A DNA stretch of 64,000 nucleotides from Auriscalpium vulgare (Eukaryota; Basidiomycota; Agaricomycetes; Russulales; Auriscalpiaceae). The stretch spans positions 558,001 through 622,000 of the forward strand of contig JAHBBC010000003.1 in NCBI GenBank assembly GCA_019915015.1, in the 5' to 3' direction. This document shows positions 1 to 64,000 of this stretch, piece by piece; the first letter of the stretch is position 1; each line of letters starts with the position of its first letter. Position numbers and translations under genes: made by a program. The notes below the pieces were generated by a model. The model was not told the DNA's origin. It worked only from the letters and a program-made list of their open reading frames with translations, and made no database searches.

Positions 1-1105
1 TACCGTCCTTCCACGCGAACCGCGCGGTCCCAAAGTTCACCTCTAGGTCATTGGCGCCATCAACACCGATAACCGCATACACCTCGTACTTCTCGCGCGG
101 CACGTATAGACCTTTGAAAGCAGCGTCGAGCCGCACGCCATTGTGCGTGAAGAAGAGCTGCCAGGTTGCAAAGTCGTAACCGCAGCCGATGGTGTGGCCC
201 GCGCGGATTGGCGGCATGCGGTATTCCTGCCCGCCGTCAGGGTTCTCGAAGAACTTGCGGCAGTCGTCGAGGTGCAGGCCCGCGCTCTGGCGGTTCCATC
301 CGGGCAGGCGGAACTCAGGGTAAGGCTTGCACGCCGTTCCTGTTCATACGTGAATGTGAGTGCAGCGATGCATGGCGGGAAAGAAGAACGACCAACCGAT
401 CGCGATGACCCCTTTCATTTCCTTGACCGTAATCTCATAATACACGCCCTTCCTCCTCCTCCCCTTCGTATCAAACTCGGCCGCACCTGTCATAAACGGG
501 AGCGTGCTGAACAGACTCAAGTCCGTACACTCCGCCCTCGAGCGCACGCGCCACTTGCCCATGCTGCCCATCGAGCCGTCCGAGCCGCCCCACCCCAGGT
601 TGCCCTTTGCCGCCTTCACGTCGCTCGTGATCTTCACCCATTCCTGGTGCTGGCGGTGCGCGGGCCACGCGACACCCCAAGCACCGCACCCCTCCGCCTC
701 GACGCGCTCGATGGCGTCCGCAGACAACGGATGCGCCGGCGCGAGGGGAGACTCCTCGCAGAACTCCTCGCCGCGCCGGAAGGACGAGTCAGACGCCTCG
801 TTGTGCAGCCCGAGTGTGTGCGAGCGCTCAGGGGCTGCCTGCCAAGTGGGCGGGGCGAAGGCCGGGGGCGCAGGGGGCGGACCGGGCGGTGGCCCAGGAG
901 GGGGGCCGACTTCGCGGTAGGCGGGGAGAGCATCGTCCGTGGATTCGGCAGTGTTTGGCTGTGGCGCGGGTGAGCGAGGGGGAGGCGGAGGGCCGGGCGG
1001 AGGAGCATAGCTCGGTCGCCGTTGCTCTGGAGGAGGGCCTGGTGGCGGCTGATAGCGAGGTTGCTCTGACTTGCGGTTGAAGCGGGCAGATAGCCAGGAC
1101 GACAT
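1..1105 (-). CDS. SPRY-domain protein, Ssh4/Ear1-like (3' end outside window)
   Basis: Two exons are visible: 397..1105 and <1..339, with a 57-nt intron between them. The first ~90 residues are low-complexity with repeated PPGPPP blocks (MSSWLSARFNRK start, ATG at 1105). After it comes a SPRY domain: residues around the splice read VIAIG-TACKPYPEFRLPGW, followed by GYDFATWQLFFTHNG and VYAVIGVDGANDLEVNFG, the usual SPRY core. This pattern is closest to fungal Ssh4/Ear1-type proteins, which act as adaptors for Rsp5-dependent ubiquitination of membrane cargo. Unlike yeast Ssh4, I see no membrane segment before the domain, so a soluble adaptor is more likely. The end of the domain and the stop lie beyond base 1. 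The fold call is strong; the adaptor role is inference from the family. Confidence 0.8.
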
Positions 1106-1570
1106 CGTGGGTGAGATTCAAGGACGGAATGAGGGCGGTGTCTGCGCCCCTGGTTGTTTATAGTCGTCAGATAGAACAAGGCGGTGTATGTGGCCCCTTC
1201 ATTGAGTGTAGGCTGTACACGCCCGCGCACGTCCAACACAAATGTTCTGTGTGGTTTCAACGCTACTTGTCCGGTCTCTGCCCAGCAGCCGCACCCCAGT
1301 GCAGGCTCCTCAGGCTCGGGGACTGCGCCAGGTACAGCACCACGTACGTCAAAGCACCTGCAAGCTGTCGTGGTACTGACAGCGAACGATCATATGCATC
1401 CGTCCCTCTGGAATATCAGAGCCTCTTCACTCATAGAAATGACATCGCAGTAATGGCCTTAAAATTTCTTTTCGGAGCCGCTTGTGGCTAGCGGCGCGTT
1501 TGTACGTCAGATTGCAGAGACAGAATATCGTATGAAACGATGAAGTACCGATTCGCAGCACAAACGTACC
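1106..1570. other. intergenic, no feature seen
   Basis: Between the SPRY gene start and the F-box pseudogene end. Open frames here are short and have no recognisable similarity or codon pattern. It should hold the SPRY gene promoter, but I see no clear TATA box. Confidence 0.5.
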
Positions 1571-3050
1571 CTACACGAGCTCGAATCGCCCATCCGAGGT
1601 CACCCTCGGGCCTTGCGGCCAGTCCTTGTCACAAAGACGCTTGAGCGGCCGCCCGAGCTCTCGCCTATCATCCACCCACGTTCCTTCACCTCGGGGGCCA
1701 GCAACCCCCACGCAGCTGCCTGGTCTTCGGCCTCGAAAGTAAGGTCCCCGAGCGCGGGCAGGAACGTGTCCCGCCGCCCCTGCGCCAGGCACACGTCCTC
1801 CGCTGTCAAGAACTGCAGAAGCGCCTCCACGGTCGCGCCCCGCGTGCATATCGTCCGGACGCAGCGCATCGTCTTCAAAATCCTCCACCAGGGCGCGTCG
1901 AGCCACGCCATGTCCCGCGAGAAGTCCGCCAAGACGAGCTGCTCGACTGCATCCCACGATATTGCGTCCCATGCCAGCCGCGCGATGTCGGGCATGTCGC
2001 CGAAGGCGGGTTTGAGTCGAGTGCGAGATCGTCTTGATCGTCGGACGCAGGCACCGCCCTGTTGACGACGCAGCACAGCTCGCCCGGGACGGACTTGAAG
2101 GAGACGAGGGTCGGGCGGGCGGCGGCTTGCGCCCAGTTCGTGAGGTGGTGCGAGAGTGCTGGGACGAGCGGCGCGAAAGGCGGACGCGTCGGCGCCCAGG
2201 TCAATGCGCTTGCAGAGAGCCGGAACTGGGCGGTGGGCGGGATGCTGAGATGCGTAAGGGTGTGCATGCAGTGCGTAGGGCTCACGCCGGTGACGGCGAG
2301 CACCGCAAGCTGCAAAAAGACCCTGGCATGATAGATGATCCCTGAGCTTGCGAAGGGTTGAATCTAGCTACTCTGCCTCAGGGAGACTACCTGGCATGTG
2401 TGTCGTGCGAATTGGTGGGATGCGACATGCGGAAGGCCTCTTCGAGGAACCAGGAACTGCATGCCTGCCAACGCGTCAAGGAACGCGTCACATTGCTCAG
2501 GCTTTCTGCCATCATCGGAGGATTCGATCGCCAGCGAGACGAGCCCGCGAAAGATGGGGGAGGCCCATGGAACGCTGAACATGCTGGGAGTCCGAGCTCC
2601 TGTAAGCGCGGGGCATGGTCTCCGAATAGACCGGCGGGCCACTCGTCGTTCAAGGACCGGGGCTCGTTGAGTCAATTTTGGCAGCAGGTCTTCGTCGCCG
2701 TGGGACAAACTGAGTTCGAGCCAGCGGATGCGAGCCTGAGGGAGGTGTTCGACGATGAGATCCTTCTCGACTGCTGTTAGCGATCTGCGGTGTGGGCTCA
2801 TGTACAGCGACGCAGCCTTGGCCCTGGACATGCGCTCCTGCTGGCAGATTCAGAAGTCTGCGCCGCGCTGGGGGTCACGGTCCAAATTGATGTCCATTGT
2901 GCATGCGAGAGCGATCTCCCGCCAGCGGCGGCAGACCCTGGCGACAGGACGAGTGCGGAAGAGAAAGTATAAGATGTGCATGAGGACCTCGTTTGGAAGG
3001 ACAAATGCCGCGTCCTTGGGAGTGAGTGGATGGTCCGAGGTCGAGCACAT
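1571..3050 (-). pseudogene. F-box/LRR-type protein, degraded
   Basis: The frame starting at 3050 has a clear F-box (LPNEVLMHILYFLF ... RVCRRWREIALAC), the Skp1-binding motif of SCF ubiquitin ligase adaptors. An in-frame TGA follows at 2850-2852. The same frame then resumes with leucine-rich-repeat-like text (LIVEHLPQARIRWLELSL). Homologous-looking text then jumps to another frame (GLFGDHAPRLQELGL) and back (PWASPIFRGLVSLAIE). A second in-frame stop is at 2364-2366. Two more frame changes occur near 2020 and 1610 before the last stop at 1571. No set of GT-AG introns that I could find removes all of these. This looks like a member of the large, fast-turnover F-box families of agaricomycetes that has lost function. 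Clustered sequencing errors are the alternative. Confidence 0.65.
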
Positions 3051-3623
3051 CGGAGGCTCGAGCGCCGTCGTGTTGCAGAGACATCAGCACTGTGGATAGA
3101 ATGTATGAGAAGTCTAAGCCTGTCAGAGAGAGCATTGATGCAACGCTGGGAAACGCACGCGCCGCTCGAGAACTTTATATTACTTGCGACGTTTAGTACG
3201 GCGGTGACAGAGTCGACGTCAGAGTCAGACTCGGAGGCTAATCTCAAAGTTCCGCGGCCACAGCTACCCCGAGCCGCCGACCACATGTGTACCACCAGTC
3301 ACAGCGATAACCCACGCAAAACAACAAGAACGACTGTCTTCTGCCATGGGTAAGGTCAAGGGAGGCCCGCGTAGTTGCTGATGGCATCAGTTATGGCGCC
3401 GAATAGGTACACTGGTTGATACATAACTTGTCGATCAACCTTGGATCTTGGTATGGTTGATATCGAAAGACAGGCAAGGATATCCTTTGAAGACACTCGA
3501 CGTGAAGGAGAGATTCTGCCGGACATCGAATACTCAATAACGACATAGATCACACCATACCCATTAGTCCAACAACCCCAGTCTAGGATACAACGCATAA
3601 GTTATAGCTGTGGTATAAGTATA
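3051..3623. other. intergenic, no feature seen
   Basis: Somewhat AT-richer spacer between the F-box pseudogene and the GDA1 stop codon. An 80-codon minus-strand frame at 3356-3598 has no recognisable similarity and I do not call it. Confidence 0.5.
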
Positions 3624-5546
3624 CTACGCACGACAGTGCAGCTCGCCGCCGACCATCGCAATCGCCGCGCCCAGCGCCCAGCCCAGTTCCGTCCCCTCAA
3701 ACTGCTTCCCGATCTCCACGTCCCGCGCGTCCTGGAACTCGTACCCCAGGCGCAGCAGCGCGTGCATGAACGTCAGGTCGAGGCAGTACTCAGGCCGGTC
3801 CTCAAGCTCCTCCAGCGCGACCGTGTTGCCAGACCAACGCTTCTCCCATCCGGGCTTGCCGAGGCATACGTCTGTGGCGAAGTCCGCGATGGTGGAGATG
3901 GTGAGACGTGGCGGAGGCGTGGGGAGGAGGGGGTGGATGCGGTCATAGAAGTAGGAAAGGAGGAGGATCTTGCCCTTGGGGAAGGTGTCGAGGAGGGATG
4001 GCTGGTACACGCCGTCAAAGGAGCATGGCTTCACTTCGCAAATTCTGCACAGTGACGTTAGATAGTCAGGTGAGACGAATGTAGGGAAAATACGCACGCA
4101 TCCTTCGCCATGACGAGTTCGATAATACGGTTGCACGACTCGAAGGCGCCAATGTCTCCACCAACCATTGTCACGTTCTTTTTCGTGCCCGTCTCCGTTT
4201 CGACCTCGACCACACGTTTTGTGCCCCGTGCTAAACACGGATTGCCCGTCTCCTCGTGCGCCTTCGTCGTGCGCAACGACCCCATGAAGTCTACCAAGCG
4301 ATGCACGCTCTTGCGTGCGCGCATCAGCCCGTACCCCAAATACGAGTGCTGATACAGCACATGCGTCCGCCCGCCAAACTGCAGCTCGTATTTGTGCTCG
4401 CCCTCCAGCAGCGCGGAATCCGGCTTGCTCGCATCGAACAGCGGCTCGAACACGATCTGCGTCGACGCGCCGCCGAGATCGAGCACCGCGTACGCCGATG
4501 CGCTCTTCGGGGAGTCCGCGCGAATCGTGTTCATGAGGTAGTTCGCCGTGATCCACGCGTACACGCCCTCGTCTTTGCCGTCCATGATCACGACGCCGTC
4601 CGCCTCCGCGATGGGAAATGGGTACACCGTGCTCAGGCGCTGCCGCACCGCGCCGAGGATCTCCGCGCTCTGCTCTGCGCCGAGACTGCGCAGCCCCGCG
4701 GTGGCCTTCACCGCGACGGGTGTGCACGGGCGCAACGCGGGCGGCACGTGGGCGAGCGCGGCGTCGAGTAGCACGTCGAGGCTCGCGGCCGCGCCCTGCG
4801 GCTCGCCCGCGTACTCTGAGAGCCCCGGCTTCGTCTGCCGGAAGATCTCGTACTCGTACGTGGGCGACGCCCCGCAGTTGTGGAACTTGTAGATGTGGAT
4901 GCGCGAGCCGGTCGAGCCCGCGTCGATCATGAGCGCGTACTGCACAATGGGGGAGGACGGGTTTTGCGGGGTCGTGCAGTAGACCGTCTTTGAGGGGTCG
5001 GGGTCGGACTCGTAGGACGTCGGGCGGACGGAGGGCGCAGCAGCGGAGGTGGTCGGAACGGCGACGTCGGCGTCGGGCTGCTTGTGTTCTGTGTATGCCG
5101 GTGGTAATGGGTCGATGTCGATGTCAGAATCTGTGGGACCCTTCCAGCCTCCTAAACATCGAACAGTTGTCAGTAAAGTGTGCAGCGGCGTGACAAGACA
5201 GCAGCGCACCTGCTGTCTTGGGCACCCACCCGCTCGCGCTGGTGTCCCCAGGCGAGAATAGCCAGACCACCCCGATGAGCACCGTCGCTGCAATGGCAAT
5301 CTTCTTCCAGGGGACTGTGCGCGAAGCATTGCGGCTCGGGCCCATACCACCTTCGAGCCGCTCGTAGTTGCTGCTGCGTGGCGAGATCATGTTGGCCGCG
5401 AGCACGTCTTTTGACACGTTGGCGTCTTGGTCAAGGTGGTCAGACGTGACGTCTTGGTCCAGATCAGTTGCGGAAGCCGAAGGAAAAGCAGTAAAGGAGT
5501 GTGGTCGTCGTCGTTGAAGAGACGCTGTGCTACCACTGTGGCTCAT
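3624..5546 (-). CDS. GDA1: Guanosine-diphosphatase, GDA1/CD39 family
   Basis: Model: exons 5211..5546, 4098..5152, 3624..4044, giving 603 residues; both introns (58 and 53 nt) are GT-AG and phases agree. It is a type II membrane protein with a cytoplasmic tail of ~80 residues, a single anchor at about 83-97 (IAIAATVLIGVVWLF) and a Golgi-lumenal catalytic domain. All five apyrase-conserved regions are present: DAGSTGSRIHIYKF (near 189), ATAGLRSLG, DGKDEGVYAWITANYL, LDLGGASTQIVFE and GWALGAAIAM near the C-terminus. The enzyme hydrolyses GDP (and UDP) released by Golgi glycosyltransferases to the monophosphate, which drives GDP-mannose/GMP exchange and so protein mannosylation. Length fits the fungal family. 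UDPase activity cannot be separated from GDPase by sequence alone. Confidence 0.95.
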
Positions 5547-5980
5547 ATGAACGCCAGCGAAACGCGCAAAGCCTCCGCGCCTTTCATTTTGCGCGCTCTT
5601 TTGTTCCCTCTTATTTGAATTCTCTTATTCAATCACGGCAGACAGGGAGTGATAACGAGGGGTGCATTGGCACCGTGACAAATGACTTTGATTCTGCTGG
5701 GGACACCAGCTGGAACGACGAGACTACTCTCGAAGGGGAAGGGAAAAGGGATGAAGACTAATGACATAGTAAACTATGATGGAATCTTAAGGGGAAGGGG
5801 ACATGATGGGGATTGGGCGGTACTCCTAACCAGTGGAAGGGGATAGGGGATGGCAAGTAATGTACACAGAGTACCGCAGGGTCGTCGGAAAAGTATGAGA
5901 CGACATGAGTGTTCAAACCAAGATATAGAAACATAGCACGACGAGCGGAGCGAGAGCGAGTAGGGAGACAGAGAGCGGGC

Positions 5981-7627
5981 TTACGATCCATCCATGCGCG
6001 GGACGTCGTGGCCCTTGTCCCGCAGGAGCGCCTCAAGGATGAGCGCGCGCGCCTTCCACATCTCCTTCTCCTTCCTCTCCTCCTCCAGCGTCTCCTCCAG
6101 CTCACGCTGATACTCGAGCTTGCGTTTTCGGCTGCGACGGGCGGCCAGAGTGTTCTGAAGACGCTTCGTCTTGATGGCGTCCTCCTCCGACATCGTCGGT
6201 TGCTCCACCTCGTCCTCCTCGCCGAACGCCTGGCTACGTGCGCGCTTGCGAGCGAACGTTGCAGGGAGCTCCTTGCGCGACGTCTGCGACGGGAGAACGT
6301 ACTTGCGCGACTGGATGGGAGCGTCGAGAGGCACCAGGGTCTCCGGCGTGACATTCTTGCGAGTGCCGGTCGGAACACTCCTGCGCCGTGATGAGGAGGG
6401 ATGGGGAGACGACAAAGACGACGGGTCAAGGGCAGGGGTACCGGGCGACATCGTGTAGAGATCGCCGAAGTCAGGAGTGAGGAGCTGAGATGGTGCGGCG
6501 AAGGCCTGGGGACGAGACGCCTGATGCTTGGCCTCATACTCGTATCCAGGAACCTCACCGAAGAGGGAGGGCATATCACCGAAGTCCGCGCCCATGTCGA
6601 GCAGAGCGGGGCTGGTGAAAATGTCCGGACTCATCGACATGTCACCCGTCCCCAAGGCAGGGGTGGTGAGCATGTCATCGTCGAGCGGCGACTCGAGCGG
6701 CGACGTCAGATAGTCGCTCATGTCGAAGCCGTCGGACGCTGCTGGTGAAGAACGTTGCGTTAGACTTTCCGATGCTTGGCGGTAGAAGCGCGGATACGAT
6801 TTACCTCCACGAAGAGCGTTCATGATTGCCTGCGCAGCAGCCTGGTTCACGTCGTCCGGGGCAGACATCGAGTTGGCAGCAGGGACAGTCTGCTCAGTCA
6901 TCGACTGAGGTGGGTTTTGAGGCGAAAGCATAGTTATGTAATTGGCGCAGAGAGTCGCAAAATGCGAGTCGGAAGGGATAGCAGCGGAAGCTGGATCTGA
7001 TAATCGACGAGGAGTTGTACGCGGTGGTGGTGGGAACGACTGGGGTATGCCATGATGGGCGGCAAGGTCCGAGGTGGTATGGAAAACCTGATTGTATGTC
7101 CGAAGACGGGGGGGTGGGGCGTTTATCGTGCCATGAGAGGTGGACGATGAGCTTGAAAGTGGGTGACTTTCAAGGGTAGACGAAGACGATGGACCGAGGT
7201 ATCCGGTGGTAGAGTCCGTTGCTTGGTTTGCGGGGAAACCGTTCAGCAGAGGAGGGCGGCCATGTTGTGAGTTGTTGTGGTGGTATTGATTCTGGGTCGG
7301 GAAGGGAATTGCTGATAGCTGGGGGCTACACAAGCTGGGCGGTTGGGGCGGTTGCGACGTGGGCAACCTGGGAGTTCTGCGAGGCGAGGACGGCGCAATC
7401 AGCATGGGGTGTTCAACATCACGGTACAGGGCGGTGCGCTCAGGATCGACCACGGACTCCGCTTCCGCAGCCGGGCGTGAAATGAGGTTCTCGGAAGGAG
7501 AGGCATGGCCATATTGACCCTGAACGCGAGTCCATGTCGTCTGCGAGGACCGCTGCACGAATGGATGCTGAGGGCCGCCCAACGACGAAGAGGCCGATGG
7601 GCGACCGGCAGGCATCACGGGGTCCAT
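5981..7627 (-). CDS. bZIP transcription factor, Gcn4/CPC1 type
   Basis: The C-terminal ~75 residues hold a basic region (RLQNTLAARRSRKRKLEYQR) followed by a short leucine zipper, diagnostic of the Gcn4/CpcA group that controls amino-acid biosynthesis under starvation. The first ATG is at 7627 (MDPVMPAGRPSA); the codon at 7648 in the same frame is TTG. The rest is serine/proline-rich with acidic stretches (around LESPLDDDMLTTPALG and MGADFGDMPSLF), consistent with activation domains. A 63-nt segment at 6742..6804 starts GTAAAT, has a CTAAC branch-like site and ends CACCAG. It is in frame, but is probably an intron. Spliced length is then 527 residues, 548 if retained. A TATA box lies ~230 nt upstream. 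Function is inferred from the bZIP class. Confidence 0.88.
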   Translation of the reverse strand: MDPVMPAGRPSASSSLGGPQHPFVQRSSQTTWTRVQGQYGHASPSENLISRPAAEAESVVDPERTALYRDVEHPMLIAPSSPRRTPRLPTSQPPQPPSLCSPQLSAIPFPTQNQYHHNNSQHGRPPLLNGFPANQATDSTTGYLGPSSSSTLESHPLSSSSSTSHGTINAPPPRLRTYNQVFHTTSDLAAHHGIPQSFPPPPRTTPRRLSDPASAAIPSDSHFATLCANYITMLSPQNPPQSMTEQTVPAANSMSAPDDVNQAAAQAIMNALRGGKSYPRFYRQASESLTQRSSPAASDGFDMSDYLTSPLESPLDDDMLTTPALGTGDMSMSPDIFTSPALLDMGADFGDMPSLFGEVPGYEYEAKHQASRPQAFAAPSQLLTPDFGDLYTMSPGTPALDPSSLSSPHPSSSRRRSVPTGTRKNVTPETLVPLDAPIQSRKYVLPSQTSRKELPATFARKRARSQAFGEEDEVEQPTMSEEDAIKTKRLQNTLAARRSRKRKLEYQRELEETLEEERKEKEMWKARALILEALLRDKGHDVPRMDGS

Positions 7628-7857
7628 TGCACGATAACGGGGAGACAACGGATCGGAACGCGCGACGGATATCGTGCTAACCAGTGCAGCGGCGGTGCGA
7701 GCGATGGAGGGAAACTCGTCGGAGACAGGGAATGTGGACTCACGGATTCCTTATGGGGGTCAGGGGACGACTTCGAACGATGGTGGGTTCGAAGAGTCAA
7801 GGACGATGTGGTGGGGGAGAAGAGAACGAGGAAACAGCAGAGCTGACTCGTCCCAGG

Positions 7858-7865
7858 CTTATATA
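7858..7865 (-). promoter_or_regulatory. TATA box of the bZIP gene
   Basis: TATATAAG on the minus strand, about 230 nt before the ATG at 7627. If transcription starts ~30 nt downstream, the leader contains no AUG. It contains a possible 5' UTR intron (GTGAGT near 7744, CTGGTTAG near 7676). Confidence 0.5.
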
Positions 7866-9076
7866 ACGAAAAAACCACAGCATTTCAAGCTCCGAAGCGC
7901 CGGGCGCGCCAATCCGCCGCTGTTCCCACGGACTTGTCTCTGATTCCGGCCGGATCGCGGACGGAATGGGACGAAAATGGCAGACGGCGGTGCCGCACAG
8001 CGCGCAGGGCGTGACTCGGCCGCGCGTGCCAGGAACGCGTCTGCGCGCACCGCCCCCCGCCCAGGGCACAGGGCCCCCGCCGTCCGTGCGCGCCTCGTCG
8101 TAGCGCCTCGCCAGTCAGCCCGCTTTCTCAGCGACTCAGCTTGGCTCCCTCCCGCTGAGCAAGCACATGTCGGAACAACGGCGGAACACTCCTGCGGCAA
8201 CCCGAGAGCGGTGTGGGACATGCGCGCGCTCACCACCTGCCACGCCTCCAGGCCACCGGCATTCGCTGTCGCCGCTGAGCGATGAGCACAACGATCAGTC
8301 GACGTGGCCGACTGCGCTGCCACGCCTGCGATAGTGTCACATGGCGCTTATCAGCTCAGAGTGCGATGCACTCGCCTGCGGGGCGTCCTGCGGGGCTGTT
8401 GCTCGTGGTGCACGTACAGTACCAATCAATGACTGCGGTGCGGCACCGCATTCAGGCCCCAAGGACAGGCCACATATTGCCGGGTGGTGGATGTCGCGTG
8501 GCAAATCCCAGGCAGCGAGGGGATCACCGTGTCGCGGGGACGCACTCGTCCTTTGTTCGACAGCGTACCGCGCCAGCCAACCCGACGCATCGTATCTGAT
8601 TTGCTATCGGGCGCTCGCCTACGCACGGTGCCCGTTTCGCCGGAGGCCATCTGGGGGACAGAAAAAAGATGTTCGCGAGGGGGAAGAGCAGGAGAGCTGG
8701 CAGGAAGCAGGCTGAAGCAGAGCGTTTATAAGAGGGCGGAATAACGGAGAGTCAGGAGGAATCAGGGCACAGTCAGTTCAACATCATGACGCGATCTGAT
8801 TCGCTCACGCCCGTCGCACGCGTATGCCGCGCGGGAGCCACGTGCCGGGAGAATGCCCCGGTCCGTGGACCCCCTGGTCCCGCTGCCGGACCTCCTCCTC
8901 ATCCCCCCGCGCGACAAGAAACTGCGTATTCGGGAAGGGAAGTGTCGAACGGTCTGGATACAGGTCCTCGCAGCTTGCAAGATAGATAGTATAGCAGAAT
9001 AAATAACACACATACAGTGACCGTCTGTCCGCGCCATCCCAACCCACCATCTCCCCGACATCCCAAAGCAGCACCC
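7866..9076. other. intergenic between bZIP promoter and RhoGAP 3' end
   Basis: GC-rich spacer of ~1.2 kb. No protein-like open frame on either strand; it presumably holds upstream control sites for the bZIP gene. Confidence 0.5.
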
Positions 9077-11773
9077 TCAGTCTGCACCCTCATGACTCAC
9101 GCCTGTTCGTCGCGGTACCGCCGGTACCGGCGGGGCCTCACTCGGGGGCGTGAAGAAGCCCGACGCGGTGACGCCGACCGCGGACACCGCCGCGCCACTC
9201 GCCTTGCGCGTCGTACCATGGCCCACCGAAATCGAGCCCTTCCGCAGTGTTCCGCCCGCGCTGCCCGCTTTGTCGATGCTGATCGTCGAGCGCGCCCGGC
9301 TCACTGTGCCCGCACCGTACACGCCGCCTGTGCCGCCGACCGTGTGCATGGAGCGCGCGGACTGGAGCGGCGTCCGCGGTGACTGAGAGCCGCCGCCTGA
9401 GAGCCCCGTGCGGTGCCGTGGGCGGAAGGTGCCCGTGCCCGCGGTGGATCCAGGTGTGTTCCACGCGCTCGGGGCGGTGGCGCCTGCGGGCCCGATGGGC
9501 ATCACGAGCATCGCGTCGTCGATGCTGTCGTCGTCGTCGAACCCGCGGCTGTCGCGGTTTGAGGAGCCCTTCGACAAAACGGACTGGCGTTTCTGCGGAA
9601 GGTGCATGCTCGGAGAGCGAGGGCTTGAGGACGCTGACGAGCCGGTATTGTCTGCAAAGCGGCGCGCGGGAGCGAGCGCCTCGGCCGGGTCTTGAATCTC
9701 GTCGAACACCTCGTAGTAGCGCTGGATGCAGAGCTTGATGATCATGCCCAGCGTCGTGCGATCCTCTTGTGTGGGGCTGGCCGCAAGGCTAGGATGCAGC
9801 GCAGGTCGGCTGCCGGGGACTGCGCACATCATGATGTCACGGACTGGGGATGGGCTGGAGATGAGGTTAGGACACAACACGACGGTGAGATTGTGTGCGT
9901 CCATGCGATTAACGGCAGATCGTAGGGATACTTCGTGCATTAAATCTGTAGATGCAAAGGCTTGTCAAATTCAGAACATTGACGTGCAAAATGCAACGCA
10001 CGAAGATAGTGGCTCAGCAGTATATAATTACAGCGAGGCAAGGCAGGGAGCAATGTTTCGCGGATGTAGAGGAGAGCAGACCAGTCGCTCGGATCGTCGG
10101 TAGGCGCTGGGCATCGCTGGATGACCGGGTATAATGCTTCGGGAAACAACGGTTCAGGGAGGTCGCGAATGTACTTCTTCAGAAGGACGGCAGCAAGGTG
10201 AGGATCGTTGAAGTTGTCTAGCGAAACTACGTGACCTACATAGACTCAGTATTGAGGTCCGAGGAGCTGGTAATAAGACGGCATACCTCGGTCATAGGCA
10301 TCCTGAACTTGCCGCAGCAGCGCAGAATTCGGAGAACGACGGAAGAGGCCTACGTCAGTCAAGCCTGGGAGAGCACAGCACCTGTCAGGGATCATCAACG
10401 TCGCCGACGAAGGTATACGACGCACCTGTTTCCCGCAAATATTGTATACAGTCTTTCACAACTCTCGGGATCCCTCCCTTCTCCCCGTCATAGCCCATAA
10501 GCTCCTCGAGGTGCACGCCAAAGAGATTCGCATGTGTAGGGATGGGCAGCCGGATCTCGCGCTCACGTTTTAAGTTCTCCCTTTCCGCTGATGAGCGGGC
10601 ATGATTGCGGTGCGCGACATGAAGGAACATACTGATAGACAGCAGGAGGGACGTCGATTTGTGTGAGCGGGACATGGTGGGCGAGGTCCGAGAGCGTGTC
10701 GATATACGTGATTTTTCGGAAGAACTTGGGACTGCGGAATCAAGTATGGTCGGACAGGATGACATAGTGCTGGAGTGCTGGTCACGTACCTAATGAAAGC
10801 CCCGGCCAAGGAGAAAAGCACTGCGGAGGCCTAAGATTAACACGCGAGACAGCGGAGGCAGTGCTCTGAGGCCTACTTTTGGAGAAGAAATTGGAGTGTA
10901 CGATGTACTGTGCGGAGTAAGCTTAAACACGTTTCATAACTTCGTGCACGTACCAGCCGCTTCAAATTCTTCCTGTACTTCCTGTTCAGGCTCCGATAAG
11001 CCTTCCAGACCCAGTTCCACCCCGGTGTGTTTTTGCTGCCGGCAGCGAAGAAAACGACGGCGTAGTCCGACTCGACTGCAGGTGCAGTCAGATTTGCATG
11101 GTAATTCAGAGTAGATGAAACGCACCATACAGGTCTAGGTAATGGAGTATTCGTCTGCTAGGCATCAATTTTGGCCCTCATACGCCAGATACAGTGGGAA
11201 CATACACAAGTAACGCGTCGTAATTCACATCGCGCGTATCTGGCATCGCTGACGCATTCAAGACCACCCTAGGCAAATCTCGTTGTGAGCCAGAAACTAC
11301 AGTCGTTTCGGAGGACATACATTGGCCGTGTCCTGTCACACCACCGGACCGTTATTACAAGTACTTACACGGCAGATAGGTGCAGCTACGCACTCATAAT
11401 CCACCCCCGCCTGATAAATCATCTTGCTAATCGTCTCCTGGAGCTTGTCCTCGGCGTCATAGTGGTCGTACGTGTCCTGCGAGTTGGTCCGCTTCGCCCA
11501 AGGCGCGTTGAAACGCCGTTTTGCCCCAGGAGACTTGGGCGACGGGTCCACGGGAGAAGATGGGGCGCTGGCGCCGGGAGCCTGGGTGAGTGCTGCGAGG
11601 CGCTGCTTGAGGCTGAGGGGTTTGGGCTCTTGGGCAGCATGTTCGGCGGGGCTGCCACTGCCACCAGTGTCAGTAGTAGTACGTTACGGGCGACGGCCAT
11701 CAGCAAAACAGTGTTCATCCGCTATCACCTTGCGGCCCGTACCGCACGTGACAGAGTCGGCGCCGATTTGCAT
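9077..11773 (-). CDS. RhoGAP with CRAL-TRIO-like domain (p50RhoGAP type)
   Basis: Rebuilt exons: 11394..~11690, 11321..11332, 11206..11268, 11126..11157, 10954..11075, 10877..10907, 10790..10820, 10633..10731, 10426..10580, 10287..10364, 10002..10235, 9077..9945; every junction keeps frame. The middle is a CRAL-TRIO/Sec14-like domain (ESDYAVVFFAAGSKNTPGW; YRSLNRKYRKNLKRL; FFRKITYIDTLSDL). Next is a RhoGAP domain with arginine finger GLFRRSP, YIRDLPEPLFP and NRMDAHNLTVVLCPNL. The C-terminal ~240 residues are serine-rich and disordered. This order is that of ARHGAP1-type proteins, which stimulate GTP hydrolysis by Cdc42/Rho at membranes. The first coding exon is uncertain: exon 11394..~11690 has no ATG, and ATG 11773 with an intron to ~11674 is the best candidate. 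Confidence 0.85.
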
Positions 11774-14700
11774 AGGTTTACAAGGCAGTACAAGGCTTTA
11801 CAGCATCGCCGACGCCCTTAGCGTACTTTGCGCCGGACAAACCGACATCGCGGAATTCTCACATCTTTGTATTTCCATTGTGAAGGCATGTAAGTGCTCA
11901 ACTCGGATTTGCCAGTATTCGGCAACCCGTGTGCGCGACTGCGAGGGGAGGGCACATCCTTAGAACTTTCATGTATCAATATGTAAAGGCCATACCAGCC
12001 CGGCCAACTCCATGTATCGCCTATCGACGTCTACAAGACTACAACTACACGGAGCAGGTCAGTGGCAGCTATAACTTGCCGTATCCACCTGGGCATTCCT
12101 GGGCCACCTCTCCCTTATGACGAGCATCCCTACGACTTTGCGGATCAACTCACATGATTTGTGATCGTCTTTGTCGTCGCACTTAGGATTTGGGGCATGG
12201 CGGATGCGGGGCTTGAGCTCGAGCACGACGCGGGCGCGGTGTTGTTGTCGCCCCGACGAATCTCCTGCAAGGATCATGGAGTCGGAAACTCGAAAGCACC
12301 TGGGACAGACACATGAGGCACTTTGAGGGCTATAGTGAGCACATTCTGAGACCCGGTGATGTGAGCAACCCGAGTTAAATGAAAGAAAATAAATTAGTGA
12401 CAGTACTAAGAATGGAGGCGACGACGTACATAAGGGCGACCACCCTCGACCGCCGCACGCAACCCGGTGCCCCGTTCTCATCTTCCTCTCCTCTCAGTCT
12501 TCCACCGTCGTCTTCGGAGTGGATGGTCGACGTCCCGTCGTAGCATCCAGACAAAGATGATTTATGTTCCCACGGACTAGCACGGACTGCGCTGTTCCCG
12601 GGCCACTTCCGACACCAACATCGTGGGTCACGACAGAAATTCACTCAGGTAAGTACTCGGTCAGTATGTACTGTGACCGGTGGCCACTGTCGCAATTCCT
12701 CTCCTCGGAGGACTTAGGTGTCTCAGGCCTCTGTCCTGTCGCGTTCTGAAGCTCTGCTGCGCGTCGAGCACCGCCGCCCGCAAGGTACGTCATCCTATGA
12801 TCTGTCGCTCGCAGCACATTGCCCACCTCGATAACCTGCGCACGGGTCGGGCCGCTCAACTATGAGGTATGTGCAAGCAAATAGCGCGCTCGGAGATGAC
12901 GTCAATGACAAGCCTAGCAGTCTCGAGTCTCGAGGATGTACAGGGCTGGATAGCTAGCTACCCCCGGCGCGACCTGCTCTGGCAGCTAGTTCGCGCGCAT
13001 TCCAACCTACTACAGCTACTAGGCGCGCGAGATGTTTTGTGCGCATGCCGAGCCATCATCGCGCGGCGGATCGCCGCCACGTCGCTTGCTCGCGGCACCG
13101 TTTCCAACATCTTCATTGCGAGCGCGTCGACCGCAGCCCTGCCGCAGCCTGCCGCAGCTCACGGCTCTGTATCCCATGAGTTCTAGACTAAATCTCGAGC
13201 GCGCCGCGTGCTGCTGCGGCGTCTGCGGCGTCGACTAGGCACAACACTTCGGGAATTCCCTTGGAGGTTTGGATTGTCCAGGTGCGAGCATTAACATTTA
13301 CGGGGGCTGCGCGACGGAATTTGTAGTAGCTACATATGCAGAAATAAAACTGTCTTGGCCGTCGTTATCTGAATAGTCCATTGTCACAATTTGCCAGCAA
13401 ATGAGGAGCGATATTGATACCACATCCTGCGGATGCAGGATTTCGGCAGGGCTGGTGCGTCGGCGAACGTGCTGGTCATCTTGGCCACGGTATTGTGAAC
13501 TGACAGTCTAAATATACTCCGGTGCGTCACTTGCCCTGACCTCGTCAGACAGTCCCGCATTGACAAGCTTCACCTCGCCGGTCAGCCTTGCCAAGGGATT
13601 GTGATATGACAGTCTAAATACAGCCCGGTGGGTATCGCGTTGCGCCTTGTGACCTTTGTGACCCATGTATACCCTTGTAAGGGCTTGACGTTTGCTCCCC
13701 ATTTCGCTGATGGCGGGTGGGACGTCTCATCACGTAAGATTGTCTCACATAGAGTCACTGCTTGCCAGCCGCGGCAGCGACTCCGATGGCTAGCATAGTT
13801 GAATACTGATAGTTCACCTGGGCTCACCGATCCTGACATCCTGCGAAAACTGCTCATCTCTGGGTGTGTCGCATACTCGTATCTGAGTACCTTGTCGCCA
13901 CGGGCAGTAAGTGTTGACCGATACTGTCACAGCTTGCCGGTGGACTTCGAGCCTCAGAACATGACACAGATATACGCAGAATACACGCGCACACCGGAGA
14001 GTTCTCGACAGCTAACAAGGTAAACACGTGGCCGTCTGATCAGACTTGGCAGTATCTGTTTGTTTTTCGCATAGGAACTTTCAGCCTACTATCATGCGAG
14101 CACAGCTGCAGAAGGTTTCAAGGTATTGAAGGGTATTCACAAGCCTCCATTTGTCAGGCCGCGCCCGCTGGCTTGCAAGTTCACAGTATAGCCAAGCGTA
14201 TAGTTGGCAGATATCATTCCAACACTTGTCGCCCGCATACACCCCGCATGTACCGCCTCAAGATGTTCAGTGGCCGCTCGCCTAGCATCGACTGCGCGCG
14301 CAGAAATCTTTTGGCGCCATCATGCGTATTCTCTTGCTGGCGGAACGACTTTCGCGCAAGGTCGGCGACGGACGGTCCGACGGAGGCTAACAGAGGCTAA
14401 CCCAGGCCTCACATCAAGCAGTCTCCGTAGTTTCTTATCGTGCGGGATCTCCGTCGGGCACTCACAATGCGAGCCGTCGGAACTCGATCAGGTACGCGAT
14501 CCAGCCATCCCATCCTCCGCTAAGTAGCCGCTCACACATGCATTACTACTTATCCGTTGTGCCCAGGCATCGTGTCCGAGTCCGTCGGATAACTGCCTAT
14601 ACAGTAGCTGCGCATTGCCATATGTTGCCCTGCACAGGTTACGCAGGTGAAGGCCTGCAAATCGCACATTCTGCACCGTGAAGGAAAGGATATCAACCAT

Positions 14701-14907
14701 AGATTGCGATGCCTTGTAATGCAGCAGCCTCACATTGCGACAGCGCGTAGTAAGGGCGCCTAAATGGCGCGTTGCTCTGCGCTTGTCACGCTTCCTGACA
14801 TTCCGCAGTCCAAATGATGCCTGCCACCTGGGCCCTGGATTCCCAACTATTCCCCTCTGTTCCCATGCGGCGGCTTTTCTTGGCCGGAGGATGCTGTGTG
14901 GGTTTTG
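11774..14907. other. 3.1-kb gene-poor region
   Basis: No open frame here looks protein-coding on either strand. Sequence is moderate in GC with many short CTAGC-type words and a diverged direct repeat near 13.5-13.6 kb. It may be eroded transposon sequence. Its right end should contain the promoter of the RTA1-like gene. Confidence 0.45.
13502..13620 (+). repeat. diverged direct repeat, two units 106 bp apart
   Basis: The 13-mer GACAGTCTAAATA occurs at 13502-13514 and 13608-13620. It sits within ~40 bp of similar flank (..GG.ATTGTGA.. before, ..CCGGTG.GT.. after). This suggests an old tandem duplication or remnants of a repeat family. Confidence 0.55.
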
Positions 14908-14915
14908 TATAAATA
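14908..14915 (+). promoter_or_regulatory. TATA box of the RTA1-like gene
   Basis: TATAAATA about 100 nt before the ATG at 15011, inside TGTATAAATATAAG. Confidence 0.55.
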
Positions 14916-15010
14916 TAAGACCCGGCGAGGTCTTGATTACGGCGACTGCTCAGCGCTCAGGCTTCAAGTTCATACCTTCCTACCTTTTTTTTCCACATTT
15001 CCAGTTATTC

Positions 15011-16349
15011 ATGGGTAGGAATCCTCCCTTTCAGAGTGTACGATGGCTCACTCTGTCGTAACGTCCTGTAGCTCGCCAAGACCTTGATCCCAACTCCCAG
15101 TATCACTATGTCCCGACCGAATGGGTCACCATCGTCTTCGTCGTTCTCTTCAGCATCTCCACGAGTAAGTTTGATGTGTGTACACTGTACACTTTCCACC
15201 GCGTTGCTGATGACCGCACTTTATCTAGTACTTCACCTAGGCCAGATGATTCGATGGCGTCTTTGGTGGCTCCTCCCCACGGTCGTGCTGTGCGGCCTCC
15301 TCGAGATAGCGGGCTGGAGCGGGCGGCTATGGTCCAGCCTCAACGTCGACTTGCGTTCACCTTTTATGCTGCAGTAAGGTCTGTACATATGCACGCATCT
15401 AGCCACTGAGCCTTGTGCAGGATTGTGGCCACCATTATCGCTCCCACACCACTGGTTGCGGCCAACTTCGTGCTGCTTGGCCGTATCATCCGCCGCCTAG
15501 GACCTCGTTACAGCCGCCTTGGTCCCAAATTGTGTACGCTACCTTCGCACGACTTCTTCATTGGGCTGACAGGTGATTCGCAGACACAACAATTTTTCTG
15601 ACATGTGTACGTTCTTTCTCCCTCGCGATAGGCAGCTCCACGGCTCACCACCAATACAACAGGATATCATAGCCCTCATCGTGCAAGGCGGCGGTGGTGG
15701 TATTGCTTCGGGCAACAGCGATTCAGATGCAAGAGTTGGTGGCAACATCATGCTCGGTGGCATCATCTTCCAGCTGGGTAGGCATTATCGTCGGGCATCT
15801 GTCAGCCTCGGTTGACCTACCACAACTGTAGTCGCAATCATCTGCTACGCCGCGCTCGCGGCGGAGTTCCTGCTACGATATGTCAAGGACAGACCCTTCG
15901 AGAGGCCCAATGCTCCCGACCAGCCTCGGGGACGCACCGACAAGCACATGAAGATCCTGCTCGGCGGCATGTCGCTCATGACGCTCTTCATCCTCATCCG
16001 GTCAGTTGCACTCGTCCGTCCGTCTATGCAGCGTACTGAGATGTCATATAAAGATCGGTATACCGTACAATCGAGCTTGCCGACGGGTGGAATGGCAAGG
16101 TCATTTCAACGCAAGTGCTTTTCAGTAAGTTGTCGAGCGCTATCACTGCAAATCTTGCTCACCATATACTTTCCAGATGTGTTCGACGGCGCCATGGTCA
16201 CTCTGGCCATGTACACCCTCAATATTTGCCACCCTGGCTACCTTCTGCACCCAAAGGAGCAGTTCCAAGACGCTTCCGAACGCTCTTCGGCCTATGCCAA
16301 CGATGAGCAGAAGGGTTATGTGCCTCCGATGGCCATGAATTCGGTCTGA
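15011..16349 (+). CDS. RTA1-like seven-helix membrane protein
   Basis: Nine exons join to 301 residues with all phases consistent: 15011..15014, 15072..15164, 15229..15373, 15421..15533, 15584..15606, 15663..15778, 15833..16000, 16054..16124, 16177..16349. The first exon is only ATGG. The protein starts MARQDLDPNSQYHYVPTEW and has about seven hydrophobic segments. RTA1-family signatures include LVQGGGGGIA-like text (LIVQGGGGGIASGN), GGNIMLGGIIFQL, RSVYRTIELADGWNG and MYTLNICHPGYLL. The family includes yeast RTA1, RSB1 and PUG1, linked to resistance to lipid-like toxicants and export of sphingoid bases at the plasma membrane. The substrate here is unknown. The family assignment is strong. Confidence 0.92.
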
Positions 16350-16623
16350 AGTGTCCAACAGTCTGGACGATGTTTCATCCCCAGCCACGACGAGTACGGG
16401 CTACCCATATCTTTTCACTGTTGTAAAACGGGTTCTCGGACACATTGGAGCATTGGCTCTCGGACACTGGTAGAATTCATGCATACATTGGGTATTTGGA
16501 TTTGGATATAACAGTATTGGATGGTAAGCAGATACACACGCACGGACCTGACGGCGGACAATTTAGCCTACCTACACCGCATTTACGTTAGCTCGAGTCG
16601 AGTAATCATTTCGAACATCGCGC

Positions 16624-17700
16624 GCCTTTGACGATGTCGTCAAGGACGTGGACGTTATTGAACATACCGCGTCGCCGTTCCATTTCAACGCCACGGAGCC
16701 GGATGGCATGATGCCCCTCGCCCAAGCCAAGTGCGGTGACTGACCACGAGCACGCAGACCTCCTCGTCCCTGCGATCCACGGGACGGTTGGGATCCTCGA
16801 GTCCGTCAAGCGCCACGGGTATGTGCGCGCATACATATACAACGCGTTCCGCTGACGACCTCCTCGACGAGTAGCTCCAGTGTTGGCAACTGCGCGTGGT
16901 AATCACCAGCTCCAACGCGGCGATCTATACGAGTTCCGATAAGCCGGTCGTCTTCGACGAGTCCGATTGAACGACCCTTCCGTGCAGCAGGTCGAGGAGA
17001 AGGGTGTTGATACTCCGCCGGATGTCGTCTACTGCGCGTCGAGGACACTCGCGGAGAATTGCTTTGTCGCGTGCTTCGGTGTGCGTGGGCTGAACCGCCC
17101 TCTTAGCCGCATGGGAATTCTACAACAAGAACAAGGCCGCGATCAGCTGGGATCTCGTCGTGCTGAACCCACCAGTCACTACGTCTGTCACCATCTGCGA
17201 TGCGCTCAAAATGCTGTCTTGCTGACCTTGCGCACGACAGGTGTTCGGCGTGCGACTTTTTAGTCGGTGGATTTCGAGGATACAGCTGACTTGGGACACT
17301 TGCAGCCGCTGATCCAGGAGGTGCATTCACTGAACGAACTGAACACGTCAATGCAGGAAGTATATGACACCGTCGTCCTGGGCAAGAGACGACACCACGC
17401 TCCAGTCGAGCAATGCCTGGGTCGACGTGCACGATCTTGGTCTCGCGCACGTCCTTGCCGCCCAGCAAGCGGCGGCAGACAGAAAGCGTATCATTATCAG
17501 CGGCGGTGCATGTCGCTGGCGCAATACATGCATCAGACATCTGACCGTTCGTGAGCAGGGTCGTTTTTCTGGCAGTAGATTGGTGCGTACCATTTTGTCT
17601 TTGAGTCGCCCATATGCTCTCTGACAACTATCAAGTCGACGTGGCGAACTCCATCCATCAAGCCTGCGCCGGTGCCGAACCTCGCCAAAGGCCGCTCGAT
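16624..17700 (+). pseudogene. NAD(P)-dependent epimerase/reductase, broken copy 1
   Basis: The copy starts at what is exon 2 in the intact paralogue at 50.2 kb (AFDDVVKDVDVIEHTASPF); the N-terminal Rossmann exon with the TGANG motif is missing. Exon 3-like (PAIHGTVGILESVKRHG), exon 4-like (VVITSSNAAIYTSSDKPVV), exon 5-like (AAWEFYNKNKAA) and NADP-reductase C-terminal text (NAWVDVHDLGLAHVLAAQ) follow in order. It carries single-base deletions (around 16890 and at the W codon near 16968), a lost splice donor near 17057 and a GC in place of GT after exon 2. The 9-nt exon GTGTTCGGC at 17241-17249 is preserved. The last exon breaks near 17.7 kb. The family reduces aldehydes, ketones or dihydroflavonol-like substrates. 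Confidence 0.8.
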
Positions 17701-17749
17701 AAGCAGATTCGATGGACCGGGAAACGCTCAGTCATGAAATTAGCAAAGT

Positions 17750-18412
17750 TGGGAGTTCTACGAGAAGCACATGGCGAGCGTCGGTTGGGACCTTGTCGTG
17801 CTCAACCCGCCCTTCGTGCGTCACTTATTCCACTCATACGTGATCACCCATCTGAGAACGTACCTCACCAGGTTTTCGGCGTACGCACCCTTTACCTGAT
17901 CACTGACCCCACAGCGTACTGACTTTCCCCGCGATGAGATAGCCCCCGATCCACGAGGTGCGCGCGCTGACGGAGCTCAACACGTCGATGCAGGACATGT
18001 ACGACACGACGGTGCTCGGGAAACGCGACGCGGCGGGACTCGCCTTCGCCAGCGCGTGGATCGACGTGCGCGACCTCGGCTCGGCGCACGTCCTTGCGGC
18101 GGAGAAGGCTGCCGCGGGCGGCGAGCGCATCATCGTTAGCGCGGGCGGGTTCTTCTGGCAGGAAATTGGTGTGTTCTCCCCTGCTATCGGTTGGTGATGG
18201 CGCTGATTTGAACGGACAGTGGATGTGGCGAACTCGATCACGCCCGCGCCGCGGCCTGGCCTCGCGGCACGCCGGGCTCGTGGAAGGACACGCCGCGCCC
18301 GATCACGTTTGTCACGGACAAGGCGGATAGAATCCTCGGGCTGAAGTACCGCTCATTGGAGACGATGGTGAAAGACTCGCTGGATGAGTTTACTGCTTTC
18401 AAGAACACCTGA
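17750..18412 (+). pseudogene. NAD(P)-dependent epimerase/reductase, broken copy 2
   Basis: This fragment begins abruptly at the exon-5 region (WEFYEKHMASVGWDLVVLN) right after the end of copy 1, so the pair looks like a tandem array collapsed by deletion. It keeps the 9-nt exon GTTTTCGGC (17872-17880) and a long exon from 17943 (PPIHEVRALTELNTS ... WIDVRDLGSAHVLAAEK). It lacks the intron that the intact copies have before the FFWQE segment, and it has a one-base frameshift in the last exon near 18267. It ends with the family C-terminus (LGLKYRSLETMVKDSLDEF), stop at 18410-18412. With the first half missing it cannot make a working enzyme. Confidence 0.8.
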
Positions 18413-18590
18413 GCAGCTGGCCGGTGAACGGATGTGGAAGCATGCGGCATTGTGTACCTACAAGTGTGTAGAGATAGAAAGCAAATGGTAAAGGTACTCC
18501 GCTGTGTGACTGTAGAATAGGGCGATAATGGACTAGATGGGTAATTATGATTGTACTATAGATGTTTGTACGATAATTTCAACATGTGTC

Positions 18591-20323
18591 CTACAAGTCG
18601 TACCAGGACCACTGCTGCCGCGGGTATGCTTCTGCCGGAACACCATCCACCAGATACAACTCCTCATCGTCAGTATAGTCCTCTGTCATCCTCATCCTCT
18701 TCCCTCCGTCAGAGTGGCCGCTGCTTGATTCATGCGCAGACGTCGGGCCGCCATTGCGATCTGCTCCTCCTCGCTCTACGGTGTCCTCGTCCACTGCATC
18801 GCCTCTCTTCCTCTTGCCTTGATCACTTCCACCGCTGGTCGACGGTGGTGGCGACACAGCCTGGAGGGGGACTCCGTCGTAATCTTCGACGACGTTGGGA
18901 TCAACGACGATCTCCTCCTCCGCCTTGTCTGCCTCCTCCTTGCCAACTTCCGCATTGTCTTCTTTCTCGTTTTCCTCTTCCTCGAAGTCCTCCTCCTTGT
19001 CTTCCGCCTCCTCGTCTCCTTCTTCCTGCTCTCCTACCCCCTCTTCCCCCTCCTTCACCACATCGCCACCTTTGGCCGCGATTAGTCGCAGCTGAAAGCT
19101 TGCCTCGTAAAACACACAGCGCATACCGAATCCATAGATGTACTACGTCACAGTATATGTCAGCTGTCAAACGGGCGATAGCAAAGGGTCGCGGGCGTAC
19201 CTCTGCACCCTGCCGAAGTGCACTGACGATCTCTCCTACGGAGATCTTTTCTGACCTTTTTTCGGGCTCCTTGATGAATATTTCCCTTTCCTGAGGGGTT
19301 GGGAGTCGTCCGTGCATTTTCCGGAACCATATGCGCATGCGGACAGCTTTCGAGCCCGGCGATCTATGGAAGTACCTCGCCCAAAACTCTAGGACCTACA
19401 ATGCATAGATTATCAGCGCCAAGCGTACAAAGTCATAAGAATGGACTCACAGCCTGAGGCAGCGCGCACACCTCCGGCACTGTCAGCGGCTTCCCCGAAA
19501 ATAGCTCATACTGGCCCATGTACATCCACTGGGCCTCACGGCCATTCCCTTTACCGCTTTGCACCAGAACTCGCTCGTACTCCTGCCAGCTCGCCTCGCG
19601 CGGCGTCGCGCTCAGCAGCACGCCGGGTTGGCCTGGCAGTGCGGGAACGTATGGCTGATGGGCTGGGCGCAAGTAGAAGAAATGGTCGCAGCCTGTGCGC
19701 GCGGCGTGGTGCGCGCGAGGGCGTGTGCGCCCCTTGTTCGGGTTGCCGCCGAAAAGGTTGGTGAGGACGGCGGTGGGGAAGGCGCGCTCGCGGAGGGTGG
19801 GGGAGAGGGCGATCGCGAGCGGAGTGGTGGAGAGGCGCTCGGCGAGTGAGGGTGGACAGATGGCTCGGGGTGGGGGCACGAGCGCGGGGCGTGGGCGGGG
19901 GCGGGGGCGGGGTGGCTGTTTAGCGGGGCGGATTGGCGGGGCGGGAGGGACTGGCGAGGCGGGGCGGATTGGCGGGGCGGGCAGGACGTTGTCGGCGAGG
20001 GTGCTGGTGCTGGCAACAGCGTTGGCACTGGTGCTCGTGGTGCTCGAACGCGCTGGAGGGGGATGATTGGGTACGACGCCTAAGAGGGTACTGTTGGATA
20101 TGGATACTTGGGCTAGCAGCGGGGACAGCGACTAGAGCTCACGAATAAGCAGCATACATCGAGTGAAGTCGAACAGCGCACTTGCCTTGCCGACCAGAGA
20201 GGTTCCCTTGCCCTCAAGCTCCTGCAGCCTTGCGTGCATCTCGATGACGGCGGTTTGGAGCCCGATTATGAGCTTGTATATGTGATCAGTCGTCGCGGTG
20301 TTGGTGAGAAATATTTGCGACAT
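18591..20323 (-). CDS. basidiomycete protein of unknown function (DUF6697-like)
   Basis: Exons 20186..20323, 19451..20131, 19201..19395 and 18591..19142 give 521 residues in frame; the true start is the ATG at 20323 (MSQIFLTNTATTDH). An N-terminal helical stretch is followed by a Pro/Arg-rich linker with repeated PPIRPA units. Then comes a conserved block of ~200 residues (LFGGNPNKGRTRPRA, PGVLLSATPREASW, QWMYMGQYELFSGKPLTV, MRIWFRKMHGRLPTPQE). I recognise this as resembling the basidiomycete DUF6697 domain. The C-terminus has a long Glu/Asp tract and basic patches (GKRKRGD, GGKRMRM), suggesting a nuclear protein. Intron 1 has a GCAAGT donor. It is divergent from BIG1. No function is known to me. 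Confidence 0.8.
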
Positions 20324-20725
20324 GTTCAAGCGCGCACGGAGGGGCAGCGGACGATATATTGGATTTCTTGACTCTCTGAGATATAGGGCCTCACGAACGG
20401 GAAAAAATCGCCGAGCTTGAGCGCATGCTTGCCTCGCCGTCTAGCATCGAGGGTGCGGCCGAGTGGACGGGCGAGCATGGGGCACAAGAGAGTTATAAAT
20501 GCACCAGAAAAGGCTCGCGACCGTGCATGTTCAAGTCGTTATCTCGGGCACGTTGAGCAACGGAGCCCCATCAAGAGACAGATTTCCTCAACGCCAACAA
20601 TCGATGGAACTGAAGCCCGGAGGCAGAGACTTTGCTATATTCTGGGACGGCTGGAGGACGGCCAAGCACGTGGCTGCAGCACTCGCTCCTCTGCCAGAAC
20701 CGCCAGCCAGCCTCGCCGACCCGCC
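20324..20725. other. shared divergent promoter region
   Basis: 402 bp between the oppositely oriented starts of the DUF6697-like gene and BIG1. It should hold both promoters. I see no coding sequence. Confidence 0.5.
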
Positions 20726-21729
20726 ATGCTCAGCAGCGCGTTGACCGTCGCCTCCCTCATCGCCTTCGCCACTGCGTTCTCCGACACCCTCCCCGTTGTC
20801 GCCTGGTCATCCCATCCGTGAGCAACACGCACGCCGCACCCCATACCCTCTGACCACTTCTCCTTCCAGTTCCAATGCCCTCGACAGCTTAGCGACCGCA
20901 TCCTCGCACTCAAACAGTGTCTACGAGCAGCTTCTGCTGAGCGATGACATCTGCGCGTACGACGGCGTCGTCATGGTCGACCAGCCTGGGGTGCGCTCCG
21001 CCTCCGCCTCCGCCTCCGCAGTCTCCCGAACTGACATCCCATTCGTCTCAGCTCCACGCCTCCGACCTGCGCACCCTCTCGCCCTCCTCCGCCCTCGTCA
21101 GCCTCCTCTCGCGCTCGCCGTCGTCCGTGCAGCTGCCCTACATCCGCCGCTCGCCGGGTGCCGTCGCGGTGCACGACCTCGCGGGGCTTGTGCAGCAGCG
21201 CTGCGGGTCGCGCGTGCTCACGCACACATCCGGCAGCGGCCGCATGCAGGTCGAGGATGGAATGAAGCACGTCGTGTGCGTGTCTGTGCCGGAGCTCGAC
21301 GGAAATGCGTCCTCGCGGAAGGCCGCCATGGCGGAGCACGGTGAGTCCTAAGAGATGCTCCACAGCAGCGTCCGACTGACTTCTCCGTGTCGAGCAGAGT
21401 CTCGCCTGGCACAGGATCTCGAAAACCTTGCGCTCGCATTCCCGAAGCACATCGTCGTCTTTGCTGGTTCGCCCTCGTCGTTCGTGATGCGCCGCCAGAC
21501 CGACCTCGGCCCCGCGCTCGTTCAGGCGCCGGGCAATTCGACGCTCCCTGAGGGTGGCATTTTGAAGCGCTACCAGCTTCTCACGCCTGCGCTGATTATG
21601 TCGCTGCTCGTCGCATTCTTTGTGCTCATCCCCATCGTACTCTTCGGTGTCTCCGCCCTCGCGAGCATCCAAAACCCGCACCGCGTGCCACCGCCGCCTG
21701 ACTTTGACTCGTTCGAGAAGAAGGATTAG
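20726..21729 (+). CDS. BIG1: BIG1, ER membrane protein related to V-ATPase accessory factors
   Basis: Exons 20726..20817, 20870..20990, 21052..21340 and 21398..21729 give 277 residues. The first ~18 residues form a signal peptide (LSSALTVASLIAFATAFS). The lumenal part contains ICAYDGVVMVDQPGL and conserved core segments. One transmembrane helix lies near residues 230-255 (TPALIMSLLVAFFVLIPIVL), followed by a short cytosolic tail ending EKKD. This topology and text match the fungal Big1 family, related to the V-ATPase S1/Voa1 accessory proteins. In yeast Big1 is an ER protein needed for normal beta-1,6-glucan in the wall. The family call is good; the exact molecular role is unresolved even in yeast. 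Confidence 0.85.
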
Positions 21730-22039
21730 ACTTGCAGGATCAGATCAGACCGGGACAATGGCATTGCTGTGATTATACTACGATAAGATTGCGGTTTGGG
21801 TGGTATTGATACAATGACATGTGTGCATCCACGACAGCGAACCATCATAATAATGTATGCGACAGTGGAAGGCGAGGTGACCGGTGACTAGGATGATCCT
21901 ATACCTATGTGGAGATAAGCAAGCAGACAGTAAAAAGACAGCCAGAGTAATGGAAATTGACACAGGGAGGAGAAAACATGCGCAGCGGTTAAATAAGAGA
22001 GGAATCGTGCAGGACTCCGAAGATGTCTCATGTCGTTTG
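21730..22039. other. short convergent spacer
   Basis: About 310 bp between the BIG1 stop and the MED13 stop; it presumably holds both 3' ends. Nothing else seen. Confidence 0.5.
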
Positions 22040-25000
22040 TCATAAATCAGGAATAAAGCTGCCGCTGAGGGCCGAATCCATGACCTCGAGTGCGCCAAGG
22101 TGGAACGGCAGAATCGGGTTTGCCTTCAGCCACCGTGCACGCGCGAGCACTGCGAGCTCGTGAAAGCTTTGCGACACCTCGCGGAGCGTGTCCGCGTCGC
22201 TGATCGTGTTCGTCGAGCGCGGGCTCTTTGCCGCGTGAAGGTGGTGCACATGCATCATCGTGACGGCTGTGTAGTCCGCTGCGCATGGCGCGCGCACGAG
22301 CGTCACACTGTGGCGCGGGCGCAGCTGATGTGTGCTGAAGTGCGCGAAGGGCGATTCGGATGGGTCCGAGATGTGCGGCGCGCATGGTTCGACATTGTGC
22401 GGCTGCGGGAAGGGCGAAAGAAGATTGGCGGAGGGGGCGTGCGTGAGGAGATACGTGGTGGAAGAGATGTCAACCATGAAGGCACCGGGGCAGGCTTAGA
22501 GGGTCGAGAGGCAGAGGATGGAGACTTAGAGGCGGCAGTCGGGGCGAGAAATGTCCAGGAGGCGTCCACCTCAACTGAGAGAAGGGATACGTGGACCATG
22601 GGCAGCTCGCGACATGCTGGGGCTTGTGTGTTGAGATAATGTATCCAAGCTGTGTCGCAAGTTAGAACCTTGCATTTGCGGAAATTAGCGGATACAACTT
22701 ACCATCAACTTCGGTCGTGCCCATAGAGCCGAGCTTCGCAAAGATCAAACGCCACTCTACGCTCGCCTTCTTCGCAAACGCGATTGCAAAGCTCCACAGT
22801 TGCTGCACCACGAACGTTTCGGGTGCATCGCCTTGCATCATCCACACGCCTAGATCATGTGCCTCGCCGCGCTGGTCCATACACGATGCGAGCAACCACT
22901 TCCCACACGACGACACGCGGTACCCAATGTGCAGCAGCGTGTGGCGCTCAAGTACATCCAGCGCACCCGCTGGGTGTTGCCGGACAAACTGCACGCGGCT
23001 CTGCGAGGGGCGCGCGAGCGCGTACGCTGGTTCTTGGAAGAAGTTGCGGATACGCTCGCCGTGTTCGAAAAGCCGCCTTGACATGACGCGGTCGACGGGC
23101 CGCAAGATGCGGTCGTACACTGAGCACACGAATGCGAGCGTGCCGCCACGGTCGGATGCGGCGAAGTAGTGGGAGTGAATGAGATGAGCAGGGAGGAATT
23201 GGAAAAGAATCTGGGCCTCGGAGTAGGTCTTCTGTGCCCGCTTGACCGCGGAGAAGACTTGACGTAAGACAGGGCTGGAAAGCGAGATGGTGGAGGAGGG
23301 GGTTGCGATGTAGAAAACGTAGTTCGCAAGGGTGCTGGGAAGACTGGTGACGAACGCAGCTGTTCGGAAGGGTGGTCAGCTCCACCTTTGGTGACAGTAC
23401 AACTGACGTACCTAAAGTCTTGCGGAACGAGTCGAACCGCAACGGCACCAGGCCATCTCGGGAGCAAGCACTTGACCGACCAGCCAGATGCGACCCGAGG
23501 TTATTCGACTTCATACACCGATGAGTAAACCGCACAACGAGCAAGGTTGCTTACAGCTCACCGTGTATGCGTGTGATATGTACTGAAGCCACTTCTCCGC
23601 CTCATTCTGCCTTTCATCATCCTGCTCTTCGAAGAGCACAAACGCAACGACATCTTTCTTCCCTGCGCGCGGCGTCAAGCCCAGCTTCTCCCAGAATCGC
23701 AGCGCAGTCGGCAACACCTGGATGATGGCATCCGTCTTCCCCACCGTGAGCATGGGAGACTCGAGCTGCTCGAGCGACGGCGCCATGATTTCACCCGTCG
23801 TGCAGTGCGTTGCCTGAAATGCCGTCCGCAAGTCCAGCGGCGCAGTGAGACCGGGAATCGCCTCGAGCGCCTGCGCAACGCGCCGAGCATCGGCCTGCCA
23901 AACCTCCGTGACTGAACGACACTCAGTCCAGTACTCCTTAGCGCTGGCCCGCCACGCGTCGCCCCACACAGGGCTCTCCACAACCTCTTTGGCGAGTATA
24001 TGCGCAGCCGCTTCGAGTGATTTGGATTTCTCGGACGCTGCACCAAGCAGCGCAGCAGGAGAGACGGGCGTAGGCACGGACATGGGGGCAGCTCCGGAAA
24101 GGAGGTTGGGCGGAGAGATGGCCGAGTCTGGTGGCCTTAACGGTGTGCTCAGTGGTAATAGGAGGGCGTGGTTGAAGTATGTGTGCAGCAGGGACGCGGC
24201 AAGGGGCAGATAAGATGGCACTGGCGTCGAAGGACGAATGCCGAGCGGGGAAGGGACTTCATCCTCGTTGTACATTTCCTCATCATCCATGTCATCATCA
24301 GAGTCTATGTCGGATCTACCGTCGTCCTCGTCGTCCGGAGGCGGGGTCTGTATCACATCCCGCGCCCAGTCGTCTGAAGCTCTTGCCCACGACGACGGCG
24401 ACGACGATGTCTTCGCCTCACGATGACCCTGATTAAAGCTCTTCCGCTTGACCCCGATCAGCTTGCGTACTACGCCTATCCGCGGGTCCGTGGCGGCACG
24501 ATATTTTGCCCACATCGTCGGCCGTCCATTCTCTGCAGCGAGCATAGGGATGGGCTGAGTGCGGTCCTCCTCGTCCGGCGGGCTCGGCAGCGCAAATTTG
24601 CCCGCGGTGTACTTGCCGTCGGAGATGCGGTGCACCGACGCGAACGAGATGGGCTCAAAGCTCCGCAGCCCCGGTGCAACCGGGGATTTCAAGCGCCCTC
24701 CTGCGTCGTCGGAAATGTGGACTGTTGCCAGCGGCGTAGCAGGTGCGGACTGAGAAGATGCTGTCTTGGTCGGTGACGGTGGGAGGAGCTCCGGCGCGAG
24801 ATCTAAGCCCTGTGGTACAAAGCCCTCTGTCAACGGATTTGCGCCCCATGGAGACGCTACAGTCGGTGTCAATGCGACCTGCACAGGATCCGTGTAGATC
24901 GGCGATGGCACGCCCAGCGGTGCTGGCCCGGCTGTGGGCGTAAGTCCCGTACCAGAATGCATACGATTGGACATTGGCATCGGCGGCGGACGAGCAGTGC

Positions 25001-27414
25001 CCGAAGACGCAGGTGGCGGCTTTGAGTCCCAGAAGTCGAAATCTGCGTCCGTGAAAATGTCGTCTATCCCGCTCGTGTCCATGTCCATGTCGCCCGAGCC
25101 CCATCCGGCGCCGGTCCCGCCAGCCACCGGATCGACGATGAAGGTCCCATTTCCGTTCAAATTCATCCCCACGCTTCTGCTCATGGGCACGTCGTCCAGG
25201 GACATGCTGTTGATGAAATCCGACGACGACTGCCACGGCGCTGATGGCTGTGACCATTCGTCGAACCCGAAAGTCTCAAACTCCGGCTCAGGGGGCATTG
25301 TGAACGTCACGTCTGCTGCATGTGTGATCTGCGGTGCAGCATCGGTCGGTACTGTCACTGGAGGGAACGACGAAGAAGCTGGTGGAGGTTGTGCTGGCAG
25401 TGGAGCGTCCTTTGCCGATGCCGGTGCGCTGACGGGTTTGGTCTGCGGCGGTGAGGGATAGAATTGTTGTGACGAGGTCTGCGCTTGCACATCACCGATG
25501 CCAAAGTTTGGCAGAGCTGACGCAACGGATGGAGATATCGCGCTTGCCGGTGCGGAGACCATCGGTGATCCGACAGACCCGCCGAATAGACTGCCAGCTA
25601 AAGGTGACATGGCCATGCTGCCTGGGGTGTTGGCCGTGGGCAGGGCGGTAGTCCCCACTGGCAGTGAAGGCGCATTGGTGTTGACAGTTATTCCCTCCCG
25701 CTCTCGCTTCAGGCGCTCTCGTTCGCGTTCCCGCTCTTTGGCGACAGCGTCTACGTAACCGCCGACCTCCCTCGCGACGGTGCCTACGTCGGAGCAAGTT
25801 GCAGTCTCTGTGGAGAGGCAGAGCGTGCGCAAAGCGCGAAGGGCGGCTGGCCCTGGTGCTATTCGCGGATGTGTGCGACGCCTGAAGGCTGGCTGAAGAT
25901 GGTGTCGCGTGGCAATGTTCTCTGGCAGGACGATGGACTGAGTCACAGCGGCCAGAGTGTTCGGCGCGGGAGCCGGCACTGGCGGGGGCGAGGGCTGCAG
26001 AGGAAGAGGAAGATCGGGAAGAGGGGAGAGAGGGGCGCGTGCGTGAAGGGAAGATGAGGAGGGTAGGTACGAGAGAGCGAGGGAGGAGGGCCAGATTATG
26101 GTCAAGCCTTTGGCTTCGCCGTTCTTGTTCTGGACACTAAGCCATGCGATAAAATAGGTAGTTTCTGATGAGGAACATTGCGGCGAAGACATTTGAGAGG
26201 GTTGTGCATTAAACAGCGAACTGCAGCCGAGACCAGTAAGAGACTGTGCAAACTGTGCAGTCAATGCCGAGGTTGGACCGGTATAGCAGGCCAGGTAGTG
26301 CGCAGGAGTGCCGTACGGGAGAAGGGTGACGGGTGTCCCAGCGGGGAGAGGTTGGCAAGGGACGAGAGGCACGTAGTTGGTGGAACGAAGGAGTGGTTGT
26401 ATGAGAAACCGGTCTGCGCACAACGTAAGGTGGAGGTAGGTATGAATCAATGGCCTTGATCTCGGTGTCAGTAAGGAACAATGACGGGACTAAAGTCGCA
26501 CCTGTTTTGAGCGTGATGCTCCCAGCCAGATCCCCAGTCCGACGACGTGCTCTGCGGGAAAATGAGAAAACCGTCGCGTAATCGGCAAAGCCGCCGGCTT
26601 TCACCGGGTGTCAAGTTGCAAATGTCATCGGTCAGGCGGTCGCGGACAGCGAGTATCAGCTGTTCGTGAGGAACACGCAAGGGTTCACGTGGGATGAAGC
26701 TGGCGGAATGATGGATAGGGTCGGTAGGGTAGGTCAGCATCGGGGGAAATATGGAGGGGTTGACGCATGTCGGACAGGGCGTGCTCTGGATCGCGCAGGA
26801 AGGGGAACACGGGTACAGTTGCATTGTCGTAAATGAGGAAGTGTGTGTGCCTGAGGAAAATTAATGAGTATTTGAACAGAGACTGCAAGACCGGAGAAAT
26901 TGGACATGCGCTCCCCCGAGCGACTGAGGACATCCCTGACACAGGGAGATCGATGTAATTGAAAGGGGAGAGGCAGCGTGGCCGTCACACCGCCCACCAA
27001 GGCGTACACCCTATGTTCAAAACTGATGAATGAAAACAGGACGAACTCACAGGATAGCCCTTCAAGGTGCAGGCTCGAAATGGAAGCACGTGACTCTTCC
27101 ACGGCATCGCAGGAAGAAATAGTGAATACGTAGAGGTGTTGCATGTCCTTCTCTTGACGGACGCTGCATAGAATAGAGTCGATGATGGATGGCGTGCGGA
27201 GGAGGTAGAGCTTCCTCCGAGCCAGCTCGACAGCGTCAATACTGAGAGAGGAGGGTGCGGGTGCGGCATATACGGCATAAGCGAATGCGGGTTTCGCGGG
27301 TAGGTTGAGCGCGGAGGAAAGCAGCTTGTTCTCCAGCAATAACAGGGGGGGATACTGGGCGAGGGCAGCTGCGCCTGTGCTTTCTGGGGAGATGGGTTGT
27401 GGCTTGGAGGCCAT
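22040..27414 (-). CDS. MED13: Mediator complex subunit 13 (Cdk8 kinase module)
   Basis: A long multi-exon gene starting at the ATG at 27414 (MASKPQPISPESTG). Several short exons give the N-terminal domain (FVFTISS-like text, HFLIYDNATVPVFPFL). One very large exon follows (~23.55-26.4 kb). It carries GYVDAVAKERERERERLKRE, Ser/Pro-rich linkers, an acidic stretch (PPPDDEDDGRSDIDSDDDMD) and the start of the conserved C-terminal half. Final exons encode LRFDSFRKTL, SHYFAASDRGGTLAFVC, VWMMQGDAPETFVVQQLW and SFHELAVLARARWLKANPILPFH, a typical MED13 C-terminus with a PIWI-like fold. MED13 links the Cdk8 module to core Mediator and mostly represses transcription. I did not fix every splice site at either end, so total length is approximate (~1,600 residues). 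Confidence 0.88.
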
Positions 27415-27815
27415 GGGGGTGGAGGGCAGACGTCAGGGCGGTAGCAGGCGAGCACGATGCACCGCCTGTATCCCCGAGAGTCGCAGATTACGTGGGCGCG
27501 CCGCTGGGCAAGACGGTGAGCGTGGAACAGAGAGACGGTGTCAGAGGAGGGTGGGCGACATGCAAGTGGGGGATGATGGAAGGCGGCGATGAGTTTGACG
27601 GAATTGAATGTCAGAGTCGCAGACGCCTGCGAGAATCGACGACGTCGGCAGACGCCGACCGTAGCCTCATGATGCTTCCGCGGTGCTCGCGGCCGTGGCT
27701 GCATTCTGCACATGGCGCCCTTAGAATAATATTCCCCCGTATCGTGTTCGGCTCTCTTTCCTGCATTACTGTGTAATTTAATCGTGCTGAATACATGCAT
27801 GCCCGCACGCGCAAT
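27415..27815. other. intergenic: MED13 promoter and M28 peptidase 3' end
   Basis: About 400 bp between two genes in the same orientation. No coding signal seen. Confidence 0.5.
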
Positions 27816-29416
27816 TCACCCAGGGAAGGGGAACGCGGCCGGGCTCTTGAACCCGTTCTTCCCAACAGCCCTGACCCCCATGATCGCGTTATCTTTCGAC
27901 AGTAACACAGTCGCCTGACTAACCAAGCCCACGGGGATATTCGTCGACCAAAAGGGCGCGTCTGTCGCCCGCCACACAATCTCATACCCCGCCACCGCCG
28001 GGCTGATATCGAATGCCCACTTGAGCGTGCTGTTGTTCGTCAACACCGACGTGTCGATTGTCACGTTCTTCGGCGTGCCCGGGGCCTGTGCAAGCGACCA
28101 TATCGCTGCCCCGTTGACCCGCGCGACCCGCGCATTGAAATTGAAATCGACAAACTCGATGAGGTCGCCGAACTGCTGGCCCGTTACAGGGTCCACCCGC
28201 ACGTCCTGGTGCTGGTGCGCAAAGTTCTCGTTCGGTTCAGTGAAGCGCGCGGCGGGGAACCCGGCGTCGAGGAAGGGCTCGTGGTCGCCGCCGCGCAGGA
28301 AGCGGTCCGTGCGATAGATCACGCGTACTGTGTCATAAGTAAGTGGGAAAGCAGATGGATAAGAGTTCTGTGAGTGACGTACCGCCCATGTCGGTAGCAT
28401 CATTTGTGGCAACTTCGTTCACGAACCTCGCCAGCTGGCGGGCGGGTGAGTCGTTCTCGCCGCCGATGGACTCGCGCGTAGCAACTGTTGCCGCGCTTTC
28501 GGATGACGGAATGCCCTGCGCGAACAGTCGGATGCTGTTTGCGTCCACCACCCCGTTGTCGGCCTTCGAGGCTCCCACAATGTCGTTCGTGAACATTCCT
28601 TGCACGTCCGCGCCGGCAGCCTTCAGCGTTTGCGCGAGTTGGGTGGATCCGCAGAGGCATTGTTCCTCCCCAGCCACGGCAGCCAGAATGATGGTCGCCC
28701 GCGGAGGTGGGCGGGTTGCCATAATGCGAAATAGCTCCATCACGACCTACGTTTGTCAGTCTCACACCTATCAAGCCCGCAAGGGGAACGGACCGCAACA
28801 CCAGAGCCATCGTCATCTGCGCCGGGCGCATCGTCCGTGAAGTTCATGATGTCCGTGACACGGGAATCTACGGCCAAGGGTTGAGTTTGATTGTCTCTCC
28901 GTGAATATGCCGTGTTTTGATCTTACCGTAGTGCCCAGTAATGACATACACGCGATTGGGCTCATCTGAGCCTTGAATGGTGCCAAGAACATTGCTGATC
29001 ACGGTGGAGTTCGGAATGCGTGTCGTCGGTGACTGCAAAAAGCTCTGTACTTGAACTGTCGCGTTTGTGCCTTTTCGCGCCGCAGCTGCGAGATCCTGCA
29101 TTTGCGCCGCAATCCAGTCACGCGCGGCGCCAATACCGCGCTTGGGGTCTGTCTGGCTGGAGAGCGTATGGCGCGTGCCAAAGGATACTAGGCCGGTAAT
29201 GATGGCCTCGATGCGCTTCGGATCGATTTGCGCCAGGATCTGTTGGAGGTCCAAGGATGGTGGCTGGGGGATAAGGGAGGAACCGGGGCCCTGCGGCCAC
29301 ACGTCTGTGAGTTCGCATTGAACGGCAGAGGAGCGCGGCTGTAAGCTCGTCAGACGTTCACCGTAGGCCGCACGAAGGGCGAGGAAGAGGAGGGGAGCGC
29401 TAGAAAAGAGATGCAT
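27816..29416 (-). CDS. secreted M28-family zinc peptidase
   Basis: Exons 28927..29416, 28800..28867, 28383..28746 and 27816..28327 join to 477 residues. The ATG at 29416 opens a signal peptide ([19 protein letters not shown]). Co-catalytic zinc residues of family M28 can be placed: His in VITGHYDSR, bridging Asp in [11 protein letters not shown], the Glu pair in [13 protein letters not shown], Asp in FTNDIVGAS and His in [11 protein letters not shown] beta-sandwich-like C-terminal extension follows (~120 residues). Such enzymes are extracellular or vacuolar aminopeptidases that free amino acids from peptides. The donor after GSG is GTTGCG, a weak but valid GT site. Leucine versus broad specificity cannot be told from sequence. 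Confidence 0.9.
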
Positions 29417-30029
29417 CCTTCCTTGAAGCCGACCGTTCCATGGGAATGGATATGGTCGTTTTATAGTTGGCGAGGCGTCGAGACAAGTTCCAAAAGATAC
29501 CCACGAAGTACAAGATGGTGGGTGAGCCACATGGACAGACCGCGCGATATGCTTCTGTTTCTCCCCACATCGCCAAAAGCTGCTGATATGGCGCACTTTG
29601 CGCAGTGCGCGGTTGGAATTTTGAGGCGATAAAGCGCGCGAAGTAGGCACTGAGGGGTAAAGTTAGGACAGAGCTTGGGATCCCCGCCAAGCAAGGGCTT
29701 CGTCGCGAGAATTCCAGGGGCAGGTGATTGTTTAGCATTCGCGCGTTGGAGCACGAGGAGCTGGTCAGATGCACCTTCTCCGGAGAAGATGCAGCACATC
29801 ACACGCGAGAAGGAAAAATATCTCAGAGTTAAATCCAAAACGAATGACTGGGTGAGCCTCAACTTACTAGTGGTTGTCTGGCAGTCGGGGACAGTGAACC
29901 GAGGTATACTCGGTTCTGTGCGAGTTCTGTGAAATCGGATCGGTACGACACATCAGTCAAGGACAGACGTCAAGCTCAGCAGCGCAGGCAACTTGAGTTG
30001 GGAGTCCGGAATGACTGGAGGGCCGGGGG
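29417..30029. other. divergent promoter region
   Basis: About 610 bp between the starts of the M28 peptidase (minus) and the phosphoesterase (plus). No open frame convinces as coding. Confidence 0.5.
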
Positions 30030-32511
30030 ATGCCGAGGCTGCGCACGCTGCGCGCCACCGCACGCGAAACGTTGTTGTCCGCGTCGTCCGCACCGTCACC
30101 GCCGCCGTCGCCGTCGTCGTCACCCTCCTCCCCCGCCATGCTGTCCAATTCGCGTCCCGCGTCCACGTCGGCCAATACCGCTAGCTCTCCCGCCCCAAAG
30201 GGCCCCGCGTATCAGGTCAACACGCAGACAAAGCTCATCGACACCGTTCACGGGCGGATTCTCTGCATTGCCGACATCCGTGGCCGCCTTACCCTTATCA
30301 ATGACCTCGCGCGGGACACCAATGCAAAAGCCATCATCCACACCGGCGATTTTGGGCTCTTTGGTACGCGTTTTTCCTGCGCGTTGCTTGCTTTTTGCTG
30401 ACCAAACACAGAGGCGTCCAGTCTCGACAGAATCCATGACCGCACCCTTCGCCATCTGACTATGTACTCCCCTCTTATATCCAGCGCACAGCGCAATCAT
30501 CTTTTATCTCCAGACAATACTCCCGCCGCCATCCGCCAGACGCTGTCCATCTCTATGCTCACCGAATTCCCTCTTCTTCTCTCCGGACAAATCAAACTGC
30601 AAGTGCCCGTGTTCACCGTTGCCGGTGCTTGCGAAGATATCATTGTTCTCGAAAAACTCCGCACGTCTGCGTACGAGATTGAAAACCTCCAGATCATCGA
30701 CGAGGCGACGACGCGCTGTCTCGACATCGGCGGTGTCAAGCTGCGCCTGCTGGGTCTTGGCGGCGCCTTCGTCCCGCACAAAATGTTTGACAATGGTGAT
30801 GGCAGTGCTACCATTGCAGGCGGCGGCGGGACAATGTGGACCACCATACTCCAAATCGGCGAGCTCGTGGACACTGCGCAGCGCGTCTTTGATCCGTCAG
30901 AAACACGTCTGCTCATTACGCACGCTAGCCCAGGAAGGGAGGGCGTCCTCGCGTCACTCGCCCTGGTTCTCAAGGCCGACCTCACCATCTCTGCTGGCCT
31001 ACATTTCCGCTACGCAACGTCCTGGAACGAGTTCAGCGTGCAAGGCGACTTCGACGGCTTCCGGCACAAACTCCGCGTCGGAAAGGAGTCGTTCGACAAG
31101 GTGTGGGACAGTGTCAAGGGCCAGGTCGACGCTGTCATCGACGAGCATCAGCGTGTCCTGCTTGACAAGGCCCTCTCGGTCATTGAGAGGGTGCCTCCAC
31201 CCCTCGGAACCCCAGGCCCAGGCGGCGTCCCCGCAGCTGAGGAACCCGCTTGGAAGAACTGCTGGAATTGGAATTTGTGTGATGCGGCGTACGGAAGTCT
31301 TGTCTTGGACATCAAGGAGGGCAGGGTCAGTTCTGAGTTGAAAAGTCAAGGTGCGTCGTCACACGAGGTCTTGCACAAAACTTCTCTTACTCAACTTCGT
31401 CATAAAAGGATTCAATTTTGCTTACCGCCGAACTGCCACCCCTACGGCCGGTACGCCATCGTCCGTGAAACACTCGCTGCCGCAGACGACTGCGAGCGGA
31501 CCCGTTACGAACTCCGGAACTCCCGCCCCGCCTCAACCCGCCGAGAAACGTGCCCAAACACCTGCTCAGCAGAAGTCCGCTGCACCGTCTCCGCCTCCTG
31601 GCGCGCAACCTACATCAGGCCATGTGTCCGGCAAAGACACGCCCCGTTCGCAGCTTAACGGCACAAGCACCCCCGGAAACGGTGTGGCATCGACGTCTGG
31701 CGTTTCGGATAAAGAAAAGAGCGAGAAGGAGCGCGAAAAGGCAGAGAAGGCGAAGGCGAAACGGAAAGAGAAGAAGGAGCGCGATCGTGCAGAGCGGGAG
31801 AAGGAGCGAGAGGCAGCCGGCACACCTGCAGACGGGGAGAAAAAGGTCCCACTGACCAAGTCGGGTAAGACATCGCCAGAGGTCGATGTGTCGGCGGCAG
31901 CGCTGTCGCCGCGCGCGGGGTCTGACAATGCGGAGGGGCTGCTAAGCCCACGCACGGACAGCACGGGCGCGCGCACACCAACAAGCAAGAAGCCGCCGCG
32001 GAACCCGTGGACGCTGTTCATTCGCTTGCCCAACCCTGCGAACGAGACGGAGCTGCGAGAGTTCTTTGGTGATGCGAAAAACGGGGTGCGTACCCTGGTT
32101 GCGCGGGCGTGTGCGTCTGATGATTTTAACCGTGTTTGCCGCAGATTACGCGTGTCAACTTCCCGTCCTCCTACGGTGGGCGGAACCTGAAAATTGCTTA
32201 CGTGGAGTTTGGTGACGAGGGGGCGATGAAAGCTGGTCTCGAGAAACATGGCGAGGTGAGTAGCGCCCATCTTTCCAACTCGTCCACACGCTGACGACGT
32301 ATGCCATCCACAGACATTGAACGACGGCACACCGGAGGTGAAGCAGGCAGACCGCGAGCCCAGAGAGTACCATGGTGGTGGGTTCAGAGGCGGCCGCGGG
32401 CGTGGCGGCCCGCGTGGCAGCGCTTTCGCAACGCGTGGGTTTATGGCGGCGGGGCTGATGCGTGGCGGCGGTCCAGGGAACGCGGAGCGCAAGGCGAATG
32501 AGGATGCATAG
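30030..32511 (+). CDS. DUF2433-type metallophosphoesterase with RRM-like tail
   Basis: Exons 30030..30363, 30412..31350, 31409..32085, 32145..32255 and 32314..32511 give 752 residues. An alternative in-frame ATG at 30138 would drop 36 low-complexity residues and has a better context. Residues ~70-400 resemble the fungal DUF2433 family of calcineurin-like phosphoesterases: VHGRILCIADIRGRL (DxRG for the usual DxHG), IIHTGDFG, GACEDIIVLE, THASPGREG. After a charged coiled-coil-prone linker (many K/E repeats) there is an RRM-like segment. Its two parts are NPWTLFIRLPNPANETELREF and, across a splice, ITRVNFPSSYGGRNLKIAYVEF. The end is GGFRGGRGRGGPRG-rich, typical of RNA-binding proteins. A role in RNA metabolism is inference; substrate unknown. 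Confidence 0.85.
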
Positions 32512-32885
32512 TCGGGCTGGTTGCGTGCTGATGTTTTGCTGTATGGAGCGCGGGGCGAGTATGTTCCTGTCTATGATGGCTTATAATGTTCTATGCTCTG
32601 CCGCCTGTTGGCTGGTGTTCTGTGCTGTGGGATGCGCGAGCTTGGCTGGAGAGTATGCGATGTCTTATGTAGGTCTGATCAGAGCAGTTCTGCTCTCGTG
32701 TCCCACGCGTGCTACTCAAGCCTCGAACATGTCTGCATGAAAACTAGGCTCCTATGATATATACTTAACGGCGAACAATGTAGGGATACAACGGAGAAAA
32801 GAATGATTCGACGGCATCAAGCAAACAGGCGCTTTGTGTATCTGCAAAGTGATTGAGTATTAACAGCGGACGGAATGAGCACGAC
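32512..32885. other. convergent spacer
   Basis: About 370 bp between two stops (phosphoesterase and IMP dehydrogenase); it holds the two 3' ends, nothing more seen. Confidence 0.5.
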
Positions 32886-34787
32886 TCACGAGTTCAAACC
32901 GTGCACACCACCCTCGATCTGCGCACTTGCCGTGCGGAGCTCGAATCGCACCGTACCCTGCGCAACACCCTCCCGCAACTCCTTGATGTTCCGCACGCCG
33001 ATATCCTGGAAAGAGTGTTGAAGGCCCGCGTACAAGTACGGGATATAGTCCTTGACGCTGCCCTTGTCCTGCACGTCGCCCGACACACCCTGGGCGACCT
33101 TCACGGCGCTCGCCTCCGAGAAATAGCGCGCCGTCGCCGCATTCTCCCGCACATGGTTTTTTGCCTGCGCTTTCGACGGCGGGCTGGGGTACTTCGACGT
33201 GCCGGGACCCGGCCTCCCATTCGCTTGCGCGGGGGCGGCGCCAGGCTTGCCCTGCTCCATCGCCTCGAGGGAGCCCATCCCGCGGTACGCCTTAACGCGC
33301 TTGCCCTCGTGGTAGTAGTACTCGCCCGGCGCTTCGGACGTGCCCGCGAGCAGCCCACCCATCATCACCGCGCCTGCACCGAGCGCGAGCGCCTTAACGA
33401 TGTGCCCGATGTTCGAGATGCCGCCGTCCGCGATGACAGGTACGCCGAACTTGTTCGCAAACTCGGCGACGGCGTAGACGGCGGTCGCCTGCGGACGCCC
33501 GACGGCCATGACTTCCTGTGTGATGCAGATGGAGCCCGATCCCATGCCGATGCGGAGGCCGTCTGCGCCGGCGGCGATGAGCGTCGCAGCCTGCTCACGC
33601 GTGACGACGTTGCCTGCAATGACCTCGAGGCGCGGGTAGGTGCCCTTGATCCACTTGATCATGTCGACTTGGAAGACAGAGTTCCCCTGCGACGAGTCGA
33701 GCACCACAATATCCAAACCAGCCTCCACGAGGACCGCGAGCCGCTCCTTGTCTGCGGGGCGCGTGCCAATGGCAGCAGCAGAGTAAAGCTGCTTGCTTTC
33801 GGGGAGCTTAGACGCAAGGGGATATGTCTGGTTCTTGAGGAGATCCGAGCGCGCAAGTAGAGACACCAGTCGGCCCTCGGAGTCAACGATGGGAAGCTTG
33901 CCCTTCTTCGAATCGCGGAGGATGTCGTTTGCTTCCGCGAGCGTGATGCCCTTGGGAGCGGTGACCAAGGCAGTGGTCATGACGTCTGAAAGAAGGGAGG
34001 ACGCGTCCTGGAACTGCACGTCGCGGGACGTAACAATTCCGACGAGTTTGCCGCCCAGGCGGCCGGTGTCTAGTGATACGGTCAGCTTAGTCAACAAGGG
34101 GGCAGGCGTTGTGGAAAGAAAAGTCAGATCCAAATGGGCTCCCCATATCACACGCCGAGGCGCGTTGGTCTGGCAGAACGAAGGTTGTAATGGAAATATA
34201 ATAGCTCATCATATTGGGCATGGAAGGGGGGCAAGACATGGGGAAGAGACTCACCCGTGATGGGGATACCGCAGAAACCCAGCCTCGCCTTTACATCGAG
34301 GACATCCTCCACGTAATGATTCGGAGACAGGACAACAGGGTCCGTGATGAACCCGTTTTCGTGTCGTTTGACGGCACGGACCATGGCCGCCTGTGCTGCC
34401 GGAGACTGGTTGTGGTGAATAACACCCACCCCACCGAGAAGCTAAACGCAGCGTCTCACATAAGCGCGTGCTGGAGTCGAGTCAAGGCTGACGCATACGC
34501 ACCGCCAGGGAGATGGCCATGTCGCCCTCAGTCACGGTGTCCATGGGGCTGCTCAGGAAGGGCGTCTTGAGCACTACGTTGCGCGTGATGCGGCTCTCAG
34601 TGAGGACCTCATGCGCAGCAAAGTCGATCTTGCCCGGCAGGAGAAGGAAGTCATTGTAGGTGAGGCCGCCGTGGATGGTCGAATCCATGAGCTGCTCGAC
34701 GGAGAGCCCATCGCGCCTGGAGTATTTTTCGAGCTCCTCAAGGGCAGTGGATGGGTCGAGGTATGACTTGGGGGTCGTGTCCGGCAT
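32886..34787 (-). CDS. IMPDH: inosine-5'-monophosphate dehydrogenase
   Basis: Exons 34503..34787, 34255..34441 and 32886..34069 give 551 residues. IMPDH makes XMP from IMP with NAD, the committed step to GMP; it is cytosolic. The barrel starts [19 protein letters not shown] pair follows ([47 protein letters not shown]). The catalytic loop [12 protein letters not shown] has the nucleophile Cys at about 339, after DSSQGN and GNVVTREQA. The flap region after [10 protein letters not shown] carries an extra Gly/Pro/Ala/Lys-rich segment before ARYFSE, so the protein is longer than the ~523 residues of yeast IMPDH. Intron 2 is 185 nt, three times the local norm. Divergent from the next gene. Confidence 0.97.
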
Positions 34788-35354
34788 GAGTGAACGTGTA
34801 GCAAAGGTTGTTTTTGGAGGGGGTGGGCAAGATTGCCAAGAGAGCCATCAAAATTTGTCAGAGGCTTTATACTGTCTCTTTCGGGCGGAGCTTCCGGCCT
34901 CATCGACGGCTTCAAATTACTGAATCTTCAAGCTTCAATCCGGGCTCTGCTGGGCTGCGAATGCACATTATTTCTCGTCCACTAAACGGAATAAAGAGGC
35001 TGGCGCTGAATATATGGGAGAGCAATCGCGACCTCGTGATGACCGCAAGCGACACGTGATGACAGTCGCGTTGGACGGGCCTTGGCCCTTCATGGCAGCT
35101 GGTGGCCCATGATGTTGGATACTAGAGCTCGAGGCTATGCACGGGGAGGCGCAGACAGCAGCAGCCGAGCTGATGAAATATGCCTGGCGTATGTTCGAGC
35201 TCGAGAGAACTCCACATGCAGGAATACATCATCCAAATCCCTAATACTTAAACCGCGACGCCGAGTTCAAACGTTCATCCCTCGTCTCCGGACGACATCC
35301 ACCGCACACCGCTACCTGCCTCTCCTTACCCACAACCTAGCATCCCGCCGCACA
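34788..35354. other. divergent promoter region
   Basis: About 570 bp between IMP dehydrogenase (minus) and the 353-aa unknown (plus). The plus frame is open upstream of 35355 but has no plausible start there. Confidence 0.5.
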
Positions 35355-36416
35355 ATGCCCTCTGTACTGCACGTCCTCGGCTCCTGTCTCCGGCGGCTGC
35401 TCTCTCTCTTGTTCGCAATTCTAGAACGCCCATTCGCCCCCGATCCCCTCAGCACTGAGCCTGTCTTCGCCTTCCCGCTGAACGCGCGGACCAGCCCTGC
35501 AAAGCTCCAAGCAGAACGCTCGCAGGAGGAACTAGCGGTCGACCAGGACTACACACCCGCCATCGAACCACCTAGCAGGTCAATCGAGTCCATCCGGTTC
35601 GCTAGCCCCGAGGCATCCGCCGATCCAGAGAACCTCGAAGACTTCGAAGACCTGCCACCTTCTGCATCATCGTCCATGCCCTCACCCTCCACCAGCGACA
35701 CTCCCGCACTCGCCAGCGAATCGCTGCCAGATTCAACCTCCTCTGACTCCGTGGTTCCCGCCTCACCCGCCGTCCTCGAGACCGCTATGCCCTACACGCC
35801 GACACGCCGGCGCGGCCGCACCATGTCGCAAGCGATGCTGAGCAATATTCACTCCGACCCTTCGCATACTGGGGGTGTGCTGGTTGGCCTGGGCCTCGAG
35901 CTGCTGTACCAGGACAAGAGGGTGCCGTTCGACGGATGCGGGTTCCTCCCACGCCGCGTGAGTGACTCGGAGACGGAGGGCGGGGGCACGACGTGGGACG
36001 TACCGTCACGCATTTTCCTTGACGAGATCTACCACACCTTCGCCAACTCTGCTGCCCCGACGCCTCCCAGCCCTGTATCGACTTGCCCGCGCGGATCGCC
36101 GTCCCCGCCGTTCCGTTTCGCCGAGCTCGGGTTCGTGGATGAAACTGACGACGAAGACGACGATGTGTTCCGCGTCTCGGAGCGCAAGGCGTCTGGCCCG
36201 GCGGCAATGAGCACCCCTCGGAGGAACCGCCGGACGACGGCACACCGCGCAAAGGGCACGCTGGAGAGAGGGCGGCTGGAGTATGTGAAGGCGACGATGT
36301 CAAGCCGTGCGAAGTGCGTGCCTGCAGATGTCAGGGAGGAGGGGAACGAGTCGGGGTCGTCGTCGGGGTCGTCTTGCTCGGCATCGAGCGGTAGCAGGCC
36401 GGAGTGGAAGCACTGA
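35355..36416 (+). CDS. hypothetical protein, 353 aa
   Basis: A single exon from ATG 35355 (context CGCACAATGCCC) to the TGA at 36414. I do not recognise a family. The start is hydrophobic (VLHVLGSCLRRLLSLLFAIL), possibly a membrane anchor or signal. A long Ser/Pro/Glu-rich disordered stretch follows. Residues ~140-210 are less biased (MPYTPTRRRGRTMSQAML, GGVLVGLGLELLYQDKRVPFDG), perhaps a conserved short domain. The tail is acidic then basic, ending in a serine run. Codon use has the strong third-position GC seen in neighbours, which supports real coding. Function unknown. Confidence 0.65.
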   Translation: MPSVLHVLGSCLRRLLSLLFAILERPFAPDPLSTEPVFAFPLNARTSPAKLQAERSQEELAVDQDYTPAIEPPSRSIESIRFASPEASADPENLEDFEDLPPSASSSMPSPSTSDTPALASESLPDSTSSDSVVPASPAVLETAMPYTPTRRRGRTMSQAMLSNIHSDPSHTGGVLVGLGLELLYQDKRVPFDGCGFLPRRVSDSETEGGGTTWDVPSRIFLDEIYHTFANSAAPTPPSPVSTCPRGSPSPPFRFAELGFVDETDDEDDDVFRVSERKASGPAAMSTPRRNRRTTAHRAKGTLERGRLEYVKATMSSRAKCVPADVREEGNESGSSSGSSCSASSGSRPEWKH

Positions 36417-36799
36417 GCGTTAGATAGCGGCCAACAGAGACCCAGAGCTTCCGTTATGAGGCGCAGCGCCAGAGTGTTCGGCTTGGAAGCGGGTGGCCCC
36501 AGGAGGTCGCTCTATTCTTGCTCGAAGGCCACACAGGTAGGCACACACGGGGACTAATCGATGCAGCCCGGTGAGGCGTCGTACCGGCGAGCGGCTGTGG
36601 TCGACGTCTTGGGGCAGAGTGAGACGACTGTCCTCTGATGGCAAGCTACGGAGACTAGAGGACTGAGGAGGGCTACTGGAGGGCCAATCGATTCGCACGC
36701 TGCGGCTGTTGTCCTCGCAACGGCCACAAAAGCTCTTGCCCCCGACCATCCCAAAAAACGCAATAATCCTGGAACGCGCTTATTGTCCCCGTGCGCAAT
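36417..36799. other. intergenic, no feature seen
   Basis: About 380 bp between two plus-strand genes; it should contain the promoter of the SH3 gene. Confidence 0.45.
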
Positions 36800-38372
36800 A
36801 TGAGTTCAACCATGCTGGCTTCTGACCAAAAAGGTGCGCGTATCATGCCCTCGCCCGAGCACGCCCTCTTGACCCAGACGCCCGCCGATAGACCATATAC
36901 CCTCTCTCACCGTCACCGTCGACAGGATATCCTCAGCCTCCCCCTTCCCGTCCCCAGGTTCCTCCTTCCTCCCCCGCCAGTACCCGGCGCACACGAATAC
37001 GCGATCAGGTCGCCCATCAGCAGGCGCAGATCGAACGACTCCAGGCTGAACGGCGCGACCAGTCCAAGCGTGAATCACTCGTCGGTGGACTCGAAGATGT
37101 CGGTACAGGATACGTCCAGCTCTGAGCCCGTTGCCGCCAGCGGGATATCAAACCAGATTAGCGCGACAAGCCGCGCCGCTGGTGACCCGACGCCAGGCGC
37201 AGTACCGCCAGAGAAAAATATTGCCCTGTCCCCTACAAAGAACCCGAGTCCTGTCGTCCCCATAGACGAACACAGCTCGTCGAGCCCCAAAGCCACTCCG
37301 TCGACTGGCGCAAATGCCACCCAGAGTCCAACGCTCCAGTCGGACTCGCTGTCCAACTCAGATACCAGCTCGACTGGCACCGTGACGCCGCCTTTGAAGG
37401 AGACGACCTCCCCGCAGGAGCCCTCGTCGGGACCCGTTACGCCGACCAACTCGACCACCCCCATCGCGGAGAGCCCTGCGCCCGGCAGATCCCTGACCCA
37501 GAAACCGTCACGAGCCCGCACAAATCCGCGCGCGATTCGCTCACCTCCTCGCGCCCAGCCCCTCCATCACCCGCTGCTTCCCGACGCACCTCTGCCGCGC
37601 TCTCGCGCTCTTCCACACGCTCTCGCCCGTCCTCCACCTTCACATCCACACCCGCTGCTAGCAGCCGGCTCTCCGTCACCGATGCGGAACCGGACGTGGA
37701 CACAGGCTTGACCCTGGACACACCAAAACCGCCTACTGCGTCCTCGATGCTCGTCAAGATCCGCGACTTTGCGTTCCCGCCCTCGGACGCGAGGCACATA
37801 GGCACGGGCCCGCTCACGCCAAGGCCAAACAAGCGTCTGCGGCGGCCAATGTCGACGTGGTCGTCGTCCTCCGCGTCGTCGGCGGGCGAGCGCGACGAGG
37901 CTGAAGCGGATGCGGAGACGGACGATGCGGGACGTGGCAGCTGGAACGGATTCGGCGGGTGGGGCATGCGGCACCTAAGCTGGTTCGGCGGCGTGCGCGA
38001 CCCCGCAGCCGCGCCCAGCCAGGGCGACTTTGCGCGCAATTTTGCGGACGACCTGCCGGAGGGCGTAGACGCGCCCGAGGATGTATGCAGCGACCCGGAC
38101 GAGTTTGACGACGACGACGAGGGCGAGGGGGATGGCGAACGCGAGCTGCTCCCGGGATGTACCGCGCGGTTTATGCGTTCGACCCGGAGGGGACGGCGGA
38201 GATGGCGCTGGAAGAGGACCAGATGGTGCGTGTCATTGGGCGCGGCGGCGGAGTAGGGTGGGCGATAGTGGTAAGGGAAGGAGGAGAAGGGCATGCGCTC
38301 GTGCCGGAGGACTATTTGGAGCCTGTGCGGCTAGATCGAGACGCAGACAGTGGTGATGAGGATGAGGGCTAG
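36800..38372 (+). CDS. SH3-domain protein, apparent frameshift before the SH3
   Basis: The last ~72 codons (38157-38372) encode a clear SH3 domain: YRAVYAFDPEGTAEMALEEDQ, GWAIVVREG, ALVPEDYLEPV. Upstream, the frame covering ~37.43-38.15 kb encodes a Ser-rich region, LVKIRDFAFPPSDARHIG and an acidic end (DEFDDDDEGEGDGERELLPG). This resembles Nbp2/Skb5-like fungal adaptors that bridge kinases and phosphatases. The two frames meet at CTGCTCCCGGGATGTAC (38146-38162), where one G appears to be missing. The 5' part is not resolved. An ATG at 36800 with an intron to 36892 gives plausible text (IPSLTVTVDRISSASPFPSP), and a coiled-coil-like piece (QQAQIERLQAERRDQSKRE) lies in another frame near 37.0 kb. 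Treat boundaries as provisional. Confidence 0.6.
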
Positions 38373-38574
38373 GTGCGGTGATCTCGGACCAGGTGCAGGC
38401 ATCATTTGGTCTCTCTTGTCTCTTCTTGATGGTATTTTATTTGCGAGTGACCAACGTGTTTTCATTTACCCTGTATCCTTTCCAGCCTGTGATATCTACC
38501 AAACGACATATTGTGTTCTATAGGTCCCGAATACAGGTTTCCAAGAGTATCTGCTCCAGATCCCTGATCAAGGT

Positions 38575-39705
38575 CTAATCCGAGAAGTACTCTGGCAAGA
38601 CGAATCTCAGCTTCTCGCTCTCCTCTTGCTTCTGGGCTTCCGCCCTCGGCATGATGGAGAAAGCCATTGACCCTGTCTCCTCCGCGAGTATGTCCCCCTG
38701 CGCCGCAGCGGCATTGAGCTCTTCCAGGATGGTTGCGGCGACATGGCGCGAGGTCTCCGCGTTCGCCTTCAGGGTCTTAAACACCTCGGCCGCCGTGACC
38801 GCCTCCGCGTGCGGGCGCCACGAGTCGTAGTCCGTGGCGGTCGCGATCAACGCATAGCTGTGCACAACGAGCAGATCATCAGCACGACGACAAAATGGGG
38901 CGACCAGATCCACAGCGCGCACCTGATCTCGGCCTCGCGCGCGAGCTTCGCCTCTGGCAGCACGCTCATGTTGATGAGGTCGCCACCCCACTGCCTGTAC
39001 ATCAGGCTCTCCGCACGCGTCGAGAACTGCGGGCCCTCCATGCACACGATCGTCTTTTCCGTGACCAGCTGCACCCCGCGGCCTTCCGCGTCGAGTGCGC
39101 GGCGCACGGGGCCCTCAAGCCAGCGCACGAGCTTCAGGCTGAACGGGTCTCCGAACGCCGCATGCGCGACGATGCTGCCGTCGAAAAAGCTCGCGGGCCG
39201 CACGCCCTTGGTGCGGTCGATGATCTGCGTCGGGAGCGCGAATGTTCCCGGCGAGATATCCTCGCGCAGCGAGCCGACGGCGCTGAACGCGAGAATCGCG
39301 CGCACGCCAAGGGACTTGAGCGCGGCGATGTTGGCACGCGCTGGCACGTTCGAGGGAGTGATCGTGTGCCCGGGCCCATGTCGGGCGAGGAACGCAATGA
39401 GCGTGCCGGAGGGGAGAGATGCAATGGTTATGGGCGAGGAAGGGTATCCCCATGGCTAGAACCTGTCTCGGCGAGTGCATCGGAGCCCAGCGACTGCAGG
39501 GGACGTACTGTCTCAGGGTTGACATGTTTCCTACATGGCTAATGCGTTAGCGGATGGTGGTTGGGACAGACTTGGGACGTACACGAAAGTGAGATTGTCT
39601 AGATGGTACAGCCCGCTGCCGCCGATCACCCCAATAAGAACTAAACAACCTCAGGCGATGCGCCGTAGAACAGGGATGGCAAAGCAGACCTTTCTCAGAC
39701 GACAT
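38575..39705 (-). CDS. MEU1: S-methyl-5'-thioadenosine phosphorylase
   Basis: Five exons, two of them tiny, join to 303 residues: 39690..39705, 39583..39640, 39509..39530, 38923..39455, 38575..38857. MTAP splits methylthioadenosine with phosphate into adenine and methylthioribose-1-phosphate, the first step of methionine salvage from polyamine synthesis. The order of motifs is standard: [46 protein letters not shown] with phosphate/purine contacts, [42 protein letters not shown] and ATATDYDSW. Length matches yeast and human enzymes. The 16-nt first exon (MSSEK) and the 22-nt third exon would be missed by ORF-based gene finding. Confidence 0.95.
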
Positions 39706-39990
39706 TTTACGCAGCACAAGAGCAGAGTCAAAACTTGCTGGGAGTGGGCCGGTGCGTAGCACGGCGGTACGATTCCACTCCCAATTCTGGGTTGGACTGG
39801 GATTTTTTTTACATAATCAGATATATCTATTATAAGTACATAAAATAATAATACTGTGGTACTATAGGAGACTATGTGCCACTGCAACATGACTGAGCAA
39901 CCCTGGGGGGTACTGAGCGATGGTGGGCAATGCTGCGCAGTGTTAGGCAGCACCAGTGGAGGACACTGAATATGCAGTTGCAAGCGGTTG

Positions 39991-39998
39991 CTACATGA
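39991..39998 (+). repeat. target site duplication, left copy (CTACATGA)
   Basis: 8-bp sequence directly outside the left terminal inverted repeat; identical to 46861-46868 on the other side. Confidence 0.92.
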
Positions 39999-40030
39999 AG
40001 GACCCCCGTAACTCACGCCAGGGGTATGAT
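39999..40030 (+). repeat. left terminal inverted repeat, 32 bp
   Basis: Starts AGGACCCCCGTAACTCACGC and ends GGGGTATGAT. It pairs with the reverse complement of 46829-46860; the only difference is C versus T at position 18 of the repeat. Confidence 0.93.
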
Positions 40031-40038
40031 TTTCGCAC

Positions 40039-40174
40039 GGTAGCTAGACGGCGCTTTGCGCCGGAAGCTCTGAGGGGTCTGAGGTAGCTGGGGGCTAGAA
40101 TTTGGGGCAAAAGTATGATCCTGATGGTGGTAGTTAGGGGCGCGGTGAACCGATGTCTGATCACAGAGGTAGTT
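40039..40174 (+). repeat. left subterminal GGTAGYT repeats
   Basis: GGTAGCT at 40039-40045 and 40083-40089, GGTAGTT at 40129-40135 and 40168-40174. Spacing is 39-46 bp. They may be transposase-binding sites. Confidence 0.5.
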
Positions 40175-40356
40175 GGACTAAGTACTGGCGGCAGAAGATT
40201 TTGACCCCATAATTACCGGTATAATTCGTACAAGTTGAGACATTAGGTAGAAATTTACGTGGCCTGCTGCGTACGACATTCTACGACAACGCCTCGGACC
40301 GAACCTGCTTCTTCTGTGCAGCGCATCACCCTCGCAGCCATCCCGGCATCGTGCCA

Positions 40357-43300
40357 ATGGATGAGTCCATCACAATCTACAACGACGATGAAATACCTAT
40401 GTTCCGTCCCGAATTATGGATCTCGCAAGGCAAAAGCTATCCCCAGAACCCACCGCCGGAGCTGCTGGCCTACATCGAGCAGCTCCTCAGGATTCCCAAC
40501 GCTCCCGAGACTTCTTTGCTCCCCAGCGGCACCGAGGATGTTCATTCCTTCGTATCTACACCACTCCCTCGTCGCGATCAGCAGCTCATACACCCCTCAA
40601 CCAAAGCTGTTTTTAGCCATGACGTGGCAGTCTTCCCCATAACCACACTTACAAAATCACGAAGCCTTCCTACGGATGCCTTCGTGGACAAGCTTGCTGC
40701 ACTCGCACCGCAGGCCATCCTGGATGGCGCACAATCAATCATGGACCCACGATATGCAAGTGGTGCATCCCCGCTGTGGATGATCACTTACTGGCAACGG
40801 ATGCGTACGGTCCTCCTGGCACAGGAGACGTGGACGGCGAGCGTGCGGTGGCTGCTACAAGTCGCTGACGGTTCTATGGAAAGCGAACGCACTGTTGCTC
40901 TTATCCACTCGCTTCCCTGGCGCCAGCAACTCATGATACCCGGTGCCGCCACATTTACGACAACATCAGCCCTTGCTCCGCTGTTATCAGACGGCCTTCT
41001 CACCGACACCATCGTTGACATGATGCTCATGTGGTTGAGAAGCCGCGTTCGGAGCACGCCAGGAATTGCCAACAACTTCGAGATCGCCGGACACGAGTTC
41101 TGGAATGCAATTTCAAAGATCACAGTAATAGAAGACCTGTTCCCCGACTCACCTCGTTACCTCAAGAGAATTGAAGACGATCTGCGCACCCATAGGAAGG
41201 TACTCCTCTTCCCTGTTTTCCTCGCCAAATACAAGCATTTTGTTGTCGTGAAGATCGACGGTCAAGCGGAAACAATATCCTATGGTGAGTACGTTACTAT
41301 GTCGCCAATGGGAATGCAATCTTACCATTCCTGTGAAACAAGGCGACGGCCTTTACCATCAGGGACTGCGCCTGCCTAAAGACATCGAGAAGAAATTGCT
41401 CTGGTGGACGCGTGTCAAATTCGGCATTGAGTACAAGTGGGAGGGACAGTCGCTTACGACAGCGAGACAGACAGATCACGTATCGTGTGGCGTGATCGCC
41501 GTGAATGCGGTCGCACACGAAACACTGGGCTGGCAGCTTTGGGATGATTCAAGGCGCCACGTCGAACGGTTGGCGTGGTTCGAGAGGCTCGCTGCCGACC
41601 ATATTCAATCGGTACGCTATATTTTGCTCATTAGCGACATGAGGACGACGATACTCAGGTGCTCTGCGCAGGTATCAAGTCATCAGCGACGGTCTGATGC
41701 TGTGACAGGCGGCGCCGGACGCGATGAGCCTGTTGCGCATCATATCCCTCGCGGGATGGCCCACCTTCTAAATCCTCAAGCTTCCGAACCCGGCGAGTCG
41801 ACCAGAGATGCTGAATGTCTACTTGAAGGATTCAGTCCAGAGGTGGAAGAAAAGCAGATGGGGCGACGCGGAGACATGGACGAAGGCAGCAAATACGATC
41901 CGTCAATTCCACCTCTGTCAATGCCACCTTCTCCTACATCATCATATTCAGTACTTGCATCTGCTAGTGGCTATGACAGCGACTGCGACGACATACCTAT
42001 GCCCGATACCACCGATACCAGCTGCGCATACGGCCGGTCGTTGCTCTCTCCATCCACTGTCGACGATGATCTCCCACCAGTTCCGCGTGGTGGAATGCTG
42101 GACCAGGATGGGCCTGGCAGTATCACAGAATGGAGAAGCCATTTGGAAAATGGGACTTCTGATGCTGCGTCAATGTCGTCAAGAAGGGTGTCGTCGGTGG
42201 GAAGTGAGGCGGAGGATTGCGCATCCGATGGAAGTCGACTGTCAAGGGCATCTAAGAAGATCATCAGTTCCATTGGGACGACACTGAAGGCTGCGCGGGG
42301 CTTACTGAAAAGGCGGAGGAAAGGGAGCTCGAGCGCAGACGACAAGACGGCTGCGAGCGCGAGTGAAGCAACAAGCGCTCAATCTGACCACGACTCAGAG
42401 GCTCAGGCGCCTATCCATCCTGCAAAACGCACACGCACTGTCCCTGGGCCCATTCATCCGTTCTTCGCGCCCAAGGGAAAGAATAAGGATGTCATTGCTA
42501 CCGTGTCTGCAAGCACCGCAAGCGCTGATGTTGGGCCATCGTCTGGAGCAATCAGCACGCGCCTGGCCAATTCCTTCGTCAAACGCGGTAGGGACGACAA
42601 CTCAAAGGCGTATACCAAATTCAAGGAGAAAATCCTTGCGCTTGACGACATGGCCGAGTTCTGTCTAGACGATGTTCGGAAGGTCCGATGCTCTCGATGC
42701 AACAAGTACATGCTTATGACTGGGGCGTATCACACCAAGGCATTCAAACAGCACCAGAAAGTTTGCAAGGGCACAATGCGATCACATACACTGGGCCACA
42801 TCTGGGCATCAACCTCATCGACGCAGGCCCCCGCTCCGAGAATGATAGATCGTCCTTGTTTCGGACTTCGCGCAGCAAAATACGCTCGTGTGCGTCAATA
42901 TTTGGAGCGCACACCATACGGCGGGGGCGGCGGGCCTTCCCTCGCCGATTTGGCGTTAGAGTTGTATTCGGCACCAGATTATCGTTCGTTGGATAAGGCC
43001 AGAAAGCAAGTAGTCGACACGGAGCAAGAGCATCGGTGGCAGTGGAAGAACTATCGGTCGCCTCCCCTTCATGTCCTTGCGACAGATTGTCTTCGCACTG
43101 TAAGGGTGCCGGAAGAGTCAACTGAGGATGTTACTTGTGTCAACTGCCTCGCTCTGCTGCATGTCCACGTATTCCAGAATGCGACTCGCAAGCCAGTCCC
43201 CGAGCCTAAGAATCGCCGCTTCACCCCCAATCATGCTCAGAAAGACGACATACAGGCCCTCCATCGATATGCTCTTACTCATCCCGACCTTGCACCTCTT

Positions 43301-46300
43301 CTGGAGGCATACGAAGATGTCAGTAGCTTCAAGTTCATAGTATCCCCACGTTACAGCTTCTGATCATTGTCTGCACAGAACCCTCATAGTGCATGCCTAG
43401 TCTTCGCAAGAGGCGTTATCGAGGGCAAGCATGGCAATTCCTTGTTTGTCGCCTTGATGAACGATCTCGTCAAGAAGAAAGATTTAGAAGAACGAGGTGT
43501 CCCTTTGAACGGCATGCGATATTCAGCCATGACATTGGAGTGGGCGCAAATTATCCACGTCTTAAGCCCGCGAGCATATGAATCCATGATGAATGTGCTA
43601 CCCGTACCCGCAGAACGGACACTCCAGTCAGTGTTTACAAGATTGCATTGATACAATTGACTGATAAATGACCCGAAGGAAACGTCGTGCGCACGAAGTG
43701 CAGTTTCCCATCGGCATCACAGAGGCAACATTTGAATTTATCTACGAACGGCTGAAATCATTGGACTACCTTGTGGGTCCCGTTGGCCTCGCATGTGATG
43801 ATACGAAGCTGCTAGAGTCTTTGAGGCCTCACTGGGACCCAATACGAAAGTGCTACGTGCTTCTAGGGAGTCCTGGCGATCCCGTCGTCGTGAGCGACAT
43901 CAACACACTCGATGCCCTCATCCGCACCAGGAAGATCGAGAAGGCTAAGAAGGTATGAGTTCTACGAATACTTCGGAGGCATGCAGCTCACCGACACATG
44001 CCAGATACGCGTATGGACCCTCCAGATCCCTCTTCCCGGCGTTCCGACTATCGTCGTTGCGGCGCTCCCTATCTCAGAGTCAAACTCGGCGGAGCAACTG
44101 TTCGTCCACCTGGAATTAATATTGAATGGCCTTCTCTCCCGCAAGATCAACGTTGTATCCTACGCCGCAGACGGCACGGCTGTCGAGCGCTCCCTTCAAC
44201 GTCTCCTGGTCGCTCACGCCGTTGCGTACATTGACTACACCCTCAGGCACCCTATTCGCTCACATCGTGACATCAACCTCCACATTCCTCTCATCGGCGC
44301 AGGGCGACAGCCTGTCGCACTCATTCAAGATTCGAACCATGGGCGCAAGACGTACCGGAACAACGCATTCTCAGGTGCCCGGATACTTACTTTGGGCAGC
44401 TATACGACGTCGTACAGCCACTTCCGCCTTGCAGCAATTGAAGCAACAGGGACATTGTTTCGGAGGGATGTCGAGAAACTTGATCGACAAGACGACAATG
44501 CTGCGACCCGTCTCTTCTCCGGTCATACGCTAGCATGGTTCACCAACGAGCATCGTGAAATGGTCGGCTCGATTATCTACCTCTTTGTGTTTGGAGAGCT
44601 CGTGGATGCATACCAGAATCGATCGATCCCAATTATCGAACGTGTTCGCATGGTGCTGCGTGCGCACTTCTTCATGGAAATGTGGACCGACTTCATGGAC
44701 ATCGCGGGCTACCGAAAAGCTCAACACTTCATATCTCCCGAGGCACGCGACATCACAAACTTCCTAGTCGTTGGTTTCCTTCAGTTGGTGATCATCTATC
44801 GGGACCACCTCGACGGCAGATACCCATTGCTGCCCTGGCTTCTATCAACCGAAGTCTGTGAGCATGTCTTCGGCATTTGTCGACAGCTTGTGAAGGACTT
44901 CACCTTGCAAGACTTCTATCATATGATTCCGAAGCTCTCAGTCCGCTTGCGCGAGCATCTCTTCCTTGCAAAGACATCTGAGGGCAAGGAAAGAGCGAAT
45001 GGATACAATCATACCTATACCGACAATCGACATCTCGACCTCCATGCCCTCTCCACATTCCCTTCTGATCACGACATTGAGCAAGCAACACAACAGGCCC
45101 ATTCGGAGGCAGCGAATCTGTGGGACGCTCTCGTACTAGACCCGGATTTTCTGGACAAATTGCAGAATCAAGCTCACCGTGTTCGCGCATTCCCATCGTT
45201 GTCGAGTTGGTATTCGCAGGAGGCTTGGGATGCAATCTATGGCCAGTCCGATTCCGAAGACGAGGGTCCTGAGATGGACGAAGACGAGCCCGAGATGCTC
45301 CAGATTGAAAATGGGTTGAAGAAGGCAGAGAATGCAGACGGAGTTGGTGCGGTCTTCGACCAGCAGTTGAACGATTTGACTTGCGCAGCAGCTGCCTTAT
45401 GCGTCCAGAGCACTGTCGACATGTTCGTGTTTTGTCCTCCTCTCACCGCCGATAGATCTTACAGAGTCTAACCCTCACATTACTAGACTGCAATTGCCTG
45501 AAGACACAGCGGATGCAACACGCAAAGACGCTGCACATATAGGGAAGATCCTCGCCCAGTCGCTCCCTGCTGTGTCCGACCCCGACGAGCGCAGGACCTT
45601 CCAGGACACAGTGATCTCTGCTGAATTCGATCTCGAACAGCTCGCAGTCATCCGCCGGTCGCATCATACCAGACAGGCTGAGAAAGGTGTCCGAACAAAG
45701 GCCTTCAAGTCCTCGGAAGATCTACCACCTTCCTCTGATAACGGTCCACCCGCCCAGTCAACGCTCTCCGAGAAAAAACGCCTTCTGCAGTTGGTCAAGG
45801 ATGTTCTCAAGCGTCAAGAAGAGCGCGGTGTTACAGAGCGCGGTGTTACCACGGGCGCGGGTCGGTCGATGCGCTGGCGGCAGCCAGCTGCGGGCGGTCG
45901 AGACGGAGCAATCAACGGCGAAGAAGCTGTTGCTCCTGCACCAGGGACGGCTGCAAACGCGGCTGAGGTCGCTGCAAATGCATCGTATCAGGTGCGTCTG
46001 CTAGTGTTGTATGAGTGCACATACATGGTATTGACGTCCGCCAGGCTGAACGGAGGCGAGCAGCGATCTTCGCAAAGCATCACGTCCCCAAGGTCGCACA
46101 CTCGGCCAATGTCACGCCGCTCAAACACCTCTACGCTGCTCACACTGGCATGCCGCCTTCTTATGGCTTGGTTCTTGTTGATGAGGCAATCTGCCTTGCA
46201 GAAGGTGCGTCGTAATCTTCAACATGACTCGGCATGCGCTGATGGCTGGTTAGTCCTGACCATGTACGAGAAGTCGGCCGGTAAGAACGGCAAACATGGT

Positions 46301-46621
46301 TGGGCTTCGGACACGTCTCGCATCACCGCTCTTTCTTACATCGCTGTGAGACTGTTCAAGCCGGTCCGACACAACCAATTCTCCCTCGCCGATCCTAGCA
46401 AGATCCCTCGGTTCGCCTTCCTGAAACCGTCCTACTTCCTGTATGCCCTCGACCATCCCCTCCAAACCTCGGGCTCAACACTAGCTTTGGTAAAATCTGA
46501 TGGCGCGTGCTATGTCGCCCTCAAGCAGAACGTCGCGAATATCGCTCGTGCTATCAAGGAGCTTAGTGGGAGGGTCAAGGCGGGTCTTGAACAGGCGGGT
46601 GACGATGAACCAGATGAATAG
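40357..46621 (+). CDS. Ulp1-like protease fused to P-like transposase, 1958 aa
   Basis: Eight exons: 40357..41284, 41343..43318, 43379..43626, 43679..43952, 44005..45422, 45487..45991, 46045..46204, 46254..46621; all introns are GT-AG and phases sum to 1,959 codons. Residues ~1-400 end in a C48 cysteine protease core: KHFVVV (H294), YGDGL (D311), ARQTDHVSCG (Q352, C358). H-to-D spacing is 17 and Q-to-C spacing 6, as in Ulp1. A disordered Ser-rich linker follows, then CSRCNKYMLM..YHTKAFKQHQKVC (near 758-783), a C2HC-like metal site. The transposase part has LACDDTKLL (~1090), SYAADGTAVERSLQ (~1195), ALIQDSNHGRKTYRNNAFSG (~1250), DRQDDNAATRLFS and STEVCEHVFG (~1425), giving candidate D/D/E residues. 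The alternative is two genes with a spurious junction, but exon 2 is one open frame across it. Confidence 0.82.
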
Positions 46622-46731
46622 GTCAGTTTGACAGGCCTCTGCGCATCCGTAGTACATCCCCTCCTGCCTGCACGCAAAGCGGAGCTTTTTACAATAAACT
46701 ACGATTTTTTTGAAGCTATGATCCTATCCGT

Positions 46732-46813
46732 GGTAGCTACGGACCCCAAACGGAGGTCTGAGGGGCGAATGGTAGCTGGAAGGGGTCGCGAGCCGCAAAA
46801 AAAAATGGTAGTT
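46732..46813 (+). repeat. right subterminal GGTAGYT repeats
   Basis: GGTAGCT at 46732-46738 and 46771-46777, GGTAGTT at 46807-46813. They are on the same strand as the left-end copies, so they are direct rather than inverted between ends. CTGAGGGG..GGTAGCTGG occurs at both ends (near 40070-40091 and 46758-46779). Confidence 0.5.
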
Positions 46814-46828
46814 GACCCCGTTTGGCGG

Positions 46829-46860
46829 ATCATACCCCTGGCATGAGTTACGGGGGTCCT
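46829..46860 (-). repeat. right terminal inverted repeat, 32 bp
   Basis: Reads ATCATACCCC ... GGGGGTCCT on the plus strand and is the inverse of the left repeat with one mismatch. Confidence 0.93.
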
Positions 46861-46868
46861 CTACATGA
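46861..46868 (+). repeat. target site duplication, right copy (CTACATGA)
   Basis: Identical to 39991-39998 and directly adjacent to the right terminal repeat. Confidence 0.92.
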
Positions 46869-46884
46869 CACCTGGGATTGAGAG

Positions 46885-46940
46885 CAATGACATCATTCCG
46901 GGTTTTAAATTACATTTAAAACCCCGGGATGATGTCATTG
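46885..46940. repeat. near-perfect 25/26-bp inverted repeat (hairpin)
   Basis: Left arm 46885-46909 and right arm 46915-46940 are complementary apart from one extra base and one mismatch, with a 5-nt loop TTACA. It lies 16 bp outside the transposon's right target duplication. It may be a tiny foldback element, a remnant of another insertion, or part of the BOR1 3' region. Confidence 0.7.
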
Positions 46941-47336
46941 TCTTTCCCCGTCTGCAAATTGTACCGGTAAGTATTCCTTGCAATTTTTCATCTTCTGTGG
47001 ACCTTGTATGGTCTCAAAAATGCCACAAAGACAATGATCTGTGGAATTGTTTCCGAGCAAAAGGGAGGGAGGCCAAAGCGCAACAATCATGACTAAAAAT
47101 CATCGTGGGAGTAAATGACTATATATAGTGCTATACTTGTGTGTTGCATGGTCCGAAAAAACACTGTATGAACATGACATAAGCAACGATTCGTGGGAAT
47201 CGTAATCGGATCCCACATTTTCTCGCCTGGAAGTTTTGAGGAGGATCACGATCAATTGCGACATAGGAGATTAGATTAGATGATCCACATCTCGTGCTGC
47301 CTGAGTGTGCCTCTCAATGATTCTAGTAGTAACTAG
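46941..47336. other. AT-rich spacer before the BOR1 stop
   Basis: About 400 bp downstream of BOR1, AT-richer than the genes around it; no coding signal seen. Confidence 0.45.
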
Positions 47337-49553
47337 CTAGGGACGGCATGAAATTCCTCCCACTGACTCCATCGTCTGCACACTCGCACATCAGTCAGTA
47401 GATTGCCAAAGGTTACTAAGCACTCACGAAAGGTGAAGCCGTCGGGCCATCGAGAATAGCCAACTCTTCTGCAGTGAATGGCAGACGCGGGACTACGATC
47501 GTGCGTAGCGGGATGAGCAAGAGGATGATGACCGGGAAACCAATGGCAGCTATCGTTAATTCAGCAAACCGAGGGGTGTTAGGTCATTTGCAAGGCAAGT
47601 TACCGATCGTTTGCGTGATGGCAAACGTAGCCCCGAAACCTGCGAGCTGCACAGCGACAAACAGCAGAATGCGCGACTTGCGCACGCGCCGCAAGGGATC
47701 GTCTGCTCTTGTGAATTTACGATCGTCGAGGAAGTAGCGCAGCTTCAGGGTGATTCCGTTGCCCGCAAGGGCGTCGAGGCCCATATACCAGCTGACCAGC
47801 ATTAGAGCCTTTTTTGGGCGCAATGGAATAAGGAAGACTTACAAAAGACCCGCCAACACTCCTGGTGTGCAGATGAGTTTATGAAGACAGCTGCGAAAGG
47901 CCGCCCACCTCTTGGAACCAAGTTCAAAACGTGTAGGAAGGGACCGCTAAGGAGCACGAGGCAAAGCGAGCCCTGTGCAAGATTCGACAGTCGCTGCTCG
48001 ACGACCGCCACTGGGACTTCACGCCAAGGAGAGTCGGGGCCTTCTGCGGGATCCCCGTGATAATGCGCGCCATCCTCTGTAGCGATTTTTTTTTCGTCGT
48101 CTTCTTTGACAGGCTGACCCATGACGAGTAATGATTGAGTATGAATAGGGGCCTGGGGTATGAGACCGTTCGGCGCAGGCAGGCCGAGCAAGGCCGCGAG
48201 GAAGGTTGTGATGCCGAGCAGGAAGAAATCGTAGTGAAAGCCGGGAGGCTTCCGGAGTGGGAAATCCGACCCTTGGGCTATCAATGACTGCAGGCTCGTT
48301 GGGTCAAGCGCAAAGGCCACGAGGAAGGAAGACACTCACCGAAACATTGTGGTCGAAGAAGAACAGAACCCACAAGGCAACGCCAAACGGAAATGCGATG
48401 CCAACCCACTTCCCATCGAGCTGCCAAAAGCGCACGAGCCACTCGCGCCCATTTGCAGGCTGGAACGCGCGACTCACGGGCAGGGTGAGAGGGTTGGCAT
48501 CGTTGAAGCGCCCCCAATACGCCATCGCTGAAGACGCGATGAGGGCGATAGGCATGCCGTAGTCTGCAAGAAACCGCCTCACGTGCCTGTGGAAGAGGTG
48601 CGAGCGCGCGGCGAACTGGAATAGGAAGGACGTGACGAGCATGAGGAGTGCGAGCACAATGGACACGAGCGCGCCGGTGAGCGTCGATTCAGGGTCAGAG
48701 AACTGGCGCGTGACGACCTGGATACCGTATTGAAGGTATACCCAGGCAACGTAGAAGCCGAAGGTATCACAGGAAAAGAGGGTAACATAGCGCAGGAAAT
48801 TGCACCCTGGGGTAACATGAGATATGATATAGAAACTTAGTCGGAGACTGACAGTTTAGAAGAGCTGTGATCCAGTGCAAAATTGCGCCCCATAGGTACA
48901 CCCAGCCTATGAAGTGCAGATAGTTGGGAGAGTCAGGATGCTTCTCTATGATGTTGTAGATAGTCTGGTTGAGGACCGTAATTGGGCCTGTCGGGTCGAT
49001 TGTTAGACAACCAAGTAGAGATGGCGGATAGGAGGACGCACCGGTGACACCTGCGATGCACAGCGGCTGAGCACCAAAGACAGAGAATATGAACGCTGCC
49101 ATGAACGAAGACAGTAGCACTTCAGACACGCCGTACTGATGTGTCGTCTCAATTAAGTCTAGGGAGAATGCGATGCCAGGAAGCACGCTGTAGCAAAGAT
49201 ATGTCAGTGCTGTCCAGACCAGTACTACCGCTTTCGGTGTGCTACAAGGCGACGTACTTGGCGAAGAAGATAAGCGTGGTCGCTGGAATGACCCTGTAAT
49301 TCCATGCGTCCTTCCAATCGCTCCAGTACCAAGGGGCACGAGAGCGTATGTCCCGCACGATGCCCGCGCCCACTCTCACTCTAAAGAAAGATGATAACCA
49401 TGCAGGCGAATGCGTCGGGGGCGAACCGTGCAGAGTTGCAGATGCCGCAGAGGATGCGATGGGTGATGGCTCCGTATTCGCCGCTCTAGCAGGCTCGGTG
49501 ACCGGCCTGGGGCTAGCGCGCATGTTGCGTAGGCTGGGCGTTGCGGAAGACAT
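47337..49553 (-). CDS. BOR1: borate/anion transporter of the SLC4 family
   Basis: Starts at ATG 49553 (MSSATPSLRNMRASP) and is split by many short introns; the last exons are 47428..47549 and 47337..47375, preceded by a ~19-nt exon reading VLAGLF. Characteristic SLC4 text runs in order: RVIPATTLIFFANVLPGIAF, SSFMAAFIFSVFGAQPLCIAGVTG, FIGWVYLWGAILHWITALLN, GKWVGIAFPFGVALWVLFFFDH, GFHYDFFLLGITTFLAALLGLPAPNG (read in parts), GLFWYMGLDALAGNG and the C-terminal EELAILDGPTASPFTMESVGG. These give 10-14 membrane helices. Fungal Bor1 exports borate across the plasma membrane and affects vacuolar traffic in yeast. I did not fix every intron. The family call is very strong. Confidence 0.93.
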
Positions 49554-50163
49554 GAAGATCTATGTGGGCCGAGTCAAAGTCGTGGACATGTGAGGCCAGC
49601 TGCATATACGTAGCAGTGTGAATGGATGGATTCAAAATTTCAACGCCATAGCTCACGTGCCAAACCAGTTACTGGCAGTACGTTCAACGGAGACTCTCTT
49701 AGTACTCTCTCCCGCTGCGGCACGGAGTCCATAGTACCTCGGTGCACCAGCCCCACCCATACTCATGCGCCGTCCATGAGCGTCCATGCTGCGATCACCG
49801 TGACTGTCCTGGCTGGTTCTCGGGCAGCGGCCAGCCAACATCACCTTCCCGCGTGGTTGAAGTCGTATCCAGTCACACAGATACCGTGGCCCACTACACC
49901 CAGTCGCATTCCTGCTTTCCCGACCCACTCCTGGCTGCTTACTTGGCCCCCGCTTCGGTTATCCCCAAGGGCAGCGAGTTATCGTTGGATAACAAAGAAA
50001 GTCATGACCAAGCAGGCGCAACTCCCCGACCCCCACCCGACCCACAGAACACGGTCGACTGATGAGGATGCTGCCCGAGCGGACATCCGACACACTGCCT
50101 TTGACTTTGATTTGGATGACTGACCTTTGCGCTCATAGGCTGGGCTGACGAATGCAGAGCGGG
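49554..50163. other. divergent promoter region
   Basis: About 610 bp between BOR1 (minus) and the plus-strand epimerase; no gene seen. Confidence 0.5.
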
Positions 50164-50170
50164 TATAAAT
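50164..50170 (+). promoter_or_regulatory. TATA box of the plus-strand epimerase
   Basis: TATAAAT 74 nt before the ATG at 50238. Confidence 0.6.
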
Positions 50171-50237
50171 GTTGCTCGTAGGAGACACCGGCTGCTGTAC
50201 CTTTCTCCACTCGCCAGCACTCCAGCACTACTATCTC

Positions 50238-51613
50238 ATGTCTCCCGTCTCTGCACCTGCCAAGGCCCTCGTCACAGGCGCGAACGGCTACCTCGCCGTG
50301 TGGGTTGTGCGCCGCCTCCTTGAGGCAGGTTACTCCGTGCGCGGCGCGGTGCGCTCGGAAAGCAAGGGCGCGCATTTGAAGAAGATATTTGCCGACTATG
50401 GCGACAAACTAGAGCTTGCCATCGTCGAGGACATCACCAAGGTGAGTAGGGCCATTCCGGATCAATGCATCGCGTGCTTATAAGTCTATCAGGATGGTGC
50501 CTTCGACGAGGCCGTTCAAGGCGTTGAACTCGTTGAGCACACCGCGTCGCCCTTCCACTTTGCTGCCAACGATCCGGATGGTGTGTCTATGCGTCCGAGC
50601 TCACACGTCTCACCTACTGACAGACAACACCAATTAGAACTTATCATCCCTGCCGTGCGTGGGACCACATCGGTTCTCGAGTCAGTCAAGAAATACGGGT
50701 GAGTGCATCCTGGCAGGATAATAAGTACAATGTTGGGCTCACGGCTGGCGTGTCAGGTCATCGGTGAAACGTGTCGTGATCACGTCCTCCATTGTCGCTG
50801 TTTTCGGGCCCTATACCGGCTCTGTCGTGTTCGACGAGAGTAACTGGAACGATCACTCTGTTATAGAAGTTAGGGAGAAAGGCGCTGCCGCAGGGGGCTA
50901 CACTAAGTACCAGGCTTCGAAGACGCTGGCCGAGAAAGGTATGCATGGGCGCGCTTCGGCATAACTGTCAAACTCATGCTTTTTGTCCTCCAGCGGCTTG
51001 GGCATTTGTCGACCAGAATAAGGGTCGCATTTCGTTTGACATCGTCACCATCAACCCGCCGTGGATTTTTGGTGTACGCACTACTTCCTGTTCGCTGCGT
51101 CTTACGAGACTGATCTGGGCATGATAGCCTCCCATCCACGAGCTGAACAGCCTTGATCAGCTGAATACCTCGCAATCTGAGATCCTGGATACGATCTCCG
51201 GGAAGAAAGCCACGAAAGCTGACCTGGAGCAGGAGGGCAGTTGGGTTGACGTGCGCACCGTAGCAGCCGCCCACGTTGCTGCTGCGCAGAAGGCTGAAGC
51301 CGGCGGCCATCGCATCATCACGTCGACTGGTGCGTGTCCTGCTACTGCTCTGCATTGAGGAGCGACTGATCAATGAGTCGGCGTTCCAGGCACTTTTATC
51401 TGGCAGGACGTCCTTGATGTGGCGAACGCGATCTCGCCTGTGCCATTCAAAAAAATCTCTAAGGGCAGTCCGGGCGCGGGCAAGACGTTCCCCCACACAC
51501 TACTCTATGACACGTCGAGGGAGGCGCGCCTCCTCGGTCTTACGCACGTACCATTTGAGCAGATGGTAGTGGACTCGGTCGCAGACTTCAAGGCGCGTGG
51601 ATACTCGCAGTAG
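50238..51613 (+). CDS. NAD(P)-dependent epimerase/reductase (dihydroflavonol-reductase-like)
   Basis: Seven exons, 50238..50441, 50493..50580, 50638..50698, 50757..50938, 50994..51073, 51128..51329, 51390..51613, give 346 residues. An N-terminal Rossmann fold has KALVTGANGYLAVWVV (TGxxGxxA type) with R at VRSESKG, suggesting NADPH. The catalytic region is VVITSSIVAVFG followed by YTKYQASK (YxxxK). TINPPWIFGPPIHEL and WVDVRTVAAAHVAAAQ complete the extended-SDR pattern of Gre2/dihydroflavonol-4-reductase-like enzymes. These reduce aldehydes, ketones or diketones in the cytosol. It has a TATA box and converges with a paralogue at 52.2-53.6 kb, sharing the lengths of its first four exons. Here exon 5 runs through WIFG, whereas the paralogue splits it. 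Substrate unknown. Confidence 0.93.
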
Positions 51614-52159
51614 GGTGGACCGTTGCTAAATGAGGAGGGTATAACTTGTGTACATCACGATCGGGCCTCGAGTGAATAAACCTCTTGCCTCGCAGGCGCC
51701 GGCCGGTGTGCCTGAATTATAACCGCATTTGGCTGTTAACATGGCAAGTCCTGGGACCTGCTGGAGCCCATTATTTGGCAAAGAGGTGACTATAAACCGC
51801 CTTCAATAATCATTAAGACGTCCACATCCCGTCCAAGAGGTTGAGAACGGACTTCGAAAATGGCGACTCGGCCGAGACGCATGAGATGGGCTTCGAGATT
51901 GGCTGGAGCTCAAATATGCACAGCGCAGGCAGTGAAGAGTGTCGATTTATGATCATCCTGATTGGCACTTCAAGGTGGGCTTGATCAGGATTCCCCAACA
52001 TTACTTACTCATGATACATTGATGACCGTGAGTCGTGACGTACTGCGTTGCCAATGAAATAGAGACACAGACACGATACGATGAATCTAAGTGTACGTGT
52101 ACAATTTGCAAGTGCAAGGGAAGTACAGTATGCTGCTATCAATTGACGCACTCTCAAAC
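51614..52159. other. convergent spacer between the two epimerases
   Basis: About 550 bp between two stops; AT-richer, no gene seen. Confidence 0.5.
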
Positions 52160-53641
52160 TCAACCTCGATATCCTCTTGCGATGAAGTCGGCTATGGAGT
52201 CCTTGACAGTGTCCCGTAGATGGGTGTACTTGAAGTCAAGGATACGAGTCGACTTCTCAGTGATGAAGATGAGTTCATGCATGACGCCAGCAGTGGCGCT
52301 TGGATCGCCTTTGGGCAGGTTGGGGAGAGGTGGCGGGGAGATGGCATTGGCAGCGTCGACTGTAGGCAGGTAGGCCGTAAGTCTCCACTCTTATTGAGGT
52401 GAATTTAGGTACTCACGCAAGTCCTGCCAGTAGAAGTTACCTGATGTGACGGACGGCAATATATGAGTTGGTGCTGCTGGAGAGACAGACAAGGACTCGC
52501 CTTCGTTCAGGATAAGCCGCTCTCCGCCAGCTTCGGGCTTCTGCGCGGCCAGTACGTGCGCTGTCGCAACGTCACGCACGTCAATCCAATTCGAGCTGAC
52601 CACAAGCTCTTCGGGACTCTTGCCGCCCGCGATCGTCCTCAACACTTCTGCTTGGGACGAGTTCAAATCATCCAAGTTTTTCAGTTCATGGATGGGAGGC
52701 TGAATTTCACATTAGCACCAAGTTCTAATATTAATCCTTATGTGGGGCTTACACCAAATATCTGCAGGCAGATGTGGTCAGCAAAGTCCACCGAGCGTAA
52801 AGGGGCCAACTTACCCAAGGAGGGTTCAGGACGACTAGATCCCAGGAGAGAGCACCTTTGTTCTTTTCAATGAACTCCCATGCGGCTGTGGGAAGCTCCA
52901 TCAGGCTGGGACGTTGATCTATGACAGTGTGTTCTCACCCTTCTCGGCCAGAGTCTTCGATGCCTGGTACATGGGATAAGATCCAGCGCCATCGCCTTTG
53001 GTCTTGACTTCGTTGACGGACCACTCGTTCCAATCTGCTTCGGTGAAAACAGTGGGTTTGTCCACCGCGCGGAGCACCGACACCGACGACCCTGTGAGAA
53101 CCACACGCTTTACCGAGGAGCTTTCGGGCAATGCAAATGATATCAGAAGAATAAAAGATGGCTACGACTCAGAGAGACGTACCCGTGATTTTTGACGGAC
53201 TCGAGCAATGACAGCGTGCCTTTGACGGCCGGGACGATCAGTTCTGGACACAACAGGATGAGCTAGCACCGCCGTTGATGCTGCATGAGTACGGACCGTC
53301 AGGAGTCTGGGCAGTAAAATGAAATGGCGATGCGGTGTGTTCCACGAGGTCAACGCCTTTGACTGCTTCGTCGAAGGCATCCGTCTGTATTGCAAATAAT
53401 GTCATTAGAAGTCTTGGTGAGAAGTGGACTGGCAGACCTTCGTGATGTCTTCCACGACAAGTATTTCCAGCTTGTCACCATACTCGGCGAACATTTTCTT
53501 GAGGTGGGCACCTTTGTTGGCTGCGCGAACTGTGCCACGAACAGAATAACCGGCTTCAAGGAGCTTCCGGACAACCCACACAGCAACAAAGCCGTTGGCA
53601 CCAGTGACTAGGACTTTGCTAGGAGTGGGAACGGCAACCAT
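52160..53641 (-). CDS. NAD(P)-dependent epimerase/reductase paralogue
   Basis: Nine exons give 345 residues: 53438..53641, 53297..53384, 53183..53243, 52939..53120, 52815..52885, 52753..52761, 52501..52699, 52417..52440, 52160..52359. Exons 1-4 have exactly the lengths of those in the 50.2-kb gene (204, 88, 61, 182). Motifs: KVLVTGANGFVAVWVV, VVLTGSSVSVLRAVDKPTVF, YPMYQASK (YxxxK), WIDVRDVATAHVLAAQ. The sixth exon is just ATATTTGGT (IFG). The intron after NEG has a GCGAGT donor, a GC-AG intron of 60 nt; if retained it stays in frame and adds 20 residues. A TATA box precedes the gene. Likely duplicated from its neighbour or a common source. The substrate is unknown. Confidence 0.92.
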
Positions 53642-53713
53642 TGAGATGAGGATGTGTAGATGGTGTCGATGGAAAGAGAATATGGGATATCGCAGTCGGG
53701 TGAGTATCATTGC

Positions 53714-53720
53714 CTTTATA
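53714..53720 (-). promoter_or_regulatory. TATA box of the minus-strand epimerase
   Basis: TATAAAG on the minus strand, ~73 nt before the ATG at 53641; the spacing matches that of the paralogue at 50.2 kb. Confidence 0.55.
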
Positions 53721-54281
53721 CGCAGAGAGTTTGGCGTGTAAGCACACATCTTTCGTCATCATAGTCGTTTGAAGCCGCTAGCCAGAGCGATTGTCAGATC
53801 CTCGAGCATGCGGACGCTTGTCTCACTGGGCAGCAGGCTTTGTCACAAGCTGCCATAGACATGGGCGTTGCAACGGAATAACGCACGGACGGATCCGGAG
53901 CCTTGTCTTCGATTGCATACGGGCGCTCCTGGGTTTGTCACTGGTTTGTCATCTTCGGTCCACTGTCTTCAGTACTTCAACACAAAGTAGTTGCGATTTG
54001 ATGACGCTGAGCGCTCAGCGGCTATATCTGAAGTACTCAGCCTGCTCGCCACTGCGATATACTACTCAGCGCCCGTGAAGAAGCAACTGGCCGTATGAGT
54101 CAGCCACTGCCGGCGAGCTAATTACAAGGTCGGCGTACGATGACTTGGACGGAGCATGTATTGTCGGACATCGTACATGGAAAAGAGTAAGTAGTACTGC
54201 ATGGTGCCTTTCCGATTGACGTATATGTGAGTAATGATTCAATGTACAACACGATGAAGATCATAGTGTAAACATCCTATC
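53721..54281. other. intergenic, no feature seen
   Basis: About 560 bp upstream of the epimerase and downstream of the 1022-aa gene. No coding signal. Confidence 0.45.
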
Positions 54282-57200
54282 CTAGGCCGCCGCCGCATTG
54301 GGCTCTTCCGAAAAGCCAACGCCGAGTACCTGCTGGAGCAAAAGTTGGACCTTCTCCCTGTCCGAGTTCACACGACGCATCTCCTCCTGCCAGCGCGTTT
54401 CCCTCTGCGTATATATGTTGCCGAGCGCAGACAAGCTTCCTATCGCTGTTTCCAACGCGCGCCGTAGATCCTCTTTCGACTCGCCTGCGCTGGATGGCGA
54501 GCCATCGCGCGAAGACGCGGACGCCATCGATAGCCGCTCAATGAGAGAAGACACTTGGGAGCGCGCAGCGCGCCGCTTGGCCGCAAGCCGGCCGAACGAT
54601 GACCGCATGTTGACCATCTCGTGCGACTCGAACAGCGCAGAGTCACGCCGCAAGGACCTGGAAGCGACGGAGTGAAGCTTGCTTGAATGGGCAGGTGCGG
54701 CGAGAAGGACTAGCGTCGTGTCCGTCTCCCTATCAATGGCATGGAACTAGATATACCGGCCAGTGGGGTCAGAGTTGCCTAATCGCGGACATAAAGGGGC
54801 GGGGTACTCACAGCATGAAGCAATGCCTCCCACCGAGTATTCCACCGACGCCGTCGCTTCTCAGGGTTGCTAATGAAGTCGGTATGGTATTCAAGTTGTA
54901 AGAGATCGTCTTCATCCCCTTCAATGCCGTCCTCGTCGACCCACTCGCCTTCGTCCTCGCCATCGACTGCACGCCAAGGTGTCTCAGAAGGATAGTGCTC
55001 CTCCACCTTCGACTCTCCGGCAGTTTCCTCACCGGAAGACATCTCAGGGCTCGTCTCGCGAGGCTGCGTGCTCTCAACACGGGGCGGCGGCTTGATATTC
55101 TGTCTGCTCGGACCAGGTCCTCCGAGGTTCATTGAGCGCTCGCGCCGGCGCAGCCCGCGGCGAATGCTGGGGATCGGCAAATGCACAGGTTCATGGCTAG
55201 GGCTCGACCGCATACTCATAGTAGCGTCCTCCCGGCTGTGCCCCCCGCCGAAAACGCCGCCGGCTTGCAAGAATGTCCAGGGGTTGTAATTGGGCCCTGG
55301 GAAGGGCGTCGATGACGGAGATAGCGTCGAGTCGGAAACCATGCCACCATTATTCATGGCATATATTTGCATCTGCAGTGCCAACTGCTCTCGCACAACG
55401 TTGGGGTCGAACTGCGAATAATTCGTCCCATTTTGCGACCCAGCGTATGTTTGGCCGCGACGGATGTGCCCATACGGGTACGGGTAAGGCGACCCAACCG
55501 GAGGGGCGGGGCTGTACGGGGGAAGGACAGGTTTGTTGCCGTTGATTCGGTGCATGCCAGAGATCAGCGGGGAAGGAGATGGTGCGGCCGTCTGACTATG
55601 GGGAGTAGGAGGCACGGGCGCTCCCGGTCTGGTGTGGGAGTGCGTTGACTGCGGAGAGGGGAGATAATTCTGGTAGTAAGAGCCCGCAGGATCGTCTAGG
55701 AAGTGTTCAGCGTCGTCATATTGCCCGACTGATTGGCTGCGCCCAATCGAATGACTCGCTTGGGAGGCATGCCCGTATTGATGATGCTGATTCGTGTCTT
55801 GGCTCTGCGAGTTTGGAAGTTTCAGCTTCTCCACGGCGTCCTCGAAGACGGCTGGGTCAAAAGTGCGCAGGCCGAGCTGATCGGTAGACCCGTTCCGATT
55901 CTTGACACGAGGCGGTTGTGGCTGCTGCTGACGGATGGGCGAGCCCCGAGAGCCGGCATAACTTCTTTCAGGAGGCAGGTTCGCGACGGGCGATCGCGGG
56001 GTGTAGCTCTCCTCGTCCTGGGAGCGGGACGCTTCACCCTGCCTATCATCCGCGGACCCGTCGTTCGAGAGATCTACTTCTTGCCCAGCGGACTGGTTGT
56101 CCCGGCGCTCATGGCGGTGGTCGTACCGTGACGAGTTGCCTTCTGGGTGAAGGTCAGATGATGGAGTTGGAGAAGCCACACGGTGCTGGCGGTCTATTTC
56201 CCGGATGTCATGGTCGTGATGGGAATACTCACCACTTGCAGATACCCAGCGATCAGTATCGCGATGAGACTGCTCATCATCGTCGATGCCAATGTCCTCC
56301 TCTGGCTCTTCCTGCACGGGAAGAGATCTGTCCGGGGTACGCGCCTTGGCTGATAAATTTGGCGGCGTATGGCCGGACGTCTTTCCTGGCTGTCCTCGGG
56401 AAGCGGGCTCGGTGTACGATGGATTTGACGTCTTGCGTATTTCAGCTGGGCTGGCCGACCTAGCAGGGAGCTGGACAGGGTATGGTTCCCGTTCGTATTG
56501 CGTGTAAGCGGCGCTATTTTCTCCAGGAGTGCCAAGCGGGGTGTGGTATGTCGGCGACTCGTTTCGAGGCGGCGGTGGAGTTGTCGAAGGGCCGATAGAG
56601 AGCTGAGCGGCGTGCTCGCGTTTGATACTGCCCCGACGCCCCAGGTCCCGTTCGCCGTCCCACGGGCGGTCTTTGTCTCGAGTCATTGTGTCTCGACGCT
56701 GTAGAACCGGGACGACGCGATTACCATCGGAGTCCCTCGGACTGACCCGCTCCCCGCCACGCATCCTGTCTATGACAGACTCCTTCGGGGGCGATGCTGA
56801 TTCGAAATGACTCTTGGAAATCGCGCCGGACGACGCACCCCCAGCGTACGCCACTCCGGCAGTCCCGGAGACAGCGCCTCCGGCGTACGCAAGGCCAGCA
56901 CTGCCGGACGCACCGAGGCGATGAGCTTGATCGATCTCCTCGATGAGCTCAGGTGTCATTTGAAAGGATTCCATTGACAGGAACTGGGGCGCCGCCGCCC
57001 TAGGGACTGGACGAGGATAACCCAACATGGGCGTAAGCTGGGGATTCATGTACGGATGGACGGTGCCCTGGCTGAGCGAGTGCTGAGGCGGAGGAGGCAT
57101 AAGAGGGTGTTGGTGGACGCTGGGCTGACTCATGGAGTGCACCGGCGGGGGAGGTGGAGTGAGGTGGACCGGACTGCCGACTCGAGGGCTTGATGGATAT

Positions 57201-57415
57201 GTTGGTGACAATGGCCTGCGGGTCGCAGCAACGGGCGCCTGAGGAGGAGGGGAGCGTTTCGTGTGGAAGGAAGAGATGGACCCAGTGGGGCTTGTCTGTC
57301 CGCCAAGGGGGCTCTGGTACGACACAGAGTGCCCGCGGGATTGTCTTTGTCGCTCGCGGAAGGACGGAGAGGGCGAGTCCTGGCGCGGCGACCCACTTGG
57401 TCCTGAAAAACGCAT
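54282..57415 (-). CDS. hypothetical protein, 1022 aa, disordered with conserved C-terminus
   Basis: Two exons, 54812..57415 and 54282..54746, joined by a 65-nt GT-AG intron. The first ATG in frame is at 57415 (MRFSGPSGSPRQDSP). Most of the protein is Pro/Ser/Gln/His-rich and disordered. The last ~200 residues are compact and look conserved among agaricomycetes. They contain an acidic block (DEDGIEGDEDDLLQLEYHTD), then EKRRRRWNTRWEALLHAFHAI, DRETDTTLVLLAAPAHS, and a C-terminal helical or coiled-coil segment (IYTQRETRWQEEMRRVNSDRE). I do not know a named family or function. The layout (disordered body, C-terminal domain with coiled coil) would suit a scaffold or regulatory protein, which is inference. 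Confidence 0.8.
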
Positions 57416-58135
57416 CGTGTGAGCCCCGGTGCAAGGATACGCATCGTAAATGAAAGACACGCGCGAAAGGGGTCTTTGTTAAGCCGGCAAGGCCCCCACG
57501 ACCTGTCCAGTGGACTCGATAGCTGACTTTCACGGCGATACGAGTTTGGTCTATAACTGTGTACGCTCCATCACAAGCCCTCTCAGCCTGTGACGGGCCC
57601 CGATTTTCACAGAAGACAGATGGGAGGGGTGCGACTTGCCTTGTGGTGCATTGTTGGAGTTTGCCTTCCAGATCGAGGGAGGCGATTGGGTCGACATGGG
57701 CAGTGCTGCTGCGCGATTGCAGGAAACTGTGCGGGAGGGGGAGGAAAGGGGAAGCAAAAGATGAGATCAGCCGGGGTGCGGATTCAAGTACGCGCAGAAA
57801 ACAAAACGCGCGTTTCCAACGTGGCGAGGACAGAGATGAGATGGGCGTCGACAACGAGGTGCAGAAGCCCTTGTATGGCAATTTGCCTCGAGGCTGGTGG
57901 CATATCACCGCATACCGCGTTGACGCCGTGGGCCGGCTGCAACGACGAGCGCACGTCTAGCCGGGATTGTCATTGCTTTTGTCAAGACGAAGAACAAAGG
58001 CGAGTTGTATGAGCGCAGGAAACTGGAGACCGTTGTCGTTGTCGTTGTTGTTCTGGATGTAATTTCGGAAGCAAATAACGTGACGCGTGCCTGCTCATCA
58101 TGTGGCCGCGAAACCCGACGCGCCGCCGCCGCGCG
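57416..58135. other. intergenic: promoter/leader of the 1022-aa gene
   Basis: About 720 bp. Frames on both strands are open for up to 300 codons because of base composition but look non-coding. CT-rich tracts near 57.7 kb (minus strand) suggest a promoter. Confidence 0.45.
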
Positions 58136-59296
58136 TCACACAGCCAGCTTCGCCACCAACAGATTCTCCCCCACAATCCTCTCCTTCAGCTGCTCGACCT
58201 CCCCCAGGTCCCAGTTGCACGAGAAGTATCTGGACGACGTTCAGCCCACCCGTCGGCCCAGCGCCCGAACAACGTACCTGCCGCTCAGATAGTCTGCACG
58301 CCCCGATGTCAGATACAAGAACGTGGCCGCCGACAGCGCCAGGGTGTCCAGTGCAGGAAATGGGCTTTTCGACAGCTTGTTCAGTTCGGTGTCGATGACG
58401 CCAGGGTGCAGAGAGAAGACTTTGATCTCGGGGTATTCTACGCACACCATTGCATCATCTGCCAGCTTTCCGTGCACAGTGCTGGGACACGTACCGAGGG
58501 CGACAAATTCTGCAAATCGATTGATGGCATGTTTGGATGTTCCATACTCGCTTGTGCTGTGTGCTCGCAACTGCGCGGCACCGGACGTCACGATGATGAT
58601 TTTGCCCTTGGATTTCGAGAGCTCAGGTACAGAGAAGCTGAGTCGATGAGTGGTCGGATCATCACATAAAAAACATGACTCACTGCACATAGTTGTACAC
58701 ACCGCGGACATTTACGTCGAAGACGTCCCACCAGCCCGACGGATCCTTGGATGCAAAAGCTACACGAACACGATACATCAGCCTCATGCGTCACGGCACC
58801 TCTTAGTAACTGACGTTGGTCCACTGTGCGGACAATGCCGGCGTTGGCTATCAGAATATCCAGCTGTCCGAAATGCTTGATGGCAGTCGCGACCGCCTCT
58901 TCGGCGTTGCTCACATTCCTGACATCAGCGGGAAATGTCACGATCGTCGCGCTCGGAGTTTGCTCGAGAATAGTACATTTGCTCTCGTCGAGTGTACTCT
59001 GCTGGCGCGCAACCAGCAGAAGGGATGCACCGGCGCGGGCATAGTGGAGAGCTGCCTCAAGGCCAACGCCACGAGAGGCGCCCGTCACCAGGACAACCTT
59101 TCCCTTATATGTCTGGGCATCGTAGTGGACTTGTGGGTCAATCGTGGGATAGACACTGCCATGATATCGTCAGTACTACGTTGCCAAGACCTGCGCATAC
59201 CACTTACTCGTGGTGACGGGTGACAGACAGACGCTCACTGAGACCACCGATCGACAAAACTTCGCCGCTGAGACGAAGGGAGGGTGAAATAGACAT
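58136..59296 (-). CDS. classical short-chain dehydrogenase/reductase
   Basis: Exons 59208..59296, 58815..59155, 58684..58759, 58278..58637 and 58136..58229 give 319 residues. After a ~30-residue N-terminal part (MSISPSLRLSGEVLSIGG) comes YPTIDPQVHYDAQTYKGK and the Rossmann motif VLVTGASRGVGLE. LDILIANAG (NAG motif), WDVFDVNVRGVYNYV, IIIVTSGAAQ with the catalytic Ser, and SEYGTSKHA (YxxxK) follow. LHPGVIDTEL and WDLGEVEQLKERIVGEN close the protein. This is a cytosolic NADP(H)-type SDR; agaricomycetes have many such paralogues with unknown substrates. The ATG at 59296 is chosen because it splices in frame through a standard intron and no start exists in exon 2. Confidence 0.92.
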
Positions 59297-59804
59297 CCTG
59301 GATGGTTGGGCGCTGTATGAAGACCTGCCGTTATGTAGATTCGTTGCTGCGACATGTGAATAAATTGATTCGATCACGATCAAAAAGAACCCTACGCTAA
59401 GAGGATATGGTCCTTCGTACTTATGGCCAGGAGCGCCAGTCACGGCCAGCGTCATTAGTCTGTAACTGATGCATACGGGTGCTCGCAATTGGGTTACTGT
59501 TTACAGATCTAATAGACATCCGCTTCAGGTAGGTGTACAACTTCGACACGACACCGGTCTGTCTTTTTTTGGAGGGACTGGGATCGAGCGAGTGGCCCGT
59601 TGTAGCGAACTCAGGGCGTAAGCGCCCAATCACCTATAGCTGTATGTCTGAGATTCCGGGAATCATAGCCAAGACCACCTCTTGCATCAATCTGCTGTTG
59701 ACGTTGTGACATGGAATTACATACAATAGAGTCACAATACCCTGTACAAGATAGGCACAAATTTGAAAGACCTCGAAGACCCAAAACCTCCTGCACTGGT
59801 TCCT
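59297..59804. other. intergenic, SDR upstream / GH16 downstream
   Basis: About 510 bp with no coding signal; genes on both sides are on the minus strand. Confidence 0.5.
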
Positions 59805-61293
59805 TCACTGATAGACCTTCACCCAGATAAAATCAAAGTAGGCATTGCTGAAGGAGCTGGGGTAGTTGTTGACCCAAGCTGTAAGGATCTCAGGATCAAT
59901 TCAGCACAACTATCGAGGAACATACTAATGCAATCGTTGGGGCAACCAGAGGAGGGGTAGACGCTGCCCGCCCAGTCCCCGCCTGTGCAGGACAATTAGT
60001 GACCTTTGCAGAGTCAACACAGAAAACCTACAGAAGGTGAGATTGATGATGATGTTAGACGGTTGGAAATGGGAAGCAATGTCGCAGCTCGTATTGGGGA
60101 AGTACGCATCGGGTGTGCCCTTCCTCAGACGTCAGCAGCCTTCAATACAGCCATGAACTGTGCGTCTCACCCAATTGTCAGTGTTGACAGAGCCGGCGCC
60201 GTTCATCACATCACTGGGTACGCTCCCGTCGTTGCGCGCCCAGAACCAAACCTTGACGAAGCTGCTCGTGCGCTCCATCGCATACCTATCTCGCAGCGCC
60301 CATAATCAGCGCCACGCGCTCATGTCGGACAGCAAAACCTACCAGCCACCGCCATTGTTGTTGAAATCAGGCCCGTAGTTATTTGCGTCGTTGATATGCA
60401 CACCGCACCCGGCGTTGCTGTTGACCAGTGCATTGCAGTCCAGCTGCAATGGCGTCCTGCGGAGGTTTGAGTTTTGCCGCCGGTACGTGAGCAAATGAGA
60501 AGAACATACCCCGTCTCGGAGCGAGAAGCTGGCATCGTGCAACCTTGTGGTAACAACGGCGTGTCATACACTAAGATTCACAATTCGCAGGAGGGAAGCA
60601 TGGCTTTACCTGAACTGGTGTGCAGGGTCGACTGATTCGGGGATTGGTCATTAACGCCCTCGAGAATGTCGACTTCGCCCTGTAGAGTTGCTAGTCGGTA
60701 ACCATGCGACTCCGAGGAAAGACGAACCCCGTTGGGCCAATTCGGTGCGACTTCCCAAATTGCAGGCCACGTCCTGCGATAGCCGGTCAGATAATGATAA
60801 TGTATATGACATGAAGTGGAAACACTGACGCGCAACCTTGTGGCATGTGCTGCACGTTAAATCTGATGGATAAAAATTAGCACAATAAGGTGTGATCATT
60901 AATGCCCCAAAATATTCAGCTTACACGGATACATGCGTGCCGTATGCATTGTTAGACTGGATGCGGAAGGAATCGCGACCGGGGCCACTAGCACTCAGAG
61001 TTTTTGAGGAGTCTGCGCGTAAGATAAAATGTGACCCCGAAACGGTTGCGAGGCCTTCGCTTTGCGCTGTCGCCTGAGATACGTAGTTGCTGGACAGTGG
61101 CGCAGTGTAAGATCAAGGACGCGAGAATAAAGCGGAAGACATACACTCGGCCATTGGTAGGGTCAGCGATAGTCTGGAAAGAGAACCCGCTGAAGAAAGA
61201 GCTGCCTTGGAATGTGTCGTGTACACCATAGGTAGCGCAGAGCCCGCGGCGGACCAGAAGGGACAAGGCGAAAAGGATAGTGCCCGGCAGCAT
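59805..61293 (-). CDS. GH16 endo-1,3(4)-beta-glucanase, secreted
   Basis: Eleven exons give 314 residues: 61145..61293, 60925..61089, 60830..60862, 60728..60773, 60610..60679, 60510..60543, 60343..60456, 60171..60285, 60032..60119, 59926..59982, 59805..59878; all phases agree. A signal peptide ([17 protein letters not shown]) precedes [18 protein letters not shown] and DPTNGRVNYVSQ. The GH16 catalytic motif ExDxxE is intact in [15 protein letters not shown], with [16 protein letters not shown] just before it. [18 protein letters not shown] and a C-terminal [15 protein letters not shown] with DFIWVKVYQ match the fungal lichenase/laminarinase group. The enzyme cleaves mixed or 1,3-linked beta-glucans, for wall remodelling or feeding. 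No membrane anchor or GPI signal is seen. Confidence 0.94.
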
Positions 61294-63100
61294 AATGGTC
61301 GGCTAGGAAGCGGAAGACAAGGGGCACTTGTGTGAGTCTGAGAGGCGCATCCACGACTTGCACCATTTATTGCAAAGGCGTGCGGTGCGGAGGCCGCGCC
61401 GCGGCACGGCTCACTTGACAATTCTAAGGCGTTGCCCACCAAAGACGTCGGCATGTACGTCCATCGGAAGCACCTGGCCTGCAGATACAGAAGCTCATAG
61501 TCACGATGTAGCAACTGCCAGCGCAGCAGAGCAACCGGAGAGACAAAACGATATCGGAAGTCCATCACTCCTCTCATGGGCGAAGCTAATCTGTGCTCGA
61601 AAGAAGCAAAGAAAGGCCCCGTTCAGGCGCTTCGGGTGGGTTTTCGGTGCACTGGTGCAAAAATTGGCTCCGTCGACGCGCGACAGCAGACCAGTGATCA
61701 GAAAATCAAGCTTCAGCAGCACATGAGCCAAGAACAGAGCACAAGGTCAGGCTCATCAAAGAAAGCGGGCTGAGTCCGAGCACCGGTAGCCGACCGGGGT
61801 TCTAGCAATTTGCTGCGGCGAAATGATAAGTGCGTTTCATCGTGGAACGCCAAGGAGCCACTCCGTGTGAGTCCACGGAGTAGAACATTTCCATCTTGCA
61901 GAGTGAGCGAATGCCTTGGGCGTGATGTCGAGGTTGCTGCGCGCCGCCGCCTAGCCCCGCCATTGCGAAATGCTGGCACGTAAAAGCCGGAGACAAAACG
62001 GAGCTCGCCGAGATAAGCCTCACATCGGCCAAATGAGACGATGCAACGGAAGTCCAGGCAGGGGGCCTGGAATAGAAAGCATCAGAGGTACCGGCATGCC
62101 TTCCCTCCGCCGTGCCACGAAAAGCTTCCGATGTCCGCCCTCCGGTCAGCTGGAGCGAGCGAAGAATCGCAGCATGCGTATTTCTCCGGAGACACGTCCC
62201 AAAATGCAAGGCACTGTGACACCCCGTGGGCGACTGGTCAGTGCACCTGGCGGCGGCATGTCGAGAAGACGGGGTGGGGCTGACGGTCCACGTGAATCAT
62301 GCGGCGTCCGCAATTCTCTGCAACGTTGACGATAAACTGGGACGAGTCGGCTGAGCATAGTCGTGAGGGCGATGCGGGCTGGCGAGGACCACGAGGACAT
62401 CGGCCTGGAAAAAATGACTGCTTCCATTTGCTAGAAGGAAAAATGGTTCAAGGGCGACACACCTGCAACCATCGGCCCATACACCTCTAGTGAGCCTCCA
62501 TCTGCCCATACCACCCTATACCACTCAGCACAAGCACTAAACTGACCACATGGCAAGACGTCGAGGTCCATCGAAATCAGCCGGCGGGAGTATGCAACTG
62601 ATGATCCCCTTGCGCATCCATGGCCTCATAAAAAGACCCAGGAAGGCCCCCTACCGCGCGAGCTCTTGGTACTGTAGAGCTCACGAGGGGATGCACACGA
62701 GTGGCGTCAGCCGCTTGATGCGAGACGTGGCGAGATACTGGCGAGATCGAGTGATGCAGGGTGGTGAGGGTCAACGAATATACGCGTGTCCCTGGACCGT
62801 CCCGACCGGAATATCGGTTCCGCCGCCTAATTTCGTCACTCGCTCGTTTGCAGTATACAGAGAACTGCGATGAATGTACTCGCATGCTCACATACTTAGG
62901 CGATCATAATAAACATCAATACAAAAGTGTTGTGGGTACTGTACAGTATGTCATTGTCGGGAGAGCGCGCTCGATGCTTCCGGGGTATAAGTATCATCAA
63001 TTTATGCTGGCTGGAAAACATTGGCCAACTTAGCGCTGTCAACGCGGCGAGGCAATCCAATACTGACCGTGACGAGCCGTGACGTCTCATCTCACTCCCT
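61294..63100. other. 1.8-kb gene-poor region
   Basis: No frame on either strand looks coding; the longest ones (~100-155 codons) lack family features and overlap each other. The left end should hold the GH16 promoter. I see no inverted repeats or transposon remains. Confidence 0.45.
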
Positions 63101-64000
63101 TCACATGCCCAGGGACGACATAGACGAGCTCGGTGCCTTCTCCTCCACGACGACCGACTTGCCCGTGCCGCTCCCCTCCGCCTTTTCGTCCATCCCAGTC
63201 AACCCCAAACCTGTCATTATTTCTGTCCTCTTCACAGTACCACCGCGCTCCTTCACCCTCCCACGATCACCTTCGTCTTCGCTGTCGACACCCCTTGCTT
63301 CGGCGTCCGCGTCCGCGCCTTCGTCGCGTCGGCGCTCTGACCTGCGCATCCCTCCCAGCAGCCTGGGCCCACTGTCGCCGTAGCTCTTGAACGTCTGGAT
63401 GACCATTGCGAAGTAGAAGAGCCCCAAGGCGAGTGTGAGGGTGATGGCGAGGCGAGGGCCGAGGGCTTGCCGTGGTGACAACGCGCGGGGGTTAGGGCCA
63501 TCGGCAGACGGGTCGTCTGTGGAGCCGGTACGCCAGACAAATGACAGGATGGACACGATGAAGGCGAGCATGGACCAGGCGAGCCATATACTGGGAAGCG
63601 CCAGCAAAACCCACACATTCCACAGCATGGAGGTCTTTGTCTTTTGTGCTTCCTGGTCATCAGCATCGGACAATGTCAGAACATAAATGGATGCCAGTCG
63701 AGAGCGAGACGCTTGCTCACGTCAGCGAAGCGCGACGCCCTGTACATGCTCCTCATGGTGCCGAACCGGATGATATAGACGATGCCGTAGCACAAGCTCA
63801 TCAAAGCGCAGACGAGCGACAAGAGGGCGGCAGTCCTCGTGAGAGGGTCATTAGCCGCATCAGGGATCTGGAAGATCGTCAAGATCGCTCTGTCGATGTG
63901 TATCAGCAGTCGGGACTACGAAGTCCGGACTCTGCGCGATGCACTCACGAGAGTAGCAGGGCTGATACAACGTTCATCGTCTTCCACTCTCGCACGAGGG
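63101..64000 (-). CDS. multi-pass membrane protein of unknown function (5' end outside window)
   Basis: Visible exons: 63949..>64000, 63721..63889 and 63101..63652, in frame through GT-AG introns (…RFAD then EAQKTKTS…). About four hydrophobic segments are visible: NVVSALLLSAILTIFQI, TAALLSLVCALMSLCYGIVY, WVLLALPSIWLAWSMLAFIV and ITLTLALGLFYFAMVIQTF. The C-terminal ~90 residues are cytosolic, charged and serine-rich. I recognise the segment RFGTMRSMYRASRFADEAQK as typical of a conserved agaricomycete membrane protein without known function. The start codon lies past base 64000. Confidence 0.75.

Follow-up and report, generated by a model that had tools for sequence, protein, structure and literature searches.

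A 6.9-kb mushroom DNA transposon with a predicted P-element-type transposase and a likely Ulp1-like protease region

To our knowledge, work on P elements has been confined almost entirely to animals, in which a THAP domain makes the initial DNA contact of the transposase. The Drosophila P element (6p5a, 6pe2) resembles the element described here in its 8-bp target-site duplication and in inverted repeats of about 31 bp (31 bp in the extract of PMC7776569); as far as the same extract goes, it also has an HTH region and an RNase H core with an insertion domain, both of which are predicted here. Its symmetric target preference has a weak parallel in our data. Unlike the Drosophila element, the present one shows no detected THAP domain in the regions scanned, has an added protease-like N-terminus and a C2HC motif, is 6.9 kb long with a predicted protein of 1,938 aa, and resides in a fungal host. 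THAP domains are not found in fungi, according to the extract of a review (PMC7776569).

The excerpted text of a 2014 survey of RNase H-like proteins (PMC3985635) names, in addition to insects, Amoebozoa and Chromalveolata as groups with distant relatives of the P element. In fungi, "P-Fungi" is a class in repeat tables (portions of PMC12387193 and PMC8594854), with 10 copies and 46,557 bp given for Pleurotus ostreatus PC80 (PMC12387193, same portion); within these portions, P-type elements in fungi are thus known as a label. The present family, a P-type element in a mushroom compared with that class by table label alone, likely falls in it. Nothing on fungal P elements occurs in the available parts of PMC6416283, PMC3411680, PMC8290104, PMC9674265 and PMC10983969, and the literature matches listed from the open library include no description of a fungal P-type element with an Ulp1-like part.

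The element, its ends and its gene

The window (the whole stretch of 64,000 nucleotides that was analysed) holds the element at 39999-46860. We regard it, with high confidence, as a complete 6,862-bp cut-and-paste DNA transposon, whose gene encodes a predicted P-element-type DDE transposase together with a likely Ulp1-like protease. Its ends are organized as follows.

39991..39998, + strand: left target-site duplication CTACATGA, identical to 46861-46868; a single copy at four uninterrupted target copies
39999..40030, + strand: left terminal inverted repeat of 32 nt; identical left ends occur 69 times in the genome
40039..40176, + strand: four subterminal GGTAGYT repeats (starts 40039, 40083, 40129, 40168), candidate transposase binding sites
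46732..46813, + strand: three subterminal GGTAGYT repeats (starts 46732, 46771, 46807), candidate binding sites
46829..46860, - strand: right terminal inverted repeat of 32 nt; identical right ends occur 65 times in the genome
46861..46868, + strand: right target-site duplication CTACATGA, identical to the left copy

The sequence-only reading had described 32-bp terminal inverted repeats with one mismatch, identical octamers directly flanking them, and a gene open without stop or frameshift across eight exons, all of which is borne out. The two repeats pair at 31 of 32 positions (97% complementary), the unpaired position being C in every left end and T in every right end of the family, and CTACATGA occurs in the window at two sites only, 39991 and 46861. 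The eight-exon gene corresponds to the form in which an in-frame 60-nt intron, 41612-41671, is kept (1,958 aa); its removal gives nine exons and 1,938 aa. When the own genome (51.6 Mb in 96 contigs) was searched with the 32-nt end, 133 matches with at most 3 mismatches were obtained against 0 for the reversed control, and the ends are therefore beyond chance.

All seven GGTAGYT motifs of the element lie on the + strand: four start at 41, 85, 131 and 170 counted from the left end, and three at about 129, 90 and 54 counted from the right end. The remaining 57 kb of the window contain five, on both strands. An extended motif, GGTAGYTRS, has seven occurrences in the window, of which the element contains six; 1 of 100 window shuffles held as many.

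The gene and its predicted protein have the following parts.

40357..46621, + strand: single gene of nine exons, ATG to stop, open spliced frame, predicted protein of 1,938 aa
40357-41284, 41343-41611, 41672-43318, 43379-43626, 43679-43952, + strand: exons 1-5
44005-45422, 45487-45991, 46045-46204, 46254-46621, + strand: exons 6-9
41236-41238 and 41345-41347, + strand: H294 and D311, likely Ulp1-type protease residues shared with P0125 (putative roles)
41468-41470 and 41486-41488, + strand: Q352 and C358, likely Ulp1-type protease residues shared with P0125 (putative roles)
42689..42766, + strand: C2HC zinc-finger-like motif C739-C742-H760-C764, found by eye, probably DNA-binding
43511..44965, + strand: predicted HTH of P-element type and DDE RNase H core interrupted by an insertion domain (approximately residues 993-1442), 68% identical to P0006 over the core and assigned from the fold of P0006
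43797..43802, + strand: D1071/D1072, likely first catalytic acid (conserved in all 21 aligned rows covering the site)
44170..44172, + strand: D1178, likely second catalytic acid (56 of 56 rows)
44860..44862, + strand: E1408, likely third catalytic acid (55 of 56 rows)

Introns 1, 2, 4 and 5 are backed by homologue alignments, and the other junctions were placed by eye.

Transposase core and protease-like region

The family, which the sequence-only reading had left unnamed, is placed in the P superfamily by fold comparison and by the P-element HTH profile in relatives. The modelled fold of P0006, a hypothetical protein of Auriscalpium vulgare and a P-type transposase relative, matched the P element in Foldseek, which points to an RNase H core with a P-type insertion domain; the TM-score of only 0.39 by query and 0.62 by target and the rmsd of 8.0 count against this placement. 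The HTH profile PF12017 exceeded its cut-off in three of the ten relatives scanned (P0008, P0033 and P0075); in the window protein and in P0006 it reached 14.2 and 14.8 bits against a cut-off of 23 bits. The spacing to the last acid is 229, versus 228 in the P element, whereas that between the first two acids is 107 in P0006 versus 73 in the P element. An alternative third acid, E1405, lies three residues before E1408 and is conserved in 54 of 56 rows. When the exon-6 frame and the alignment were searched against PDB sequences, only chance-level matches were obtained, and no Pfam match to a THAP domain was found in the exon frames or in the first 399 and last 1,054 residues of the spliced protein.

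The 8-bp duplications observed here are also made by hAT elements, and Hermes is among the structure matches as well. Moreover, the P element transposase clusters near hAT families in the survey cited above (PMC3985635, as excerpted). No hAT transposase or dimerization domain appeared in the Pfam scans, and we consider membership of the hAT superfamily very unlikely.

The N-terminal region is likely a Ulp1-type protease, judging from residues shared with a single homologue. Residues 1-470 have one relative, P0125 from Favolaschia claudopus (E 2e-17), which UniRef lists under a name starting with "Ubiquitin-like protease" and which scores 18.3 bits against Peptidase_C48 (cut-off 20.7). Common to both proteins are H, D, Q and SCG, and we take H294, D311, Q352 and C358 to have the catalytic roles of Ulp1-type residues. 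The window region itself has no Pfam match and reaches SENP3 at E 0.17 only; the P0125 model, made with a view to the Ulp1 part, had a pLDDT of 36 and was set aside. P0125 differs from the window protein in being 24-25% identical and in ending before the third acid, but it resembles it in having a protease-like region, a CSRC motif (the same CSRC as in the C2HC motif here), an HTH region and the beginning of a catalytic core. A second lineage thus shows these parts in the same arrangement. An IHPFF stretch (42452-42472, residues around 660-666, found by eye) precedes the zinc motif of the window protein and recalls PCNA-binding motifs; in P0125, ITGFF follows its own CSRC motif.

Another fungal superfamily with Ulp1-like proteases, such as KDZ (Kyakuja-Dileera-Zisupton), whose elements carry Ulp1, would account for the protease-like N-terminus, but the core fold matches the P element and the Pfam scans gave no KDZ family, so that this is highly improbable, even with KDZ elements occurring in mushrooms (PMC12730594, in the extract).

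As a P-type element, it would be mobilized by a transposase that binds the subterminal GGTAGYT repeats and the inverted ends through the zinc motif and the HTH region, cuts with a D-D-E RNase H site split by the insertion domain, and inserts the ends at loosely palindromic target sites with a stagger of 8 bp. The enzyme would excise the element and paste it at another site, working as the P element transposase does, and the protease-like N-terminus may strip SUMO or a similar modifier off chromatin proteins or the transposase.

Copies, target sites and age of the expansion

End-specific 35-nt patterns, with up to 3 mismatches allowed, found 69 left and 65 right ends in the genome, all with 0 mismatches. 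They form 59 same-strand pairs, 57 of them spaced 6,815-6,914 bp, and leave 10 left and 6 right ends unpaired. The family has at least 58 insertions, and the exon-6 frame has at least 45 full-length matches at 100% identity. Twenty copies were compared over their full length, the other pairs mostly by 30-nt flanks. Eleven of the 20, the window copy among them, are byte-identical; 12 give the identical predicted protein, and the other 8 are shifted as assembled. Summed over the 20 copies, the differences from the window copy are 39 one-base deletions, 1 insertion and 3 substitutions, and 33 of these deletions fall within homopolymers of at least two bases (such runs make up about 41% of bases). 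Differences of this kind resemble errors of sequencing rather than decay. With three substitutions over 19 x 6,862 bp, the divergence is about 2e-5 per site; at fungal substitution rates of 1e-9 to 1e-8 per year, the age of the expansion would lie between a few thousand years and a few tens of thousands.

Identical flanking 8-mers were recognized by script at 47 of the 57 pairs, all mutually different, with 0 identities among 3,136 cross pairs. On C42 (95500-109231) one copy is nested within the left end of a second, and both have an 8-bp duplication of their own (GCTAGACG for the inner copy, ATTCGCCC for the outer). One of the ten script failures is the mis-pairing of these two, which brings perfect 8-bp duplications to 49 of 58 insertions; a 13.9-kb end pair on C89 was left out of this count. 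The remaining nine comprise one 7-bp match, one insertion that has only 5 bases between it and the end of its contig, and seven without a duplication. In the latter (for example, L034 and L045) the ends are intact and the flanking 8-mers differ, with no partner 8-mer found among the other paired copies; they could have arisen by inter-copy recombination, deletion or misassembly.

The joined flanks of 18 duplication-bearing full copies were compared with the own genome, and for five of them the joined site was matched across the junction elsewhere (40 of 78 candidates scored in the second search). The site of the window copy matched at 100% at three places and at lower identity at others, L042 at 100% at 19 places, L047 at 99% at 19 places, L036 at 94% at three places and L035 at 87% at one. 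Four uninterrupted places were read for the window copy, each with exactly one CTACATGA in the same context (97-100% over 232-303 bp); the joined flanks of L047 align with L025 (708-1299) without a gap over 592 nt at 99%. These empty sites are paralogous, not alleles. L042 and L047 are inserted in a high-copy repeat of which many uninterrupted copies are present, and which, from a motif seen by eye, we take to encode a Copia-like retrotransposon protein. Just to the right of the window insertion, a near-perfect hairpin (46885-46940; 25-nt arms, 88% complementary, 6 nt apart) lies within the target repeat, which recurs elsewhere in the genome.

At 46 sites with complete flanks, the target columns reveal a weak symmetric preference across the duplication: G at -3 (24 sites), a pyrimidine at -2 (34) and G at -1 (27) on the left, and a purine at +11 (40) and C at +12 (23) on the right. 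A palindromic target was considered and rejected, since, despite symmetry in the column counts, the individual sites do not clearly exceed column-shuffled sites in self-complementarity (shuffles scored as high in 90, 393 and 734 of 1,000 cases for 8, 14 and 20 bp, respectively). Local hopping was likewise set aside. Clustering is only mild, with 7 neighbour pairs under 50 kb versus 3.1 expected (126 of 5,000 simulations as high) and 8 under 100 kb versus 5.9, in statistics covering the 50 of 72 places that lie on contigs of known length. Copies within 100 kb of a contig end number 15 versus 8.1 expected, and we do not claim local hopping because repeat-rich contig ends could cause such clustering.

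The sequence-only reading had called the element complete, recently moved and possibly still active. The first two points are backed by the byte identity of copies, by 8-bp duplications private to each insertion and by target copies that lack the element, and the third is compatible with the data. It had also proposed a search for full-length copies, empty sites and deletion derivatives: the former two were found, whereas no deletion derivative occurs among the 57 end pairs under 9 kb (the shortest is 6,815 bp). MITEs were also considered, but with 133 inverted-repeat matches against 134 family ends, derivatives reduced to these repeats can hardly be numerous. The element has likely spread very recently and may still be moving today, and we infer a young expansion with working copies still present.

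Somewhat short of an even prospect is that the family was recently active and is now silent, its copies looking intact with no transposition today. Fungi often silence repeats, several of the insertions lie within repeats, and 8 of 20 copies lack an intact protein as assembled; such silence is opposed by the byte identity of 11 of the 20, by small differences that mostly look like sequencing error, and by paired ends free of deletion derivatives. It is highly improbable that the identity of the copies is an artefact of assembly or polishing: the differences, nearly all one-base deletions and mostly in homopolymers, are as in long-read consensus error, and polishing can even out repeats, but for most insertions the flanks and the 8-bp duplication are unique to the site, a pattern that assembly software would not create.

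Relatives, host history and significance

Relatives occur across Russulales, the order of the host, A. vulgare included. The listed P-type proteins of A. vulgare are 58% and 61% identical to the window exon-6 frame, and own-genome searches with P0006 and P0007, which represent families distinct from that of the window and are annotated in part only, returned window-family places, mostly at 63% and 59% identity (39-74% by segment). On these grounds, the genome of the window and the close genome behind the listed A. vulgare proteins seem, from sequence comparison, to carry different P families, as would be expected from rapid turnover or from horizontal transfer. The window family could, however, be hidden in A. 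vulgare if repeats were masked ahead of annotation. Among nearby host frames, 23514-26489 (- strand) matches MED13, being 98% identical over 97% to A. vulgare with the next species at 49%, which identifies the host as this species or a close sister, and 47805-48335 (- strand) matches the bicarbonate transporter family; a tRNA scan found none.

Searches with P0003, P0033, P0006 and P0007 gave, by eye, window-family places and no sister family among the candidates scored (82 of 123, 62 of 214, 60 of 277 and 58 of 164, respectively), a part of all candidates, so that old diverged families may be hidden. Viral contigs gave 0 matches to the element end and encoded no relative.

Whether the expansion is a burst of a long-resident lineage, without any horizontal transfer, is in our judgement evenly balanced. 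Relatives across Russulales, A. vulgare among them, speak for long residence, and masking before annotation could explain why the family is missed there; against it, no diverged older family copies were seen among the candidates scored, nor were the P0006 and P0007 families, although MED13 is 98% identical. Only tentatively, as a minority view, do we propose that a THAP-less P-superfamily transposon with a SUMO-protease-like domain entered an Auriscalpium lineage recently by horizontal transfer and is still invading it, before the rise of deletion derivatives or repression. If true, this would be a fungal counterpart of the P element's sweep through Drosophila.

As far as the open-library matches listed go, two things are new: an architecture that combines a protease-like region with no THAP domain detected, and so recent an expansion. 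A young, high-copy relative in a mushroom, with an attached protease-like region and no detected THAP domain, would separate the basic features of P transposition from animal additions. Identical copies, a target preference and empty sites are together what a direct test of activity needs. Finally, a first wave of expansion without deletion derivatives would let the answer of a fungal genome to a new transposon be watched.
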